Assembly (NCBI RefSeq): GCF_009646335.1
Contig: NZ_WJBU01000014.1
Location: 62,001-126,000 of the forward strand
From: Caenimonas koreensis DSM 17982
Lineage (GTDB): Bacteria; Pseudomonadota; Gammaproteobacteria; Burkholderiales; Burkholderiaceae_C
DNA: 64,000 nucleotides
Reading direction: 5' to 3'
Each line of letters opens with the position of its first letter. Position 1 is the first letter of the stretch. Of this stretch, positions 1-64,000 are shown in pieces. A program made the position numbers and the translations under genes. The notes under the pieces were generated by a model. It was given only the letters and a program-made list of their open reading frames with translations, did no database searches and had not been told where the DNA came from.

Positions 1-240
1 CAGCTTGCCGACCGGCGAGAGCGTGTCGAGGTATTCAACGATCACGCGCGAATCGAACAGCGCTTCACCGCCTTCCATCACCAGGCACGGCACTTTGCCA
101 AGCGGATTGGAATGCGCGATGGTCGTGTCGGCAGCCCACACGTCTTCAGTGACGAATTCGTAGTCCAGCTTTTTCTCGGCCATCACGATCCGTACTTTGC
201 GCACGTACGGGCTGGTGACAGCGCCTATCAGTTTCATCAT
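1..240 (-). CDS. Glutathione S-transferase, N-terminal part (runs off the window)
   Basis: The visible 80 residues begin MMKLIGAVTSPYVRKVRIVM and continue with a thioredoxin-like fold ending in NPLGKVPCLVMEGGEALFDS, the usual GST N-domain signature (cis-Pro VPCL and the ESxxI-like DSRVI glutathione-gamma-Glu motif). The family conjugates glutathione to electrophiles or works as a cytosolic thiol reductase. The C-terminal helical domain lies outside the window. Two in-frame ATG codons (238-240 and 235-237) are adjacent, so the start is uncertain by one codon. It is divergent from purB. Confidence 0.85.
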   Translation of the reverse strand, partial: MMKLIGAVTSPYVRKVRIVMAEKKLDYEFVTEDVWAADTTIAHSNPLGKVPCLVMEGGEALFDSRVIVEYLDTLSPVGKL

Positions 241-429
241 GGATGTGCTCTTGGTGTTCGAGTTATCGCGGTCGATTCATTTTAGCGAGCGCATGTCGCA
301 CACCTTTTCGCGCGGGGCGGCATTGCGTGTAACCGCCACGATTTGGCGCATCGCGCTGCCTCGTTGTCGCACTTGAACGACAAAGAACTGTCATCCGGGC
401 GTCGAATGGGCCACGCCTACAATTCGGCC

Positions 430-1809
430 ATGTCTTTGTCCCCCATTTCCGCGCTGTCGCCCCTCGACGGCCGATACGCCGGCCGCCTCGCGCCGCTGCG
501 CCCATTGATGAGCGAGCTCGGCTACATGCACAAGCGCGTGCAAGTTGAAGTCGCCTGGTTCATTGCCTTGTCCGATGCAGGCTTTGCCGAATTCAAGCCG
601 CTGACGCCGGGTGCGCGCACTTACTTGCTCGGCATCGTGAAGAATTTCAGCGAAGCCGATGGCCTGGCCATCAAGGAAATCGAGAAGACCACCAACCACG
701 ACGTGAAGGCCGTGGAGTACTGGATCAAGTCGAAGTTCGACGCGCGGCCCGAGCTCAAGGCGGCCAGCGAGTTCGTCCATTTCGCCTGCACCAGCGAAGA
801 CATCAACAACACGAGCCATGCATTGCAGCTCAAGGGCGGGCGCGACCACGTGATCGTGCCTGCGCTCGACTCGCTCATTGCCAAGCTGCGCGAGATGGCG
901 CAGCTGTACGCTTCGGTCTCGATGCTCAGCCGAACGCATGGGCAAACCGCGAGCCCGACAACCGTCGGCAAGGAAATCGCCAACGTCGTGGTGCGCCTGG
1001 CCAATGCTCGCGAGCGCATTGCCAGCGTGAAGCTGATGGCCAAGATGAACGGCGCTGTGGGCAACTACAACGCGCACATGGCAGCCTGGCCCGACTTCGA
1101 CTGGGAGTCGTTCAGCCGCAAGGTGATCGAGACGCCCGAGCCGCTCGGCCTGGGCCTGACGTTCCAGCCCTACAGCATCCAGATCGAGCCGCACGACTAC
1201 ATGGCCGAGCTGTTCGATGCCGTGGCGCGTGCCAACACGATCCTGATCGACTGGTCGCGCGACATGTGGGGCTATATCTCGCTGGGCTACTTCAAGCAGC
1301 GCCTGCGTGAAGGCGAGATCGGCTCGTCCACGATGCCGCACAAGGTCAACCCGATTGACTTCGAAAATGCAGAAGGCAACCTGGGCCTGGCGAACGCCAT
1401 GCTGCGGCACCTGTCTGAAAAGCTGCCGATCTCGCGCTGGCAGCGTGACCTGACCGACTCCACCGTGCTGCGCAACATGGGCGTGGCGCTGGGTTACGCG
1501 GCGCTGGCTTATCACGCGATGGGTGTGGGCCTGGGCAAGCTGCAGATCAATGAAGAGGCGATTGCCGCTGACCTCGACGCATCGTGGGAAGTGCTGGCCG
1601 AGCCGATCCAGACGGTGATGCGCCGCTTCGGTGTGCAGGGCGCTTACGAGAAACTGAAAGAGGTCACGCGCGGCAAAACTGTGCGGGCCGAAGACCTGCA
1701 TGCGCTCATCCGCTCGCTGGAAATCCCGCAGGCCGAGAAAGACAGGCTGCTCGCCATGACGCCCGCCTCGTACGTCGGCAAAGCCGCCGAACTTGCCCGG
1801 CGCGCCTGA
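430..1809 (+). CDS. purB: Adenylosuccinate lyase PurB
   Basis: Predicted 459 residues, matching the 456-residue E. coli enzyme. PurB is a cytosolic fumarase-superfamily lyase that releases fumarate from SAICAR and from adenylosuccinate in purine synthesis. The N-terminus ISALSPLDGRYAGR is typical, and the superfamily signature GSSTMPHKVNPIDFENAEGN is at about residues 297-316. HxHT-like segments such as LSRTHGQTASPT are also present. The frame is open further upstream to 343, but the ATG at 430 places the conserved LSPLDGRY motif at the usual distance. It is followed closely by yaeQ and manC on the same strand, probably co-transcribed. Confidence 0.97.
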   Translation: MSLSPISALSPLDGRYAGRLAPLRPLMSELGYMHKRVQVEVAWFIALSDAGFAEFKPLTPGARTYLLGIVKNFSEADGLAIKEIEKTTNHDVKAVEYWIKSKFDARPELKAASEFVHFACTSEDINNTSHALQLKGGRDHVIVPALDSLIAKLREMAQLYASVSMLSRTHGQTASPTTVGKEIANVVVRLANARERIASVKLMAKMNGAVGNYNAHMAAWPDFDWESFSRKVIETPEPLGLGLTFQPYSIQIEPHDYMAELFDAVARANTILIDWSRDMWGYISLGYFKQRLREGEIGSSTMPHKVNPIDFENAEGNLGLANAMLRHLSEKLPISRWQRDLTDSTVLRNMGVALGYAALAYHAMGVGLGKLQINEEAIAADLDASWEVLAEPIQTVMRRFGVQGAYEKLKEVTRGKTVRAEDLHALIRSLEIPQAEKDRLLAMTPASYVGKAAELARRA

Positions 1810-1822
1810 AGGCGACCACCCC

Positions 1823-2383
1823 TTGGCACTCAAATCCACCATCTTCAAGGCGAACGTCGCAATCGCCGACATCGACCACGCTTACTACGCTGACCATGCG
1901 CTCACTCTCGCGCGCCACCCGAGCGAAACCGATGAACGCATGATGGTCCGCCTGGTGGCGCTGGCGATCAACGCGCACCGGCTGCAGAGTGAATGCAATG
2001 GAGATGCGACGCTCGGCTTCGGCGCGGGATTGTCCAACCCCGACGACCCTGATTTCTACATCCGCGACTACACAGGCCGCACGCGCGTCTGGGTCGAAGT
2101 GGGCCAGCCGGAAGAAAAGCCGATCGCCAAGGCGTGCGGCAAGGCCGATCACGTGATGGTCTATCCGTTCGCGAATGCGTCGGAGATCTGGTGGCGCGGG
2201 ATCGAGAACAAGGTCTCGCGCCTGGCGAACCTGAGCGTGTGGCGCATTCCCGCTGCAGCGTCGCAACAGCTCGCGGCATTCGCACAACGCACGATGCATT
2301 TGCAGGCCACGATCCAGGAAGGCGCGTTGACGCTCAGCGGCGAATCAGGCAGTGTCGAGCTCGAACCGCTTCGCTGGAAATAG
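1823..2383 (+). CDS. yaeQ: YaeQ family protein
   Basis: The 186-residue product matches the YaeQ family along its full length: ALKSTIFKANVAIADIDHAYY at the N-terminus, then TLARHPSETDERMMVRLVALA, VWVEVGQPEEKPIAKA and MHLQATIQEG. YaeQ has a PD-(D/E)XK nuclease-like fold and no firmly established role; it was once proposed to compensate for RfaH loss. I chose the TTG at 1823 because the next residues ALKS align with the MALK start of E. coli YaeQ. An ATG at 1793 would add ten residues and overlap purB. Confidence 0.9.
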   Translation: MALKSTIFKANVAIADIDHAYYADHALTLARHPSETDERMMVRLVALAINAHRLQSECNGDATLGFGAGLSNPDDPDFYIRDYTGRTRVWVEVGQPEEKPIAKACGKADHVMVYPFANASEIWWRGIENKVSRLANLSVWRIPAAASQQLAAFAQRTMHLQATIQEGALTLSGESGSVELEPLRWK

Positions 2384-2390
2384 AAAACCC

Positions 2391-3863
2391 ATGTCCGCTG
2401 CCCCACCGCCGATCACGCTCTGTCCCGTCATCATGGCGGGTGGAGGCGGCACCCGCTTGTGGCCCCTGTCGCGCTCGGGGCATCCCAAACAGTTCCTCTC
2501 CATTTCCGCGCCTGGCCAGACGCTGCTGCAGGAAACCCTGTCGCGCCTGCACGGGCTGGGCATGGGTGGCTGGACACTGTCGCCACCCGTGGTGGTGACC
2601 AACGAAACCTACCGCTTCCTGGTGCAGGACCAGCTCGCGTCGCTGGGCGAGAAAAACGCGGCCATCATCCTTGAGCCTGCGGCGCGCAACACGGCGCCTG
2701 CGCTCACGCTTGCGGCGCTGCAGGCCGTCGAGCAAGGCAGCGATCCGGTGATGATCGTGTGCCCTGCCGATCACGGCGTGACTGATTTGCCCGCCATGCA
2801 GCACACGCTGCGCGTGGCGGTGGCGCAAGCCGCGCAGGGCTCGGTGGTTGTGCTGGGCGTGCCCGCCGTGCGACCAGAAACGGGCTACGGTTACATCCGC
2901 TCGGAAAGCGCGGGCGGCGCGCAGGGCGTTGAGTCACCGCGCCGCGTCGCGCAGTTCGTGGAAAAGCCCGACAGCGCCACAGCCGCCACGTATGTGGCCT
3001 CGGGGGAATTCCACTGGAACAGCGGCATTTTCATTTTGAAGGCGTCGGTGTGGCTTGCCGCGCTGCAGCGCTTTCGCCCGGATATCCTGGCTGCGACCCA
3101 GGCGTCGTGGAAAGCGCGCGTCGCCGACAACGGGTTTGTGCGCCCTGGCCATGACGAGTTCGACAGCGTGCCATCGGAGTCGATCGACTACGCCGTGATG
3201 GAGCACTGCCCCGGCAGCGAGTTCGACATCCGCATGGTGCCGCTCGACGCGGGCTGGAGTGACCTGGGCGCATGGGACGCCGTGTGGGAATCGCGCGATC
3301 ACGATGCGCACGGCAATGCAGTGCAGGGCGACGCCGTGCTGCACAAGAGCAGCAACACGCTGGTGCACGCGACGAGCCGGCTGGTCACCGTGGTCGGTAT
3401 GGAGAACGTTGTCGTCGTCGAAACGCCAGATGCCGTGCTCGTGATGAACCGAACGTCGAGCCAGGATGTGAAGGATGTCGTTGCGAACCTGAATGCCGGC
3501 AAGCGTGCTGAGCCTCTGCTGCCGCGCAAGGTGCACCGGCCGTGGGGCTGGTACGACTCGGTCGATTCCGGCGCGCGGTTCCAGGTCAAGCGCATCATGG
3601 TCAAGCCGGGCGCGTCGCTCAGCCTGCAGATGCATCACCACCGCGCCGAGCACTGGATCGTCGTGTCAGGCACGGCACTTGTCACCTGTGGCGACAAGGA
3701 ATTCCTGCTGTGCGAAAACGAAAGCACGTTCATCCGCATGGGGCAAAAGCACCGGCTGGTGAACCCGGGCCATGTGCCGCTGGAAATCATCGAAGTGCAG
3801 TCGGGCGGCTACCTCGGTGAAGACGACATTGTGCGGTTCGATGACACGTACGGGCGAACCTGA
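2391..3863 (+). CDS. manC: Mannose-1-phosphate guanylyltransferase / mannose-6-phosphate isomerase (bifunctional)
   Basis: The 490-residue product has the length of bifunctional ManC/AlgA/XanB enzymes. The N-terminal nucleotidyltransferase domain (about 1-340) carries the pyrophosphorylase signature PVIMAGGGGTRLWPLSRSGH and the motif FVEKPD. The C-terminal cupin (about 365-485) has PRKVHRPWGWYDSVDSG and metal-site QMHHHRAEHWIVVSGTA, typical of type II phosphomannose isomerase. It makes GDP-mannose, the precursor that Gmd and Rmd in the glycan cluster 9-10 kb away would use. The ATG at 2391 lies 7 bp after the yaeQ stop. The symbol is by function; algA or cpsB would be synonyms. Confidence 0.93.
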   Translation: MSAAPPPITLCPVIMAGGGGTRLWPLSRSGHPKQFLSISAPGQTLLQETLSRLHGLGMGGWTLSPPVVVTNETYRFLVQDQLASLGEKNAAIILEPAARNTAPALTLAALQAVEQGSDPVMIVCPADHGVTDLPAMQHTLRVAVAQAAQGSVVVLGVPAVRPETGYGYIRSESAGGAQGVESPRRVAQFVEKPDSATAATYVASGEFHWNSGIFILKASVWLAALQRFRPDILAATQASWKARVADNGFVRPGHDEFDSVPSESIDYAVMEHCPGSEFDIRMVPLDAGWSDLGAWDAVWESRDHDAHGNAVQGDAVLHKSSNTLVHATSRLVTVVGMENVVVVETPDAVLVMNRTSSQDVKDVVANLNAGKRAEPLLPRKVHRPWGWYDSVDSGARFQVKRIMVKPGASLSLQMHHHRAEHWIVVSGTALVTCGDKEFLLCENESTFIRMGQKHRLVNPGHVPLEIIEVQSGGYLGEDDIVRFDDTYGRT

Positions 3864-3875
3864 CGCGAGGCGCTG

Positions 3876-4178
3876 CTAACGCGGCATTTCCGCGCCACAG
3901 CTCCAGCACTGCTCGAACCCGCCTTCGATCAGCTCACCGCACACACACACCCATCGCCGCTGCGGGACGTTCTGCAAGTCGTGCAGCAGAAGGCGCGCAC
4001 GTGCCTCCTGTGCGTCGTCCATCAGCCAGACTTCAGGCAGGCACTGGTCAGGCGGCAATTCGCCAGCGGCGGAACCGAGGAAGTAGCGCTGCATCGTGGC
4101 CTGGATGCCTTCGTTTCGCAAGGCATCGACCCATAGCGTCGCGATTGCAATGTTGGGAGCGCGTGCGAGCCGCTGCAT
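3876..4178 (-). CDS. DUF2007-like protein with C-terminal zinc ribbon
   Basis: The 100-residue product has an N-terminal DUF2007-like ferredoxin fold (IAIATLWVDALRNEGIQATMQRY, then PEVWLMDDAQEARARLLL). A C-terminal zinc ribbon is made of WVCVCGELIEGGFEQCWSCGAEMP, with cysteines spaced CxC and CxxC. The family is usually annotated as putative signal-transducing protein, but no biochemical function is established. Its start is two bases after the stop of the DUF3717/DUF1289 gene, so the two form an operon on the minus strand. It converges on manC with a 12-bp gap. Confidence 0.75.
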   Translation of the reverse strand: MQRLARAPNIAIATLWVDALRNEGIQATMQRYFLGSAAGELPPDQCLPEVWLMDDAQEARARLLLHDLQNVPQRRWVCVCGELIEGGFEQCWSCGAEMPR

Positions 4179-4180
4179 CG

Positions 4181-4630
4181 TCAGCGCGCGGCGGGCCTGG
4201 CTGCTGCGTCTGGCGGGGACTCAATGCCTTCGGCCGCACGCTCCGCGTAACGATTGAAGCGCCACGAGTCGGCATGCAGCGTGATGCGCCGCCAGGTGCT
4301 GCGTTTCTCGCCTGGCGACATGGCGGGCCAGAGCTGCACTTCCTCGAACGTACGCCCGCAGCCCTTGCACTGGGCATCGCCCTGGCTGGTCGAGCAGATG
4401 GCGATGCAGGGCGTGTCGGGCGTGGTGTCGTACCAGGTTTTCCACGCTGCGTAGGCGGCAGGCGGGAAGCCCTTCTCATCGGCTTCGTCCTCGTGGTAAT
4501 AAATCAGTAACGCGTACACCTCAGCCAACGCCCGCAGCTCGGGCGCGAGCGTGACGCCATCGGGCGATGGCTTTCGTTCCCGCCAGAAATTGATGGCGGC
4601 TTCGATATCGGTAATGTGAATGGCTGCCAT
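4181..4630 (-). CDS. DUF3717 / DUF1289 two-domain protein
   Basis: The 149-residue product has an N-terminal DUF3717 segment (IHITDIEAAINFWRERKPSP, about 4-70). A DUF1289 domain follows (PCIAICSTSQGDAQCKGCGR, then TFEEVQLWPAMSPGEKRSTW, about 84-125) with four conserved cysteines likely to bind a metal or Fe-S cluster. This combination is characteristic of Burkholderiales. The function is unknown. It is the upstream member of a two-gene minus-strand unit with the DUF2007-like gene. Confidence 0.8.
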   Translation of the reverse strand: MAAIHITDIEAAINFWRERKPSPDGVTLAPELRALAEVYALLIYYHEDEADEKGFPPAAYAAWKTWYDTTPDTPCIAICSTSQGDAQCKGCGRTFEEVQLWPAMSPGEKRSTWRRITLHADSWRFNRYAERAAEGIESPPDAAARPAAR

Positions 4631-4670
4631 GTGGGCGCGCAGGATAACGCAGCTTGTGATGTAATCATGG

Positions 4671-4852
4671 CACGAAGGGGAGTAGCTCCCGCTTGTTGCG
4701 CGCTAGGGAGGTGGGCCGGTCGATCTCAAAAAGAAGACCCGTGCACCGTGCGCAGCAGGTATCGGCAAGTCGTCAATACGAAGCGCAGTACTGCTTCCGG
4801 CTTGTTGGGCACAAATCCGCATACACACATGCCGAGCCAGACCTTCGACTAG
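4671..4852 (+). promoter_or_regulatory. yybP-ykoY family manganese riboswitch
   Basis: The stretch contains the conserved 5' element GGGGAGTAGC (4677-4686), the internal CGTCAATACG element (about 4774-4783) and the 3' element AGACCTTCGAC (about 4839-4849), in the order and spacing of the yybP-ykoY class. That class senses Mn2+ and typically lies in front of TerC, MntP or Alx exporters. Here it is followed at 4967 by a TerC gene. The exact ends and the pairing inside the variable arms were judged by eye. Confidence 0.85.
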
Positions 4853-4908
4853 CACCCGGAAAAGGGTTGAAGTCGAAGTGCGCATGTGATGCTCCCCACG
4901 CCATCACA
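4843..4908 (+). promoter_or_regulatory. Probable expression platform of the manganese riboswitch (alternative stems)
   Basis: CTTCGACT at 4843-4850 pairs perfectly with AGTCGAAG at 4871-4878. The left arm is part of the conserved 3' element of the aptamer, so this hairpin and the ligand-bound aptamer should be mutually exclusive. A second hairpin follows, TGTGATG (4885-4891) with CATCACA (4902-4908). A T6 run (4926-4931) and a small GGTTC/GAACC hairpin lie just before the TerC ribosome-binding region. Whether the switch acts on transcription or translation cannot be told by eye. Confidence 0.5.
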
Positions 4909-4966
4909 ACCCCTGCGACGACGAGTTTTTTCCGGGTTCAGTTCGAACCAACCTGGAGCCTTCGTC

Positions 4967-5647
4967 ATGGAATTTCTATCTGCACCCTGGTGGTCAGCAC
5001 TGCTGGCCATCATCCTCATTGATCTTGTTCTCGCGGGCGACAACGCGATTGTCATCGCCCTGGCCGCCCGAAACCTGCCTGACCATCTCAAGCGCCGCGC
5101 CATCATCTGGGGCACGGTAGGCGCCATTGGTGTTCGCGCCGTGATGACCATCGGCGTCGTCTGGCTGCTGAAGGTGCCCGGCCTGATGCTCGTCGGTGGC
5201 CTGGGCCTGGTATGGATCGCCTACCGCCTGCTCGCCGACCAGGGCAGCAATGAAGAGCACAACATCACCGCCACCACGTTCTGGGGCGCGATGCGCACCA
5301 TCGTCATCGCAGACGCGCTCATGGGCGTCGACAACGTGCTGGGCGTCGCTGGCGCGGCGCATGGTGCGCTCGACCTGGTCATCATCGGCCTGCTCATCAG
5401 CGTGCCCATCGTGGTCTTCGGCAGCAACGTGGTGCTCAAGCTCGTCGAGCGCTTCCCGGTCGTGATCCAGATCGGCGCTGGCGTCCTCGCTTTCACGGCG
5501 GCCAAGATGATCGTGTCCGAGCCGCTGCTTGCCGATGTCTTCGACGAAACGCTGCTGCGCTGGGTAACCTACGCCGTCGCCATCGTCGGTGTGCTCGCCG
5601 CCGGCGCATGGGCCAGCCGTCAGGTCCGCAATTCCGTTCCCTCCTGA
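4967..5647 (+). CDS. TerC family integral membrane protein (YjbE type), probable Mn2+ exporter
   Basis: The 226-residue product has about seven hydrophobic segments and the two TerC signatures with charged residues inside membrane helices: IDLVLAGDNAIVIALAAR (about 19-36) and IADALMGVDNVLGVAG (about 111-126). TerC proteins of this class export manganese and help metallate exported enzymes. The ATG at 4967 is preceded by the GGAG-like site TGGAGCC; an open frame from 4886 would run into the riboswitch. The riboswitch directly upstream supports a manganese role. Confidence 0.9.
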   Translation: MEFLSAPWWSALLAIILIDLVLAGDNAIVIALAARNLPDHLKRRAIIWGTVGAIGVRAVMTIGVVWLLKVPGLMLVGGLGLVWIAYRLLADQGSNEEHNITATTFWGAMRTIVIADALMGVDNVLGVAGAAHGALDLVIIGLLISVPIVVFGSNVVLKLVERFPVVIQIGAGVLAFTAAKMIVSEPLLADVFDETLLRWVTYAVAIVGVLAAGAWASRQVRNSVPS

Positions 5648-5668
5648 AACCCCCGAAAGGCACTCCTC

Positions 5669-6130
5669 ATGGACAAGATCATTGTGTACATCGATGACGC
5701 AGAGCACGCCCTGCAGCAACTCGCGCCCATGCACGAGCAGCGCGCCGGGGCGGCGCCCGATCCAACGCACTGGGTGATCGTCGCTTGTGCCCCGCGCATG
5801 ACGCGGCGCATCAGCAAATGGACGAGCTACAGCGCGCGCGAAGCATGGCGGGACCGGTGGGCCGACAAGCTGTTTGCGCTCATGGCGCCCGTATTGCGCC
5901 GGGGCGGCGACCGGGTGACCACGCAGCTGGCCCACGGCCCGCTCAAGGACCTGACGCAACGCCTGCTGACTGAGCATGGTGTCTGCCGCGTGCTCGACGC
6001 GCGACGCCCCAAATTCGGCCAGGAACTCGAAGCCGTCGTCCAGTCGCAACCCAGCGCACCGGGTGCCAAATGGGAGGTGCCCGGCGCTGTAGCCAGCATG
6101 GGCGCGATGCTGATCCTGGCCGCTGACTGA
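5669..6130 (+). CDS. Conserved hypothetical protein downstream of terC
   Basis: The 153-residue protein starts MDKIIVYIDDAEHALQQLAP and has a basic middle part (CAPRMTRRISKWTSYSAREAWRDRW) and a moderately hydrophobic C-terminus. I recognise no named domain; the N-terminal beta-strand/helix pattern is vaguely like a universal-stress or Rossmann-like fold. It lies 21 bp after terC with a good AAGGCACTCCTC-type leader, so it is probably under the same manganese riboswitch. A role in manganese homeostasis is only inferred from position. Confidence 0.6.
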   Translation: MDKIIVYIDDAEHALQQLAPMHEQRAGAAPDPTHWVIVACAPRMTRRISKWTSYSAREAWRDRWADKLFALMAPVLRRGGDRVTTQLAHGPLKDLTQRLLTEHGVCRVLDARRPKFGQELEAVVQSQPSAPGAKWEVPGAVASMGAMLILAAD

Positions 6131-6169
6131 GCGCTGCAAATCGCATGCGGGCGATGCTATGCTGCCCGC

Positions 6170-6526
6170 ATGTTGAAGCTCCTCACCAAATGGCTGCTCA
6201 GCGCGGCCGCGTTGCTGCTCGTGGCCTACGTCTATAGCGGGGTGCAGGTCACGAGTTTTGGTTCAGCCCTGCTGGCCGCATTCGTGATCGGCCTGCTCAA
6301 CACGGTGCTGCGACCGGTGCTTGTGGTCCTGACGCTGCCTGTCACCGTCGTCACGCTCGGCCTTTTCCTGTTCGTGATCAATGCCCTGATGTTCTGGGCG
6401 GCATCCGGTTTGCTGGCCGGCTTCCAGGTATCAGGCTTCGTCGCTGCGCTGATCGGCTCGCTGATCTATTCGGTGATCGGCATCGTGATCGAGTCAGCGC
6501 TCGAGAGCCTGTTCTCGAAGAAGTGA
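6170..6526 (+). CDS. Small membrane protein of the phage-holin 4_2 family (PF04020-like)
   Basis: The 118-residue protein has four hydrophobic helices. The pattern LLAAFVIGLLNTVLRPVLVV, then LPVTVVTLGLFLFVINALMF, is the hallmark of the family found widely in bacterial chromosomes outside prophages. The cellular role is unknown. Its last 33 bp overlap the end of the convergent bepA-like gene, so the two 3' ends share sequence. No prophage genes are nearby. Confidence 0.8.
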   Translation: MLKLLTKWLLSAAALLLVAYVYSGVQVTSFGSALLAAFVIGLLNTVLRPVLVVLTLPVTVVTLGLFLFVINALMFWAASGLLAGFQVSGFVAALIGSLIYSVIGIVIESALESLFSKK

Positions 6527-8026
6527 ATCGACGGCCCGCGCGCGGCTGTCGATGATCGACGCCTCGATGTGGTCCGCGTTGCCTTTGCGCACGAGGTCCT
6601 GCGCGGCGCGGAACCTGTCCATCGCCGCCTGGTAATCGAGCTGCGCCACGCGCGCCTCCGCATCTGCGCGGATCGCCCGCAGCGTGAGGCCTTGCGCCGA
6701 ATACGCCGATGACAGCAGCAGCCACGCCTGCGCATCGCGCGGCGACACCGCCACCTGCGTCTGCAACAGCTGCGCTGCGTCCGCCGCCCGGCCCGACTTG
6801 ATCTGCGCCTGCGCCATATAGATCAGCTCGGGGCGCGTTTTTGCGGCCTTGTCGATCACCTGCACCGCCTGCGCCAGGTCACCTTCCTGGAACGCGATTT
6901 CTGACGCCAGCAGCGACACCTGCCGCGCGGCGGGTGCGTCGCCTGCGACCAGCGGGCCCAGCCGCGCCAGCGCCGCATGCGCTTGCGGAAAATCCCGCAA
7001 TTTCGCATGCGCGAGTGCCGCCGAATAGAGCGAGCCGGCCTGTCGCGCACGCCCCAGGCTGTTGAACGAGCCCGACCCTGGCTCGCTCACATAGCCACGC
7101 AGCACATCGACGCCGGGGTTGGACAACACGCGCGCGCGGCCCATCATCATGGTGTGCACCAGGTCAGGCGGCGGCGCCGGGCGCGGCGCGCCGAGCTGCA
7201 GCCGTGACTGCGCCTCGGCAATACGCTCGGTCGTCATCGGGTGGGTGCGCAGGTACGGGAAGTTGCCGCTGTCCGACAGGCGCGAAGCTGCCTGGAGCTT
7301 TTCGAACATGCCGACGAAGCCTTGCGGCTCGAACCCTGCCTGCGTCAGCACACCGTAGCCCACGCGATCGGCTTCGCGCTCCATGTCACGCGAAAAATTC
7401 AGCGAGTTCTGTGTCGCCAGCGCCTGCCCGCCGATGAGCAGGGCATTGCCGGCGTCGGCGCTCTTGCTCATGGCGATCGCGCCAAGAATCATCGCGGCGA
7501 GCATCAGTGGCGCCTGCTTGGCCTCCTGCGCCATCAGGCGCGAGATATGCCGCTGCGTCACGTGGCTGAGCTCATGCGCCAGCACCGAGGCCAGCTCATC
7601 GCGCGTGGCCGTCACGCTGATCAGGCCCAGATGCAAGCCCAGCCAGCCACCGGGCAGCGCAAAGGCGTTGATCGTGCGGTCCTTGCCCAGCAGCACTTCC
7701 CACGCAAACCGCTCGTCCATCTCTGGCGTGAGTTCGCCGCGCTGGCGTGCTGCGGCGAGCAGCCGCTTCCAGATGTCGAGCACATATTCGTCGAGCACCG
7801 GATCTTCGATGTAGTCCGGGTCACGGAAGAGCTCGCGCGCAATCTTCTGGCCCATCTTGCGCTCGGCGCTCGTGTTCATGTCGCCGGAATCGCCCAGTGA
7901 AGGCAGCTGCGCTGCCGCCACGAGCGGCAGCACCGCACCGGCCACCGACAACACGAGCAATGCTGGACGCAAGCGCCCCAGACAGCGCGCCAGCTGGCGC
8001 GAGAGGAGCGTGAGGGTTGCGTTCAA
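6494..8026 (-). CDS. bepA: Periplasmic M48 metalloprotease with TPR domain, BepA-like
   Basis: The 510-residue protein has an N-terminal signal sequence (hydrophobic stretch ALLVLSVAGAVLPLVAAAQ). The M48 domain carries the zinc motif HELSH (about residue 150) and the third zinc ligand region MEREADRVGYGVL. TPR-like repeats follow from about 330 to the C-terminus. This is the architecture of BepA (YfgC), a chaperone-protease that assists LptD and other outer-membrane beta-barrel proteins. The start is a TTG at 8024-8026 whose last bases overlap the tfpX stop (TTGA), implying translational coupling. The nearest ATG would remove the signal peptide. Confidence 0.88.
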   Translation of the reverse strand: MNATLTLLSRQLARCLGRLRPALLVLSVAGAVLPLVAAAQLPSLGDSGDMNTSAERKMGQKIARELFRDPDYIEDPVLDEYVLDIWKRLLAAARQRGELTPEMDERFAWEVLLGKDRTINAFALPGGWLGLHLGLISVTATRDELASVLAHELSHVTQRHISRLMAQEAKQAPLMLAAMILGAIAMSKSADAGNALLIGGQALATQNSLNFSRDMEREADRVGYGVLTQAGFEPQGFVGMFEKLQAASRLSDSGNFPYLRTHPMTTERIAEAQSRLQLGAPRPAPPPDLVHTMMMGRARVLSNPGVDVLRGYVSEPGSGSFNSLGRARQAGSLYSAALAHAKLRDFPQAHAALARLGPLVAGDAPAARQVSLLASEIAFQEGDLAQAVQVIDKAAKTRPELIYMAQAQIKSGRAADAAQLLQTQVAVSPRDAQAWLLLSSAYSAQGLTLRAIRADAEARVAQLDYQAAMDRFRAAQDLVRKGNADHIEASIIDSRARAVDSLLREQALER

Positions 8027-8781
8027 TAGGGATCCAGCGGGATATAGCCAACAATCTCGGCCGAGTTACGGTCGATCAACGCCGTCCAGAAAAGTTTCCG
8101 GCTTGTGAGCGGCAGCCATGCCAGCGCATCAGCACTGCGGCCGGTTTGCGCGACTGCAGCATCGATGTCCGCGACGCGCGCCGGAAAGCGGCGCCGCAAG
8201 TCAGCCACCGGATGGGCAGCAGCCAGCACCTGCGGCTTCGCAGAAGCATACGGAATCCAGAAATCCGGGCGTGCGCCGATCTGAATGCCTTGCAACGCGG
8301 CCATGGTCGCGTCTGCACTTTCATTGCTGCTGCGGAAGGGGCGCACGGCAACCAGCGTAGGGCCACCCAGCGGCAGTGCGTCGATGCCGGCTGGCGTCTT
8401 GTCCAGCAAGTCCGTGGGCACTTCGATGCCGTGCACGACGCGAAACCGGTCGATCTCGAAGGCCAGGTGCACGGGTCGCGCGATCCACACCGTCCACAGG
8501 CCGTAACACAGCGCAATGACCTGCAAGATGCCGACAACAGCCAGGTCGCGCGTGAGTTCGCGGCGGGGCTTGGCGCGGTTGAATACGGCCAGCGTGATGA
8601 GCGGGCCCAGGATGACGTCAACCGTGACAAGGATGAGAAACAGCTCGCGCCCGCCCGAGACTTCGCGATACGGGTAGGGATACCAGATGGCGAACACGAG
8701 CGCCGCGCAGACGAGCGCGATGGTGAGGCTGATGCCGAGGTGGATGCCCGAGGCGCGCAGCCTGTCGTTCCAGTTGACCAT
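8023..8781 (-). CDS. TfpX/TfpZ family type IV pilin accessory protein
   Basis: The 252-residue product begins MVNWNDRLRASGIHLGISLT and has four N-terminal membrane helices. It contains the family-typical YPYPYREVSGGRELFLILVT and VDVILGPLITLAVFN segments, followed by a periplasmic domain of about 120 residues. In Pseudomonas aeruginosa, TfpY, TfpZ and related accessory proteins modulate assembly of the pilin encoded next to them. Here pilA is about 14 kb away, with the glycan cluster in between. It is the first gene of a pair with the bepA-like gene and is divergent from moaC. Confidence 0.85.
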   Translation of the reverse strand: MVNWNDRLRASGIHLGISLTIALVCAALVFAIWYPYPYREVSGGRELFLILVTVDVILGPLITLAVFNRAKPRRELTRDLAVVGILQVIALCYGLWTVWIARPVHLAFEIDRFRVVHGIEVPTDLLDKTPAGIDALPLGGPTLVAVRPFRSSNESADATMAALQGIQIGARPDFWIPYASAKPQVLAAAHPVADLRRRFPARVADIDAAVAQTGRSADALAWLPLTSRKLFWTALIDRNSAEIVGYIPLDPY

Positions 8782-8821
8782 GATCGTATGATGCGTGAAT
8801 CAGATGAACGTTGGGTAAAGA

Positions 8822-9310
8822 ATGCCGCCGCTGACACACTTCGACGCACAAGGTCGCGCCCACATGGTCGACGTCGGCGGCAAGGAGTTTACTCATCGCA
8901 TTGCCGTTGCAAAGGGCCGCATCGAGATGCAGGCCGCGACGCTGGCGCTGATCGAATCGGGCACGGCCAAGAAGGGCGACGTGCTTGGCGTGGCGCGCAT
9001 TGCCGCCATTCAGGGCGCGAAGAAAACCAGTGAGCTGATTCCCTTGTGCCACCCGCTGGCGCTGACACGCGTCGCGATCGAATTTGCGATCGAGCCCGCA
9101 TCCGATGGCGTGCTGGGCGCCGTGAGTTGCAGGGCAACGGCCGAGACAGTCGGGCCGACTGGTGTTGAGATGGAAGCGCTGACGGCCGTGCAAGTCGCCC
9201 TGCTCACCATCTACGACATGTGCAAGGCCGTGGATCGCGGCATGACGATCAATGGTGTGCGGCTGGTGGAGAAGACGGGCGGGAAGTCGGGGAGCTGGAA
9301 GGCGGGTTGA
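8822..9310 (+). CDS. moaC: Cyclic pyranopterin monophosphate synthase MoaC
   Basis: The 162-residue product matches MoaC in length and sequence: [19 protein letters not shown] at the N-terminus, then [34 protein letters not shown] and [13 protein letters not shown]. MoaC converts the 3',8-cyclo-7,8-dihydro-GTP made by MoaA into cPMP, the second step of molybdenum cofactor synthesis, in the cytosol. The ATG at 8822 leaves 40 bp between it and the divergent tfpX. No other moa genes are in the window. Confidence 0.97.
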
Positions 9311-9326
9311 GCCACCAATTGCATCG

Positions 9327-10217
9327 TCACCCTTTGGCTCTTTGCCGATCTGAGACGAACGCGCTGTTGCGCAGCCAGTGCGCCTGTGGATCGACAAAGG
9401 CGCTGTTGGCAATTTCGCCCGTTTCTGGGGACAGTCTTGCGAAGACAACGACGCTATCGATCGGGGCTGGCTCGACGCACAGTATTTCAAAGCCCGCGCG
9501 ATCGACCAACTGCGCGGCTGTCAGTGAGTCGAATACATGGTGGTGCACACCGCGGTTCGCCTGGTTGTCTTCAACCCATTTGCGGAAGGCTTCGCGGGAG
9601 GGCTGATGAGGGTCTCGCGTGAGATCGTGCAGGCGCAAGACCTCATCGAAGTGCGTCAGATCATCTTCCGACATTTCGCTTTCGAAATCCCGCACCATGT
9701 GCTCGATCGAGGTAACAGGCCTGTAGCGGTCAAAGGTGCCATCCTTGTGAGGCAGAACCAGCAGCAAGGCAGCGCCAGGGCGCATGACTCGCTTCCACTC
9801 ATGCAACACCTTGATCGGGTTGGCAGAGTGTTCGAGCATGTGCGAGGACAGCACGAAGTCATAAGCCGCGTCGGGTATCGACACCAGCGCCGAGGCCTCA
9901 TGAATGAATTGCCGCCCCGGCTGTGCGCCCTCCCGGAATTGAAAAGTGCGACCGGCCTCGATCGCGCCTTCCCAACGTGTGACGCTAGCAAAATTCACGT
10001 TGTCGAGCGCTGCGGCGCTTGAATACGCCGGCGCATACCCGGCTGCGCCGAACAGCCTGCTGGGGCCGCCGAGCTCTAAACCGCTGCCGGAGAAAAGCTC
10101 GCAATGCGACTCGAAGAAAGGCGAACGATGGCCGGCCAGGCGTTGTCTGGCGAGTGTCCAGACTCGGCGCGGGCCGAGCGACCGGACGATTCTGAGCTTC
10201 AACGCTAAATTCTCCAT
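9327..10217 (-). CDS. Class I SAM-dependent methyltransferase (Methyltransf_11-like)
   Basis: The 296-residue protein carries degenerate class I methyltransferase motifs: GLELGGPSRLFG as motif I and YDFVLSSHMLEHSANPIKVL with the HMLEH post-motif typical of Methyltransf_11. PGAALLLVLPHKDGTFDRYR follows. It starts at ATG 10215-10217 after a good GGAATGG ribosome-binding site, 27 bp downstream of the pglL-like gene on the minus strand. Position suggests it methylates a sugar of the glycan made by this cluster, but the substrate is unknown. Confidence 0.8.
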   Translation of the reverse strand: MENLALKLRIVRSLGPRRVWTLARQRLAGHRSPFFESHCELFSGSGLELGGPSRLFGAAGYAPAYSSAAALDNVNFASVTRWEGAIEAGRTFQFREGAQPGRQFIHEASALVSIPDAAYDFVLSSHMLEHSANPIKVLHEWKRVMRPGAALLLVLPHKDGTFDRYRPVTSIEHMVRDFESEMSEDDLTHFDEVLRLHDLTRDPHQPSREAFRKWVEDNQANRGVHHHVFDSLTAAQLVDRAGFEILCVEPAPIDSVVVFARLSPETGEIANSAFVDPQAHWLRNSAFVSDRQRAKG

Positions 10218-10244
10218 CCATTCCTTTCGGGCCGCGCCAATATG

Positions 10245-11845
10245 CTAGCGCTTTGCCTTTGACCACTCTGCATAGGATTCGGGAAAGGCAGCCCGAAAGC
10301 GCGCCAAATGGCCCGTCGCGACATCGAGCTGGTTGGTCAAGGTTGCGCTCTCGATCACTTTCTCGATGATGCGAGGCTCAGGCGAATAGTGCAGCAGGGA
10401 CTGCGACTGCGCAAACATCCACTCCTTGTTGTCCAGCGTCAGCGGGGTCAACGTGACTTCGGCGAACGCGGCCTGTCCGCGGAACAGCCATGAATGCCTC
10501 ACCTTGGCGAGCGGATCATCTCGGTAGGCCTGCGCTCGCGCCTCTGCGGGCAAGTAGATCTGCGAGACGCGGCTGTAGTCCCAGGAGGCCCAGACAAGCG
10601 CAACCAAGGTGAGTGACGCGAGAACCGGGGCTAGCACGCTTGAATGCGGGAGCACACCGCCATCAGCTGCTCTGGGTCGGCACAGCAGTCCGATTGCAAG
10701 CCCGATTGAGATCTGGAAGGGGCCGTACCACAGCGGGTATTCGAGCATGCTGTGCAACGCGATCACGATCACTACGCCCCAGGCCATTTGTCGCCTGGGA
10801 TCGGTTTCCAGCCATGGCTTCGCGCGCACGACCACCCATGCCACGGCGATGCAAGCAGCCAATGCAGCGGGTACGCCAAGTTCGACGGCGATGTGCAGCG
10901 GCAGATTATGGGCGTTGTCGAGGATGTCGCAAAAACGCGCGCCGCCGTACAGGTTGTAGTAGTGGGCGTAGTCGAGTTCACCCCAGCCCCAGCCAATCCA
11001 AGGTCGTTGCGCAACGAGATGAAGCACATTGGCCCACAGCACACTGCGGCTGCTGCACGAATCCACCGAGGCTACACGCTCCCACAGGTGATGGCCCGAA
11101 GTACCCGTGGCTGCATCAAGCAGCCAAGGCAGGACCAATGCGGCTAGCGCATAAACAGCAAGACCGCCAACCCACAATGCAGTTCGCTCACGGCTGCGAC
11201 CGCGCCACAGCAACGCCAGCATGCCCATCAACATCATTTCCGCCAGACCGGTGCGAGATGTCGTTGCCGCGTTGCCAATAGCAAGCCAAGCCATAGCCGA
11301 CATCGCCAAGGGCATCCCGAGCCGCTGCGGCGCGAGCCAAAATAGCGTGGCCATGCCGATCACCGTGAGCGATGCAAACTGGTTGCGCTGGCGCAGATTC
11401 GCGAATGCCTCGCCTTCCGTCGTCGTGCTGATCCATGGGTTAAATGCATCGGCGACGCCGAAGTACTGAAACAGCGCAATCAAAGTGCTCAAGAGTGCCG
11501 CCGCGAGCCACGCGAAAGCGATGGCCCGCAAAAGGCGCTCGTTGTCGGTGCAGCTTGCTGCCAGGGCGCTTGCCATGAAGATCACAAGACACGACCCGGC
11601 TGCAGCAAGCGTCTCAAGCGCGAAGCCGCTACGGGAGAGCGTCCAGCCTGCCACGCAGGCGAGCGCTATGCCGATGACTCGAGAGGGTGCTGCCGGACGC
11701 ATTGCACCATAGGCCAGGGCGCAGCAAAGCGCGCTGATCAACCAGGGCTCTACCGATGCCGAGGGCCCGCTCGCGCGCGCATTCAGCCACGGGAAGACCA
11801 GCAACGCAAAAAGTCCAGCGCCGCCCCAACTCGCACGCCTGCGCA

Positions 11846-11846
<1 letters not shown>
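10245..11846 (-). CDS. pglL: PglL-like O-oligosaccharyltransferase (Wzy_C superfamily)
   Basis: The 533-residue membrane protein has about 12 hydrophobic segments. Its large periplasmic loop contains RPWIGWGWGELDYAHYYNLY and DNAHNLPLHIAVELGVPAAL, the HNL-containing motif of PglL ligases. LEYPLWYGPFQISIGLAIGL follows, with a soluble C-terminal domain (about 430-533) like Wzy_C_2. Such enzymes transfer lipid-linked glycans en bloc to Ser or Thr of pilin and other periplasmic proteins; O-antigen ligase or polymerase is the alternative. ATG 11844-11846 shares its A with the gmd stop (ATGA), so I prefer it to a longer open frame. It lies in the glycan operon. Confidence 0.72.
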
Positions 11847-13716
<1,870 letters not shown>

Positions 13717-13797
13717 GGAAAATCGCTTTCGGCGATCGGGTAGATGCAGGCTGGGCGTCTCATCGGGATACAGCGGTCGCGAGGCGCCCTATCCTAC

Positions 13798-13813
13798 CCG
13801 AGGCTAGCCTCGG
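13798..13813. promoter_or_regulatory. 16-bp perfect palindrome in the divergent rmd / glycosyltransferase promoter region
   Basis: CCGAGGCTAGCCTCGG reads the same on both strands. It lies in the 140-bp gap between rmd (minus) and a glycosyltransferase (plus), next to GATAAT at 13814, which could be a -10 element for the plus strand. It may be an operator for a dimeric regulator or a hairpin; nothing in the sequence names the regulator. Confidence 0.4.
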
Positions 13814-13856
13814 ATAATGCGCAATGCGGGCTGCCCGCAACAGACGGGGAACCGGA

Positions 13857-14789
13857 ATGCGCGTAATCGTGGTGATGTCGACCTATCGAGGCGAGCGATT
13901 TGTCGCCGAGCAGGTGCGGTCCATCCTCGCGCAGCTGCCTGCGCGGGCAAGCCTGCTGATACGCGACGATGGTTCCGGTGACTCAACACCCGACATCGTC
14001 GAGTCCATCGGCGACGCCCGAATCCAACTGACGCGAGGCTCCAACATAGGCTTTGCCCGCAGCTTCTTCTGGCTGCTGTCCCACGTTCCGCCGGACGCCG
14101 AAATGGTGATGGTGTGCGACCAGGATGACGTGTGGTTGCCAGGACGCGTCGATCGCGCGTGGGCGCACATCGGGAATGCCCCCGGCAAACCCATTCTTTA
14201 TTTCTCCCGACTCACGCTAGTGGACGAAGAACTTCGAGTGCTTGGCGACACACCGTTGCCGCCCCGAGGCCCGTCCTTCGCGAACGCGGTTATCGAAAAC
14301 ATCGTGACTGGCTGCACGATAGCGTTGAGTCCCGCCGCTGTTGCACTGGTCTGCCGCACCGGCAGGCAAGAGTTGATCTACTTTCACGACTGGTGGATCT
14401 ACCTGGTGGTGTCTGCACTCGGGCAAGTCGTGATGGATCCGCAACCCACAGTGCTTTACCGCCAGCACGGCAGCAACGTCATCGGCCGTGGCGCAGGATG
14501 GCGCCGCTACCTCACCAATGCGTCTTTCGTGCGCCGCAGGAGCTGGCTGAGGATCATGTTCGACATGGACGCCAATTTTCGCGAGGTGCATGGCGCGGCG
14601 CTGCAACCTTGGCAGCGCGAGCTGATCGACAACCGGTTCGATGCGAGCCGGCCCTCGAGCATTCTGCGGCTGCTGTTTGTGCCGCGGCGCCAGCGCCAGT
14701 ACCTGATGGACGAACTGCTGCTGCGTGCAATGCTGGTGCTGGAGCTTCTACGAGGGCGACCCCTTCTGTCACCGCCTGCCAAGGCCTGA
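13857..14789 (+). CDS. Family 2 glycosyltransferase, rhamnosyltransferase-like
   Basis: The 310-residue GT-A protein starts MRVIVVMSTYRGERFVAEQV with LLIRDDGSGDSTPDIVES. The DxD-type motif is MVMVCDQDDVWLPGRVDRAW; DQDDVW is typical of bacterial rhamnosyl and galactosyl transferases of family GT2. The acceptor-side FHDWWIYLVVSALG is also family-like. It is the only plus-strand gene inside the glycan cluster. The ATG at 13857 follows a purine-rich ACGGGGA leader; an upstream in-frame ATG at 13824 is possible. It overlaps the convergent next gene by 21 bp. Confidence 0.85.
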   Translation: MRVIVVMSTYRGERFVAEQVRSILAQLPARASLLIRDDGSGDSTPDIVESIGDARIQLTRGSNIGFARSFFWLLSHVPPDAEMVMVCDQDDVWLPGRVDRAWAHIGNAPGKPILYFSRLTLVDEELRVLGDTPLPPRGPSFANAVIENIVTGCTIALSPAAVALVCRTGRQELIYFHDWWIYLVVSALGQVVMDPQPTVLYRQHGSNVIGRGAGWRRYLTNASFVRRRSWLRIMFDMDANFREVHGAALQPWQRELIDNRFDASRPSSILRLLFVPRRQRQYLMDELLLRAMLVLELLRGRPLLSPPAKA

Positions 14790-15683
14790 CGGGGGGAGGG
14801 GCCCGAACCGCCTGAACAAGAAGTCGCGCAGCCCGCCGAGCATGGCGCGCAGCTTGGCAACTTTGTCCTCCTCTAAGATCAGCACCGTCATATCGTTGGA
14901 CAGAACCTGCGCCATTCCCTTGAGGGCCCAGACAGGATCGAACAGCAGATTGCGCACACACACCTCGAGGTGATTGCGATTCCTGTAGTAGATCCGTGAT
15001 GGCGAATGGTGCGTGCAAACCACCGTGCGCCCGAATAACTTGTGCATGGTCGCGTGGCCGATCGAATGCTGTAGCTCATGGCTGGCTGATTCGATGACCA
15101 GCCATCCATGGCGGCGCAGCGTCAGGCACAGGGCATGGTCAACAGCATCGATGAAAAGGCGCTCGTCGAACGGCGAATCCTGCAGTGCCTCGATTCGCAC
15201 CATGCTGCCGGACGTGATGACCGAGCGCAGCTCTCGCCACTGGGCGGTCTCGCGCAGGATGTCCAGCCGATGATGGTATTCACGGCCGGTGACGCGGTCG
15301 CGGCTGCCAAGTGCGACCAGGCCGATTCGCTCAGACTCGGGATGTTCGCGCGCCAGGGTTAGCAAGGCGTCGATGGCCCCTGGCGGGCAGAGACTGTCCT
15401 GGTCAAACGTGAGCAGCCAGTGGAATCCTTCGGCCTTCGCAATGCGCGCCGCCTGCGCCAGCGCGCCGGAGATGCCGAGGTTCACTTCGTTGTGCAGGAG
15501 ACGACAGCCGCTCGCCTGCACTGCCGCTGCTATGTCCGCTGCGGTCGCGGAGGCGTTGTCTATGACGAGAACATCGGCGCACTGCGCTCGCAATACGCGT
15601 AGATGCTCGAGCAGTTCGGCGCCGGGCTGATACACCACGACTGTCACCAACACCCGTTGCGCGGCCGCGGGGTCGACGGTCAT
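14769..15683 (-). CDS. Family 2 glycosyltransferase, rhamnosyltransferase-like
   Basis: The 304-residue GT-A protein has LVTVVVYQPGAELLEHLRVL, VLVIDNASATAADIAAAV, NLGISGALAQAARIAKAEGF and the metal motif WLLTFDQDSLCPPGAIDALL. FIDAVDHALCLTLRRHGW resembles the FIDxVDxEWxxRxxxxG motif of RfbF-type rhamnosyltransferases. It fits a role in adding rhamnose from the GDP-rhamnose made nearby. Its start overlaps the preceding gene's stop in an ATGA junction, so translation is probably coupled. Confidence 0.85.
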   Translation of the reverse strand: MTVDPAAAQRVLVTVVVYQPGAELLEHLRVLRAQCADVLVIDNASATAADIAAAVQASGCRLLHNEVNLGISGALAQAARIAKAEGFHWLLTFDQDSLCPPGAIDALLTLAREHPESERIGLVALGSRDRVTGREYHHRLDILRETAQWRELRSVITSGSMVRIEALQDSPFDERLFIDAVDHALCLTLRRHGWLVIESASHELQHSIGHATMHKLFGRTVVCTHHSPSRIYYRNRNHLEVCVRNLLFDPVWALKGMAQVLSNDMTVLILEEDKVAKLRAMLGGLRDFLFRRFGPLPPSGLGRR

Positions 15684-16660
15684 GGCCGATTTGCTGTGCC
15701 GCGTCCAAAGACACGGTCAAGTTGGCTTTCGAAAGCAGCGGGCTCTGCCGCGATCGCGTTTCGATAGGGCTGTTGTGCGCGGGCATGTTCGTCGAAGTTC
15801 AGGAAGACCTCCTCGATCAGGCCCCGCAGCGCTGGCAGAGAATCCGCGCGCGGCGCGAATTTGTAGCGCTCGGGCAGTGGTACATCCTGCATCACCGCCG
15901 CCGAACCTGTGCGCCCGACAATGACGACTGCGCCTCGCACAGCGGCTTCGCGCGGGATTCGGTCCTTGCCGGGATGATGACCGAAATCGACATAGACCAT
16001 GCACGTATCAAGAGTCGCACGCAGCTGGTCGCGCGTCATGTTCTCGAGCGGCACAAATTTAACGCCCGGGCACGCCTGCATCAATTGCCGGGTGAAGGCC
16101 TGCCCCTTGCGCGGGTTGTACGCGACAGCGGGTCTTCGCACCCCTTGAATGGGCGCTTGCAAATACTCGGCGGCGAGATAGTCAGAAAGCATTTCGCCGC
16201 CAGCGCCAAATCGTTTACGCACGAAGTCACGCGCGTACTCGGACTGGAACAAGTGCACTGTCGTCTCCGGACGGGGAATGTCGCTGAACAGCCAGCGGCG
16301 CACGATCATCTTCCAGCCGGCGGGCGTGCCAAGACGCCCGCTGTAGTTGTCCACACTAAGCCACCACACGACGTGGCACGCGTGCTTGAACCTTGCAAGC
16401 TCAAGTGTGCCGACTTCAGGCGCTATTACCGCAACGCCCTTCTCGTCCGGCACTGTGTGCGCGACCTCGCATTGGTACCGCCCATATTCGACGGGCGTCG
16501 TGAAAGTCGAGCCCAGTGGCGTGTAGACGATGGCCGCGTCGAGCCCACGTGCGCGCAACGAGCCAGCGAGTTGATGCAGGAGCTCCGCACCGCCGCTGAC
16601 GAGACCGCCGGGGCAGAGGATCCGGATCCGGTCCTCAGAGATCACGGCCGGCTCACTCAT
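15680..16660 (-). CDS. Probable glycosyltransferase (GT-B like)
   Basis: The 326-residue protein starts MSEPAVISEDRIRILCPGGL and continues VSGGAELLHQLAGSLRARGL, the glycine-rich N-terminus of GT-B enzymes that grasp the acceptor. A C-terminal half with CMVYVDFGHHPGKDRIPREA resembles a nucleotide-sugar binding site. The sequence is divergent from well-known families, so the transferred sugar is unknown. The start overlaps the glf stop by 8 bp. Confidence 0.68.
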   Translation of the reverse strand: MSEPAVISEDRIRILCPGGLVSGGAELLHQLAGSLRARGLDAAIVYTPLGSTFTTPVEYGRYQCEVAHTVPDEKGVAVIAPEVGTLELARFKHACHVVWWLSVDNYSGRLGTPAGWKMIVRRWLFSDIPRPETTVHLFQSEYARDFVRKRFGAGGEMLSDYLAAEYLQAPIQGVRRPAVAYNPRKGQAFTRQLMQACPGVKFVPLENMTRDQLRATLDTCMVYVDFGHHPGKDRIPREAAVRGAVVIVGRTGSAAVMQDVPLPERYKFAPRADSLPALRGLIEEVFLNFDEHARAQQPYRNAIAAEPAAFESQLDRVFGRGTANRP

Positions 16661-17750
16661 CGCTTCGACCCAGGAGCCGCCCGGCCGCCGTCAACGATGC
16701 CGCCACGACCTGGTCCATGTTGTAGTAGCGGTATTGCGCCAGCCGGCCAACAAAAGTCACGTCGTGGCGCTGTTGTGCGAGCTCTTTGTAACGCTGGTAA
16801 AGCGATTCGTTCTCGGGGCGTGGAATTGGGTAATACGGATCGCCCTGGTCTTGCGGATACTCTCGCACGATCGAAGTGGCCGCGTGAGCCTGGCCGGTTA
16901 AGTGTTTGAATTCTGTGATGCGCGTGAAGTCGAAATCGTTCGGATAGTTCACTGTCCCGACTGTTTGGAACTGCTCGCTTCCAAGATGTTCGTGCTCGAA
17001 TCGCAATGAGCGGTAGGGAAGCTTGCCAAAGCAGTGGTCGAAGAACGCATCGATCGGGCCTGTGTAGACAACGTGCGCGAAGTCGCCTTCGCCCGGCCGA
17101 TAGGCAGCACGCGTTCTTACTTTGATTCGCGGGTGGTCGAGCATGCGCTCGAACATCGGTGTGTAACCCGGCTGCGGCATCGCCTGGAACCGATCTGTGA
17201 AGTAGCGGTCGTCGTCGTTGGTGCGCACCGGAATACGGGCTGCGACTGCGGCACTCAATTGCGACAGGTCAAGCCCCCACTGCTTACGTGTGTAGTTGCG
17301 GAAAAACTTGTCGCACAAGTCGCGCCCCACTCCTGCCAGGACAACGTCTTCGCTGGTTCGTATCGGGTCGCGCGCTTCGCGCACAGAGTTCAGGAATTGC
17401 TCCACGCCGCTTTCGTCAAGGCTCAGGCCGTAGAGCCGATTGATGGTCGTGCGATTGACCGGGATCGGCAGCAGCTTTCCTTCAATCGAGGCGAGCACGC
17501 GGTGCTCGTAGGGACGCCATTCGGTAAATCGCGACAACCAGTCGACGACCCGTTGGGCGTTCGTGTGAAAGATGTGCGGACCGTAGGGATGAATTCGCAC
17601 ACCGTGGTCGTCAAGCCTGTCATGTGCATTCCCACCGATGTGATCGCGCTGCTCGAGCACGGTCACATTGCAACCGCCATCTGCGAGCTCACGCGCGCAG
17701 ACCGCGCCGGCGAAGCCGGCCCCTACAACAAGCACGCGCCCCGCCTTCAT
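16653..17750 (-). CDS. glf: UDP-galactopyranose mutase
   Basis: The 365-residue flavoprotein starts MKAGRVLVVGAGFAGAVCAR with the FAD dinucleotide motif. It contains HIGGNAHDRLDDHGVRIHPY, GPHIFHTNAQRVVDWLSRFT, NYTRKQWGLD and PNDFDFTRITEFKHLTGQ, all diagnostic of Glf. It converts UDP-galactopyranose into UDP-galactofuranose in the cytosol, so the glycan probably contains galactofuranose. The frame stays open upstream to 18653, but that extension is an out-of-frame reading of the flippase gene. ATG 17748-17750 makes an ATGA junction with that gene. Confidence 0.95.
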   Translation of the reverse strand: MKAGRVLVVGAGFAGAVCARELADGGCNVTVLEQRDHIGGNAHDRLDDHGVRIHPYGPHIFHTNAQRVVDWLSRFTEWRPYEHRVLASIEGKLLPIPVNRTTINRLYGLSLDESGVEQFLNSVREARDPIRTSEDVVLAGVGRDLCDKFFRNYTRKQWGLDLSQLSAAVAARIPVRTNDDDRYFTDRFQAMPQPGYTPMFERMLDHPRIKVRTRAAYRPGEGDFAHVVYTGPIDAFFDHCFGKLPYRSLRFEHEHLGSEQFQTVGTVNYPNDFDFTRITEFKHLTGQAHAATSIVREYPQDQGDPYYPIPRPENESLYQRYKELAQQRHDVTFVGRLAQYRYYNMDQVVAASLTAAGRLLGRSDE

Positions 17751-19030
17751 GGATGAGGCGCGCGCACGATTGGCGCCAACAGGCCCCCTTTGGAGAGGGC
17801 GCGCGACATGAGGATCACAACAAAAACTTCCGTTGCCAAAATTGCTGTGCCGGCACCGCTTGCGCCAAAACGGTCGACCAGCGGCAGGAGAACAATCACA
17901 TGGAACAGACAGGAAGACGCCACGATACGGGCAAAGGCCGAGCTCATTCCGAAATTCAACATTGCCTGCACGCCCAGAACATTCGATGCACCCACAATTA
18001 ACGGCAGAAGCGCCATCCACCGGATTACATCGGCCGCTGCGGCGAACTGCGCCCCGAACAGGGTGCGGACTATCGTATCCGCTCCGATCAGCAGCGCGAA
18101 CGACAACACACCGTTGCCGATGCACTGCCAGCGCAGGAGGCGACCGATAAAGGCGAGCGCTGATTCGCGAGATTGAGCACTCAGACGCGCAATGTGCGGG
18201 TAAACGGCCTGCGCTACCGGTGAGGTCAAGCCGAGGACGGCCTTCACGATTTTGTCGGCGGCCGAAAACAAACCGACAGCTTCTGCGGTCGAAATAAAAC
18301 CCAGTCCGACAATCGTCGTTGTTGTGTAAACGCCGATAGCCGCGTTGGCATAAAAGGTGTGCCACCCGTCGCGCAAAGTCTCGAGCGCGTGGTTTCGCCC
18401 CGCCCAGCTCCATCTGGCGAGGCCGGCCGACCGCAGCACCAACCAGCCACATATCGCACTGATGACTGGCGCTAAGCCCAGACTCGCAGCAGCAACCGAA
18501 AGATCGTTCGGGCCGTTCACGAAAAGCACCAGAGATGCCAAGCTGATCAATTGCCCGATGAAGATGCAGACTGTTTGCGCCTGCATGCGCTCCAGCCCGA
18601 GAAAGAACCAGAGCGGGAAGATGGAATGTCCGAGTACTGCAATGTAGGCGCAAGCTAGAAGCGCTGAACTGTCATTGAGTTCGGGGACGAAAGTGGCCAG
18701 CGCGACAACCACAACAAATCCGGCCGCGCACAACAAGAGCTTGATGACGGTCACGGATGCGAGAAGCTGCGCGACTTGCTCGCTGTCATGTTTGATGATT
18801 GCAAGACGCCTGGTGGCACTGAGGTTGAATCCGTAGTCGGTGACGATTTGGAAATACTGGACACAGGCAATCGCAAAGGCCAGGCGCCCATAGGGACCAA
18901 GGCCCAGAACGCGAGCCAGGAAGGGGACACTGATCAGCGGCACCAAATACGCGATGGCCTGCCCCGCAAGCAAGGCTGCGATGTTCCGGCGATAACTGTT
19001 AAGGGATGCCACGGCAACGCTAAATTTCAC
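17747..19030 (-). CDS. wzx: Polysaccharide flippase, Wzx/RfbX-like
   Basis: The product of about 427 residues has about 12-14 hydrophobic helices and the family-typical N-terminus NIAALLAGQAIAYLVPLISV followed by PFLARVLGLGPYGRLAFAIA. DYGFNLSATRRLAI is also characteristic. It would flip undecaprenol-linked oligosaccharide across the inner membrane for the PglL-like ligase. The start is uncertain: I place it at GTG 19028-19030, overlapping the preceding gene by 11 bp. The upstream reading to 19153 is out-of-frame sequence of that gene. Confidence 0.82.
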   Translation of the reverse strand: MKFSVAVASLNSYRRNIAALLAGQAIAYLVPLISVPFLARVLGLGPYGRLAFAIACVQYFQIVTDYGFNLSATRRLAIIKHDSEQVAQLLASVTVIKLLLCAAGFVVVVALATFVPELNDSSALLACAYIAVLGHSIFPLWFFLGLERMQAQTVCIFIGQLISLASLVLFVNGPNDLSVAAASLGLAPVISAICGWLVLRSAGLARWSWAGRNHALETLRDGWHTFYANAAIGVYTTTTIVGLGFISTAEAVGLFSAADKIVKAVLGLTSPVAQAVYPHIARLSAQSRESALAFIGRLLRWQCIGNGVLSFALLIGADTIVRTLFGAQFAAAADVIRWMALLPLIVGASNVLGVQAMLNFGMSSAFARIVASSCLFHVIVLLPLVDRFGASGAGTAILATEVFVVILMSRALSKGGLLAPIVRAPHP

Positions 19031-20210
19031 GCTGCCATGGCATTCCGGAGCGGCCCCGGATGGTGGCGCAGTCCACCGATGCTCCTGAACGAACCGCAGC
19101 CGATTCGCCGAGCAACACCATGTTGAGGGAGCGGAAATATTTGTAGTAAACACGGCCGTCGTCGCGAACGTAGAGTCTCATGTCGGACTGTGGATAGAAG
19201 CGCACCCACCCATCTTCTGATTTGACAACATCGGTCTGGCCGGGCGCGAAAAAGCGCGGGCACTGTTTTTCCACGGCAGCAAACACCTGGGCAATCTCGG
19301 GGAACTTTTCTTTCTGCTGCGGCAGCCGTGCAACAGGATACTGAAGCGGACAAACCCAGAACCCCACGGTGGCCTTCAGTCTGTCCGGGGCCTTGTCTAG
19401 TTCTGTCAGGCCAAGTCCTATTGCGAGCAGGCCCCTGGAGAGCAGTAGCCGGCAGGCAAGGGGCCGTCGCACGGCCAACCGCTGGCCATTGAGCATTTTG
19501 TCGACTTCATCGGCAAGCGCCGGCGTGGGATTGCCGTCGGCGTCCATGAAGTCCGGGCGGCTTGGGACCAGCAGCTGAATGTCGCTCGACGCCGTCAGCA
19601 AGGCTTGCGCCCGCCGTACCTCCGGCGATGCAATGTCAGATGCATCTGGCAACGACGACGTGTTGATCCAATGCGACTGCTGCGGAAACTGCGGCGCAAT
19701 CAGTGAATAGGAAATGTTCGAAACCCCCACGTAAGTCGCAGGCTTTGTCCGCGCCTGCTCGTCAAGGGTCACTGGGAAATACGAGTCGTCTCTCCATTGG
19801 GCCCAACCCCAAGACTGCCAGGGCGATACAGCCACGACGGCGAACAATTGCAGCCCCACCATCAGAAGTGCGACGCATGCCCGCAGCCCACGGGTACCCG
19901 GCATGCGATACGCCAAAGCAATGCAGAGTGGACCGATCACCAAGAGGCCTGGAATGAAGTAGCGCCCATTGCCAGACGTCAACATCCAAATGATGAAGAT
20001 CACGACTGTCCAGACTCCCAGTGCCAATGTCGGTGACGAACGGACGACGCGCGGGCGCAAGGCAATCAACAGGACGACGCCGAGCAGAATGGAGAACGCG
20101 AACCGCAAGTCCGGCGCGCCAATCTCAACGTAGACGTTGGAGTCAGGCGCCACCATCGCGAATGGCCGCATCAAGAAGTCAATCCAGGTATCGGGTTCGA
20201 AACGGATCAT
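19020..20210 (-). CDS. Membrane protein, C-terminal half of a GT-C-like glycosyltransferase (probably split)
   Basis: The 396-residue protein starts MIRFEPDTWIDFLMRPFAMV, has about four or five membrane helices in the first 130 residues and then a soluble region without recognised motifs. The opening sequence corresponds to the middle of GT39/GT87-like enzymes. There a stretch like GNPVYPFCN is normally followed within the same chain by a WIDFLMRPF-like helix and an EIGAPDLRFAF-like loop. The preceding gene ends exactly at that point, in another frame with an ATGA overlap. It is either a natural two-subunit enzyme or a frameshifted one. Confidence 0.6.
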   Translation of the reverse strand: MIRFEPDTWIDFLMRPFAMVAPDSNVYVEIGAPDLRFAFSILLGVVLLIALRPRVVRSSPTLALGVWTVVIFIIWMLTSGNGRYFIPGLLVIGPLCIALAYRMPGTRGLRACVALLMVGLQLFAVVAVSPWQSWGWAQWRDDSYFPVTLDEQARTKPATYVGVSNISYSLIAPQFPQQSHWINTSSLPDASDIASPEVRRAQALLTASSDIQLLVPSRPDFMDADGNPTPALADEVDKMLNGQRLAVRRPLACRLLLSRGLLAIGLGLTELDKAPDRLKATVGFWVCPLQYPVARLPQQKEKFPEIAQVFAAVEKQCPRFFAPGQTDVVKSEDGWVRFYPQSDMRLYVRDDGRVYYKYFRSLNMVLLGESAAVRSGASVDCATIRGRSGMPWQREI

Positions 20211-21025
20211 GGCTTCCAGCCAAGAAGGTCACGCACGGGCTGGAAACACGCGTTGCAGAACGGGTAGACCGGGTTACCTGCATATTCCCAAAGGAGCCAG
20301 CCCCAATACGAATAAGACATAGTAAATCCAAGGCCTGTCGCGACTATGCCCACCGCCATCGTGCGCCATCGGCTTGCGACGGCACCGGCGCCGAACGACC
20401 AGATGACAGGTAGCGCAGCAGCGACGGGGCCATTGCTTAGTTTCAGCGCGACAGAGGCTCCGGCGAGCAAACCTGCAAGTGCCACAAAGCGAAGGCCCGG
20501 CGAACAGGTTTGGCCGTCGTCTTTGGGAATGGGCAAGCTAAATGCAACCGCCCACATCAAGGGTATGCACGCGATGAGGTCATTGATGGTGCTATCGAAG
20601 AACGAAAGCACCAGCCCGCTGGAGAATGCCAGCACAACGGCGAAAGCGCGGAACATGGCGGCGAACCAGTCTCGGCCGGGTATGCACCGACAAGCGATCA
20701 TCCATACGGCCGGGACAGCAAGCCACTGCACCGAAGCCAAGAACACTCCCGCCACGGGTCCGGAAACTCCCGAGAGTGCGAGCTTGTAGAGAGGCCAGTT
20801 CGCATAGGGAAACTGGAACACCTGATATGACGCGGCCACGACATCTCTGTCGAAGCGCTGATGCTGGGCGGTCCATCCGAGGTAGAGGTGGTGATTGAGG
20901 CCATCCCAAGTGATGCCGATGCCGCCTAACGCAAGCGGTATGGATACCAGGAGCACCCAGGCGCCCCCGCATATGGTCAGGCCTTCAAGCCAGGGCGGCG
21001 GCCCAGCGGGCCTTGCTTCAGCCAC
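20207..21025 (-). CDS. Membrane protein, N-terminal half of a GT-C-like glycosyltransferase (probably split)
   Basis: The 272-residue protein has about seven membrane helices. It contains GGIGITWDGLNHHLYLGWTA with acidic and histidine residues in the first periplasmic loop, where GT-C enzymes carry their catalytic aspartate (WDGLNHH). It then has QFPYANWPLYKLALSG, and it ends at WEYAGNPVYPFCNACFQPVR plus six residues. That motif is normally internal in dolichyl-phosphate-sugar-dependent transferases. Its stop overlaps the next gene's ATG. The start overlaps the upstream polyprenyl-phosphate glycosyltransferase stop by 8 bp, which would supply the lipid-linked sugar donor. Confidence 0.62.
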   Translation of the reverse strand: MAEARPAGPPPWLEGLTICGGAWVLLVSIPLALGGIGITWDGLNHHLYLGWTAQHQRFDRDVVAASYQVFQFPYANWPLYKLALSGVSGPVAGVFLASVQWLAVPAVWMIACRCIPGRDWFAAMFRAFAVVLAFSSGLVLSFFDSTINDLIACIPLMWAVAFSLPIPKDDGQTCSPGLRFVALAGLLAGASVALKLSNGPVAAALPVIWSFGAGAVASRWRTMAVGIVATGLGFTMSYSYWGWLLWEYAGNPVYPFCNACFQPVRDLLGWKP

Positions 21026-22205
21026 GTCGAAGCGCTCCTCCTAGCGACTCCCAGCAGGCTTTGAGTGCCGCCGCGAAAAAGCTCGTGGCGGCCCCTTGGG
21101 CGCCGACGATCATCAACGCAACAGCCGGAATGGCCTCTCGCATCAACTGGCCCGGTATCAAGACACCATAGCCGGTGCCGCGCCATTGGAAGAAAAGCGC
21201 CAGAGACCAAACAAATCCGAGTGTGATGATTGTGAGGCTGGCAATTATCCCGAACTCCAGGCTGACCAACCCCTTCGAGCGACGCAACCACGGCGGCTCG
21301 GGCACGATGCCCGAGAGCACCGCAGTCCATGTTGTCAGTAGCGCAAGGGAAACAAGCTGCGCCCCGAGGATGACCGCACCTGCCATGAAGAGCATGGAAT
21401 GGATGTCGAAACCGAACGAGGCAATATTGAAAGGCCCTCGCTGGAGCACGAAAGTGCCTGCCAATCCCCCCAGGAACAGCGCCAGACCTGGATAGAGAAA
21501 GAGCCAACGCGGGCAGTAAAGCAGCAGGAACCGCAAGTGACGCCAGCCATCGCGCCATGTGCGCAGGTGAGATGGTCGCCCTCGACCATCGGGTCGCAGC
21601 GTTGTGGGCACTTCGCCGATTCGCAAACCGGCCAGTGCGGCTTTGGCGATCATTTCGCTGGCGAATTCCATGCCCGGCGTGATGAGTCCAAGGCCCTTGA
21701 TGGCTTCCCGCGAAAAGCCGCGCAAGCCACAGTGAAAGTCGCCAATTGGAACGCGGAAAAAGAGACGTCCGACAAAGCTGAGGACCGGGTTGCCAAGGTA
21801 CTTATGCAGGAAAGGCATCGCGCCGGGTGCGATCCCGCCGCGAAAACGGTTCCCCATCACCAGGTCAACGCCCTGACGCAGGCTTCCCACGAAATCGTCA
21901 AGATGCGAGAAATCGTAACTCTCATCAGCATCGCCCATGATCACGAAGCGCCCACGTGCCGCTGCGATGCCGGCCGTTATCGCTGCGCCATAGCCGCGCT
22001 CCGGGACTTCAACAACCCGTGCGCCTGCACGTGTTGCCAGGTCGCGCGATCCGTCGGTCGAGCCATTGTCGGCCACCAGCACTTCACCACTGACGCCACT
22101 GCGATCGAGATAGCCCTGCGCCTGAGCAATACAGCGCGACACCGTTCGTGCCTCGTTCAGGCAAGGCATGAGTATCGTTAGCTCGATCGTCTCGGCAGGG
22201 TTCAT
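21018..22205 (-). CDS. Family 2 glycosyltransferase, polyprenyl-phosphate sugar synthase-like (DPM/GtrB type)
   Basis: The 395-residue protein has a GT2 domain: ELTILMPCLNEARTVSRCIA, GEVLVADNGSTDGSRDLA, YGAAITAGIAAARGRFVIMG and DADESYDFSHL. A membrane region with about four helices follows from about residue 225. This is the layout of dolichol/undecaprenyl-phosphate sugar synthases, which make the donor for GT-C enzymes. The two GT-C-like genes directly downstream fit that pairing. ATG 22203-22205 is preferred over an in-frame TTG just before it. It follows the pilA terminator on the minus strand. Confidence 0.83.
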   Translation of the reverse strand: MNPAETIELTILMPCLNEARTVSRCIAQAQGYLDRSGVSGEVLVADNGSTDGSRDLATRAGARVVEVPERGYGAAITAGIAAARGRFVIMGDADESYDFSHLDDFVGSLRQGVDLVMGNRFRGGIAPGAMPFLHKYLGNPVLSFVGRLFFRVPIGDFHCGLRGFSREAIKGLGLITPGMEFASEMIAKAALAGLRIGEVPTTLRPDGRGRPSHLRTWRDGWRHLRFLLLYCPRWLFLYPGLALFLGGLAGTFVLQRGPFNIASFGFDIHSMLFMAGAVILGAQLVSLALLTTWTAVLSGIVPEPPWLRRSKGLVSLEFGIIASLTIITLGFVWSLALFFQWRGTGYGVLIPGQLMREAIPAVALMIVGAQGAATSFFAAALKACWESLGGALRRG

Positions 22206-22224
22206 CAAAGTGGAAAGTGACGCT

Positions 22225-22258
22225 TAAAAAAAAGAAAGCGGCCGAAGCCGCTCTCTTT
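22225..22258 (-). terminator. Rho-independent terminator of pilA
   Basis: On the minus strand, AGCGGC (22252-22247) pairs with GCCGCT (22242-22237) around a TTCG loop, extended by flanking AGAGA/TTTCT pairing. It is followed by a run of eight T (22233-22226). It sits 22 bp after the pilA stop and would insulate pilA from the glycan operon. Confidence 0.88.
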
Positions 22259-22279
22259 ATACACAGGAAAAACTAACTA

Positions 22280-22756
22280 TTAACCGCGGCACGAGCCGGG
22301 CAGGTACTTAGCGGGGATGCCGTTCGATGCCGACGGGCCGCACTTCCAGCCGCCAACCACGGTACCGGTCGAGTACGCCGTCAAGGCGGCACCGGCGGCA
22401 TCGGTCGGGGTCAGGTCGATGGTCTTGCCGTCGATGTTGGCCGTGTCGATGTTCTGGGCCTTGACAGTGATCACGCCGAGGTTGCTGGTGGAGACGGATG
22501 TCACGTACTTGGACGTAGACGTCGACGATTCGCAGCCCCATGCATTGGGGGCAGGTGCGGTCGTCAGCGAACCGGTCTGATACACCTCAGAGATCGTGGT
22601 GCGGCAAGCCGAAGCAGCCAACACGACTTCCGACAGCTTGGCGCGCTTGGTGTAGTCCTGATATGCCGGCAGGGCCACAGCGGCCAAGATGCCGATAATC
22701 GCGACCACGATCATCAATTCGATCAGGGTAAAGCCCTGTTGCAGTTGACGCTTCAT
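22280..22756 (-). CDS. pilA: Type IV pilin, major subunit PilA-like
   Basis: The 158-residue prepilin starts [20 protein letters not shown]. The leader is eight residues and is cut after Gly by prepilin peptidase; mature residue 1 is Phe, Glu is at +5, and the hydrophobic helix continues to about 30. Four cysteines are present, and the last two (GWKCGPS and LPGSCRG) would close the C-terminal D-region disulfide. The mid part is rich in Ser and Thr ([16 protein letters not shown]), possible O-glycosylation sites. The ATG at 22754-22756 has a GGAG site upstream. It has its own sigma-54 promoter and terminator, so it is monocistronic. Confidence 0.95.
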
Positions 22757-22824
22757 TGAAAAACTCCAGAGTGTTAAGGGAAAAGGACAGTCAGGCAAAA
22801 AAGCGACGCCTGGCCTGGACTAGC

Positions 22825-22840
22825 AGCAATCTACGTGCCA
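22825..22840 (-). promoter_or_regulatory. Sigma-54 promoter of pilA
   Basis: On the minus strand TGGCAC (22840-22835) and TTGCT (22829-22825) are separated by five bases, a full match to the -24/-12 consensus TGGCAC-N5-TTGC[A/T]. It is 69 bp upstream of the pilA ATG. In other bacteria pilA is driven by RpoN with the PilR activator; no pilRS genes are in this window. Confidence 0.88.
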
Positions 22841-22854
22841 GCACAAGTTGCCGT

Positions 22855-22880
22855 GAAAAACTTCCGGTTACCCCGGAATC
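22855..22880 (-). terminator. Probable rho-independent terminator of the pilB-like gene
   Basis: On the minus strand TTCCGG (22878-22873) pairs with CCGGAA (22867-22862) across a five-base loop. GTTTTT follows (22861-22856). It lies about 70 bp after the ATPase stop and just upstream of the pilA sigma-54 promoter, separating the two transcription units. Confidence 0.7.
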
Positions 22881-22922
22881 TCCCTGCGGCACCTGCCAAA
22901 ACTCGTCCATTGCCGCGGCAGA

Positions 22923-22950
22923 GTGACAAATATGTTCGCGAACGTGTCAC
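22923..22950. repeat. Nested palindrome at the 3' end of the pilB-like gene
   Basis: A perfect 10-bp palindrome GTTCGCGAAC (22934-22943) is flanked by GTGACA (22923-22928) and TGTCAC (22945-22950). The outer arms overlap the ATPase stop codon. No T run follows. It could be an mRNA-stabilising hairpin or a protein site; it shares GTGAC half-sites with the region upstream of the kinase gene. Confidence 0.45.
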
Positions 22951-25367
22951 TTGATGCAGACCGAGCGGACCATCTTCAGGTCAGTCAGGCCCATCATGAC
23001 CTTTTCCATGCCGTCCATCTTCAGGGTGCGCATGCCGCCTTCAACGGCCGAGGCGAAGAGTTCGGCAACCCTCGCGCGCTCCTGGATCAGGCGCTTGGTC
23101 GGGTCGTCTGCCACGAGTAATTCGTGCAGGCCGATACGGCCCTTGTAGCCGGACTTGTTGCACTTCTCGCAGCCCTTGGCCTTGTAGAACTTCAGGCGCC
23201 CATCATGGCCGTAAAGCTTGACCCAGCTCTCGTACAGTTTCTTCGCCTCACCCGCGTAGTCGGCCTTCCAGGCGGCTGAGTGACGCAGCTCTTCCGCGTA
23301 TTCGGTGACGAACAGCTTGATTTCGTCCTGCTCGGGGAAGTATTCGTCCTTGCAGTCGCACAGCTTCTTGGCCAGGCGCTGCGCAAGGATGCCCAGCAGC
23401 GCGTCCGCAAAATTGAACGGGTCCATGCCCATGTCGAGCAGACGGATGATCGATTCAGGCGCGGAATTGGTGTGCAGCGTGGAGAACACCAGGTGGCCCG
23501 TGAGTGAGGCCTCAACGCCCATCGACACGGTTTCCTTGTCGCGCGACTCGCCGACCATGATGATGTCCGGGTCGGCCCGCAGGAATGCCCGCATCACGAG
23601 CGCAAAGTCGATGCCGGCCTTGCGGTTGATCTGCACCTGGCGCAAGCCCTTTTGCGTGATTTCGACCGGGTCCTCGGCTGTCCAGATCTTGGTGTCCGGC
23701 GTGTTGAGGAATTTCAGGATGGAGTGCAGCGTTGTCGTCTTGCCCGAACCGGTCGGGCCGCAGACGTAGAACAGGCCATAGGGCTTGCTCACTGTCTTTT
23801 CGAGCCGCTCCTTGTTGTGCGGCGTGAGGCCCAGTTTTTCGAGCGGGATCGGCTCGCCCGCGGCCAGGATACGCATCACGACGTCTTCGACGCCGCCGGC
23901 CGACGGAATGGTGGCGACGCGCAGCTCGATGTCGAGCGGCCCGAACTTCTTGAACTTGATCTTGCCGTCTTGCGGCTTGCGCTTTTCGGAAATGTCGAGG
24001 TCGCACATGATCTTCAGGCGCGTGATCATGGCCTGGCGGAAGTGCGACGGCACTTCGATGTAGGGCTGCAAGCTGCCGTCGATGCGGAAGCGGATGCCGG
24101 TCTTCTGCTTGCCCGGCAGCGGCTCGATGTGGATGTCCGACACCTTCTGGTTATATGCGTCGACGATGACCTTGTTGACGAACTTCACAAGTTCGTTGTC
24201 GGCGGCAGCGGAGACATCGACGCCGTCTTCGGCCTCGTCGTCGCCGGAAGGCGCAGACAGATCGGCGAGCAGTTCGTCGATCGACGCGCCGCCTTCATCA
24301 GCGCCCCACAGCTGCGCGAGCGTCTCCTCGAACTCAGTCTGCGTCGTGACGCGATACGAGAATTTGGAAATACGCGGGAACACCTGCGGCACGATGCGCG
24401 AGCCACGCACGGCTTCAGGGTCCATGCACATGACGAGCAGGCCCTCTGGCGTTTCCTCGAGCGGGATCCAGCCCTGCTCCTCGACGAAATCGCGCTTGAG
24501 CGCGCCATGGATCATCTCGATGCGCACGCGCCCTTTGTTCATCGGCTCGTAGGGCACACCAAAGAACTTGGCAAGCGACGGGCCAATTTGCGCAGGCCGG
24601 ATCTGGTAGTCGGCCATCAGCAGGTGTTCGACCGGCTTGGCTTCTTCGCGGGCCTTGGCGATGCACTGCTGCAATTCGGCAGCGCTGAGCACGCCGTCTG
24701 ACACCAGGCCGTCGTACTTGGTCGCGCGGCGGCGCTGGCCGTCCTCGGCCTTCTGCATGCGCTGGCGGATCGCCGTTGCAAGCGTTTTGCACAGCTGCGT
24801 CGCGCCTTCGACTTCGAGCTCGCCGAATGGCTGGTCGCTCTTGTTGTTGATGACCTGCAAGACGCCGTGCAGCACATCGCCATCCAGGATCGGCACGACC
24901 ATCATCTGCTTGGTGCGATAGCCCGAGCGCTTGTCGACTTCCTTGGCTGTTGCGAAGCTCAGTGCCGGGTTGATGCGCTTGAGCGCGTCTTCGTCGTACA
25001 CGTCGACGATGTTCAGCATCTGCTTCTTGAGTGCCGCGTAGCCCGCCATGCTCTGCGTGCTGATCGGCAGCTTCAGGTCTTTACTGGTGTTCAGGCCCGT
25101 CTTGAGTTTGGAGACGATCGCCGTGCGGTCTTCATTGACGGCGTACACCGTGAGCCGGTCGGCATTGAAGAGCTTGCAGATGTCCTGGCTGGCTTCCAGG
25201 ATGATCTGGTCGATGTTCTCGGTCTCGTGGATCTTCGTCGTGACCTGCTGGAGCTGACGAAAGAAGAGCGCTTCGAACGAGACCCCCCGCTTGTCAGGCG
25301 GGAGCATCTGCGAATCGAAGAACGCCTGGTCGCTGTCCTTTTGCTCAGGTTTTAGAACGGCGTTCAT
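22947..25367 (-). CDS. GAF-domain PilB/GspE/PulE family assembly ATPase
   Basis: The 806-residue product has an N-terminal GAF domain (about 45-195; IHETENIDQIILEASQDICK then LFNADRLTVYAVNEDRTAIV). A T2SSE N-terminal-like domain (about 215-330) and the ATPase core follow. The core has Walker A GPTGSGKTTT (about 535-545) and the Asp/His boxes in WTAEDPVEITQ and LTGHLVFSTLHTNSA. The zinc motif is incomplete: a lone CDCKDEY and CEKCNKSGYKGRIGLHE. Such ATPases power pilus extension. The ATG at 25365-25367 excludes 36 upstream codons that read through an intergenic repeat. The GAF domain is unusual for PilB and could bind a small ligand. Confidence 0.88.
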   Translation of the reverse strand: MNAVLKPEQKDSDQAFFDSQMLPPDKRGVSFEALFFRQLQQVTTKIHETENIDQIILEASQDICKLFNADRLTVYAVNEDRTAIVSKLKTGLNTSKDLKLPISTQSMAGYAALKKQMLNIVDVYDEDALKRINPALSFATAKEVDKRSGYRTKQMMVVPILDGDVLHGVLQVINNKSDQPFGELEVEGATQLCKTLATAIRQRMQKAEDGQRRRATKYDGLVSDGVLSAAELQQCIAKAREEAKPVEHLLMADYQIRPAQIGPSLAKFFGVPYEPMNKGRVRIEMIHGALKRDFVEEQGWIPLEETPEGLLVMCMDPEAVRGSRIVPQVFPRISKFSYRVTTQTEFEETLAQLWGADEGGASIDELLADLSAPSGDDEAEDGVDVSAAADNELVKFVNKVIVDAYNQKVSDIHIEPLPGKQKTGIRFRIDGSLQPYIEVPSHFRQAMITRLKIMCDLDISEKRKPQDGKIKFKKFGPLDIELRVATIPSAGGVEDVVMRILAAGEPIPLEKLGLTPHNKERLEKTVSKPYGLFYVCGPTGSGKTTTLHSILKFLNTPDTKIWTAEDPVEITQKGLRQVQINRKAGIDFALVMRAFLRADPDIIMVGESRDKETVSMGVEASLTGHLVFSTLHTNSAPESIIRLLDMGMDPFNFADALLGILAQRLAKKLCDCKDEYFPEQDEIKLFVTEYAEELRHSAAWKADYAGEAKKLYESWVKLYGHDGRLKFYKAKGCEKCNKSGYKGRIGLHELLVADDPTKRLIQERARVAELFASAVEGGMRTLKMDGMEKVMMGLTDLKMVRSVCIK

Positions 25368-25380
25368 AGAATTAACCCCC

Positions 25381-25449
25381 ACGCTTGAAGCTGCGCTCCT
25401 GCGCTGCCCCCCAAGGGGGCGTTCACGCCTAAGGGCGGCCTGTCGGCGT
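25381..25449. repeat. GC-rich palindromic intergenic repeat (Comamonadaceae type)
   Basis: The spacer between the MBL gene and the ATPase holds GCCCCCCAAGGGGGC (25406-25420), flanked by GCGCTCCTGCGCT on the left and CGCCTAAGGGCGGCC on the right. I recognise this general pattern, a CCCCCC/GGGGG stem beside a GGGGCGGCC-like arm, from intergenic regions of Comamonadaceae. It can form a strong hairpin on either strand. Copy number in this genome cannot be judged from one window. Confidence 0.55.
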
Positions 25450-26241
25450 TCATAAATCAAACTCCTGTCCGGCACGTAGCCAGCGGATATCGTGCGTGAC
25501 GTTGGGCCCGAACGGCTGCGTCTGGTCGAACTTCTGGATCTCGGCCATGATCAGCTCGGTCTCGGCGGGCTTGGTATGCGTGATGTAGATCGGGAACGAC
25601 TTGCTCTTGTCGATGCAGTCGAGCTCCTCGGCCAACGCCATGGGTGACAGGTGCAGGCTGCGGCGCGCGAGGTCTTTCTCGCGATTGGAAAACGCGGTCT
25701 CGATGATGAGCGCGGCGACATTCATGGAATTGATTCGACGCCAAAAGGCGGGGTTTCGTTCCGTATCGCCCGTGAAGATCCAGCAGCCCTTGCCGGAGGT
25801 GATCGCAAAACCGACGGCCGGTACTGTGTGCACGGCCGGCAGGACTTCGATGCGCTTGCCCGTGATGTCGAGCGTTTGCCCCACCTGGATTTCGTGAAAG
25901 CTGATGAAGGGCGCTTCAGGTGTGGGGATGCGGCTGAAGTCCGGCCAGATGACATTGTTGAAGATGTGCTGCTTGACGGCCGCGATCGTGCCGGGCAATG
26001 CATGGACCTTGACGGGCTTGGTCAGCGACGATGCGATCGAGTCGATCATCAGCGGCAGCGCCGCCACGTGATCAAGGTGCGAGTGCGTGAGCAGGACATG
26101 CTCGATGCCCTTCATCTCCTGCAACGTGAGGTCACCAACGCCGGTGCCTGCATCGACCAGCACGTCGCCGTCGATCAGGAAAGACGTCGTGCGACAGTCT
26201 TTCGCAATCGCACCGGAACAGCCGAGGACACGGACCTTCAT
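25450..26241 (-). CDS. MBL-fold hydrolase, class II cyclic-nucleotide phosphodiesterase-like
   Basis: The 263-residue protein has the metallo-beta-lactamase metal motif THSHLDHVAALP (about 52-63), an N-terminal MKVRVLGCSGAIAKDCRTTS, a later VHTVPAVGFAI with a metal His, FTGDTERNP and a terminal ITHTKPAETELI. The set matches the group annotated as 3',5'-cyclic-nucleotide phosphodiesterase class II. Next to the adenylate cyclase gene, degradation of cAMP is a reasonable inference, but other substrates are possible. It sits between the cyclase and the pilus ATPase. Confidence 0.78.
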   Translation of the reverse strand: MKVRVLGCSGAIAKDCRTTSFLIDGDVLVDAGTGVGDLTLQEMKGIEHVLLTHSHLDHVAALPLMIDSIASSLTKPVKVHALPGTIAAVKQHIFNNVIWPDFSRIPTPEAPFISFHEIQVGQTLDITGKRIEVLPAVHTVPAVGFAITSGKGCWIFTGDTERNPAFWRRINSMNVAALIIETAFSNREKDLARRSLHLSPMALAEELDCIDKSKSFPIYITHTKPAETELIMAEIQKFDQTQPFGPNVTHDIRWLRAGQEFDL

Positions 26242-26328
26242 CTCAGCCTCCGCAAACCCGCACCACGAAGGCTGAAGCCTCCATGGACGGTAGCGGGCAA
26301 AGCGAGCAAGACAGCCCCATCTGTTCCT

Positions 26329-28584
26329 TTACTTGGTCTCGAAGTTGGTAGCCCCGTCCCAGCTGGGATCGAAGGGCAACAATCTCATTGAGGCTACACG
26401 GTCGGAATATAGCTCGTAAAGGTACTTTTTGGCATTCATCCGCTGCAGGTTCAGCATGATCACGTCGCACTGATCCCAGTCCTGAGCGCGATACGCCTTC
26501 AGGAAAGATGCCCACGTTTTCAGCTCGTCGAGGTAGGGTTTTTCAAGGCGATCAGCCGGCGCAACGGGCCAGAAAATCGCCACGGCCTGCTCCTTGCCCT
26601 TGACGCGAACGCGGTCGAGTTCCTGCCACGCAAATTCAGGCGCCATCTTGCGGGTGCTCTCACTGACGACAATATCGACACCGTACACCTTGGACAGCCC
26701 CTCCAGGCGCGAGCCCAGATTCACGGCATCGCCAATCACTGTGTACGCGCGGCGAATGTCAGAGCCCATGTCGCCCACCGACATGTTGCCCGTGTTCAGG
26801 CCAATACCCACGCCAATCTCGGGCTGGCCTTTTGCGCGGTACTCCTCGTTGATCTTGCGTACCGCATTCGCCATTTCCAGCGCCGTCTTGGACGCGAGGT
26901 AGGCATGGTTCGGGATGTCGACAGGCGCGCCCCAGAACGCCATCACGCAGTCGCCCATGTACTTGTCGATCGTGCCCTTGTTGCCGCGGATCAGGTCGGT
27001 GAGGCGGTTGAACACGTCGTTCAAGAGCTGCTGCAGCTTGATCGGCTCCATCGTCTCGGACAACTTGGTGAAGCCGCGCATGTCGCAGAACATCACCGTC
27101 AGTTCCTTGCTCGTCGCCTCCATGCTGAAGTTGTTGGCGCCTTGCTTGACCATGACGTCAACCAGTTCAGGCGGCACATAGGTGCCGAACTTGCGAGCGA
27201 GTTCGCGCTTGCTGCGGCTTTCCACAAAATAGCCGTAACCCATGTTCAACGCGAAAGCGGTGGTGGCCATGACCAACGCGGCAGCCAATGGAAGCACCAG
27301 CCCTGCGCCGAGATAGGCCCACAGGTTCAGCGCGACGATCGCCGCGATCACCATGATGCTCAGGAGCACTGCGCGCTGCGCCGACACCAGCGGCAAGGCA
27401 AATGCCAGCAACAGCCCGGCGATCACGAGAATGGCGACGTCATAGCCGAGCGCGTAGTCCGGCTTGACCGGGATGCGGTTGTCGAGCATGCCCGAGATGA
27501 GATTGGCGTGCGTTTCGACCCCCGCGTAGTCGGCGCCCACAGGTGTGACCCGCAAGTCAAGCAGGCCTGGCGCCGTGGTGCCGACCAGAATGATCTTTCC
27601 CTTGAGGGTTTCAGGCGGCAGGCGCTTGGCAATGATGTCGGCGGCCGAGATGTATTTGAACGAGCCGCCCTTCACACCCCCGGGGCCGCGGAAGGGAACC
27701 AGTGTCGTCACCCCTTCGGCCACGGGAATGACCATCGCACCGCCCTGCTTCTGGCGCAGGCGGACGCTGTCGAGCCCCTGGTAGCTGCGCGCGACGAATC
27801 GCTCGGGCGGGAACACCGGCTCGACTACAGGCATGCCGGCCAGCATCCGGAACATCGCCAGCGACAACGACTCGTAGTACTTTTCCTGGTGCTCCGCCAG
27901 AAGCGGCACCGAGCGCACGACGCCGTCGCTGTCGAGCATCGGATTGAAGAAGCCTGCCACTGGCGCAGCCTTGGCAAACAGGTCCAGGTTGGAACCAAAG
28001 CCGTCCCAGCTCGTGAATTTGATGGGCCTGCCATTCAATGCCGACCGGTCCATGACCGGCTCCGGCAGCACGCCCGACTTGCGGCCATCGCGATCGCTGG
28101 TGAGGTAGTACCCCAGCACGACCGGCCGCTTGGTGAGCGCGCGCACGAACATCCCGTCGTAGTCGAGGTTCGCCTGCAGCTGGTTCACCTTTTCGCTGAA
28201 GCCGGGCTGGTCTTTCAGCTCGCCCTGCGCGAGCTGCCGCAGCCGCTTCAGGCCCGAGCTGTCATCCGCCTCGGCAAAAACGATGTCGAAGCCGACCAGC
28301 GCGGCCTTCTGGCGATCGAACAATTCATCGGTCAGGTCGGCCAGGTGGTTGCGGCTCCAGGGCCAGCGGCCTACTTCGGCCAGGCTTTTCTCATCGAGGT
28401 CGATGATGACGATACGGTCATCCAGCGTGCGCGGCATTGTGGCGCGAAGCCGCGCGTCGTAGATGACGTCGTCCAGGCGCTGGAGCACGCCAAGCGGAAG
28501 CACGCCCATGGCATGCAGCAACGCAAACACCAGCGGGATCAGCGTGACCGCAATGCGGGACCAATGTTTGGCAAGCACCTCCAT
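26329..28584 (-). CDS. CHASE2-domain adenylate cyclase (class III)
   Basis: The 751-residue protein has an N-terminal membrane helix (about 10-30), a periplasmic CHASE2 sensor domain (about 35-385), three hydrophobic helices (about 390-465) and a cytosolic class III cyclase domain (about 490-680). Both metal aspartates are visible in VMFCDMRGFTKLSE and MGDCVMAFWGAP. The lysine of IDKYMGD fits ATP selectivity, and the Asn and Arg of DAVNLGSRLEG complete the site, so it should be active. It likely makes cAMP in response to an external signal and pairs with the MBL phosphodiesterase gene next to it. Confidence 0.9.
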   Translation of the reverse strand: MEVLAKHWSRIAVTLIPLVFALLHAMGVLPLGVLQRLDDVIYDARLRATMPRTLDDRIVIIDLDEKSLAEVGRWPWSRNHLADLTDELFDRQKAALVGFDIVFAEADDSSGLKRLRQLAQGELKDQPGFSEKVNQLQANLDYDGMFVRALTKRPVVLGYYLTSDRDGRKSGVLPEPVMDRSALNGRPIKFTSWDGFGSNLDLFAKAAPVAGFFNPMLDSDGVVRSVPLLAEHQEKYYESLSLAMFRMLAGMPVVEPVFPPERFVARSYQGLDSVRLRQKQGGAMVIPVAEGVTTLVPFRGPGGVKGGSFKYISAADIIAKRLPPETLKGKIILVGTTAPGLLDLRVTPVGADYAGVETHANLISGMLDNRIPVKPDYALGYDVAILVIAGLLLAFALPLVSAQRAVLLSIMVIAAIVALNLWAYLGAGLVLPLAAALVMATTAFALNMGYGYFVESRSKRELARKFGTYVPPELVDVMVKQGANNFSMEATSKELTVMFCDMRGFTKLSETMEPIKLQQLLNDVFNRLTDLIRGNKGTIDKYMGDCVMAFWGAPVDIPNHAYLASKTALEMANAVRKINEEYRAKGQPEIGVGIGLNTGNMSVGDMGSDIRRAYTVIGDAVNLGSRLEGLSKVYGVDIVVSESTRKMAPEFAWQELDRVRVKGKEQAVAIFWPVAPADRLEKPYLDELKTWASFLKAYRAQDWDQCDVIMLNLQRMNAKKYLYELYSDRVASMRLLPFDPSWDGATNFETK

Positions 28585-28644
28585 ATGTCCCCCAAACTCT
28601 CGCTAGTCTTTTTTTACGGGCCTACGTGACCCGGCAGCAGCTCG

Positions 28645-29316
28645 TCAGGCCTGCACGAACTGCATCTGTGTGCCTGCCAGTTCGAGCAGGTCCCCGTTCT
28701 TGAGCGTGACTGGTTCGGCGCCGATCGCCGCGCCATTGATCGTGGGCTTGTTCGAGCCTTCGACGTGTGCAACGACGAAACCGTGAGGGCGCTTGGTGAT
28801 GGCTGCGACTGCGACGCCCGGCTTGCCGATGGTTGTCACGACCTTGACGAGGGGAACCTCGCGTCCGGCGGCTGCGCCTGACAGCACCTTGATCGTTGCA
28901 TTGACGTGGCCGAGGTCTGCCGCCTGTGCGGCAGCCGGTGAGGCGCCCGCTGCAACGGGCGGGGGAGCGATGGGCGGCATCACGGCGCCGGCCTTGAGGA
29001 TCATCGTCTTCTCGAAAGTGGGCCCGGCCACTTCATTGACGTACTTGATCTTGTACTTGCCGATTTCGACGGTGTCGCTGTTTTGCAGCAACTGCTTCTT
29101 GACGGCCTTGCCGTTGACGTACGTACCGTTGGTGCTGTTGAGGTCTTCGAGGTACACCTCGTTGCCCGTCATCTGCAGCACGGCGTGCTCGCCACTGACA
29201 GCGAGGTTATCGATCACGATGTCGTTGTAGGGCCTACGACCCAGCGTCGTACGGTCCTTGGTCAACTGCACTTCCTTGATGACAACACCGTCGATCGAAA
29301 CGATCATTTTCGGCAT
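28645..29316 (-). CDS. Protein with two FHA domains (second one degenerate)
   Basis: The 223-residue protein carries a canonical FHA domain at about 20-95, with GRRPYNDIVIDNLAVSGEHA and LEDLNSTNGTYVNGK, containing all phosphothreonine-contacting residues. A Pro/Ala linker (about 115-135) follows. A second FHA-like domain (about 145-215; TIGKPGVAVAAITKRPHGFV, KPTINGAAIG) lacks the SxxH pair. FHA domains bind pThr peptides, so this is likely an adaptor for the kinase encoded two genes away. It has a GGAG ribosome-binding site. Confidence 0.88.
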   Translation of the reverse strand: MPKMIVSIDGVVIKEVQLTKDRTTLGRRPYNDIVIDNLAVSGEHAVLQMTGNEVYLEDLNSTNGTYVNGKAVKKQLLQNSDTVEIGKYKIKYVNEVAGPTFEKTMILKAGAVMPPIAPPPVAAGASPAAAQAADLGHVNATIKVLSGAAAGREVPLVKVVTTIGKPGVAVAAITKRPHGFVVAHVEGSNKPTINGAAIGAEPVTLKNGDLLELAGTQMQFVQA

Positions 29317-29366
29317 GGCCGGCTCCTGTCTATATAACTTGTTCTAGGCGAACCTAATACCAAAGG

Positions 29367-30152
29367 CTATTTTCCCAGCATTCTGGAAATCAAGCCGCGC
29401 TTTTTCGTGTCGTTGCTTGCCTGCGCCAGCAGCACCGAGATGTTGTCCCGGCCGCCATTGGCGTTTGCCGCATCGATCAGCTGCGCAACCTTCTGCTCCA
29501 GCGTCGAGTCGTTGCCCAGTATCTTCGCTATCCCCTCATCATCCACCATGTCCGACAAACCATCCGAGCACATCAGGTAGATATCACCCGGGTCCACCCT
29601 GTGTTCGTTGACTTCCAGCAACACAGCATCCTCCACGCCCAGGGCGCGGGTGACGAGGTTCTTGTTGCTGGAGGTCGCGGCCTGCTCGGGCGTGATGAGC
29701 CCTGCGTCCATCTGCTCCTGAAGGAGCGAGTGGTCCTTGGTGACCTGCACGAACTCCGTGCCGCGCAGGCGGTAGCAGCGTGAATCGCCAATGTGACCCA
29801 GCAGGACTTTGCCATCCTGGAACACGCCCAGCACGAGCGTCGTGCCCATGCCGCTGTACTGCGGGTTCGAATTGGCGGCGTTGAAGATCGACCGATTCGC
29901 GTTGTCCACGCAAATCTCCATGGCCCGGCGCACTTCACGTGCATTGGCATGGCGTCCTGCCTGCATCAACCAGCGGCCGAGTTCGGATTTGATGAACGTT
30001 GTGGCCATGCCGCTGGCGATTTCGCCGGCGTTGTAGCCGCCCATGCCATCGGCGAGGACGCCTAGGCGCACGTTTTCTTCGAACGTGACCGAGTCTTCGT
30101 TGTTTTCTCGAGCCAAGCCCGGATCAGTGCGAATGCAGAACTCGTAATTCAT
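29367..30152 (-). CDS. PP2C-type Ser/Thr protein phosphatase (Stp1/PppA-like)
   Basis: The 261-residue PPM phosphatase has the metal-binding aspartates in RENNEDSVTF, LGVLADGMGGYNAGEIASGM, LMCSDGLSDMVDDE and GGRDNISVLLAQ, and the expected full length. In bacteria these Mn2+ or Mg2+ enzymes reverse phosphorylation by Hanks-type kinases. The gene is 18 bp downstream of the kinase gene and upstream of the FHA gene, completing a kinase-phosphatase-FHA set like those linked to type VI secretion or cell envelope control; no type VI genes are here. Confidence 0.93.
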   Translation of the reverse strand: MNYEFCIRTDPGLARENNEDSVTFEENVRLGVLADGMGGYNAGEIASGMATTFIKSELGRWLMQAGRHANAREVRRAMEICVDNANRSIFNAANSNPQYSGMGTTLVLGVFQDGKVLLGHIGDSRCYRLRGTEFVQVTKDHSLLQEQMDAGLITPEQAATSSNKNLVTRALGVEDAVLLEVNEHRVDPGDIYLMCSDGLSDMVDDEGIAKILGNDSTLEQKVAQLIDAANANGGRDNISVLLAQASNDTKKRGLISRMLGK

Positions 30153-30170
30153 AACTTACCGGGTCGAAGC

Positions 30171-33068
30171 TCAAGAGCCATTGCCGCTCCCGGAGGAGCC
30201 ATTGCCGCTCCCGGAGGAGCCGTTACCGCTCCCGGAGGAGCCATTACCACTGCCTGGCGGTCGTTGGAATACATCGGTCTTCAGGAAGTCCGGATCTCCT
30301 CCACCCGATTTCTGGCCCGCATCATAGCCGGGCCTTGCTGCTTGCGGATGAGAATCGGCAACGCGAGGCGCTGCTGCGGCAGCAGGTGCCATGATGACCG
30401 TCTTGTCCGGATCGGCCGCTGCGGGCGCAGCGGCATTGATCATGCCGGGGCTGAAAGCCGCAGTCTTCTCCGAAGCGCGTGTATTCACTTCGTCGTCCGG
30501 GCGCATAACGACACCCTTGGCCTGCGCCTTGACAGCGGAGGTGCTCACGCCCTGCAGGTCGGCCTGCGCGGATCGCAGGTCGGCGGCGAACTGATCGCCG
30601 TCCTGGTAGCGCGTCTCGGGCCGCTTCGACAGGGCCAATGCCACGACGTTGGCGAGCTTCTCGGGGATCTCCTTGCGGATGATGCGGATGTCCGGCGCCT
30701 CTTCGTTGGCGATTTTGTACATCAACTCCGCCATTGAATCGCCACGGAACGGCAGGACGCCGGTGAGCATCTGGAACAGCATGACGCCAAGCGAATACAG
30801 GTCGGAGCGGCCATCCACCTTCTTGCCGGCGATCTGCTCAGGCGACATGAAGCTGGGCGTGCCAAGCACCAGGCCCGTCTTCGTCTTGCTCGAATCGGTG
30901 ATGCGTGCAATGCCGAAGTCCGTCACCTTCACGGTGTCGCTTTCCATCTCGTACATGATGTTCGCGGGCTTGATGTCGCGGTGCACCACGTTCTGCCGGT
31001 GCGCGTATGCCAGCGCTTCGGCCACGCGCGCGACGATCGACAGCACCCTGGGCATCTCCAGCAACTGGCCGTCCTTGCACTGGTCGACCAGGTCCTTGCC
31101 CTTGAGGAATTCCATGGCGATGTAGGCCAGGTCATGTTCCTCGCCTGCGTCGAAGATCGTCACGATGTTCTGGTGCTGCAGCCGACCTGCCGTTTCTGCT
31201 TCGCGGAAGAACCGCTCGCGTGCATCGGCCAGTTCGTCGCCCTCGAACTCCTGGGACAGCGCCATCGTCTTGATGGCCACCACGCGGCCGATTTTCGGAT
31301 CCTTGCCGAGGTACACGACGCCCATCGCACCCTTGCCCAGCTCTTTCTCAACCTGATAGCGGCCAAGCATCGGCTTCTCGACAGCGCCGCCATCGAGCAG
31401 CATCGTGCCACCGGGATGCGAGCTGCCGCCGCCCAGAATGACTGTCTCTGACAGGTTTTTCGCGCGATTGAGCTTGGATTCGAGGTCTTTGTATTTCTTG
31501 TTGTAGGCGGCCATGTGCTCATACACCGCCTGCGCCTTGTTGAACTGCCGCTTGCGCTCGAAGTCGAGTGCGAGGTTGTACAGGTTGTCCATGAGCGAGT
31601 CGCCCATCGGCACGCGGCTGAAGCGGTCGAACGCCATGTCCAGCTGGCCCTGCCCCTGCAGTGCCAGGCCCATCATGCGATTGGTTTCGGCCGACTCTTC
31701 GTCGGAGCGGACTTTGCCTGCCTCCGTGACCAGGAACCGCTTGGTGGTCACGGCAAGGTGCCCGATCACCAGCAAAGTCGCCGGAAACACCAGTTGCAAC
31801 CACGTTGAGGCACCGGCCAGGAGCCCGAACTCGGTGCCCAGCAGCACGATGAAAAGTACGGCGGTGATGATGCCGGCCATGCCGGCTGACAGCCGCGGCA
31901 AGGCCGCGATGAGATACGCGGCAATGATCAGGAACACGGCAAATGTCGCCATGCCGCCCCAGCCAGGCTGCACGATGAAATGCTCGCTGAGAATGCTCGA
32001 CGTGATGTGCGCGATCATTTCCACCGGCGTGACAGCGGCATAGCCCGGCACTGGGGACTGCACACCGACGCCAGCGGCCGTGGCGCCAATCAGCACGATC
32101 TTGTCGGCGTACTTCGTTGCGGGGATCTTGCCGCTCAGCACGTCATAGAACGAGTCGATGGCAAACGGCGGCTTGCCATCGCGGCCGCGATAGAACTGGG
32201 GAAGCATCTTGGCCGCTTCGTCGGTCTTGATTCGAAGCTTGCCGATCTGTACCGATTCGCCGGTGTTCAGCTTGATGTCGGCGGGCGTGAGGTTCAGGCT
32301 CTTGAGCGACGCAAGCAGGGCCAGCGACGGCACGGCATTGCCGTCGTAGTTCACCAGCAGTGGCTCGTTGCGCACCGAGCCATCGACATCGTTGAAGAGG
32401 TTCAGGTGCCCGATGCCCGCGGCCGCTTCGCCAATGGCGGGAATCGGCTGGGTGGTCCGCAGGGCAGGAATGGAAAAGCCGTTGGTTTCCCGAACCGTGC
32501 TCTTGAGCGCGTAGGGCGGCAGCGGCGTGTCGACTTTGCCCTGCGGCTCGCCAAGCTGGAACACGGACGGAATCACAACGTTGCCGGCCTTGCCCATGCT
32601 GGCCGCGAGCTGTGCATCCGTGTCGAGCGTTTTCTCGGCTTCGGTGATTGTCTTGCTCAGTGTCTCTGCAATTCCGCCCTGGCCTTCAGGCACCGGTCCG
32701 AGCGCTTCTTTGAGCTTGCGAATGAAGACCAGGCCGCGGTCGGTTTGTGGCTCGAAGAAGAAGGTGGTGTTGACGATCGTCTTGGCCTTGGCAGCCGAGA
32801 GCTTGTTGATCATGTCGGCATGCACGTCGCGAGGCCACGGCCAGCGCCCGATATTGGCAATGCTCTGGTCATCGATGGCGATCACCGCGATGCGATCGGA
32901 TGGGGTGCGCCCGCTGCTGGTGCTGCCATAGTCATAGAACCGGCGCTCAAGCGTCTGGATGGAATCGGTCGCGCGGTCGAAAGCGAACACCGCCAGCACC
33001 ACGAGGACGGCGACAAACCAGTCAGTGCGCCAGAACTGGCCGCGCTTTGCCGATGAAGATGTGCTCAC
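30171..33068 (-). CDS. CHASE2-domain transmembrane Ser/Thr protein kinase
   Basis: The 965-residue protein has an N-terminal helix (about 15-35), a periplasmic CHASE2 domain (about 45-350), three membrane helices (about 365-450), a short helical linker and a Hanks-type kinase domain (about 565-835). The kinase has the G-loop LGKGAMGVVYLGKD, VAIKTM lysine, VVHRDIKPANIMYE and VTDFGIARI. The tail is Ala/Pro-rich and ends in GSGNGSS repeats. The start is GTG 33066-33068 after GAGGGGCAGGTA; a TTG at 33113 is less likely. It heads a block with phosphatase, FHA, cyclase and phosphodiesterase genes. Its sensor domain is of the same type as the cyclase's. Confidence 0.9.
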   Translation of the reverse strand: MSTSSSAKRGQFWRTDWFVAVLVVLAVFAFDRATDSIQTLERRFYDYGSTSSGRTPSDRIAVIAIDDQSIANIGRWPWPRDVHADMINKLSAAKAKTIVNTTFFFEPQTDRGLVFIRKLKEALGPVPEGQGGIAETLSKTITEAEKTLDTDAQLAASMGKAGNVVIPSVFQLGEPQGKVDTPLPPYALKSTVRETNGFSIPALRTTQPIPAIGEAAAGIGHLNLFNDVDGSVRNEPLLVNYDGNAVPSLALLASLKSLNLTPADIKLNTGESVQIGKLRIKTDEAAKMLPQFYRGRDGKPPFAIDSFYDVLSGKIPATKYADKIVLIGATAAGVGVQSPVPGYAAVTPVEMIAHITSSILSEHFIVQPGWGGMATFAVFLIIAAYLIAALPRLSAGMAGIITAVLFIVLLGTEFGLLAGASTWLQLVFPATLLVIGHLAVTTKRFLVTEAGKVRSDEESAETNRMMGLALQGQGQLDMAFDRFSRVPMGDSLMDNLYNLALDFERKRQFNKAQAVYEHMAAYNKKYKDLESKLNRAKNLSETVILGGGSSHPGGTMLLDGGAVEKPMLGRYQVEKELGKGAMGVVYLGKDPKIGRVVAIKTMALSQEFEGDELADARERFFREAETAGRLQHQNIVTIFDAGEEHDLAYIAMEFLKGKDLVDQCKDGQLLEMPRVLSIVARVAEALAYAHRQNVVHRDIKPANIMYEMESDTVKVTDFGIARITDSSKTKTGLVLGTPSFMSPEQIAGKKVDGRSDLYSLGVMLFQMLTGVLPFRGDSMAELMYKIANEEAPDIRIIRKEIPEKLANVVALALSKRPETRYQDGDQFAADLRSAQADLQGVSTSAVKAQAKGVVMRPDDEVNTRASEKTAAFSPGMINAAAPAAADPDKTVIMAPAAAAAPRVADSHPQAARPGYDAGQKSGGGDPDFLKTDVFQRPPGSGNGSSGSGNGSSGSGNGSSGSGNGS
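30174..30250. repeat. 21-bp in-frame tandem repeat at the kinase C-terminus
   Basis: The last codons of the kinase gene are almost four copies of a 21-bp unit of the type GGAGCCATTGCCGCTCCC (as read on the plus strand), encoding GSGNGSS. The copies nearest the stop are the most alike, differing by one or two bases. Since 21 is a multiple of three, copy-number change would lengthen or shorten the tail without breaking the frame. Confidence 0.85.
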
Positions 33069-33195
33069 TACCTGCCCCTCGTCCAGACACCACGCCAAAA
33101 AAACGCCGTACAACTCCGCAGCATTCCGCCCCTGCCACGCCAGGAAGTGTGCAGGCCTCGCGGGCGACGTTAACAGACGCCCACTGAGCGGACAA

Positions 33196-33216
33196 GTGAC
33201 TTTGTCACGTCGTGAC
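33196..33216. promoter_or_regulatory. Triple GTGAC half-site upstream of the kinase operon
   Basis: GTGAC (33196-33200), GTCAC (33204-33208) and GTGAC (33212-33216) are spaced by exactly three bases, giving two overlapping inverted repeats. They lie about 130 bp upstream of the kinase start in a 200-bp gene-free gap. This looks like an operator for a dimeric or cooperative regulator; the regulator is unknown. Confidence 0.4.
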
Positions 33217-33269
33217 TACGATTTGTTGCAAATGAGCACGACCCGCAGAGTGCATGCGCAGTGCGGCTC

Positions 33270-33959
33270 TCAGCCTGCTTCCGCGCTTTTGCCCGAGCGG
33301 GACTGCATAAACTTGCCCAGGCCGACAACGACGACAGCGCCGATTGCGGCGGCTGCATAAACCAGCCAGTGCCTGCCTTCAAGGAAGGGCACAAACACCG
33401 CATCGCTGGCGATCGTTTCGCCGCCTACCCAGCCGATGAGCGCTGCGCCGAGCACCACGATGACGGGGAAGCGCTCCATGAGCTTGATCATGAGCGTGCT
33501 ACCGAAAATCACGAGAGGGATACTGATCGCCAGGCCGAGCACGAGCAGTGTCATGCTGCCTTTGGCCGCTGCCGCCACGGCAATGACGTTGTCCAGGCTC
33601 ATGACCAGGTCGGCAATCAGGATCGTGCGGATCGCAGCCATCAGGCTGCCATGTTCCTTGGCTTCACCTTCGCCTTCGTCCTCGTCGCCGAGCAGCTGCA
33701 TCCCGATCCACAACAGCAGCAAGCCGCCAACGATCTGGAGATAGGGCAGTGCCAGCAGTTCAACTGCGACCACTGTCAATGCAATCCGCATGACCACGGC
33801 AGCGCCCGAGCCCCAGAAGATGGCCATCTTCTGTTGATGCGGCTGCAGCGAACGGGCCGCCAGTGCGATGACGACTGCGTTGTCGCCTGACAGGATGATG
33901 TTGATCCAGATGATCTTGACCAGGCCAATCCAGAAGGCCGACGTCTGCAGCATGTCCAT
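33270..33959 (-). CDS. TerC family integral membrane protein (second copy)
   Basis: The 229-residue product has the TerC signatures WINIILSGDNAVVIALAARS (about 19-38) and ILIADLVMSLDNVIAVAAAA (about 116-135), with acidic loop DEDEGEGEAKEHG between helices. It is paralogous to the riboswitch-controlled terC at about 5 kb but clearly diverged. The ATG at 33957-33959 is chosen over an extension of 13 residues. No yybP-ykoY motif is seen upstream. It follows sucCD on the same strand after a 150-bp gap. Confidence 0.88.
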   Translation of the reverse strand: MDMLQTSAFWIGLVKIIWINIILSGDNAVVIALAARSLQPHQQKMAIFWGSGAAVVMRIALTVVAVELLALPYLQIVGGLLLLWIGMQLLGDEDEGEGEAKEHGSLMAAIRTILIADLVMSLDNVIAVAAAAKGSMTLLVLGLAISIPLVIFGSTLMIKLMERFPVIVVLGAALIGWVGGETIASDAVFVPFLEGRHWLVYAAAAIGAVVVVGLGKFMQSRSGKSAEAG

Positions 33960-33997
33960 CGCGTTGTTCTCCGTTGTTATCTGACGCGGTCGACGCA

Positions 33998-34020
33998 ACG
34001 CCGCGCAACTGGCGCGGCGT
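33998..34020. other. Strong hairpin between sucD and the second terC
   Basis: ACGCCGCGC (33998-34006) pairs perfectly with GCGCGGCGT (34012-34020) around a five-base loop. It lies 40 bp upstream of the terC start and about 90 bp after the sucD stop. There is no T run on either side, so it may attenuate, stabilise the upstream transcript, or act in the terC leader. Confidence 0.45.
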
Positions 34021-34110
34021 GGCGAATCTGGCAGTGTAGGGGCGACAGGCGCCGCCCAGCGTTCGTAATTGTGCTTACGGACGCCGCACCGGCGCCAGCC
34101 AGGCGCAAGC

Positions 34111-35004
34111 CTAGATCAGCGCCTTCAGCAGCTTGGCCATCTCGGACGGATTGCGCGTGACCTTGAAGCCGCACTCTTCCATGATGGCCAGCTTGGCGTC
34201 GGCCGTGTCGGCACCGCCGGAGATCAGGGCGCCTGCATGCCCCATTCGCTTGCCAGCTGGCGCAGTCACACCAGCGATGAAGCCGACGATCGGCTTCTTC
34301 ATGTTGGCCTTGCACCAGCGAGCCGCTTCGGCTTCGTCGGGGCCGCCGATTTCGCCAATCATGATGACGGCATCGGTGTCCGGGTCGTCGTTGAACGCCT
34401 TCATCACGTCGATGTGCTTGAGGCCGTTGATCGGATCGCCGCCGATACCGACCGCGCTCGACTGGCCCAGGCCAATCTCGGTGAGCTGCGCGACAGCTTC
34501 ATAGGTGAGCGTGCCCGAGCGCGAGACAACGCCGATGCGCCCCTTGCGGTGGATGTGGCCCGGCATGATGCCGATCTTGATTTCTTCCGGCGTGATCAGG
34601 CCGGGGCAGTTGGGGCCGAGCAAAAGCGTCTTCTTGCCCGTGGCAGCTTCGCGTGCCTTCATCTTGTTGCGCACTTCGAGCATGTCGCGCACCGGGATGC
34701 CTTCCGTGATGCAGATGGCCAGGTCCAGCTCGGCCTCCACGGCTTCCCAGATGGCAGCCGCCGCGCCCGCTGGCGGCACATAAATCACCGACACCGTCGC
34801 GCCGGTTTGCGACTTGGCTTCCTGCACCGACGCAAAGATCGGGATATCGAAAATCTTCTCGCCCGCCTTCTTGGGGTTCACGCCGGCGACGAAGCAGTTC
34901 TTGCCGTTGGCGTATTCCTGGCATTTTTCCGTGTGGAACTGGCCCGTCTTGCCGGTGATGCCTTGCGTGATGACACGCGTGTCTTTATTGATATAGATCG
35001 ACAT
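34111..35004 (-). CDS. sucD: Succinate-CoA ligase (ADP-forming) alpha subunit
   Basis: The 297-residue product begins MSIYINKDTRVITQGITGKT and contains CoA- and phosphohistidine-site sequences GPNCPGLITPEE, SRSGTLTYEA, GIGGDPINGL and the active-site region AGVTAPAGKRMGHAGALISG. The catalytic His is in GHAGA. With SucC it converts succinyl-CoA to succinate with ATP formation in the TCA cycle. The frame is open upstream to 35214, but the ATG at 35002-35004 matches the family start and lies 14 bp after sucC. Confidence 0.98.
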   Translation of the reverse strand: MSIYINKDTRVITQGITGKTGQFHTEKCQEYANGKNCFVAGVNPKKAGEKIFDIPIFASVQEAKSQTGATVSVIYVPPAGAAAAIWEAVEAELDLAICITEGIPVRDMLEVRNKMKAREAATGKKTLLLGPNCPGLITPEEIKIGIMPGHIHRKGRIGVVSRSGTLTYEAVAQLTEIGLGQSSAVGIGGDPINGLKHIDVMKAFNDDPDTDAVIMIGEIGGPDEAEAARWCKANMKKPIVGFIAGVTAPAGKRMGHAGALISGGADTADAKLAIMEECGFKVTRNPSEMAKLLKALI

Positions 35005-35018
35005 GGTGGTTCCTGGTC

Positions 35019-36185
<1,167 letters not shown>

Positions 36186-36334
36186 CAGGCTTCTCTCGAG
36201 GAACGGGTTGGAACCGGCAGGCTGCACGCCGACGGTGCGCCCTCAGGGGGCAGCGATGAACTGTATCATGCTGCAACGCACCAAAATTGCGTCTGCCTTA
36301 CAGTGGCAGTTGCACTTTCTCGACAGGAAAAGAG

Positions 36335-37255
36335 ATGCCCAAGGTCTTCATCGACGGCGAGGCCGGCACCACCGGCCTCCAAATTCGCGAGCGGCTCGCC
36401 AGGATGCCGCACATCGAGCTCGTGAGCATTGCGCCCGAGCTTCGAAAGGATGCCGCCGCCAAGCGAGACCTGATGGCCACCGTGGACCTGGTGATCCTGT
36501 GCCTGCATGACGACGCAGCGCGCGAGTCGGCCGCAATGATTGACGAGATCGAGCGCACCACGGGCCGCGGCCCGCGCATCATCGACGCATCCACCGCCCA
36601 CCGCACCGCCGACAACTGGGTCTTCGGATTTCCCGAACTCGCCCCGGGCCAGCGCGAAGCCGTTGCCAATGCCAAGCGCGTGAGCAACCCCGGCTGCTAT
36701 GCAACGGGCGCGATCGCACTGCTGCGCCCGCTGGTCGATACCGGCATCGTGCCGAAAGACTATCCGCTCGTGCTGCCCGCAGTCAGCGGTTATTCCGGCG
36801 GCGGCCGCACCATGATCGAAGCGCATGAAGCAGGCACAGCCCCCGCCTATGAGGTGTACGCACTTGGCCTGATGCACAAGCATGTGCCGGAGATCATGAA
36901 GTACACCGGCCTCACGCGCAGGCCCATCTTTATCCCCGCCGTCGCGAACTACCGCCAGGGCATGCTGGTCGAGCTGCCGCTTCACCTCGACACATTGCCG
37001 GGCAAGCCCACCATTGCTGATCTGCATGCTGCACTTGCGAAGCACTACGCAGGCAGCGAATGGGTCACGGTGGAGCCGCCGACCGAAGGCGGCAAGCTCG
37101 ATGCGCTCGCCCTCAACGACACGAACAAGATGGAGTTGCGCGTATTCGGCAACCAGGATTTCAGGCAGGCTGTTGCAGTGGCACGCCTTGATAACCTGGG
37201 CAAGGGTGCCAGCGGCGCCGCCGTGCAGAACATGTTGCTGATGCTGGGGCTTTAA
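36335..37255 (+). CDS. argC: N-acetyl-gamma-glutamyl-phosphate reductase (short, type 2)
   Basis: The 306-residue product is of the short ArgC class. It starts [20 protein letters not shown], has the catalytic cysteine in [19 protein letters not shown], then [19 protein letters not shown] and [20 protein letters not shown]. It reduces N-acetylglutamyl-5-phosphate with NADPH in arginine synthesis. The ATG at 36335 is preceded by AGGAAAAGAG. It is divergent from sucC across about 150 bp and stands alone. Confidence 0.95.
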
Positions 37256-37272
37256 GTCCCGCGCTCCAGCCC

Positions 37273-38841
37273 CTAGAGGTTCAGCCGGTCCGCCAGCTGC
37301 GCCTTCAGCCCTGGCATGACCGGCTCCCAGGCGCAGTCCGCCTCTTGGCGCATCAGCAATGCCGAGCGGTACCACGGGCTGTCGCTTCGGCCAACCAGCC
37401 AGCGCCAGTCAGGCACATGCGGCAGCAAGATCACGAGCGGCTTGCCCATGCCGCCTGCCAGGTGCGCCACGCTCGTGTCCACACTCACCACCACATCGAC
37501 GCAGTCGACCAGCGCCGCTGTGTCATCGAACGACTGTAGCGATTCGCCCAGATGCACAACCCCGGCCCGCTGCAACGCAGGCAGGTCTCGATCACGCACT
37601 TCGCGCTGCAGGCTCACCAGCTCGCAACCATCGGGAATCCCCTGCAACAAGGTTGCCAGCGCCATCGACCGGTTGGCGTCATTCTTGTGCAGCGTGCCAC
37701 CCGACCAGACGAGGCCGACGCGCGGCCCGGTGCGTTGCCCCAGACGCGCCTGCCACTGCGCACGTCGCGCAGGGTCGCTGCGCAGATAAGCGTCGGGTGC
37801 CGGGATGCTGTCCAACGTTGTGCCGAGCACCGCAGGCAGCCCGAGCAAGGGGCAATGCAGATCGAACGCCGGCAGGGCGCTACCGTCAGCAATCACTGTG
37901 CAGCCCGGATCGATACGCGCGCACAGCGTGACGATCGGTGCGGGCACGCGCAACACAACACGACCCGCCATCCGCACCAGCATCGGGATGAAGCGCACGA
38001 AATGCAGCGTGTCACCCAGCCCTTGCTCGGCATGGACCAGCAGCGTCTTGGCCGCAAGCGGCTCGCCCGTCCACTTCGGGTGTGTATGAGTGAACTGCGG
38101 CAGCGCATCGCGCATCACAGTGGCTTGCCAGCGCCACTCATATTCGCGCCATCCTTCGGCCATGCGGCCCAGCGTGAGCAGGGCCAGGCCTCGATTCCAG
38201 CGCAGCGTTGCGTCGTTGGGATCGTTGGCGAGCCCACGCTCGTAGAGTGCGAGCGCTGCGTCGAAGCGGCCCAGCCGCATGCTGGCTGTGCCCGCATCAG
38301 CAAGTGCATCAGCAAACCCGGGATGCTGTGACAGCACGCGCTCGCTTGCTGCCAGCGCCTCTTCATTGCGCCCAAGCTCCAGCAGGACTTTCGCCCGCCC
38401 ATGATGCGCATCCGCCCAGTCAGGCTCGATGGCCAGCGCCGCGTCGATGCTGGCGAGCGCTTCGTCAAAACGTTCAAGGCCATGGAGCGCGCGACCACGT
38501 TCAAGTGCCGCGACTGCAAGTGTTGGCTGCAATTGCAGTGCACGTGAAAAACTGGCCTGCGCATCGTCCAAGCGGCCTTCTTGCGCTGCCACTTGCCCCA
38601 TCAGGAAGTGGGCATCTGCCGAGTTCCCGTCCAGTGCGATCGATCGCTGCAAGCTCTGGCCCGCTGCGCCGGCGTCACCCATCGACAGCAGCCCGAAAGC
38701 GTGATTCAGCCAGGAAGTCGCGTCGGCTGGCGCGATCTCGCAGGCACGGGCGTAACAGGCCGTGGCTTCGGCCACGCGCCCCTCACTCAACAAGGCGTTG
38801 CCCTGCGAGCGCAACGCCGCTGCATCAACTGGTTGATTCAC
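37273..38841 (-). CDS. TPR-repeat protein with C-terminal glycosyltransferase-9/41-like domain
   Basis: The 522-residue protein has about six tetratricopeptide repeats (about 10-235; for example ALRSQGNALLSEGRVAEATA and RWNRGLALLTLGRMAEGWRE). A C-terminal domain (about 270-520) follows, with VHAEQGLGDTLHFVRFIPML, VGLVWSGG and VDVVVSVDTSVAHLAGGMGK. The last motif is the nucleotide-sugar binding region of heptosyltransferase-like enzymes. WRWLVGRSDSPWYRSALLMRQ is typical of this family. The acceptor is unknown. It is the last gene of a recA-recX unit, 24 bp after recX. Confidence 0.82.
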   Translation of the reverse strand: MNQPVDAAALRSQGNALLSEGRVAEATACYARACEIAPADATSWLNHAFGLLSMGDAGAAGQSLQRSIALDGNSADAHFLMGQVAAQEGRLDDAQASFSRALQLQPTLAVAALERGRALHGLERFDEALASIDAALAIEPDWADAHHGRAKVLLELGRNEEALAASERVLSQHPGFADALADAGTASMRLGRFDAALALYERGLANDPNDATLRWNRGLALLTLGRMAEGWREYEWRWQATVMRDALPQFTHTHPKWTGEPLAAKTLLVHAEQGLGDTLHFVRFIPMLVRMAGRVVLRVPAPIVTLCARIDPGCTVIADGSALPAFDLHCPLLGLPAVLGTTLDSIPAPDAYLRSDPARRAQWQARLGQRTGPRVGLVWSGGTLHKNDANRSMALATLLQGIPDGCELVSLQREVRDRDLPALQRAGVVHLGESLQSFDDTAALVDCVDVVVSVDTSVAHLAGGMGKPLVILLPHVPDWRWLVGRSDSPWYRSALLMRQEADCAWEPVMPGLKAQLADRLNL

Positions 38842-38865
38842 CGAAATGATTGTAGGCAGCGCAGG

Positions 38866-39324
38866 TCAATCGACTGCGACGCGCGCACGCTTGAGCACGC
38901 GCGCCACCACCTCGCCGCTAAAGCCGCGCGACACCAGAAACCGCACCTGCTTGGCGCGAGCCGCTGCATCTGCCGCCGGCTCGCCGAACCTGCGCTCCCA
39001 GATCTCGCACGCCCGCTCGAACTCTGTTGCCTGCAGCCCCGCAACAGCCTGCCGCACGAGGTCTTCGGCCAGCCCCTTGCCCTGCAGTTCCTGGCGGATG
39101 CGCATGGCACCCAGCTTGCCGGAGCGCCTGTGCACCACGGAGTCAGCGGCGCGCTGGTCGTCGATGAAGCCCTTGGCCTGCAGGTCGTCGAGCACCCGGC
39201 GCAGCTGGCCGGGCGCTTCTTCATGCGGTGCCAGCTTGCGCTCGAGCTCGGCGCGCGCGTATTCACGGCCTGACAACAGGCGCAGCGCGCGGCCCTTGAG
39301 GGAAAGCGGTGGACGCGGCCCCAT
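38866..39324 (-). CDS. recX: Regulatory protein RecX
   Basis: The 152-residue protein contains the three-helix RecX repeats: ALRLLSGREYARAELERKLA, VLDDLQAKGFIDDQRAADSV and GAMRIRQELQGKGLAEDLVR. RecX caps RecA filaments and limits RecA activity. The start lies 6 bp after the recA stop, the usual coupling, so expression follows recA. Confidence 0.93.
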   Translation of the reverse strand: MGPRPPLSLKGRALRLLSGREYARAELERKLAPHEEAPGQLRRVLDDLQAKGFIDDQRAADSVVHRRSGKLGAMRIRQELQGKGLAEDLVRQAVAGLQATEFERACEIWERRFGEPAADAAARAKQVRFLVSRGFSGEVVARVLKRARVAVD

Positions 39325-39330
39325 CGGCCT

Positions 39331-40422
<1,092 letters not shown>

Positions 40423-40485
40423 GTTCGAAATCTCCTTGTGAATCAATGATCTATGTGCGCCTCATCCAGTGGTTGTTTAAACAGG

Positions 40486-40501
40486 CTGGATGCTTGACCA
40501 G
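40486..40501. promoter_or_regulatory. Candidate LexA-like operator in the recA / marR gap
   Basis: CTGGATGCTTGACCAG has CTGG-N8-CCAG symmetry, the spacing of the LexA consensus CTGT-N8-ACAG but with G/C instead of T/A at the inner positions. A plausible recA -10 (TAAAGT) and -35 (TTTACT, 18-bp spacing) lie just upstream on the minus strand, so the site would sit near the transcription start. The match is imperfect. Confidence 0.35.
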
Positions 40502-40567
40502 TACTTTAACGCGGCTCATTACGGGAAGTAAACGTGTTTTTTCGTCAGTTTACCTTACGATATTCAG

Positions 40568-41065
40568 ATGGCAAATCCCGAGATTCATGACGACGCGTGG
40601 CGCCTCACGCACCTGGGCCGGCTGCTCGGCCACGCGGCCCGCCGTTTCGACGCGCGCGTGCTGGAACTCATGGCCCACGACATCGACGTGCCGCTCGCGC
40701 TGGCCAACCTGGCCGCACGCGCGCAGGTGAGCGCAGCACACATCCACATTACCCGGCACGTGGCGATAGAGGGCACGCGCCTGACAGACCTTGCCCAGCG
40801 CGCCGGCATGACCAAGCAAGCCATGGGCGACCTGGTGGACCAGTGCGAAGCATGGGGCCTGGTCGTGCGCGAAGCAGACCCGCACGACAGCCGCGCGCGC
40901 CTCGTCAAGTTCACTGCAGCCGGCCTCGCGTGGCTGCAGGCCTTCAAGAGCGCGATCAAGCAGGCCGAAGACGAATTCCGCAGTGAAGTCGGCAAGGACG
41001 TGGCCACGGTGGTGGCGATTGGCCTTGAAGCCTACGCAGGCGTTGAAGGCGTGCGCGACGCGTAA
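40568..41065 (+). CDS. MarR family transcriptional regulator
   Basis: The 165-residue protein has a winged-helix of MarR type: HITRHVAIEGTRLTDLAQRA as helices 2-3, GMTKQAMGDLVDQCEAWGLV as recognition helix and start of the wing, and VREADPHDSRARLVKFTAAG as the DxRxxxLxLT wing. Amphipathic dimer helices flank it on both sides. MarR proteins bind palindromes and respond to small phenolic or oxidative signals. It is divergent from recA, and the target is unknown; autoregulation is common. Confidence 0.9.
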   Translation: MANPEIHDDAWRLTHLGRLLGHAARRFDARVLELMAHDIDVPLALANLAARAQVSAAHIHITRHVAIEGTRLTDLAQRAGMTKQAMGDLVDQCEAWGLVVREADPHDSRARLVKFTAAGLAWLQAFKSAIKQAEDEFRSEVGKDVATVVAIGLEAYAGVEGVRDA

Positions 41066-41124
41066 GCGCGGGTGGCCTTGCACCTTCAGGTGCCTACAAT
41101 GAAATCAACAATAAGGAGACAGCG

Positions 41125-41799
41125 ATGCGGATTCTGATCGCCGAAGACGACCAGGTACTCGCCGACGGCCTGCTGCGCTCGCTGCGCGCTTCGGGCGCAG
41201 CCGTCGATCACGTCGCAAGCGGCACCGAGGCCGACGCAGCCCTGCTGACCAACAACGAATTCGACCTGCTCATTCTTGACCTGGGCCTGCCGAAGATGCA
41301 CGGCCTGGAAGTGCTGCGCAAACTGCGAGGCCGCGGCTCCTCGCTGCCCGTGCTGATCCTCACTGCGGCCGACGCCATCGAAGAACGCGTGAAGGGCCTC
41401 GACTACGGCGCCGACGACTACATGGCCAAGCCGTTCAGCCTGCAAGAGCTCGAAGCGCGCGTGCGCGCCCTCACGCGGCGCGGCATGGGCGGCACCAGCA
41501 ACACCATCAAGCACGGCCCGCTTGTGTACGACCAGGCGGGCCGCGTCGCCACCATCGACGGCAAGATGGTCGAGCTGTCGGCGCGCGAGCTGGGCCTGCT
41601 CGAAGTGCTGCTGCAACGCGCAGGCCGGCTCGTGAGCAAAGACCAGCTCGTCGAGCGCCTGTGCGAATGGGGCGAAGAGGTGAGCAACAACGCCATCGAG
41701 GTGTACATCCACCGCCTGCGCAAGAAGATCGAGAAAGGCCCGATCCGCATCGCCACCGTGCGCGGCCTGGGCTACTGCCTTGAGAAGATTGCAGGTTGA
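41125..41799 (+). CDS. OmpR/PhoB-family response regulator (TctD/QseB-like)
   Basis: The 224-residue protein has a receiver domain starting MRILIAEDDQVLADGLLRSL with phospho-acceptor Asp in LLILDLGLPKMHGLEVLRKL (about residue 51) and Lys in DYMAKPFSLQELEARVRAL. A C-terminal winged helix follows (about 130-220; LSARELGLLEVLLQRAGRLV and EVYIHRLRKKIEKGPIRIAT). A good AAGGAGACAGCG ribosome-binding site precedes the ATG. It pairs with the histidine kinase gene 79 bp downstream. Confidence 0.95.
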   Translation: MRILIAEDDQVLADGLLRSLRASGAAVDHVASGTEADAALLTNNEFDLLILDLGLPKMHGLEVLRKLRGRGSSLPVLILTAADAIEERVKGLDYGADDYMAKPFSLQELEARVRALTRRGMGGTSNTIKHGPLVYDQAGRVATIDGKMVELSARELGLLEVLLQRAGRLVSKDQLVERLCEWGEEVSNNAIEVYIHRLRKKIEKGPIRIATVRGLGYCLEKIAG

Positions 41800-41878
41800 G
41801 CGTTGAGCGTGCGGCGTCAAGCGAAAGCCCACGAATGCATTCACGCCAAACCCCCAACGCTGAACGTCCAACCGCCCC

Positions 41879-43315
41879 ATGAAGATTTTTCAGCGCGAGC
41901 AGCGTTCGCTCTTCGGCGAGATCCTCGACTGGATGCTCACGCCTTTGCTGCTGCTGTGGCCGGTGAGCCTGGCGCTCACGTGGCTGGTCGCGCAAAGCAT
42001 CGCCGGCAAGCCGTTTGATCGCGCGCTGGAATACAACGTGCAGGCACTGGCGCAGCTCGTCACGGTGCACCAGCAGCGAGTGACGTTCAACCTGCCACAA
42101 CCGGCGCGCGAGATCCTGCGCGCTGACGACTCCGACCAGGTCTATTACCAGGTGCTCGGCCCCCGCAGCGAATTCCTGTCGGGCGAGCGCGACTTTCCGC
42201 GGCCGCCGGACGAAGAGCAGCCGCGCGTCGGCGAAGTACGGCTTCGCGACGACGAGATGCGCGGACTCGACGTGCGCGTGGCCTACACCTGGGTCAAGCT
42301 CGACGTCGCAGGCGCGCCGTCGCTCGTGCAAGTGGCTGAAACGCGCGAGAAGCGCTCCGTGCTCGCCACGGAAATCATCAAGGGCGTGATGCTGCCCCAG
42401 TTCGTGATCCTGCCGCTGGCGGTGCTGCTGGTGTGGCTCGCGCTGGTGCGTGGCATCAAGCCGCTGTCGCAACTCGAAGAGCGCATTCGGGCGCGCAAGC
42501 CCGACGATCTCTCACCGCTGGACGACAAGGCGGTGCCGCTCGAAGTTGCGCCGCTCGTGTCATCAGTGAACGACCTGCTCACGCGCCTGAAAGACTCGAT
42601 CGCGACACAAAAGCGCTTCCTCGCCGACGCGGCGCACCAGCTGAAAACCCCACTCGCGGGTCTGCGCATGCAGGCCGACCTGGCGCAGCGCGAAGGCTTC
42701 AACGAAGAGGACCTGAAGCAGTCGCTCAAGCAGATCGGCCGCTCGAGCATTCGTGCGACGCACACGGTCAACCAGCTGCTCGCACTGGCGCGTGCTGAAA
42801 GCAGTGGCCAGCACATCGCGTTCCAGCCATGCGACGTGGCGCAGATCACCATGGAGGCCGTGCAGGACTTTGTTCCGCGCGCGATGGACAAACACATCGA
42901 CCTGGGCTATGACGGCGCGCAGCCGCGCACAGAAGGCGTGACGCTGCAAGGCAACCCGACCCTGATCAAGGAAATGGTGCGCAACCTGCTGGACAACGCG
43001 CTGAGCTACACGCCGTCCAGCCCCGAGCATCCCGGCGTCATCACCGCACGCGTGCTCGCCGACCCGTTCGGCCACGTGCTGGTGCTGCAGGTGGAAGACT
43101 CAGGCCCCGGCATTCCCGAAGCCGAGCGCGAACTCGTGTTCCAGCCGTTCTACCGCGCACTCGGAACGAACGTCGATGGATCGGGGCTGGGCCTGCCCAT
43201 CGTCCTGGAGATCGCGCGCCAGCACAACGCAGAAATCACGCTCGAAGATGCGCGGCCCGGCCAGGTGCCGCCCGGCACGCGCATGGTGGTGCGCTTCGTG
43301 GTGGACGCGGCCTAG
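41879..43315 (+). CDS. Sensor histidine kinase (TctE-like, 2CSK_N type)
   Basis: The 478-residue protein has an N-terminal helix (about 20-40), a periplasmic sensor domain of 2CSK_N type (about 45-165), a second helix (about 165-190), a HAMP-like linker, the H-box RFLADAAHQLKTPLAGLRMQ and ATPase boxes LLDNALSYTPS, VEDSGPGIPEAERE and GSGLGLPIV. TctE-like kinases often respond to tricarboxylates, but no transporter gene is adjacent. It ends 4 bp inside the convergent SPOR gene. Confidence 0.93.
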   Translation: MKIFQREQRSLFGEILDWMLTPLLLLWPVSLALTWLVAQSIAGKPFDRALEYNVQALAQLVTVHQQRVTFNLPQPAREILRADDSDQVYYQVLGPRSEFLSGERDFPRPPDEEQPRVGEVRLRDDEMRGLDVRVAYTWVKLDVAGAPSLVQVAETREKRSVLATEIIKGVMLPQFVILPLAVLLVWLALVRGIKPLSQLEERIRARKPDDLSPLDDKAVPLEVAPLVSSVNDLLTRLKDSIATQKRFLADAAHQLKTPLAGLRMQADLAQREGFNEEDLKQSLKQIGRSSIRATHTVNQLLALARAESSGQHIAFQPCDVAQITMEAVQDFVPRAMDKHIDLGYDGAQPRTEGVTLQGNPTLIKEMVRNLLDNALSYTPSSPEHPGVITARVLADPFGHVLVLQVEDSGPGIPEAERELVFQPFYRALGTNVDGSGLGLPIVLEIARQHNAEITLEDARPGQVPPGTRMVVRFVVDAA

Positions 43316-43965
43316 GACTTGCAGGCGCGCAAAGCCTTGCCGGCAAGCGCCGTCTTCAAGTCTTCGAGCCTGGGCCGCAACTCGTCGTCGACGGCCGGCA
43401 GCTTGAGCAACTGGCCCTTGATCTCGCCGCGCTCTTGCACTACCTTGGCGGTGTGCACGCCGCGCTTGTTGAGAATGTCGAGCTGCCTGGTCGCCTCGGC
43501 CTGCGACGCATAGCCGCCCAGTGACACGCCAGGCTCCAGCGTGGCGTTCTGCAATGCTTCGAAGGGCACGCCCAGGCCGCGCAGCTCGGCCTTCTTCTTG
43601 GCCATCATTTCCACGTTCGGGTACTTGCCCATGTAGACGATCCAGCGCGGCGGCTCGACGCCCGCCTCGAATGTCCATACCGTGGCGGGCCACGCCTGGA
43701 GCTCCTGCTTGACTACCGCGATCTGCCGGTCGTCCAGCGGGCCGGCCATCAAGCACTCGGGGGGGCGGGGCGGCGGCGTGTTCTCGATGCGGCGCGCCTC
43801 GTCGGCGGATAGCAGGCGGATCGCCTCGGGCTTGATCTGTTGCGCCAGCCGCTGCGGCTCGGCTTGCTGTGCGGGCGCAATGCCCCAGTCGGCCAGAAAG
43901 CCGTGGGCCCACGCAAAGTAGGCCGCATTGGCAAGCATCAGGGCAAGGACCAGGAGTCGCAACAT
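43312..43965 (-). CDS. SPOR-domain protein
   Basis: The 217-residue protein starts MLRLLVLALMLANAAYFAWA, a membrane anchor. A Pro/Gln-rich spacer follows, with a C-terminal SPOR domain (about 125-200) containing RWIVYMGKYPNVEMMAKKKA, ELRGLGVPFEALQNATLEPG and SLGGYASQAEATRQLDIL. SPOR domains bind denuded septal peptidoglycan, so the protein probably sits at the division site. It follows birA on the minus strand after 34 bp. Confidence 0.83.
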   Translation of the reverse strand: MLRLLVLALMLANAAYFAWAHGFLADWGIAPAQQAEPQRLAQQIKPEAIRLLSADEARRIENTPPPRPPECLMAGPLDDRQIAVVKQELQAWPATVWTFEAGVEPPRWIVYMGKYPNVEMMAKKKAELRGLGVPFEALQNATLEPGVSLGGYASQAEATRQLDILNKRGVHTAKVVQERGEIKGQLLKLPAVDDELRPRLEDLKTALAGKALRACKS

Positions 43966-43999
43966 GGACAGTCAAATTTCCTGGGAACAGATCTTCGGC

Positions 44000-44761
44000 T
44001 CAGGCGACGGGCCGCACGCTCACCTCTGAGCTGGTGATAGCCTGCATGCCGCCCGCAGTATGCACCAGCAGTGCACCGCGCTCACTCGTGCCATGCGCCG
44101 TGCCTGTTGTGCCGTCGCTCAGGGTAACGTGCCGGTCGCGCAACGCATCGCGCGCGTCGAATCGCGCCTGGAAAGCAGCAAAGCCGGCTTGCTGGAATGC
44201 AAGCGCCGTTTGCACCAGCGGCAGCGCCACCCGTGCCAGCGCCTGCGGAGCGTCGATCCCCGGCAGCACTTCACGCAAATGGGCCGGCGGCGTCGAAAGC
44301 CCGTCAGCAGCGCGCCCGGCGATATTGATGCCCACGCCGATCACGGCGTAGCGCGGCGCGTCCCGCGATTGCGTGAAGCTGGCCGTCTCAATCAGGATGC
44401 CCGCCAGCTTGCGGTCAGCCAGCCACAAGTCGTTGGGCCACTTCAGGCGGATCGCAGGATGCAGGCTTTCTGCAAGGCTTGCACCCACCGCCAGCGACAA
44501 GCCCGACCAGTCAGCGGGCGCGAGTTCCAGGCCCAGTGAAAACGTCAGTGAGTCCCCGGCTGCGCTGTGCCAGTCACGCCCCAGCCGGCCGCGCCCTGCG
44601 GTTTGCTGTTCAGCGACAAGCAGCACCGGCTCGGTCTGCCCTGCGCGCGCGCGGCGCATCAGCTCGGTGTTGGTGGAGCCGATATGCGGAAGGACTTCGA
44701 CCGTGAAACCGGGCAGCACCGGCGCAATCGCCTCCCAGAGCGCCTCGCCCTGCCAATTCAT
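44000..44761 (-). CDS. birA: Biotin-[acetyl-CoA-carboxylase] ligase, group I
   Basis: The 253-residue protein has the biotinyl-AMP loop AEQQTAGRGRLGRDWHSAAG with GRGR, the STNTELMRRARAG start motif, LKWPNDLWLADRKLAGILIE and GVGINIAGR. It attaches biotin to the carboxyl carrier protein. There is no N-terminal helix-turn-helix, so it is a monofunctional ligase that does not repress biotin genes. It begins 3 bp after the SET-gene stop, so the two are co-transcribed. Confidence 0.95.
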   Translation of the reverse strand: MNWQGEALWEAIAPVLPGFTVEVLPHIGSTNTELMRRARAGQTEPVLLVAEQQTAGRGRLGRDWHSAAGDSLTFSLGLELAPADWSGLSLAVGASLAESLHPAIRLKWPNDLWLADRKLAGILIETASFTQSRDAPRYAVIGVGINIAGRAADGLSTPPAHLREVLPGIDAPQALARVALPLVQTALAFQQAGFAAFQARFDARDALRDRHVTLSDGTTGTAHGTSERGALLVHTAGGMQAITSSEVSVRPVA

Positions 44762-44764
44762 TGG

Positions 44765-45301
44765 CTACTTCTTCTTTTTCTTCTTGGGCTTGTCTTTGGG
44801 CGCGAGCAGCGTGCCACGGCACTTCTTGGCGCCGCACCAGCAGGGGTATTCGGCCAGGAGCTTCTTGGTGTACTTCGCGTCGATGATCAGGCCGTAGTCG
44901 TAGCTGAGCTCTTCGCCCGGCTCGATGTTGCGCAGCGCCTTGATGAAGACACGGCCGCCTTCCTCGTCGGCTTCGCAATTGGGCTTGCACGAATGGTTGA
45001 TCCAGCGCGCCGAGTTGCCGCCCACAGCCGCATCGATCACGTGCTTTTTGTCGATGTGGAAGAAAAAAGTGTGATTGGGATCGGCCGGGTCGTGCGGATG
45101 GCGCTTTTGCGCCTGCTTCCAGGTGATGACTTCGCCGATGTATTCGATGATCGTCTCGCCCTCGGCGAGTGGGGCGATGGCAAATACCCCTTTGCCGTGC
45201 ACGCCGGAGCGCCTGACCTGGATGCGAGTACCCTTGCGCCGCGCACCAGTTGCAGTTTCCAGCCCATCCGCAAGGGAACCTATCGCTGCTTTATCGCCCA
45301 T
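44765..45301 (-). CDS. SET-domain lysine methyltransferase
   Basis: The 178-residue protein has a complete SET domain: RRSGVHGKGVFAIAPLAEGE, TIIEYIGEVITWKQAQ, NSARWINHSCKPNCEADEEG (NHS-C-PN motif), EELSYDYGL with the catalytic Tyr, and a post-SET-like CWCGAKKCRGTLL. The C-terminus is a run of lysines. SET proteins methylate lysine in proteins; substrates in free-living bacteria are mostly unknown. ATG 45299-45301 is preferred; an in-frame GTG at 45334 lies in the alternating-sequence element. It is divergent from topB, whose product has a lysine-rich tail. Confidence 0.9.
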   Translation of the reverse strand: MGDKAAIGSLADGLETATGARRKGTRIQVRRSGVHGKGVFAIAPLAEGETIIEYIGEVITWKQAQKRHPHDPADPNHTFFFHIDKKHVIDAAVGGNSARWINHSCKPNCEADEEGGRVFIKALRNIEPGEELSYDYGLIIDAKYTKKLLAEYPCWCGAKKCRGTLLAPKDKPKKKKKK

Positions 45302-45324
45302 GTCGAAAAACTCTGTTAATTTGA

Positions 45325-45355
45325 ATGTGCACACATGCGCGCGTGCGTGCGCGTG
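45325..45355. repeat. 31-nt perfect alternating purine-pyrimidine tract
   Basis: From the A at 45325 to the G at 45355 purines and pyrimidines alternate without a break, mostly GC and GT/CA steps, the composition most prone to left-handed Z-DNA under negative supercoiling. It lies inside the 75-bp gap between the divergent SET and topB genes. Confidence 0.7.
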
Positions 45356-45376
45356 AGGAACGGGGATTGTAGGGTC

Positions 45377-48340
45377 ATGACCAAGACGTTAGTTATTGCA
45401 GAGAAACCATCGGTGGCGCAGGACATCGTCCGCGCCCTTGCGCCTGTTGCGGGCAAGTTCGACAAACACGACGAATACTTCGAGAGCGAGAAGTACGTTG
45501 TCACGAGTGCCGTGGGCCACCTCGTGGAGATCCAGGCGCCGGAGGAATTCGACGTCAAGCGCGGCAAGTGGAGCTTTGCCAACCTGCCCGTGATACCGCC
45601 GTACTTCGACCTGAAGCCGGTGGACAAGACCAAATCGCGCCTGAACGCCGTGATCAAGCTTGCCAAGCGCAAGGACGTCACGAGCATCATCAACGCATGC
45701 GACGCGGGCCGTGAAGGCGAGCTGATCTTCCGGCTGATCGAGCAGTTCGCGGGCTCCACGCGCGCAGGCAAATTCACGCCACTGGGCAAGCCCGTGAAGC
45801 GCTTGTGGTTGCAATCGATGACGCCGCAGGCCATACGTGAAGGTTTCGAGCAGTTGCGCTCCGACAAGCAAATGTCGGGCCTTGCCGATGCGGCGCGCTC
45901 GCGCTCGGAGGCCGACTGGCTGGTCGGCATCAACGGCACGCGCGCCATGACGGCGTTCAATTCGCGCGACGGCGGCTTCTTCCTGACCACCGTGGGCCGC
46001 GTGCAAACGCCAACGCTCGCCGTGGTGGTCGAGCGTGAAGAGCAGATTCGCAAGTTCGTCAGCCGCGACTACTGGGAAATCCACGCAACATTCCTGGCCG
46101 AGGCCGGCGAGTACCAGGCCAAGTGGTTCGACACAAAGTGGAAGAAGAACGCCGACGACGCTGAGCAGCGCGCCGACCGCCTCTGGAACGAGCGCGATGC
46201 GCTGGCCATCGCCGATGCGGTGCGCGGCAAGGCAGCGACCGTCACTGAAGAATCGAAGCCGACGACGCAAGCCTCGCCGATGCTGTTCGACTTGACCTCG
46301 CTGCAGCGCGAGGCCAACGGCCGCTTCGGCTTCTCTGCGAAGACCACGCTCGCGCTCGCGCAGAGCCTGTATGAGCGCCACAAGGCATTGACCTACCCGC
46401 GTACCGATTCGCGCCACCTGCCCGAAGACTATGTGGCCGTCGCGAAGAAGACGATGGAGACGCTGGCCACCAGCGGCATGAAGCACCTGGAGCCGTTTGC
46501 GAAGCAGGCGGTGAAAGAAAACTACGTCAAGCCAAGCAAGCGCATCTTCGACAACAGCAAGGTGTCGGATCACTTCGCGATCATCCCCACACTGCAGGCA
46601 CCCACCGGCCTCTCGGATGCCGAGCAGCGGCTGTACGACCTGGTCGTCAAACGCTTTCTCTCGGTGTTCTTCCCCAGCGCCGAATTCATGGTCACCACGC
46701 GCATCACGCAGGCGGTTGGCCACAGCTTCATGACATCGGGCAAGGTGCTCGTCAAGCCGGGCTGGCTCGCCATCTGGGGCAAGGAAGCCGAAAGCGAGAA
46801 GACGGCGGACGAAGACAGCAAGACGCTCGTTGCCGTCAAGCCCGGCGAGATGGTGCGCGCCGAAGTTGTCGAAGCGCGCGGCCTGAAAACGCGGCCGCCC
46901 GCACGCTACTCCGAAGCGACGCTGCTCGGCGCGATGGAAGGCGCGGGCAAGATGGTCGAAGACGACGAACTGCGTGAGGCCATGCAGGAAAAAGGCCTGG
47001 GCACACCGGCCACACGCGCCGCGACCATCGAAGGCCTGATCAACGAGAAGTACATGTTCCGCGAAGGCCGCGAGCTCATCCCCACGGCCAAAGCATTCCA
47101 GCTGATGACGCTGCTGCGCGGCCTGGGCGTCGAAGAGCTTTCCAAGCCCGCGCTCACCGGCGAGTGGGAATACAAACTCTCGCAGATGGAGCACGGCAAG
47201 CTCTCGCGCGATGCGTTCATGCTCGAGATCGCAGAGATGACGAAGCACATCGTCAAGAAGGCCAAGGAATACGACCGCGACACGGTGCCCGGCGACTACG
47301 TGACGCTCGGCACGCCGTGCCCGAATTGCGGCGGCATCGTCAAGGAAAACTACCGCCGCTACACCTGCACCGGCAAGTCCGGCACGGGCGAAGACGCATG
47401 CGGCTTCTCGTTCGGCAAGACGCCTGCGGGCCGCACATTCGAGATTGCTGAAGTCGAGCAACTGCTGCGCGACAAGCAAGTCGGCCCGCTCGAAGGCTTC
47501 CGCTCCAAGGCAGGCTGGCCGTTCACGTCGGAAATCATTTTGAAGTTCAGCGACGAAGACAAGAACTGGAAACTTGAATTCGATTTCGGCGATGAGCAAG
47601 ACCCGGCCGAGACAGGCGAGCTGATCGACTTCTCTGCGCAGGAGTCCCTTGGCGCGTGCCCGAAGTGCGGCGCACGCGTTTTCGAATTCGGCAAGAACTA
47701 CGTCTGCGAAAAATCAGTGCCGACGGCTGCGCAGGCCACACCCAGCTGCGACTTCAAGACGGGCCAGGTCATCTTGCAGCAACCCGTAGCACGCGAGCAG
47801 ATGCAAAAGCTGCTGGCCACCGGCAAGACCGACCTGCTCGACAAGTTCGTGTCGATGCGCACGCGCCGCGCCTTCAAGGCCTTCCTGGCCTACAACAAGG
47901 ACGAAGGCAAAGTGACGTTCGAGTTCGAGCCGCGCACGAGCAAATTTCCGCCACGCAAAACGGCTGCTGGCAAAATGCCGGCGGCCAAAGTACCGGCAGC
48001 AAAATCCGCCGCCGGAAAAACAACCGCGAAACCCGCATCCAAGAAAGCATCTGTGAACCAAGCTGTACCCGCTAAAAAAGCCGCCGCACCCAAAGCCGCC
48101 AAAACGCCGAAGCCCGGCAACCTCGTGCCCAGCACCGAACTCGCCGCCGTGATCGGCACCGGCCCCTACGCCCGCACTGAAGTCATCAAGCTGCTGTGGG
48201 ACTACATCAAGGCCAACGGCCTGCAGGACACGAAGGACAAGCGCTCAATCAACGCCGATGCCAAGCTGCTGCCCATCTTCGGCAAGCCGCAAGTCACGAT
48301 GTTCGAGCTGGCGAAGGTGGTTGGCCCCCACCTGAAGTGA
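45377..48340 (+). CDS. topB: DNA topoisomerase III with lysine-rich linker and C-terminal SWIB domain
   Basis: The 987-residue product has the Toprim domain at the start (MTKTLVIAEKPSVAQDIVRA; acidic motif NACDAGREGELIFR) and the catalytic tyrosine in ALTYPRTDSRHLP. Zinc-like repeats follow from about 640 (CPNCGG with a later CTGKSG; CPKCGARVFEFGKNYVCEKS). A Lys/Ala/Pro-rich linker (about 860-913) resembles histone H1 tails. A SWIB/MDM2 domain (914-987; LAAVIGTGPYARTEVIKLLW) ends it. The core decatenates single-stranded regions. E. coli TopB is about 650 residues, so some 330 residues are added. ATG 45377 matches the conserved start. Confidence 0.95.
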   Translation: MTKTLVIAEKPSVAQDIVRALAPVAGKFDKHDEYFESEKYVVTSAVGHLVEIQAPEEFDVKRGKWSFANLPVIPPYFDLKPVDKTKSRLNAVIKLAKRKDVTSIINACDAGREGELIFRLIEQFAGSTRAGKFTPLGKPVKRLWLQSMTPQAIREGFEQLRSDKQMSGLADAARSRSEADWLVGINGTRAMTAFNSRDGGFFLTTVGRVQTPTLAVVVEREEQIRKFVSRDYWEIHATFLAEAGEYQAKWFDTKWKKNADDAEQRADRLWNERDALAIADAVRGKAATVTEESKPTTQASPMLFDLTSLQREANGRFGFSAKTTLALAQSLYERHKALTYPRTDSRHLPEDYVAVAKKTMETLATSGMKHLEPFAKQAVKENYVKPSKRIFDNSKVSDHFAIIPTLQAPTGLSDAEQRLYDLVVKRFLSVFFPSAEFMVTTRITQAVGHSFMTSGKVLVKPGWLAIWGKEAESEKTADEDSKTLVAVKPGEMVRAEVVEARGLKTRPPARYSEATLLGAMEGAGKMVEDDELREAMQEKGLGTPATRAATIEGLINEKYMFREGRELIPTAKAFQLMTLLRGLGVEELSKPALTGEWEYKLSQMEHGKLSRDAFMLEIAEMTKHIVKKAKEYDRDTVPGDYVTLGTPCPNCGGIVKENYRRYTCTGKSGTGEDACGFSFGKTPAGRTFEIAEVEQLLRDKQVGPLEGFRSKAGWPFTSEIILKFSDEDKNWKLEFDFGDEQDPAETGELIDFSAQESLGACPKCGARVFEFGKNYVCEKSVPTAAQATPSCDFKTGQVILQQPVAREQMQKLLATGKTDLLDKFVSMRTRRAFKAFLAYNKDEGKVTFEFEPRTSKFPPRKTAAGKMPAAKVPAAKSAAGKTTAKPASKKASVNQAVPAKKAAAPKAAKTPKPGNLVPSTELAAVIGTGPYARTEVIKLLWDYIKANGLQDTKDKRSINADAKLLPIFGKPQVTMFELAKVVGPHLK

Positions 48341-48350
48341 TCTGAGCTGA

Positions 48351-49580
48351 TCACGCCACGGGGTCCGGCAAACGCCGCAACCCCGTGAGGCTTGAGGCGA
48401 AGATCGCCCAGGCCTGCAACGCGAAACCCGCCAGCGCGAGCCACAGGCACGCTGGCTCACCCCACGTAGCACCGACGAAGCCGCCTAGCGCGGCGCCGAT
48501 CGGTCGCGCGCCTGCGTTTGCCGCGAGAAACACCGACGACACACGGCCCAGCATCGCCGACGGCACCACGCTCTGGCGCAGCGTTGTGGACGTGATCGTC
48601 CAGATGATTGGCCCTGCGCCGAACAAGAAGAACGACGCAGCCGCGAGCACGCCTGTCGGCATGAACAGCGTCGCCACCATCACGGCAGCAGCCAGCACCG
48701 ACATGGCCGGCCCGAACTGGATGGCGCGGCCGAACGGCATTGCGCCGACGATGCGCGTGGCACTCAGCGCGCCGAGCACCATGCCTGCGCCATAGCAAGC
48801 CAGCGTGACACCAACGGCCTGCGCGCTCAAGCCCAGCGCACGCACCGCATAGGGCACATAGGCAGCCTGCAACACGAACCACGAGATGTTCCACGCAATG
48901 CCCGTGAGCATCATGGGCCGCAGGAACTGCTGGCGCCACACGAATCGCGCGCCATCGCGAATTTCCAGCAGCGGATGTCGCGGCGCCGCAGCGGGCCGCG
49001 ACGGCTCCACCAGCCGCCACAGCAACGCAACCGCCGCTGCAGACAACACGCTAGCGAGCACGAACGCCGCAGGCGCACCCGCCCATGCAACCAGCGCACC
49101 CGCCAGCGCAGGCCCGCCTGCATACGCTGCGCTGCGCGCGAGTTCGAGCCGCCCATTGGCGCGCGCGAACAATTCGCGTGGCACGAGCGCCGGTACGAGA
49201 GCTGGCGCAGCCACGCTGAAGCCAACAGTGCCGATCGCGCCGATGAACCCCAAGATCGCCAGACCCGTGATCGACAGCGCGCCCGTCACCACCATCGCGA
49301 GCAACGCAAAGAGCGACAGCGCGCGCAGGCATTCTGCCAGCAGCATCAGCTTGCGACGCGGCATGCGGTCTGCCGCCAGCCCGAGTGGTATCGACAGCAA
49401 CAGGAAGGGCAGTGTCTGCACCGCAGCGAGCGTGCCGATCTCGCCGGGGCCGGCACCCAGCGCCAGCACAGCGACGATGGGCACGGCGGCCAGGCTCAAT
49501 TGCTCGGCGGACTGTGCGGCGAGGTTCGACCAGGCCAGGGCGATGAAAGGACGCGGAAATTGATTGGTCATCTGGTTCAT
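48351..49580 (-). CDS. MFS transporter
   Basis: The product of about 409 residues has 12 predicted membrane helices. The loop 2-3 motif A region reads GLAADRMPRRKLMLLAECLR, and the duplicated half has AGMVLGALSATRIVGAMPFG. It belongs to the EntS/drug-efflux-like MFS group, and the substrate is unknown. Several ATG codons (49571, 49580, 49595) are in frame with no decisive ribosome-binding site. I give the middle one; the protein core is unaffected. It ends 10 bp from topB, convergently. Confidence 0.82.
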   Translation of the reverse strand: MNQMTNQFPRPFIALAWSNLAAQSAEQLSLAAVPIVAVLALGAGPGEIGTLAAVQTLPFLLLSIPLGLAADRMPRRKLMLLAECLRALSLFALLAMVVTGALSITGLAILGFIGAIGTVGFSVAAPALVPALVPRELFARANGRLELARSAAYAGGPALAGALVAWAGAPAAFVLASVLSAAAVALLWRLVEPSRPAAAPRHPLLEIRDGARFVWRQQFLRPMMLTGIAWNISWFVLQAAYVPYAVRALGLSAQAVGVTLACYGAGMVLGALSATRIVGAMPFGRAIQFGPAMSVLAAAVMVATLFMPTGVLAAASFFLFGAGPIIWTITSTTLRQSVVPSAMLGRVSSVFLAANAGARPIGAALGGFVGATWGEPACLWLALAGFALQAWAIFASSLTGLRRLPDPVA

Positions 49581-49717
49581 TGAAAGCAACGCCATGGTGC
49601 CTGTACCCGCCGCACCACGCTGGCCATTTTCGGACGCGCCTTTTCGGCCAGCGCTTGCGTCCATCTTCGCCATAATGATTTCGCGCCCGACTCGCCGGGC
49701 GACCAGGAGTAGAGACG

Positions 49718-50356
49718 ATGGCTGCAAGAGTGATCTGCCTGTCCCGCGCGCTGAGCGCAGGCGCCGACGAAGTCGCCGCGCTCGTAGGCCAGGAACTGGG
49801 CTTTCGCTGCGTCGATGAAGAGATCATTGCGCGCGCCGCCGAACGCCAGAACCTCGACCCGGAAGAAGTCGCCAACGCAGAGCGGCGCAAGTCATTCCTC
49901 GCGCGCCTCTTCGAAGACGTCGCGCTCGGTGCAGGCATGGCCGGCTACGGCAGCGGCTACGTGACCGACCCTGGCGTGATGCCGCCGCGCAGCGAGCGTT
50001 TGCGCAGCCTCATTCGCGAAGCGATTGTCGAGACAGCGGAGCAGGGCAACGTCGTGATCGTGGCGCATGCCGCCTCATACGCATTGGGCGGGCGCGACGA
50101 TGTGTTGCGCGTGCTGGTTACCGGCTCACCGCACATCCGCGCCAAACGCCTTGCTGATGCAGGCACACACACGCATGACGCAGCCGCCGAAGAAATCCGC
50201 CAGAGCGATGCAGCGCGGGCTGACTACCTCAAGCGCTTCTACGAGGTCGATCGCGAGTCGCCTGAGCACTACGACATCTCGATCTCGACCGATGCGCTCA
50301 CGCCCGCGCAGGCGGCAGCGGCCATCGTGAGTTTTGCGCGGTCATTGCGCGCGTAG
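49718..50356 (+). CDS. Cytidylate-kinase-like protein (Cytidylate_kin2 family)
   Basis: The 212-residue protein resembles P-loop cytidylate kinases of family PF13189: VICLSRALSAGADEVAALVG at the N-terminus, FRCVDEEIIARAAERQNLDP, VIVAHAASYALGGRDDVLRV and VTGSPHIRAKRLAD. The Walker A GxxxxGK is weak (SRALSAGADEVA), so kinase activity is uncertain. Its 3' end overlaps the convergent hydrolase by 15 bp. No operon partner is obvious. Confidence 0.75.
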   Translation: MAARVICLSRALSAGADEVAALVGQELGFRCVDEEIIARAAERQNLDPEEVANAERRKSFLARLFEDVALGAGMAGYGSGYVTDPGVMPPRSERLRSLIREAIVETAEQGNVVIVAHAASYALGGRDDVLRVLVTGSPHIRAKRLADAGTHTHDAAAEEIRQSDAARADYLKRFYEVDRESPEHYDISISTDALTPAQAAAAIVSFARSLRA

Positions 50357-51328
50357 CGCGGCCAGCTGCGCGGGCTGCGGCATGAGAAAGCGCCGCACGG
50401 CTCCTACGGTTCCCACGGGGTCTTCCTCCTGGGGCAGATGGCCCAGCTCCTCAAACATCACCAGCTGCGAACCTGCAATTGCTCGCGCGAAACGCTGCGC
50501 ACATTCGGGCGGCACGACGCGATCTTTGCCGCCCCACAGAATCAATGTCGGAACGTGAATGTCCTTGAGGCGGGCGACGTCACCGGTGTAGCCCTGCTCA
50601 ATGCGGCGCACAAGCGCCTGACGATTCCCCGCGCGCAAGGCCATGGCCTCATACAGGTCCACCAAAGCCGGCGTGACCCTGGAAGGATCCCCGTAGACAT
50701 CTTTCAGGCTGCGCTCGACCACGGCCCGCGGCAATGTGTATTGCGACACAAAGCGCAGGACGGGCGTTGCCGCAAGCCGGAAGCCAAGCGGTGTCGTTTG
50801 TACCGCCTTGAACGACTCTGGCGCAAACCCACTGGCGTCCACCAGAATCAAGCCGTCCACACGCCCGGGCATTGCCAGTGCCACTGACCATGCAACCTGG
50901 CCACCGAGGGAATTGCCGCCAATCACAAAGCGATTCACGGCGAGCTTGTCCATTGCCGCGCGCACGAACACGACGTAGGCCTCAGCCGAGTAATCGTTGG
51001 CGGCGCTGGGCCCCGTGAGCCCGAACCCCGGCAAGTCGATGCGGATGACGCGGCGGTTCGTACCAAGCGCTTCGACCCAACCCTGCCACGTGTGCAAGCT
51101 GGCTGACGTGCCGTGGAGCAGAACAATGGGCGATGGGTCATCGCGCTGGCCTTCATCGCGCAGGTGCACTTGCAGGCCATTGACATCCATGAACTGGGAC
51201 GGCGCCTGTGCCCATCGCGCCTTAAGCTCGTCCAGCGGCCGGTCAGGCGTCCAGGCCATCCAACAGATCGCTCCCAGCAAAAGCAGCAGGGCAGCGGCAG
51301 CCAAAAGCCGATGTATGGGTCGCGTCAT
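50342..51328 (-). CDS. Membrane-anchored alpha/beta hydrolase
   Basis: The 328-residue protein has an N-terminal anchor (HRLLAAAALLLLLGAICWMA) and a complete alpha/beta hydrolase triad: nucleophile Ser in IGGNSLGGQVAW, Asp in LWGGKDRVVPPE and His in FEELGHLPQEEDP. The oxyanion HG is in VLLHGTSAS. It is the third gene of a coupled operon after the acyltransferase and the ThiF-nitroreductase fusion (ATGA overlap). That suggests it hydrolyses or transfers an acyl group of their product in the periplasm or at the membrane; the substrate is unknown. Confidence 0.85.
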   Translation of the reverse strand: MTRPIHRLLAAAALLLLLGAICWMAWTPDRPLDELKARWAQAPSQFMDVNGLQVHLRDEGQRDDPSPIVLLHGTSASLHTWQGWVEALGTNRRVIRIDLPGFGLTGPSAANDYSAEAYVVFVRAAMDKLAVNRFVIGGNSLGGQVAWSVALAMPGRVDGLILVDASGFAPESFKAVQTTPLGFRLAATPVLRFVSQYTLPRAVVERSLKDVYGDPSRVTPALVDLYEAMALRAGNRQALVRRIEQGYTGDVARLKDIHVPTLILWGGKDRVVPPECAQRFARAIAGSQLVMFEELGHLPQEEDPVGTVGAVRRFLMPQPAQLAALRAQ

Positions 51329-53382
51329 GCTTGAGCCCCGCCCTCAGCACGCCCAACGATCAGGTCATTGAGCGCAAGGCGGTGCGAGCGGCTCTCGCAA
51401 AGGGTGGAGCGCGGCCGGCCAAGGCGGCCCATGAACACAAGCGTTTCGACCGGAGCGCCTGTGACCTCTTGCACTCGCTCGCCAAGCCGGGCCGCCTTTC
51501 CAATCAGACTGCGCGATCGAGTAAACGGCGTGCCCGCGCGCCCGTAGGTGGCGAATGCCAGCGGGGCAACACTGGGCTGCATGGCGAGCCCCAGACTCGT
51601 GGCGGTCAACCAGAAGCGCTGAATGCGCTCACCAGCGCGCAGCAATTCTTCGATCGAAGGCGTGGTCGTAGCACCGCTGCGCCGGCCAATGGTGAAGTGG
51701 CCTGCACACGAGAGCCCCGGCACCATATCGAGTTCGAGCTGAGCCAGACCAGTGCCGCCACCAAAACGGTTCATGAAATCGACTCGCGACCAGGACGCCA
51801 TGGCCCAACGCATGATCGTGGCAGTCACTTTGTTGACGCCAATGGCGGTGCTCGGCATGCCATACAGGCTGAACCGGCGCTCCCAGTCAATGACCCGGCG
51901 ATGCACTTCGTACGCCTCAGGAGCACGCAGGCGGATGTCGGTTGCTCGTGCGCCAAGCCGGGCAACAGCCCAGCGGCCCTGCCAGCTTTCGAAGAAGGTG
52001 AGCTTGAGCTCGGGCCCCAGTGCTTGCTCCAACGCTGCTTTATGGCGCTCGTTCAGCGCGTCGCGACGATAGGGCGTTCGGTCCACCGACCTGACTTTGA
52101 GGAACCCCAGCAAGGGGTCCGCACGCACAGAAGCATCCTGCGGCAAATGCACATCGAGTTCAAGCTGTAGCGGGCCTGCGCCGCCGGTCTGCGCACGTGT
52201 GCAGCTCCAGGTCATGCCCCGCCCAAACGCACTTGCAGCAATCCTCAGCGATTCCAGCAGAAAGCCTGCGCCAAGCACGACAGCCTGGCCGTTGTTGTAT
52301 TCGTAGATGTTGCCCACCTCTGACTCAATGAGCACCGTGACCCGGTCATCGCTCTCGATGCGGAAACGCCATGGTTGGCTGTTGTCTCCGCTCGGCGCCC
52401 ACCTGGCCAGAGCGAGGATGGCCTCGATTTCCGAATGCGTGGACACAGCTCGATCTGAACTTCCCCGCACTGCCTCGCGAGGCAGCGCACGCATGGCAGA
52501 CAGGCCGATCATCTGGCGTAGCCTTTGAAGTGGATTGCGCGCCCCGCCGCGCAGCTTGCCCTTCACCCAGGCCCCTCGGTATGCGTCAAACTGGTGATAC
52601 CAGGGCGCTGCGTGGACACCACCGCGCCCCAGAAGGATTCGCAGCACCTCAACGCCAATCACACCCGCACACATCTGGCACGCCATGCCGGTGGAAGGGG
52701 TGCGCTTGCCCACAAGATCAACGCGGCTGCGGTCAGCGAGATACGTGCGATGCAGCCCCTTAGGTGCGAGACCCACGAGGAAGTTGACGTACTGCTGCTC
52801 GATGGGCCGCCCGTTCAGGCCGAAATATTGCTCGAACGTCATACCCCCAGGCATGAAGACAAGATAGGCCGCGCCCATCCCGATTGGCGCAGCCGTCACA
52901 GCGGGAATGCCGAGTTCCGCGCAGCGGGCAAACACCCGGGCACGCATGTCAAGCACGAAGAAGTCGAACCCATCGACAAAGAGATCCACGCCGTCGAGGA
53001 ACTCGTCGATGTTTTCCTGCGTGACGCCTTGCTCGAAGCGTCGAATCTGCGCGGTGGGGTTGATGTCAAGCGCCATGTCGGCCATGACCTCCACCTTCGG
53101 TCGGCCCTGCGACGATGTACTCGCACCAGCTTGCCTGTTGGTATTGACGGTATCAAACACGTCCATGTCGGCGACGTGAAACTTGCCAATGCCCAGCCGC
53201 GTGAGCGCAAGCAAATGCGCCCCGCCAACGCCGCCCATGCCCGCGATGGCCACGCGCTTCGATCGCAGCATCTGCTGCTCCCACTCGGTGACCCATCCGA
53301 GGTTGCGGCTGAACGCTTCGTCATAGTCAAAGCCTGTGGCGCGCGAGACCGCCAGCGCTTCAACGGGTGGATTGCGGCTCAT
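51325..53382 (-). CDS. ThiF-type (E1-like) adenylyltransferase fused to a nitroreductase domain
   Basis: The 685-residue protein has an N-terminal ThiF/MoeB/HesA-type domain (about 20-290), with VAIAGMGGVGGAHLLALTRL and GKFHVADMDVFDTVNTNRQ for ATP binding and CQMCAGVIGVEVLRILLGRG near its end. A nitroreductase-like FMN domain (about 325-660) follows, with ILALARWAPSGDNSQPWRFR, YEYNNGQAVVLGAGFLLESL and LGLAMQPSVAP. The same fusion is known from mycobacterial Rv1355c-like proteins of unknown function. It could adenylate a carboxylate, then oxidise or reduce it. ATG 53380-53382 and the stop both lie in 4-bp overlaps with its neighbours. Confidence 0.88.
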   Translation of the reverse strand: MSRNPPVEALAVSRATGFDYDEAFSRNLGWVTEWEQQMLRSKRVAIAGMGGVGGAHLLALTRLGIGKFHVADMDVFDTVNTNRQAGASTSSQGRPKVEVMADMALDINPTAQIRRFEQGVTQENIDEFLDGVDLFVDGFDFFVLDMRARVFARCAELGIPAVTAAPIGMGAAYLVFMPGGMTFEQYFGLNGRPIEQQYVNFLVGLAPKGLHRTYLADRSRVDLVGKRTPSTGMACQMCAGVIGVEVLRILLGRGGVHAAPWYHQFDAYRGAWVKGKLRGGARNPLQRLRQMIGLSAMRALPREAVRGSSDRAVSTHSEIEAILALARWAPSGDNSQPWRFRIESDDRVTVLIESEVGNIYEYNNGQAVVLGAGFLLESLRIAASAFGRGMTWSCTRAQTGGAGPLQLELDVHLPQDASVRADPLLGFLKVRSVDRTPYRRDALNERHKAALEQALGPELKLTFFESWQGRWAVARLGARATDIRLRAPEAYEVHRRVIDWERRFSLYGMPSTAIGVNKVTATIMRWAMASWSRVDFMNRFGGGTGLAQLELDMVPGLSCAGHFTIGRRSGATTTPSIEELLRAGERIQRFWLTATSLGLAMQPSVAPLAFATYGRAGTPFTRSRSLIGKAARLGERVQEVTGAPVETLVFMGRLGRPRSTLCESRSHRLALNDLIVGRAEGGAQA

Positions 53383-54242
53383 GCGCCGGCACTCGCAGCG
53401 ACGCTGCTGGGCGACCGCAAGGCACCACCTGTGGACTCGCCGGGCACCAGCGGGTTGGGCCAAATCCTCCCGTGGTCCGTCAGGAACTCCCACACGTCGG
53501 GCCGCTGAGCCTGCACGCCACTTAGCAAAGTGGTGATATCTGCCCAACAAGGCTGCCGCAGCCCGTGGTGTTCGACAAGCCCGCCCAACCGATTGAAGTG
53601 GACGCCGAAGCGCGACAAATGACGCAGCAGGGCTGGCTCCATCACCGCAACGACATGGGTCATACCTTCCTGCGCGGGCATTTCTATCGAGGCTCTGATA
53701 AGTGCGAGCGGCAGGCAAAGAAGCGTCGTGCGCCATTCCTCTGGCGACAGGTCAGCCTCCGGCCCCTGGGTCGGCGTGTGGTGCCGAATACTCTTGACGA
53801 CCGCAAAGCGCGAGACCTCACAGGTGGTCTCAATTGGGAACGGCACAGCCTCACCGCGCCCCAGCGATGGCACCAGCGTCTCGATCGGAAGCAGGCGGCG
53901 GCGCCCCCCGCCTTGTGGCAACACAATGCGCACGGTGCCAATCGGGTTGCCCGTCGAACGGTGAGTCAGCACCGAATGAACAGCATGCTCGTCGTAGGTG
54001 TCCGTTTCAAACCCGTCGGCGTGCTCGGTGGGATCTTCGAAGTGGTTGTCAACGCAGTAAGCCTGGAACCGCACCCGATGACACGCCAGGCGCTGGCGCA
54101 AGCCGCGCGCCACCGAGCAATCGAAGACGTCGTCGAAGTGTTCGAGACCCGTACTCGCCGTAGGCAAAGGATTCGAGGGAAGAACGCCCGCAACATTTGT
54201 GTGAGCTCGCGCTTGCGCCAGTATCAAGTCCGTGTGAGTCAT
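53379..54242 (-). CDS. N-acyltransferase of the PEP-CTERM/exosortase-associated, autoinducer-synthase-like family
   Basis: The 287-residue protein resembles the TIGR03694-type acyltransferases related to LuxI autoinducer synthases. VFDCSVARGLRQRLACHRVR with FQAYCVDNHFE is followed by ETDTYDEHAVHSVLTHRSTG, NPIGTVRIVLPQGGG and TCEVSRFAVVKSIRHH. That fold transfers acyl groups from acyl-ACP or acyl-CoA to an amine. No exosortase or PEP-CTERM protein is in the window. ATG 54240-54242 has an AGGAG site. It heads an operon with the ThiF-nitroreductase fusion and the hydrolase. Confidence 0.82.
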   Translation of the reverse strand: MTHTDLILAQARAHTNVAGVLPSNPLPTASTGLEHFDDVFDCSVARGLRQRLACHRVRFQAYCVDNHFEDPTEHADGFETDTYDEHAVHSVLTHRSTGNPIGTVRIVLPQGGGRRRLLPIETLVPSLGRGEAVPFPIETTCEVSRFAVVKSIRHHTPTQGPEADLSPEEWRTTLLCLPLALIRASIEMPAQEGMTHVVAVMEPALLRHLSRFGVHFNRLGGLVEHHGLRQPCWADITTLLSGVQAQRPDVWEFLTDHGRIWPNPLVPGESTGGALRSPSSVAASAGA

Positions 54243-54335
54243 TGCCTGCTCCTGTGTTACGAGGGTGGGTAACTCAGCCATGCAAGCTGTTGCGGCCAGT
54301 CAAAGTCGCGAGACGTTCATCTGGAGGCGAGTTAA

Positions 54336-54383
54336 GACTATTCACTACTGCGTCTATTCATTGCTACGTCTATTCACTACGAC
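54336..54383. repeat. Three tandem 16-bp iterons between the acyltransferase and ybhB-like genes
   Basis: Three units start at 54336, 54352 and 54368: GACTATTCACTACTGC, GTCTATTCATTGCTAC and GTCTATTCACTACGAC. All share CTATTCA at the same phase, with a strict 16-bp period. They lie 94 bp from the acyltransferase ATG and 90 bp from the ybhB-like ATG, in the middle of a divergent promoter region. They look like direct-repeat binding sites for a regulator. Confidence 0.7.
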
Positions 54384-54472
54384 GCCCGCAGCCGGGCTTT
54401 ATGAACGCCGCGATGACATCGCCGGGTCTTCGTAGCATCATCCGAAGCCTTGTTCCAACCGAGGAGACATCC

Positions 54473-55027
54473 ATGAAGACAACCTTGCTCGCAGCGGCGC
54501 TCACCGGCGCCGTCACGCTCGCCCATTCCGCCGGCTTCACGCTCGAGAGCCCGGACATCAAAGCCAATTCGATGATCGACAAGAAGTTCGAAGCGAACGT
54601 GTTCGGCTGCACCGGCGAGAACAAGTCGCCGGCCCTGAAGTGGAGCGGCGCGCCGAAAGACACGAAGAGTTTTGCCGTCACGGTGTACGACCCTGACGCG
54701 CCTACCGGTTCAGGCTTCTGGCACTGGTTCGTCTACAACATCCCGGCCAGCGTGACGGAGCTGCCCGCCAATGCGGGCGCTGCCGGAGGCGCGAACTTGC
54801 CCAAGGGTGCCAGCCAGAACCGCATCGACTATGGCTTCGCAGCGTGGGGCGGCCCGTGCCCGCCACAAGGCGACAAGCCGCACCGCTACATCTTCACCGT
54901 GCACGCGCTCAAGACCGACAAGCTCGATCTCGGCGCCGACACGACAGCCGCCGTCGCTGGCTTCATGACGAACGCCAACACCATCGGCAAGGCGAGTTTC
55001 ACGGCGAAGTACGGGCGGGCGAAGTAA
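54473..55027 (+). CDS. YbhB/YbcL family Raf-kinase-inhibitor-like protein (exported)
   Basis: The 184-residue protein has a signal peptide (MKTTLLAAALTGAVTLAHSA) and the PEBP fold: GENKSPALKWSGAPKDTKSF, AVTVYDPDAPTGSGFWHWFV and YNIPASVTELPANAG, then GFAAWGGPCPPQGDKPHRYI with the ligand-pocket motif PCPPxGxxHRY. Bacterial members are widespread and their ligand is mostly unknown. ATG 54473 follows an excellent GAGGAGACATCC site. It is divergent from the acyltransferase operon and shares its iteron region. Confidence 0.92.
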   Translation: MKTTLLAAALTGAVTLAHSAGFTLESPDIKANSMIDKKFEANVFGCTGENKSPALKWSGAPKDTKSFAVTVYDPDAPTGSGFWHWFVYNIPASVTELPANAGAAGGANLPKGASQNRIDYGFAAWGGPCPPQGDKPHRYIFTVHALKTDKLDLGADTTAAVAGFMTNANTIGKASFTAKYGRAK

Positions 55028-55200
55028 GTCTGTCTTCATCGTCGGGGGCGGCAAATCGGTGTGCGTGTTTGTTGTGCTCTCGTTTGCCGGGGGTAGCAAA
55101 TCCGCGTGCGGGTGGGCTATGTCGCGCGGACGTGGCGTCCTTTCGGGCGCGCTGTCGCGCTCCCTTCAGGCAAACCTGCGCTGGCCGGGCTTGCGGCGCT

Positions 55201-55255
55201 GCGGCATAACTCGCTGCGCCTAAAGGCTCCACTCGGACAGACGCCGCAAGTCAGA
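55201..55255 (+). repeat. Left arm of a 55-bp inverted repeat
   Basis: The arm begins GCGGCATAACTCGCTGCGCC and ends with CCGCAAGTCAGA. It is the reverse complement of 55607-55661 with two mismatches. The arms enclose about 350 bp with no recognisable gene. Similar AT-poor arms with CGCAAGTCAGA occur, as I recall, in intergenic repeats of Comamonadaceae. Confidence 0.85.
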
Positions 55256-55606
55256 GTACGTCCCGCGTGGCTCGATCTGCTTGCTCGCGCAAGCACTCGT
55301 AGCCACGCTGCGCCACAAGCCCGACCATCGCAGGCACCACGCCCTGATTGCGCGCCACAGCCCACCCGCCCACGGCTTTGCAGAACAGAGCGGTTGTCGA
55401 TCAACGCGTGGATGCACGGCCGCTCTGATCACGGTGCACTCTCGTGTCGAACAACTGGTTGATCGTCCACCGCTGCGTCCACGTCACGTCAGGTGGTGCG
55501 CGGTGTTGGCCCGCAATCAGGGGCGGTGGCTGGCAGGCGGGTTGCGGCGGCGCAGCGGGGCTACAAGAAGCGCGCGCCAGCGCGCGAATTGAGTCCCGCG
55601 GCACCT

Positions 55607-55661
55607 TCTGACTCGCGGCGTCTGCCCGAGTGGAGCCTTTAGGCGCAGCGAGTTATGCCGC
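55607..55661 (-). repeat. Right arm of the 55-bp inverted repeat
   Basis: It starts TCTGACTCGCGGCGTCTGCC and ends CGAGTTATGCCGC, pairing with 55201-55255. Only two of 55 positions differ, so the arms are either recent or kept alike. Beyond 55661 the similarity continues weakly (GC-rich CTGCGGCG). Confidence 0.85.
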
Positions 55662-55690
55662 GGCGTCGCCGCAGCCCGCCTGCCAGAGAA

Positions 55691-55709
55691 GTCTGTGCGA
55701 AGCACAGAC
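55691..55709. repeat. Perfect 8-bp hairpin
   Basis: GTCTGTGC (55691-55698) pairs with GCACAGAC (55702-55709) around GAA. No T run follows on either strand, so a terminator is unlikely. It lies 30 bp outside the right arm of the 55-bp inverted repeat. Confidence 0.6.
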
Positions 55710-55789
55710 CACCGCTCCGCGGGACAGCACCGCGCGCCGCCTGGCGTGACGCACCCCGGACCGATGACAGCCAACCGATTCGCATCCAG

Positions 55790-55826
55790 CGAAATTGGAA
55801 TCTGACCCCAATTACGCCAATTACGC
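55790..55826. mobile_element. Relic end of a REP-associated (RAYT/IS200-like) element
   Basis: The stretch GAAATTGGAATCTGACCCC followed by AATTACG is, in reverse complement, the GGGGTCAGATTCCAATTTC sequence that I recall upstream of many REP-associated tyrosine transposase genes in proteobacteria. No transposase remains here. The call rests on a short motif. Confidence 0.4.
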
Positions 55827-55843
55827 GGCGCCGCTTGCCAGCG

Positions 55844-56599
55844 CTAAGTAGCCAGGCCGCCCTGGCGCGCGAGATGCACCTGGTGCAGCGTGATCTTGCG
55901 CACCTCGGCCTGGCTGGTTTCGATGTGGGCGCGCAGCAGCATCGCGGCCTGGTCGCCGCGCTGGCGCTGGATCGATTTCAGGATCTTGCCGTGCTCGTCA
56001 TACGTCGCATCGATGCGCGCCTGCTTGGTGAAGTCGAGCCGGCGAATGATGCGGATGCGGTCCGTCACGTCGCGATGCACACGCGCCATTTCGGCATTGC
56101 CCGCAGCCGCAACGAGCTTGCAGTGGAACTCCTCGTCCCATTGCGAGACCTGCACCATGTCGCCGCTGCGCTCAGCCACGGGCACGAGCCAGATCGCAAC
56201 CAGCTCTTCGAGCAGCGCGCGGTCCACATGCACGTCGTCTGAACACAGCCGGTGCGCCGCTGTCGTCTCCAGCACCATGCGCAGGTCGTAGAGCTGCTCG
56301 AATTTTTCAAAATCGAACGGCAGCACGCGCCAGCCGCTGCGGAACATCACCTCGACAAAACCCTCGTGCTGCAATCGCACCAGTGCCTGCCGGATCGGCG
56401 TGCGCGACACACCAAGCCGCTCGCTGATTTCGTTTTCAGTGAAGCGGTCGCCGGGCACGAGCTTGAATTCGGCAATGTCGCGCTTGAGCTGCGCGTACAC
56501 CTCGTCGGCGCGCGATGAACGCGCCAGCGGTGCGACGGCGGCTGCAGCACTATCGATGACGGCAGCAGCGTTGGGCTTCTTGCGGACAGGTGGGGACAC
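55844..56599 (-). CDS. GntR family (FadR/FCD) transcriptional regulator
   Basis: The 251-residue protein has an N-terminal winged helix (about 30-95) with EVYAQLKRDIAEFKLVPGDR, FTENEISERLGVSRTPIRQA and LVRLQHEGFVEVMFRSGWRV. A helical FCD effector domain (about 105-245) follows, with metal ligands in WDEEFHCKLVAAAGNAEM and YDEHGKILKSI. The start is GTG 56597-56599. It is the last gene of the minus-strand operon and so probably regulates uptake and hydrolysis of its substrate. Confidence 0.92.
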   Translation of the reverse strand: MSPPVRKKPNAAAVIDSAAAAVAPLARSSRADEVYAQLKRDIAEFKLVPGDRFTENEISERLGVSRTPIRQALVRLQHEGFVEVMFRSGWRVLPFDFEKFEQLYDLRMVLETTAAHRLCSDDVHVDRALLEELVAIWLVPVAERSGDMVQVSQWDEEFHCKLVAAAGNAEMARVHRDVTDRIRIIRRLDFTKQARIDATYDEHGKILKSIQRQRGDQAAMLLRAHIETSQAEVRKITLHQVHLARQGGLAT

Positions 56600-56612
56600 T
56601 TCGCTGACTCTA

Positions 56613-57311
56613 TCAGCGCTGCGATGTTGAGTTGCCGTGCAGGGCAGCCAGCAACTGCTCGCTCGTCGCGGTCCAGCCGACGATGGCGCCTTGCGCCCGC
56701 ATCATCTCCACGGCGCTCGCCTTGAACTGCGGAAAGTAACTCTCGGTGCAATCTTCGAGCAGCAGACTGTCGTAGCCGCGATCGTTGGCCTCGCGCATCG
56801 ACGTCTGCACGCACACTTCAGTCGTCACGCCCATGAAGAGCAAGTGCGTGATGCCGCGCTGCCGTAGCATCTCGTGCAAGCCCGTCGCATAGAACGCGCC
56901 CTTGCCCGGCTTGTCGATCACGACTTCGCCAGCCACGGGCGCCAACGCCTCGATGATCTGGTTGCCCGGCTCGCCCTTGACGAGGATGCGACCCATTGGC
57001 CCTGCGTCGCCAATGCGCAGTGTCGGGTTGCCGCGATTCAGCTTGGCGGGCGGGCAGTCGGACAGGTCGGCGTCATGCGCCTCGCGCGTGTGCACGACGA
57101 GGCCGCCCGCTTGTCGCCATGCGGCCAGCGTTCGCTGGCAGGCCGGCACGATCGCCGCGAGCAGCGACACATCGTTGCCCAGCGTCTCGCCAAACCCGCC
57201 GGGTTCGATGAAGTCGCGTTGCATGTCGATGATCACCAGCGCCGTCTTGGCGACATCGAAGGTGAACGCGAATGGATTCGCGTCAATCGACTTCAAGGTG
57301 GTGCTTGTCAT
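56613..57311 (-). CDS. Isochorismatase-fold cysteine hydrolase (first)
   Basis: The 232-residue amidohydrolase of the isochorismatase superfamily has the Asp-Lys-Cys triad: [20 protein letters not shown] (Asp), [20 protein letters not shown] (Lys) and [20 protein letters not shown] (Cys). It is close to the biuret hydrolase-like group and shares the VIDKPGKG and MREANDRGY segments with the second copy, but its N-terminus differs. The exact amide it cuts is not readable from sequence. Its ATG overlaps the ABC ATPase stop (ATGA). Confidence 0.88.
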
Positions 57312-58921
57312 GCGTGGCCTCCGCCCATGTGCGCGCCGATCTCATGGCGCTGCGCGTTGGCCGCGCTGGTCTCGAACACCACGCGGCCTTCACTCATCAC
57401 GACAATGCGGTCGGCGAGTTCGAGCAGTTCATCGAGGTCTTCGCTGATCAACAGCACCGCGCCGCCGCGCTCGCGCACACCGACGATGCGTTCGTGAATC
57501 TCTTTCACCGCCGCGAAGTCGAGACCGAACACCGGGTTCGCTGCCACGAGCACATTGATGTCGCCCGCGAGTTCACGCGCGAGCACCGCGCGTTGCACAT
57601 TGCCACCAGACAGCGAGCGGATCGGCGCGTCCTCGCCCTGCGTCTTGATCCCGTAGGCCTTGATCCATTCGCGCGCCCGCTCGCGCCACAGACCAAAGCG
57701 CAAACGCCCGCCCGCGCACAGCGGCGGCAAATCGAAGTCGCGCAGCGCCATGTTTTGCGCGACGGACAAGTCGCCGACGCACGCATTGCGCAGCGGCTCT
57801 TCCGGCAGGCTGCGCACCTTCAGCCGGTGGTTGTCTTGCCGACGCGCCGCATAGGGCTCACCCATTACGGTGACGCTGCCGCCTTGCCGCTCACGCTGGC
57901 CAACCAGCGCTTCGACCAGTTCGCGCTGGCCGTTGCCCGACACACCCGCGATGCCGAGAATTTCCCCAGGTGCCACTGTCATCGTGAGATCGCGCACAGC
58001 CAGCGTGCCGCGGTCACCCATCACATTGAGGCTCGTGATGGCCAGCGAGTTTGCTCCCTCGCCCCTCGGGGCAGAGGGCTGGGGTGAGGGGCTGTCCCCG
58101 CGCTCCACCCCCTCTTTCGCCCCCTGATTCGCTGCCTCCTTCGCCCCCTCCTTCGCTGCCGTCGCATCCCCCACCATCGCCTCCGCGAGCAATGCCGGAT
58201 TCGTCTGCGCCACCGATGTGTGATGCACCGCCTTGCCACGACGCAGCACTGTCACGTCGTCCGCATAGGCCATTACTTCGCGAAACTTGTGCGTGATGAT
58301 CAGCACCGTGCATTGCCCGCTGCGCGCGAATTCACGCACATGGCCCAGCACTTCATCGGCCTCCTGCGGCGTCAACACTGACGTGGGCTCATCCAGGATC
58401 AACAGGCGCGGCTTGAGGTACAGCTGCTTGAGCAACTCCAGCTTCTGCTTTTCACCCGCGGCCAGTTCAGCGGGACGCGCGTCAAGGTCCAGGCGAAACG
58501 GCGTCGATGAAAGAAAACTTTCAAGATCGGCGCGCTGCTTTTTCCAGTCGATCAGCGCAGGCGTCTTGCCGCCTGCGAGCAGCAGGTTCTCCGCGACTGT
58601 CATGCCCGGTGCGAGCGTGAAGTGCTGGTACACCATGCCGATGCCAAGCATGCGCGCCACCACGGGGTTGGCGATGTCATGCTCGCGCCCATCGGTGATC
58701 ACGCTGCCTTCTTCCGGCCGGTGAAAGCCGGCAACGCATTTGACGAGGGTGCTCTTGCCGGCGCCGTTCTCGCCGAGCAGTGCGTGCACAGTGCCCGCCG
58801 CCACTTTCATGGTCACGTGATCGAGCGCGGTGAAGGCGCCGAAGCGCTTCGTCAGCTCGTAGGTCTCCAGCGCCATTGCGCCGGTCGGTGCGGGCATCGG
58901 GTCGATAAGCGTTGCGGTCAT
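57308..58921 (-). CDS. BMP-type ABC transporter ATP-binding protein (two ATPase domains)
   Basis: The 537-residue protein has two ABC domains as in nucleoside/BMP importers (NupO/RbsA type). The first carries [36 protein letters not shown] and [20 protein letters not shown]. The second has [16 protein letters not shown] (degenerate Walker A), [15 protein letters not shown] and a [15 protein letters not shown] Walker B. Between them lies a linker with [14 protein letters not shown], encoded by an inserted palindromic repeat. It works with the two permeases and the BMP protein of the same operon to import a small nitrogen-rich compound. Confidence 0.93.
58054..58100. repeat. Palindromic intergenic-type repeat inside the ABC ATPase gene
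   Basis: CTCCCTC, the near-palindrome GCCCCTCGGGGC (58061-58072), GAGGGCTGGGGTGAGGGG and GCTGTCC match the CTCACCCC-type repeats common between genes in proteobacteria. Here one sits in frame in the linker between the two ATPase domains and encodes the [14 protein letters not shown] segment. Confidence 0.7.
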
Positions 58922-58937
58922 GGTGTGACTTTCATCG

Positions 58938-59621
58938 CTATGACTCAATCGCATCCAGCACGGCCTGCGAAGTCGTGTGCGCGCCGAACACACCGCCCTG
59001 CATCGTGATCATCTTCAGCGCCGCTTCGTGATTGCCTTTGTCCGTGGCCGCCGTGCAGTCGGAAAGCAGCACGCATTCAAAGCCGCGATCATTCGCCTCA
59101 CGCATAGTCGTGTGCACACACACATCGGTCGTGATGCCTGTGAGCACGAGGTTGACGATGCCGCGTGTTCGCAAAATCAATTCAAGATCGGTCGCGCAGA
59201 ACGACCCTTTGCCCGGCTTGTCGATCACCACTTCGCCTGCCAGCGGCGCGAGGTCCGGAATGATTTCCCAGCCGGGTTCACCGCGCACCAGGATGCGGCC
59301 GCACGGCCCATCGTCGCCGATGCCGGCGCCGAGTTGCCGCGAGCGCCAGCGTTTGTTGGCAGGCAAGTCAGACAGGTCAGGCCGGTGGCCTTCGCGCGTG
59401 TGGATGATCGTGTAGCCCGCCTTGCGCATCGCGGCCATCAGCTTTTTGAGTGGCTCGATCGGTGCGCGTGTGAGCGAGATGTCGTAGCCCATCTTGTCCA
59501 CATAGCCGCCCACGCCGCAGAAGTCCGTCTGCATGTCGATGACGATGAGCGCCGTGTTCGACGGCTTCAAGTCGCCGTTGTAGGGCCACGCGTAAGGGTT
59601 GGCTTGGACGAAGCGCTCCAT
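58938..59621 (-). CDS. biuH: Isochorismatase-fold hydrolase, biuret amidohydrolase (BiuH)-like
   Basis: The 227-residue protein starts [20 protein letters not shown] and has [99 protein letters not shown] and [20 protein letters not shown]. These agree closely with biuret amidohydrolase of Rhizobium as I remember it, including the Asp-Lys-Cys triad. The reaction would be biuret to allophanate and ammonia. Related amidases cannot be excluded. It sits between the permease and ATPase genes. Confidence 0.72.
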
Positions 59622-59630
59622 GGTTTGCTC

Positions 59631-60548
59631 CTAGCCCATCGAAGAGAGTTCGCCGGGGCTGCCCACTGCAGCGCTGCCCGGCTTGCAGGTGATGACAAGA
59701 ATCACCAGCGTGAGCACATACGGCACGATGTTGAACAGGTGGTAGCCCCAGCCCACGCCCACCGATTGCAGCGCGGGGCCGATAGCGCCCGCGCCGCCGA
59801 ACATCATGGCCGCCCCCACGCACCGCAGCGGACTCCATCGCGCGAAGATGACGAGCGCCACCGCGATGAGGCCTTGGCCGCTGGAGATGCCCTCGTTCCA
59901 GCTGCCCGGATAAAACAGTGTGAGCGACGCACCACCCAGCCCCGCAATCATTCCGCCCGCCGCCGTCGATGCAATGCGGATGCCATTGACCGAATAGCCC
60001 AGCGCGCGCGTCGCATTGGCCGAGTCACCCGCCATGCGCACGAGCAAACCCGCACGCGTGTTCGCGAATGCCCACCACAGGAACACAGCAAGCGCGAGAC
60101 CGATTGGCACGAGCGCGTTGACTTGCAGCGCCGAGCGCACAGCCGCTGAATCACTCCAGTTGCCCAGCGCAATCGCGGGCAGCTGCGGTGCCTGCGGCTG
60201 TATCAGCGGCTTGCCGAGATAAAACGCGAGGCCCATGCCCAGCAGCATCAACGCGATGCCCGTTGCCACATCGTTCACACGCGGCAGCGAGCACAGCACG
60301 CCATGCAGCAGCCCCAGCAAGCCACCCGTTGCCGCAGCCACCAGCACGCCGATCCACACCGAGCCGCTGAGGTACGAAGCGCCAAACGCCGACATCGCCG
60401 AGAACACCAGCACGCCTTCCAGCCCGAGGTTGATGCGTCCCGATTTTTCAGTGAGGCATTCACCCAGGCTCACGAAGAGAAACGGCGCGCCGACACGCAA
60501 CGCACCGCCGACAATGCCCGCCAGAAAAATAACAATCGCTTCAGTCAT
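59631..60548 (-). CDS. BMP-type ABC transporter permease 2
   Basis: The 305-residue membrane protein starts MTEAIVIFLAGIVGGALRVG and has the conserved SLGECLTEKSGRINLGLEGV signature of nucleoside/BMP-importer permeases (PF02653) and about eight helices. ATG 60546-60548 shares bases with the permease 1 stop (ATGA). An extension upstream of this ATG would read through a GC-rich repeat and is rejected. It ends 9 bp before biuH. Confidence 0.93.
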   Translation of the reverse strand: MTEAIVIFLAGIVGGALRVGAPFLFVSLGECLTEKSGRINLGLEGVLVFSAMSAFGASYLSGSVWIGVLVAAATGGLLGLLHGVLCSLPRVNDVATGIALMLLGMGLAFYLGKPLIQPQAPQLPAIALGNWSDSAAVRSALQVNALVPIGLALAVFLWWAFANTRAGLLVRMAGDSANATRALGYSVNGIRIASTAAGGMIAGLGGASLTLFYPGSWNEGISSGQGLIAVALVIFARWSPLRCVGAAMMFGGAGAIGPALQSVGVGWGYHLFNIVPYVLTLVILVITCKPGSAAVGSPGELSSMG

Positions 60549-61666
60549 GACCGGACCTCCTCCCTCCCCCTCTGGGGGAGGGCCGGGGTGGGGGCAGGGG
60601 CAGGCGCAGGCGCGGGTTTCGCACCCTGCACAACCTTCTCCCAAACCCCCTTCCACTCCACCCCCCGCAACGCCTCACTCGCCAGAATCAGCACAAACGC
60701 AATCCCCTGCAACAGCAACACCGACGCATCAGGCAGCCCCAGCCTTCGCTGCAGCAAACTGCCCGCCGCACCGAAGCCGCCAAACAGAATCGCCACCGGA
60801 ATCACCGCCAGCGGCTGCTGCCGCGCGATGAACGCGACCAGAATGCCCGCGTATCCGTACCCCGCAATCAACGAGGCATTCGCGCTCGTGTGCACAGCGG
60901 CCACTTCAACCGCGCCCGCCAGCCCCGCAAAGCCACCGCCCACCGCACATGCGAGCAGCACGAGCCGTGAAGCAGGCAAGCCCACCAGCTGCGCCGCGCG
61001 CAAGTTGCCGCCCACCACTCGCACCGAGAAACCCGATGGCGTCCAGCGCAGCCACAGGGCAGACAGCACACACGCGATCACGCCCAGCACAAAGCCCCAG
61101 TGCACGTCCGAGCCGCCGATGCCCGCAATCGCCAGGCCTTCAGCCAGTGAATGCGTCGAAGGTTTGTTCAAGCTCGACGGGTCGCGCAGCGGCCCTTCGA
61201 CGATGTGCTTGAACAGCCCAATCGCCACATACGCGAGCAGCAAACTGCTGATGGTTTCGTTGATGCCGCGAAACTGCCGCAGCCACCCCGCCAGCGCGAT
61301 CCACAGCGCACCGGCCAGCGTGCCCGCGATACACACCATCACTGTGCCCACCATGTTGGCGGGCAGCGGCACGAGCTGCACCAATGCCGCGCAAGCAACG
61401 CCGCCCAGCACGAGCGCGCCCTCGCCACCGATGATCACCAGCCCCGCCCTTGCAGGCACGGCCACGCACAACGCCGTCAACATCAACGGCGCGGCGCGCT
61501 GCAGCGTGTTCTGCCATGAGTACCAGTCGCCGAACGCGCCCTTGAACAACAACACCCACACTTCCACCGGGCTCACGCCGGCGAACCAGACGATCACGCC
61601 GAAGACGAGCAGCGCCGCAGCAATGGCCGCTGCGGGCAGCAGGAAGTTGGCGATGTTGTTGCGCAT
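60545..61666 (-). CDS. BMP-type ABC transporter permease 1
   Basis: The 373-residue membrane protein has about nine helices and the PF02653 pattern APLMLTALCVAVPARAGLVI and IGGEGALVLGGVACAALVQL, then FRGINETISSLLLAYVAIGL and ANASLIAGYGYAGILVAFIA. The last 25 residues (APAPAPAPTPALPQRGREEV) are low complexity and encoded by a palindromic repeat, so the natural C-terminus probably ended near VEWKGVWEKV. It pairs with permease 2. Confidence 0.92.
   Translation of the reverse strand: MRNNIANFLLPAAAIAAALLVFGVIVWFAGVSPVEVWVLLFKGAFGDWYSWQNTLQRAAPLMLTALCVAVPARAGLVIIGGEGALVLGGVACAALVQLVPLPANMVGTVMVCIAGTLAGALWIALAGWLRQFRGINETISSLLLAYVAIGLFKHIVEGPLRDPSSLNKPSTHSLAEGLAIAGIGGSDVHWGFVLGVIACVLSALWLRWTPSGFSVRVVGGNLRAAQLVGLPASRLVLLACAVGGGFAGLAGAVEVAAVHTSANASLIAGYGYAGILVAFIARQQPLAVIPVAILFGGFGAAGSLLQRRLGLPDASVLLLQGIAFVLILASEALRGVEWKGVWEKVVQGAKPAPAPAPAPTPALPQRGREEVRS
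60555..60600. repeat. Palindromic repeat forming the 3' end of permease 1
   Basis: CCCTCCCCC (60562-60570) pairs perfectly with GGGGGAGGG (60574-60582) around TCT, followed by CCGGGGTGGGGGCAGGGG. It is of the same CTCCCTC...GGGGTGAGGGG family as the copy at 58054-58100. It encodes the odd tail of permease 1 and lies just before the permease 2 start. Confidence 0.72.
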
Positions 61667-61698
61667 GCGCGTTGGGCAGCTGCTTCAGGCCAACCGGG

Positions 61699-62820
61699 CT
61701 AGGACGCCGAGCCGATCACACCTTCGACCAGGTAGTTCATCTTCTCCAGCTCCAGGTCCGTCTGCTTCATCGACTTGCCTGCAGCAATCACGGTCGCGCC
61801 CTTGTTGTCCTTGAGCGGTCCCTTGAAGATGTCGAACTTGTCCGCGACCATCTGCGCCTTCACGCCATCAGCAGCTTTCTTCGCTGCGTCCGGCACCATG
61901 GAGCCGTAGGCAGACATCTTCACGTAGCCGTCTTTCAGGCCGCCGCGAATGAAGTTCGGGTGCGGCTTGCCGCTGCGTGCTGCTTCGATGAAGGTGGTGT
62001 AGGCCGTGAGCCAGTTCCACTCGGCACCGGTGAGGTACGCCTGTGGCGCGAGCTTGGCCTGGCTGGCGTGATAGCCGCACACCATCTTGCCGCGCTTGGC
62101 CGCCGTCTCGACGATGACCTTGGGGCCATCGACGTGCATCGTGAACACATCAACGCCCTGGTCGGCGAGGCTGTTCGTTGCTTCCGCTTCCTTCACGGGC
62201 ATCGACCAGTCGCCGGTGAAGATCACGCTGGTGGTGATGCCGGGCTTGACCGAGCGTGCACCCATCGCAAACGCATTGATGTTGCGCAGCACCTGCGGAA
62301 TGGGCTTGGCCGCAATGAAGCCGAGCTTGTTGCTCTTGGTCATGTGGCCCGCGATCACGCCGTTGAGGTATTGGCACTCGTCGATGTAGCCGAAGTAGCT
62401 GGCGGCGTTTTTCGGGTGCTTGCCGTCCGTCCACATGCCGCCGCAATGCGCAAAGCGCGCATTCGGGAATTTCGCGGCCATCGCAAGCATGTGCGGGTCG
62501 AAGTAGCCGAATGATGTGGCGAAGACGAGCGATGCGCCGTCCTGCGCGATCATGCCGGTCATCGTCTTTTGCACGGCGGCCGTCTCAGGCACGTTCTCTT
62601 CTTCGACGACCTTGATGCCAGGCATCTTCTTCACGGCTGCGGCTGCTTCAGCCTGCGCCTGGTTGTAGCCGTAGTCGTCGCGCGGGCCGACGTAGATCAC
62701 GCCAACGGTGATCGGCCTTTGCGCGAACGCGAGTTGGCTGAACCCGCCCAACGTGCCGGCAGCGCCGAGGGCGGCCAGCGTCTTGAGGGACTCGCGGCGA
62801 TTGGGTTGCTTGATGCTCAT
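61699..62820 (-). CDS. BMP family ABC transporter substrate-binding protein
   Basis: The 373-residue protein has an N-terminal signal with a twin-arginine-like NRRESLKTLAALGAAGT and an AFAQ cleavage region (about 33). The Bmp/Med lipoprotein-like fold follows: VGVIYVGPRDDYGYNQAQAE, LVFATSFGYFDPHMLAMAAK, GYIDECQYLNGVIAGHMTKS, IFTGDWSMPVKEAEATNSLA and MHVDGPKVIVETAAKRGK. Family members bind purine nucleosides or other small heterocycles. The operon partners make a nitrogen-rich amide or ring compound the likely ligand. Confidence 0.93.
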   Translation of the reverse strand: MSIKQPNRRESLKTLAALGAAGTLGGFSQLAFAQRPITVGVIYVGPRDDYGYNQAQAEAAAAVKKMPGIKVVEEENVPETAAVQKTMTGMIAQDGASLVFATSFGYFDPHMLAMAAKFPNARFAHCGGMWTDGKHPKNAASYFGYIDECQYLNGVIAGHMTKSNKLGFIAAKPIPQVLRNINAFAMGARSVKPGITTSVIFTGDWSMPVKEAEATNSLADQGVDVFTMHVDGPKVIVETAAKRGKMVCGYHASQAKLAPQAYLTGAEWNWLTAYTTFIEAARSGKPHPNFIRGGLKDGYVKMSAYGSMVPDAAKKAADGVKAQMVADKFDIFKGPLKDNKGATVIAAGKSMKQTDLELEKMNYLVEGVIGSAS

Positions 62821-62904
62821 GGGAACGCTCCGGTTGAAAGTTGAGGGAGGTACAGCGTTGGGGAAGGGAAAGCAGGATTCATGCGAGCAAACTCAAATCA
62901 CAGG

Positions 62905-62950
62905 AGACGTCAGCAAGCTGACGGCACAGCAGACGTCAGCAAGCTGACGT
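62905..62950. repeat. Two tandem copies of a perfect-arm palindrome
   Basis: AGACGTCAGCAAGCTGACG occurs at 62905-62923 and again at 62931-62949, 26 bp apart. Each is an inverted repeat around AA: ACGTCAGC/GCTGACGT, perfect in the second copy, one mismatch in the first. They overlap the 3' end of the DUF3225 gene and lie about 90-130 bp upstream of the BMP gene start. Confidence 0.8.
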
Positions 62951-63314
62951 GGGCCGCCACCACGCGCCAGCCTTGCGGCGTGCGCATCCAGGTCTGGCTT
63001 TGGCGTCCGGGCTGGGTGGCACTTGCGCGCTGGAACTCGACATTCGCCGTGGCGAAGTCATGGCCGTAAGTGGTGATCACGGTCTTGAGCAACTCGCGCT
63101 GCAGTCCTTGCGAAGCGCGCGCAGCCCGGAAGGCGCAGATCGCGTCATAGCCATACAGGTTTTCCGTCGCGCCGTAGCGCAAGGTGTGCGGGCTGTTCCA
63201 GAACAGTTCGTCCAGCACATCGACGTCGTTGCCCACCAGCGCCCGCTCGTAGCGCTCGAAGGCAGCCGTCACCTCGGCAACGACCTCGGGCAGGTTGATG
63301 GCCAGCTCGCTCAA
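62910..63314 (-). CDS. DUF3225 protein (AtzH-like, SnoaL/NTF2 fold)
   Basis: The 134-residue protein has the NTF2-like pattern [40 protein letters not shown] and [20 protein letters not shown], then [20 protein letters not shown] and [11 protein letters not shown], typical of DUF3225. Homologues (AtzH) accompany the AtzE/AtzG amidase of cyanuric acid degradation. I place the start at TTG 63312-63314, whose bases overlap the amidase stop (TTGA), because no ATG is available near the fold start. Its last codons are made by the tandem palindrome. Confidence 0.82.
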
Positions 63315-64000
63315 AGCGCGGGCTCCTTCAACTGCGCCACCCCTGCATCCTGCAAGACCTTGGCCGCGTGCAGGCAGATGTCTTCGCGCCACGGCGCGGC
63401 GATCAGTTGCACGCCGATGGGCATGCCGCCTGTACCTTCGGGCCACATCGGCGCGGCCACCACCGGGCAACCGGCGAATGAAACGGGCTGGGTCAGCAAC
63501 CCCATTGAGGGCCGCGCCGGATGCTTCACGCCACCAATGTCAATCGTCTCGCTGCCGATCACCGGTGCGCACACCGGTGTGGCCGGTGCAATCAGCAAGT
63601 CCCATTCCTCGAACAGGCTGTTGACGCAGTCGCGGTAGATGCGGCGAAAGCGCTGCGCGCGGATCGTCCACTCTGCCGGCTGCAAGGCGCCCGCGATGAA
63701 GCGGTCCACCGAGAGGGGCTCGAAGTCTTTCGCGCGCACGCGCAAGTTCTTCAAGTGCAGGCTGCCGCCTTCGCTCGCGCTGATGATGAATGCAGCTGCA
63801 CGCCCCAGGCCAGCGTCCGGCCACGTCACGACTTCGGTGGCGCCCAAGGTCTTTGCTGCCAGTGCTGCGACCGAGCGCGCCGGCGGTGATGCGTTGTCAT
63901 GGAACCAGCCGCCAAGGATGCCGATGCGCAGGCCTTTGGTGCCGGCGTCGAGCGAGCCTTCGATCAGCTGCGCATGCGTGGCATGGCAACCCGGGTCCAG
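63311..64000 (-). CDS. Amidase (AtzE-like), C-terminal part (continues beyond the window)
   Basis: About 229 residues of the C-terminal part of an amidase-signature enzyme are visible, from [20 protein letters not shown] to the end [13 protein letters not shown]. They include [16 protein letters not shown] and [20 protein letters not shown], then [20 protein letters not shown] and [20 protein letters not shown], the usual C-terminal amidase signature. The catalytic Ser-Ser-Lys triad lies in the missing part. The neighbouring DUF3225 gene suggests a 1-carboxybiuret hydrolase (AtzE) type. It leads the operon within the window. Confidence 0.83.

Follow-up and report, generated by a model that had tools for sequence, protein, structure and literature searches.

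N-acyl oxazolones are made by a published pathway that combines an acyltransferase, a ThiF enzyme and a flavin oxidase, as described in the available text of PMC10404671 and PMC12856293, which also describe the Pseudoalteromonas rubra oxazolone synthetase OxzAB (de Rond 2021). Producers of N-acyl dehydrotyrosine carry the same genes, and oxazolone was not observed in them according to the accessible part of PMC12479983. N-acyl amino acid synthases have further been linked to PEP-CTERM/exosortase loci (Craig 2011, as cited in the available sections of PMC7293339 and PMC4897644), and the Stieleria N-acyl tyrosine cluster contains a PEP-CTERM gene (PMC7293339, same sections). The physiological role of bacterial oxazolones has been called a "major unresolved question" (PMC12856293).

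Here we analyzed a stretch of 64,000 nucleotides from Caenimonas koreensis DSM 17982, referred to as the window. Three genes on its minus strand, at 50342-54281, were joined by 4-bp ATGA overlaps at both junctions. By analogy with the published systems, we consider it quite probable that these genes form an N-acyl oxazolone (azlactone) operon gained by horizontal transfer. The original prediction for this DNA had stated that no product was known for such a set, which the N-acyl oxazolones in the available text of PMC10404671 and PMC12856293, including those of OxzAB, contradict. The features are as follows.

53379..54281, minus strand: putative N-acyl amino acid synthase (OxzA/TyzA/TrzA role), from TIGR03694, conserved positions and AF2 model
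51325..53382, minus strand: putative ThiF-like cyclase fused to a flavin-dependent oxidase (OxzB/TrzS role), 685 aa, from profiles, invariant positions and model
52483..53382, minus strand: ThiF domain, fusion residues ~1-300, from profiles and tree
51328..52482, minus strand: flavin-dependent oxidase (nitroreductase-fold) domain, fusion residues ~301-685, from profiles and model
50342..51328, minus strand: membrane-anchored alpha/beta hydrolase, 328 aa, triad S140/D269/H297, from Abhydrolase_1 and motifs
54333..54380, no strand: three tandem 16-bp direct repeats 5' of the operon, possible operator, from repeat search
49660..54419, no strand: segment lacking at the orthologous site in congener G568, approximate extent, from site comparison

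Operon layout and the two core enzymes

The gene calls agreed with the predicted layout of three minus-strand genes overlapping by 4 bp, and the profile scores with the families named for them: an N-acyltransferase (TIGR03694), a fusion of ThiF and nitroreductase, and an alpha/beta hydrolase anchored in the membrane. The acyltransferase was called with 300 aa; an alternative ATG at 54242, preceded 6 nt upstream by AGGAG and giving 287 aa, is likely its true start. It scored 198.6 bits against TIGR03694, above the curated cut-off of 111.95. Seven LuxI/FeeM-type positions (R71, E92, D94, D97, R118, E155 and R158) were invariant in 27 aligned acyltransferases including that of the window, and the best structural matches of its AF2 model were LasI (1ro5), TofI (3p2h) and FeeM (2g0b).

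For the fusion, a longer 803-aa start given by the ORF caller (53736) fell inside the acyltransferase gene. The 685-aa protein scored 143.1 bits against ThiF (PF00899) and 35.5 bits against Nitroreductase (PF00881). It stayed under the cut-offs of the Acg-family FMN oxidoreductase model NF047509 (95.8 bits, cut-off 199), the Rv1355c family NF005901 (139.8 bits, curated cut-off 476), PRK14851 (386 against 1170) and PRK14852 (318 against 1337). Among PDB entries, the ThiF domain was closest in sequence to TcdA dehydratases, enzymes that adenylate and cyclize a small N-carbonyl amino acid. In 23 fused rows, the window and 22 others, the ThiF domain kept a glycine-rich loop, D74, N80/N82/R83/Q84, K96, D137 and D140, and the oxidase domain kept P330/G332/D333/N334/Q336/W338/R339, R435, R484 and R589. 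The adenylation motif of the ThiF-like domain (R83, K96, D137/D140) was intact; its match to D217 of TrzS, the Asp mutated in D217A, is by motif only. D140 stands where the ThiF/MoeB D-x-x-D motif has its second Asp. R484 (23/23 rows) and Q602 (21/23) are candidate equivalents, by spacing only, of TrzS R540 and Q651. The model of the fusion matched the ThiF structure 1zfn and the Acg homologue 2ymv, the latter being the closest solved oxidase structure named in PMC12856293.

The three 16-bp copies upstream of the operon had been called iterons, but nothing shows them to be such. There are three copies only, and no replication initiator gene was found among the scanned neighbors. With up to 3 mismatches allowed, a pattern of two neighboring copies occurred at no other genomic site, and no counterpart was present upstream of the two Skermanella operons described below. 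The promoter scan of 54150-54550 gave a single site, on the strand pointing away from the operon, and no Rfam family exceeded its gathering score in 48000-57000. An anti-phage role was considered and rejected, the PADLOC E1-E2 matches of the fusion (best 45 bits) being read as generic ThiF similarity; the acyltransferase and hydrolase had no PADLOC match.

Gene pairing and origin of the segment

Of 25 fused loci counted, 23 were kept after removal of L106 and L129 as near-copies of L105 and L108. An acyltransferase homologue lay within 5 kb of the fused gene in 19 of these 23 fused relatives; among unfused ThiF loci in the window's own family only 2 of 30 had one. These 30 loci represent 29 genomes, the window's excluded, one genome having given two. 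Among the family genomes, TIGR03694 exceeded its cut-off in 10/30 that bear ThiF versus 8/170 others (p 3e-5, kinship ignored and the window's genome counted), leaving 20 of the 30 without it. ThiF plus oxidase can therefore serve without this acyltransferase. Conserved co-occurrence of all three genes had been expected; it held for the acyltransferase and fusion among fused relatives, was rare in the own family, and failed for the hydrolase, which had a single homologue, 25% identical and 8 kb away, among the 68 related ThiF loci searched. Counted in these 68 are the two near-copy pairs, some short loci and others that carry ThiF or the oxidase by itself. Absences from loci are soft, because the flanks are of unequal length.

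The operon lies in an extra segment of ~4.7 kb (49660..54419), missing at the same site in congener G568, which holds a cytidylate-kinase-like gene, the hydrolase, the fusion, the acyltransferase and the repeats. No direct or inverted repeats of at least 9 nt were common to both edges. Neither acyltransferase nor fusion had a match in 39 other genomes of the genus among the matches listed, and megablast against E. coli genomes gave none. In no plasmid record did a match span 80% of the fusion; one weak match covered the oxidase part. The GC content of the three genes (0.63-0.64) equaled that of the window (0.629), and their GC3 (0.71-0.73) was below that of five neighbors (0.76-0.84), a weak sign of foreign origin.

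In a tree of ThiF domains, made by a quick method, the window grouped with two Skermanella (Alphaproteobacteria) rows at SH-aLRT 99, and a single clade of the window with its own family's ThiF rows was rejected (p-AU 1e-6). The family's rows did not themselves form one clade (8 changes) and some branches were very long, so the origin leans on the support of 99. The tree was made without L106, L114, L116, L117, L129, L133 and the actinobacterial rows, and L039 dropped out (row <200 aa). Taken together, the two core enzymes look imported, as a cassette transferred from a distant lineage and decoupled from PEP-CTERM loci.

Proposed pathway, hydrolase and exosortase context

What was observed directly is the gene set, its intact positions and folds, the pairing of the core genes among fused relatives and the foreign-looking insert; the reactions and product class that follow are carried over from published systems that share this make-up. 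The acyltransferase would N-acylate an amino acid, probably an aromatic one, using fatty acyl-CoA or acyl-ACP. The ThiF domain would then adenylate the carboxylate with ATP, upon which the amide oxygen would close the ring to a 5-oxazolone, and the flavin domain would desaturate the Calpha-Cbeta bond with O2. We infer the amino acid, the chain length, and the substrate and topology of the hydrolase. That the set builds an acylated small molecule derived from an amino acid, as originally predicted, is probably right.

The hydrolase scored 95.3 bits against Abhydrolase_1. Its hydrophobic N-terminal helix (19-residue mean hydropathy of 2.3 from residue 8) and intact triad, Ser140 in GNSLG, Asp269 in GGKD and His297 in GHLP, agree with the membrane-anchored enzyme with full triad that had been proposed. 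Homologues 61-69% identical (62-71% over shorter alignments) sat elsewhere in 8 of 39 other genomes of the genus, with one more copy in the window's genome; the one in L190 neighbored minC and a MinD-like gene, and the second copy of the window's genome nitrile hydratase genes. The hydrolase is of a host-genus family, outside the conserved core, and an unusual addition to the pair. We give about even chances that it has no link to the pathway and is a host-genus gene coupled by chance, acting on its ancestral substrate, which is compatible with an oxazolone core. Its relatives elsewhere in the genus, and its near absence from related ThiF loci, speak for this; its triad is intact, however, and its start-stop overlap has the same form as the junction of the core genes. 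Because of this 4-bp overlap, joint expression of hydrolase and core is likely.

A place for the hydrolase in the pathway as ring-opening enzyme is possible but doubtful. If it takes part, it would most likely open the ring of the membrane-partitioned oxazolone, probably on the periplasmic side, to an N-acyl dehydro-amino acid (thalassotalic-acid-like), as final step or clearance. In a bolder version that we find unlikely, the operon would both make and break a lipid signal: the membrane-anchored hydrolase would be a dedicated azlactonase that opens (or transfers) the reactive oxazolone, and a pathway that in relatives often goes with PEP-CTERM/exosortase matrix loci would have turned into an independent cassette for signaling or chemical defence that carries an off-switch.

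We regard as similarly unlikely that N-acyl dehydro-amino acids, as thalassotalic/kyonggic-acid-like surfactants or antimicrobials, are the released product of the operon, with a merely fleeting oxazolone and the hydrolase as obligatory last enzyme. The translational coupling of hydrolase to fusion would fit, as would the dehydrotyrosine-acid producers mentioned above, which share the three activities (PMC12479983, accessible part). In contrast, the oxazolones of OxzAB, TyzACB and TrzAS are reported without mention of a hydrolase in the available text of PMC12856293 and PMC10404671, and related loci lack this hydrolase. The word "hydrolase" is absent from the main texts of PMC12856293, PMC10404671 and PMC12479983. 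Acid work-up opens the oxazolone ring (PMC12856293), so acids reported elsewhere may be artefacts.

A role of the acyltransferase in exosortase/PEP-CTERM protein sorting, which its family name suggests, is very improbable, even though XrtA/PEP-CTERM loci often contain related genes and the link is in print (PMC7293339 and PMC4897644, available sections). No exosortase or PEP-CTERM target had been seen in the window, and a PEP-CTERM text pattern had no match there. Within the 43-contig assembly no PEP-CTERM match exceeded the cut-off (best 13.7 bits against 20.7), and the single exosortase, of the VPEID-CTERM/exosortase E type, lay on another contig. As far as this assembly goes, the genome search revealed no exosortase/PEP-CTERM locus needing this acyltransferase, and the operon here is not accounted for by the exosortase association in the TIGR03694 name. 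Relatives do sit in such loci: a PEP-CTERM gene was within 3 kb (PEP-only pattern) at 17/30 family and 11/23 fused loci, and by a looser pattern anywhere in the locus at 23/30 and 14/25. A count of any XrtA gene would include single weak matches to the TPR protein PrsT (25-29%); with two or more genes required, XrtA genes were present at 16/30 family and 8/25 fused loci. Exosortases of all types were found in 26/30 ThiF-bearing versus 80/170 other family genomes (Fisher p 5e-5, window's genome counted, kinship ignored); the near exosortases numbered at least 14. A link of oxazolone-type genes with PEP-CTERM is not new in kind, since PMC7293339 (available sections) already reports the PEP-CTERM gene of Stieleria; the accessible part of PMC8776678 does not tie ThiF/nitroreductase or oxazolones to PEP-CTERM/exosortase.

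Least probable is quorum sensing, with the acyltransferase as a LuxI-type synthase of acyl-homoserine lactones (AHL) and the other genes as accessories. The LuxI-like fold, the conserved positions and a weak match to the LuxI AHL synthase profile Autoind_synth (PF00765) are in its favor, but this match (18.1 bits) is below the cut-off of 24, TIGR03694 scores far higher, and a ThiF-oxidase is not known to take part in AHL synthesis.

Collectively, the oxazolone reading ties the operon to a testable, named product class and makes the hydrolase a candidate oxazolone-opening enzyme. It also suggests that the oxazolone module is able to live without an XrtA/PEP-CTERM locus, and its product would therefore have a use of its own.

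Comparison with known systems

OxzAB, compared by description only, is like the window a two-gene set of N-acyltransferase and ThiF-oxidase fusion; a coupled hydrolase, as in the window, goes unmentioned for it in the available text of PMC10404671 and PMC12856293. TrzAS (Rv1356c/Rv1355c, tryptazolone, PMC12856293) likewise has a fused ThiF-oxidase downstream of the acyltransferase and an Acg-like oxidase fold, but the window's fusion remains far below the cut-off of the Rv1355c model. TyzACB (tyrazolone, PMC10404671, available text) has the same three activities on separate ThiF and oxidase genes, whereas those of the window are fused. The stieleriacine, thalassotalic acid and kyonggic acid clusters (PMC12479983 and PMC7293339, available sections) also combine an N-acyl amino acid synthase with ThiF and nitroreductase; they differ in having separate genes and an open dehydro acid product, and no hydrolase is mentioned in the accessible part of PMC12479983.

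A close arrangement was found in Skermanella stibiiresistens (L097) and S. aerolata (L098), where acyltransferase (55% and 50% identity) and fusion (64% and 62%) are adjacent, in this order and on the same strand. In contrast to the window, a PEP-CTERM protein gene follows 2.1 kb (L097) or 0.5 kb (L098) downstream, and within 10 kb L097 also has an exosortase; in the window, the hydrolase is there instead. With the described oxazolone systems the window shares an N-acyl amino acid synthase adjoining the cyclase/oxidase and, by model match, a fused oxidase of the Acg type.

Layout of the operon and its flanks

The ORF calls returned the three minus-strand genes described in the original prediction, and the 4-bp overlap claimed at both junctions was confirmed as ATGA. 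The acyltransferase ORF opens at 54281; the ATG at 54242 is probably the true start, since AGGAG lies 6 nt upstream of it. The membrane anchor and full triad claimed for the hydrolase correspond to a hydrophobic helix at its N-terminus and an intact set of Ser, Asp and His. The main features were as follows.

54333-54380: three 16-mers, within the insert, upstream of the operon
53382, minus strand: start ATG of the fusion, inside GCATGAGC, in the ATGA 4-bp overlap with the acyltransferase
51328, minus strand: start ATG of the hydrolase, inside GCATGACG, in the ATGA 4-bp overlap with the fusion
L034:17670-19340, another contig of the same genome: exosortase E/protease (VPEID-CTERM), adjoining a UDP-galactopyranose mutase gene

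The operon had been placed behind iterons. Three 16-bp repeats are indeed present upstream, but origin iterons found no support. No second tandem pair of these 16-mers was found in the genome, and the simplest guess is that they are an operator. A separate intergenic repeat at 55040-55813, with a partial inverted self-match, recurs at 85-87% identity on two further contigs of this genome, C39 and C42. Further along, ORFs at 56613-57311 and 58938-59621 read as putative isochorismatase-like genes on either side of a putative ABC ATPase gene, all three in a row on the minus strand.

An inserted segment

When 40 genus genomes were searched at the DNA level, the acyltransferase and fusion had no match outside the window's own genome among the matches listed, an absence that falls short of full proof, with seven candidates scored per genome. 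In protein searches, no match was found for the fusion in its 2 other genus members among 200 family genomes, or for the acyltransferase in its 5 other genus members among 399 family genomes, where its best other match reached at most 36% identity. In the ThiF tree, the window was grouped with the two Skermanella rows at a support of 99.

In congener G568, the blocks flanking the insert (49547 and 54420 in the window) lie 149 bp apart, and the corresponding blocks are about 210 bp apart in genome G599 and about 770 bp in genome G596. Because part of the 149 bp of G568 resembles the window's flank, the extra DNA in the window relative to G568 comes to about 4.7 kb, a cytidylate-kinase-like gene included, and this gene appears to be part of the inserted segment. 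The genes at the insert edges are MFS, cytidylate kinase and PEBP, none of them mobile-element genes, and no shared repeat was seen at the two edges. The cytidylate-kinase-like gene (PF13189, 49718-50356) is convergent with the hydrolase gene, overlapping it by 15 bp, and similar DNA lies at further sites in the same genome and in others of the genus.

Partners of the fusion among relatives

Matches to the fusion were found in 40 of 369 class-level genomes at 1e-60 or better and in 30 of 200 family genomes at 1e-30, the window's genome counted in both. Within the family, only the window gave a whole-length match; in the other genomes ThiF and oxidase were separate (side by side or divergent), or ThiF alone was matched. 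The fused form of the gene was found both in Alphaproteobacteria and in genomes of the class to which the window belongs.

The original prediction expected all three genes to co-occur. Of 23 fused genes, 19 have an acyltransferase homologue no more than 5 kb away, but such a homologue was found in just 2/30 family loci. A single one of the 68 related loci held a hydrolase homologue, at 25% identity and a distance of 8 kb. Acyltransferase and fusion are therefore a module, held together steadily in fused relatives and loosely across the family, with the hydrolase part of neither. Anywhere in the genome, TIGR03694 exceeded its cut-off in 10 of 30 ThiF-bearing family genomes versus 8 of 170 others. 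Two acyltransferase matches lie near one ThiF gene in seven related loci (L099, L107, L108, L115, L118, L121, L122), perhaps a sign of a mixed range of products. At L119:9623-10516 (genome G525) a methyltransferase adjoins the fusion, recalling that of stieleriacine clusters in the available text of PMC12479983.

Since proteins 61-69% identical to it occur in other contexts, both on another contig of the same genome and in 8 of the 39 further genus genomes, the hydrolase belongs to a host-genus family that became coupled to the imported pair. One homologue (locus L190) adjoins minC and a MinD-like gene, and the second copy in the same genome adjoins nitrile hydratase genes.

Exosortase neighbourhoods and predicted chemistry

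With reference genes taken from related loci L041 and L042 (PrsT, export protein, chain-length determinant and neighbours), XrtA/PEP-CTERM-like genes were found near relatives in 19/30 family and 12/25 fused loci, and at least two of them in 16/30 and 8/25. In 17/30 family and 11/23 fused loci, the end of a PEP-CTERM ORF lies no more than 3 kb away; none was found in the window or in 11 control loci (3 from the same genome, 8 from congeners), and PEP-CTERM proteins may be rare across the genus in any case. An exosortase gene lies on the same contig, 9-13 kb off, in 14 or more of the 30 family genomes that carry ThiF, and in S. stibiiresistens the fusion is followed by a PEP-CTERM gene and an exosortase. 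In the window's genome, a profile search gave no PEP-CTERM match over cut-off, and the sole PF09721 match is a 556-aa exosortase E/protease of a VPEID-CTERM system (184 bits, cut-off 150). This upholds the earlier view that the exosortase label fails to explain the operon. Because relatives often lie in exosortase loci, yet the window's genome lacks PEP-CTERM matches over cut-off, the family name of the acyltransferase is a record of frequent neighbourhood and implies no need; the window operon looks like a decoupled case. Such a neighbourhood has been published for N-acyl amino acid synthases (PMC4897644 and the available text of PMC7293339, the latter also for Stieleria).

The statement that no product is known for such a set does not hold: the chemistry of the same gene set in other bacteria is in print for TyzACB (available text of PMC10404671) and TrzAS (PMC12856293), and OxzAB of P. 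rubra is cited there as the first case. TrzS is a ThiF-oxidase fusion by which an N-acyl amino acid is cyclised with ATP, then desaturated with O2 (PMC12856293).

In all 23 aligned fused proteins (the window's and 22 others), the ThiF domain keeps its glycine-rich loop, D74, N80/N82/R83/Q84, K96 and D137/D140, and the oxidase domain P330, G332, D333, N334, Q336, W338, R339, R435, R484 and R589; D72 is replaced in a single row, Q602 in two rows. R71, E92, D94, D97, R118, E155 and R158 are invariant in 27/27 aligned acyltransferases. The predicted structures of acyltransferase and fusion (mean pLDDT 84.5 and 84.1) matched LasI, TofI and FeeM, and AclA, E. coli ThiF and the Acg homologue 2ymv, respectively; PMC12856293 names 2ymv as the closest oxidase to TrzS. 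The nearest PDB sequences of the ThiF domain are TcdA dehydratases. These conserved positions, model matches and TcdA likeness make it well supported that the pair would work like an oxazolone synthetase, with membership drawn from domains, fold and gene order, and the product predicted.

Among the PDB sequences nearest to the hydrolase are esterases and meta-cleavage-product hydrolases, which give no firm pointer to a substrate. If it acts in the pathway, oxazolone ring opening is the best guess; no single role, though, is as probable as its taking no part in the pathway. The observation behind the original prediction is real and mostly explained. The odd extra hydrolase gene is the part that merits enzymatic interest, and the operon as a whole is most likely a transferred, decoupled variant of a known oxazolone operon with that one gene added.
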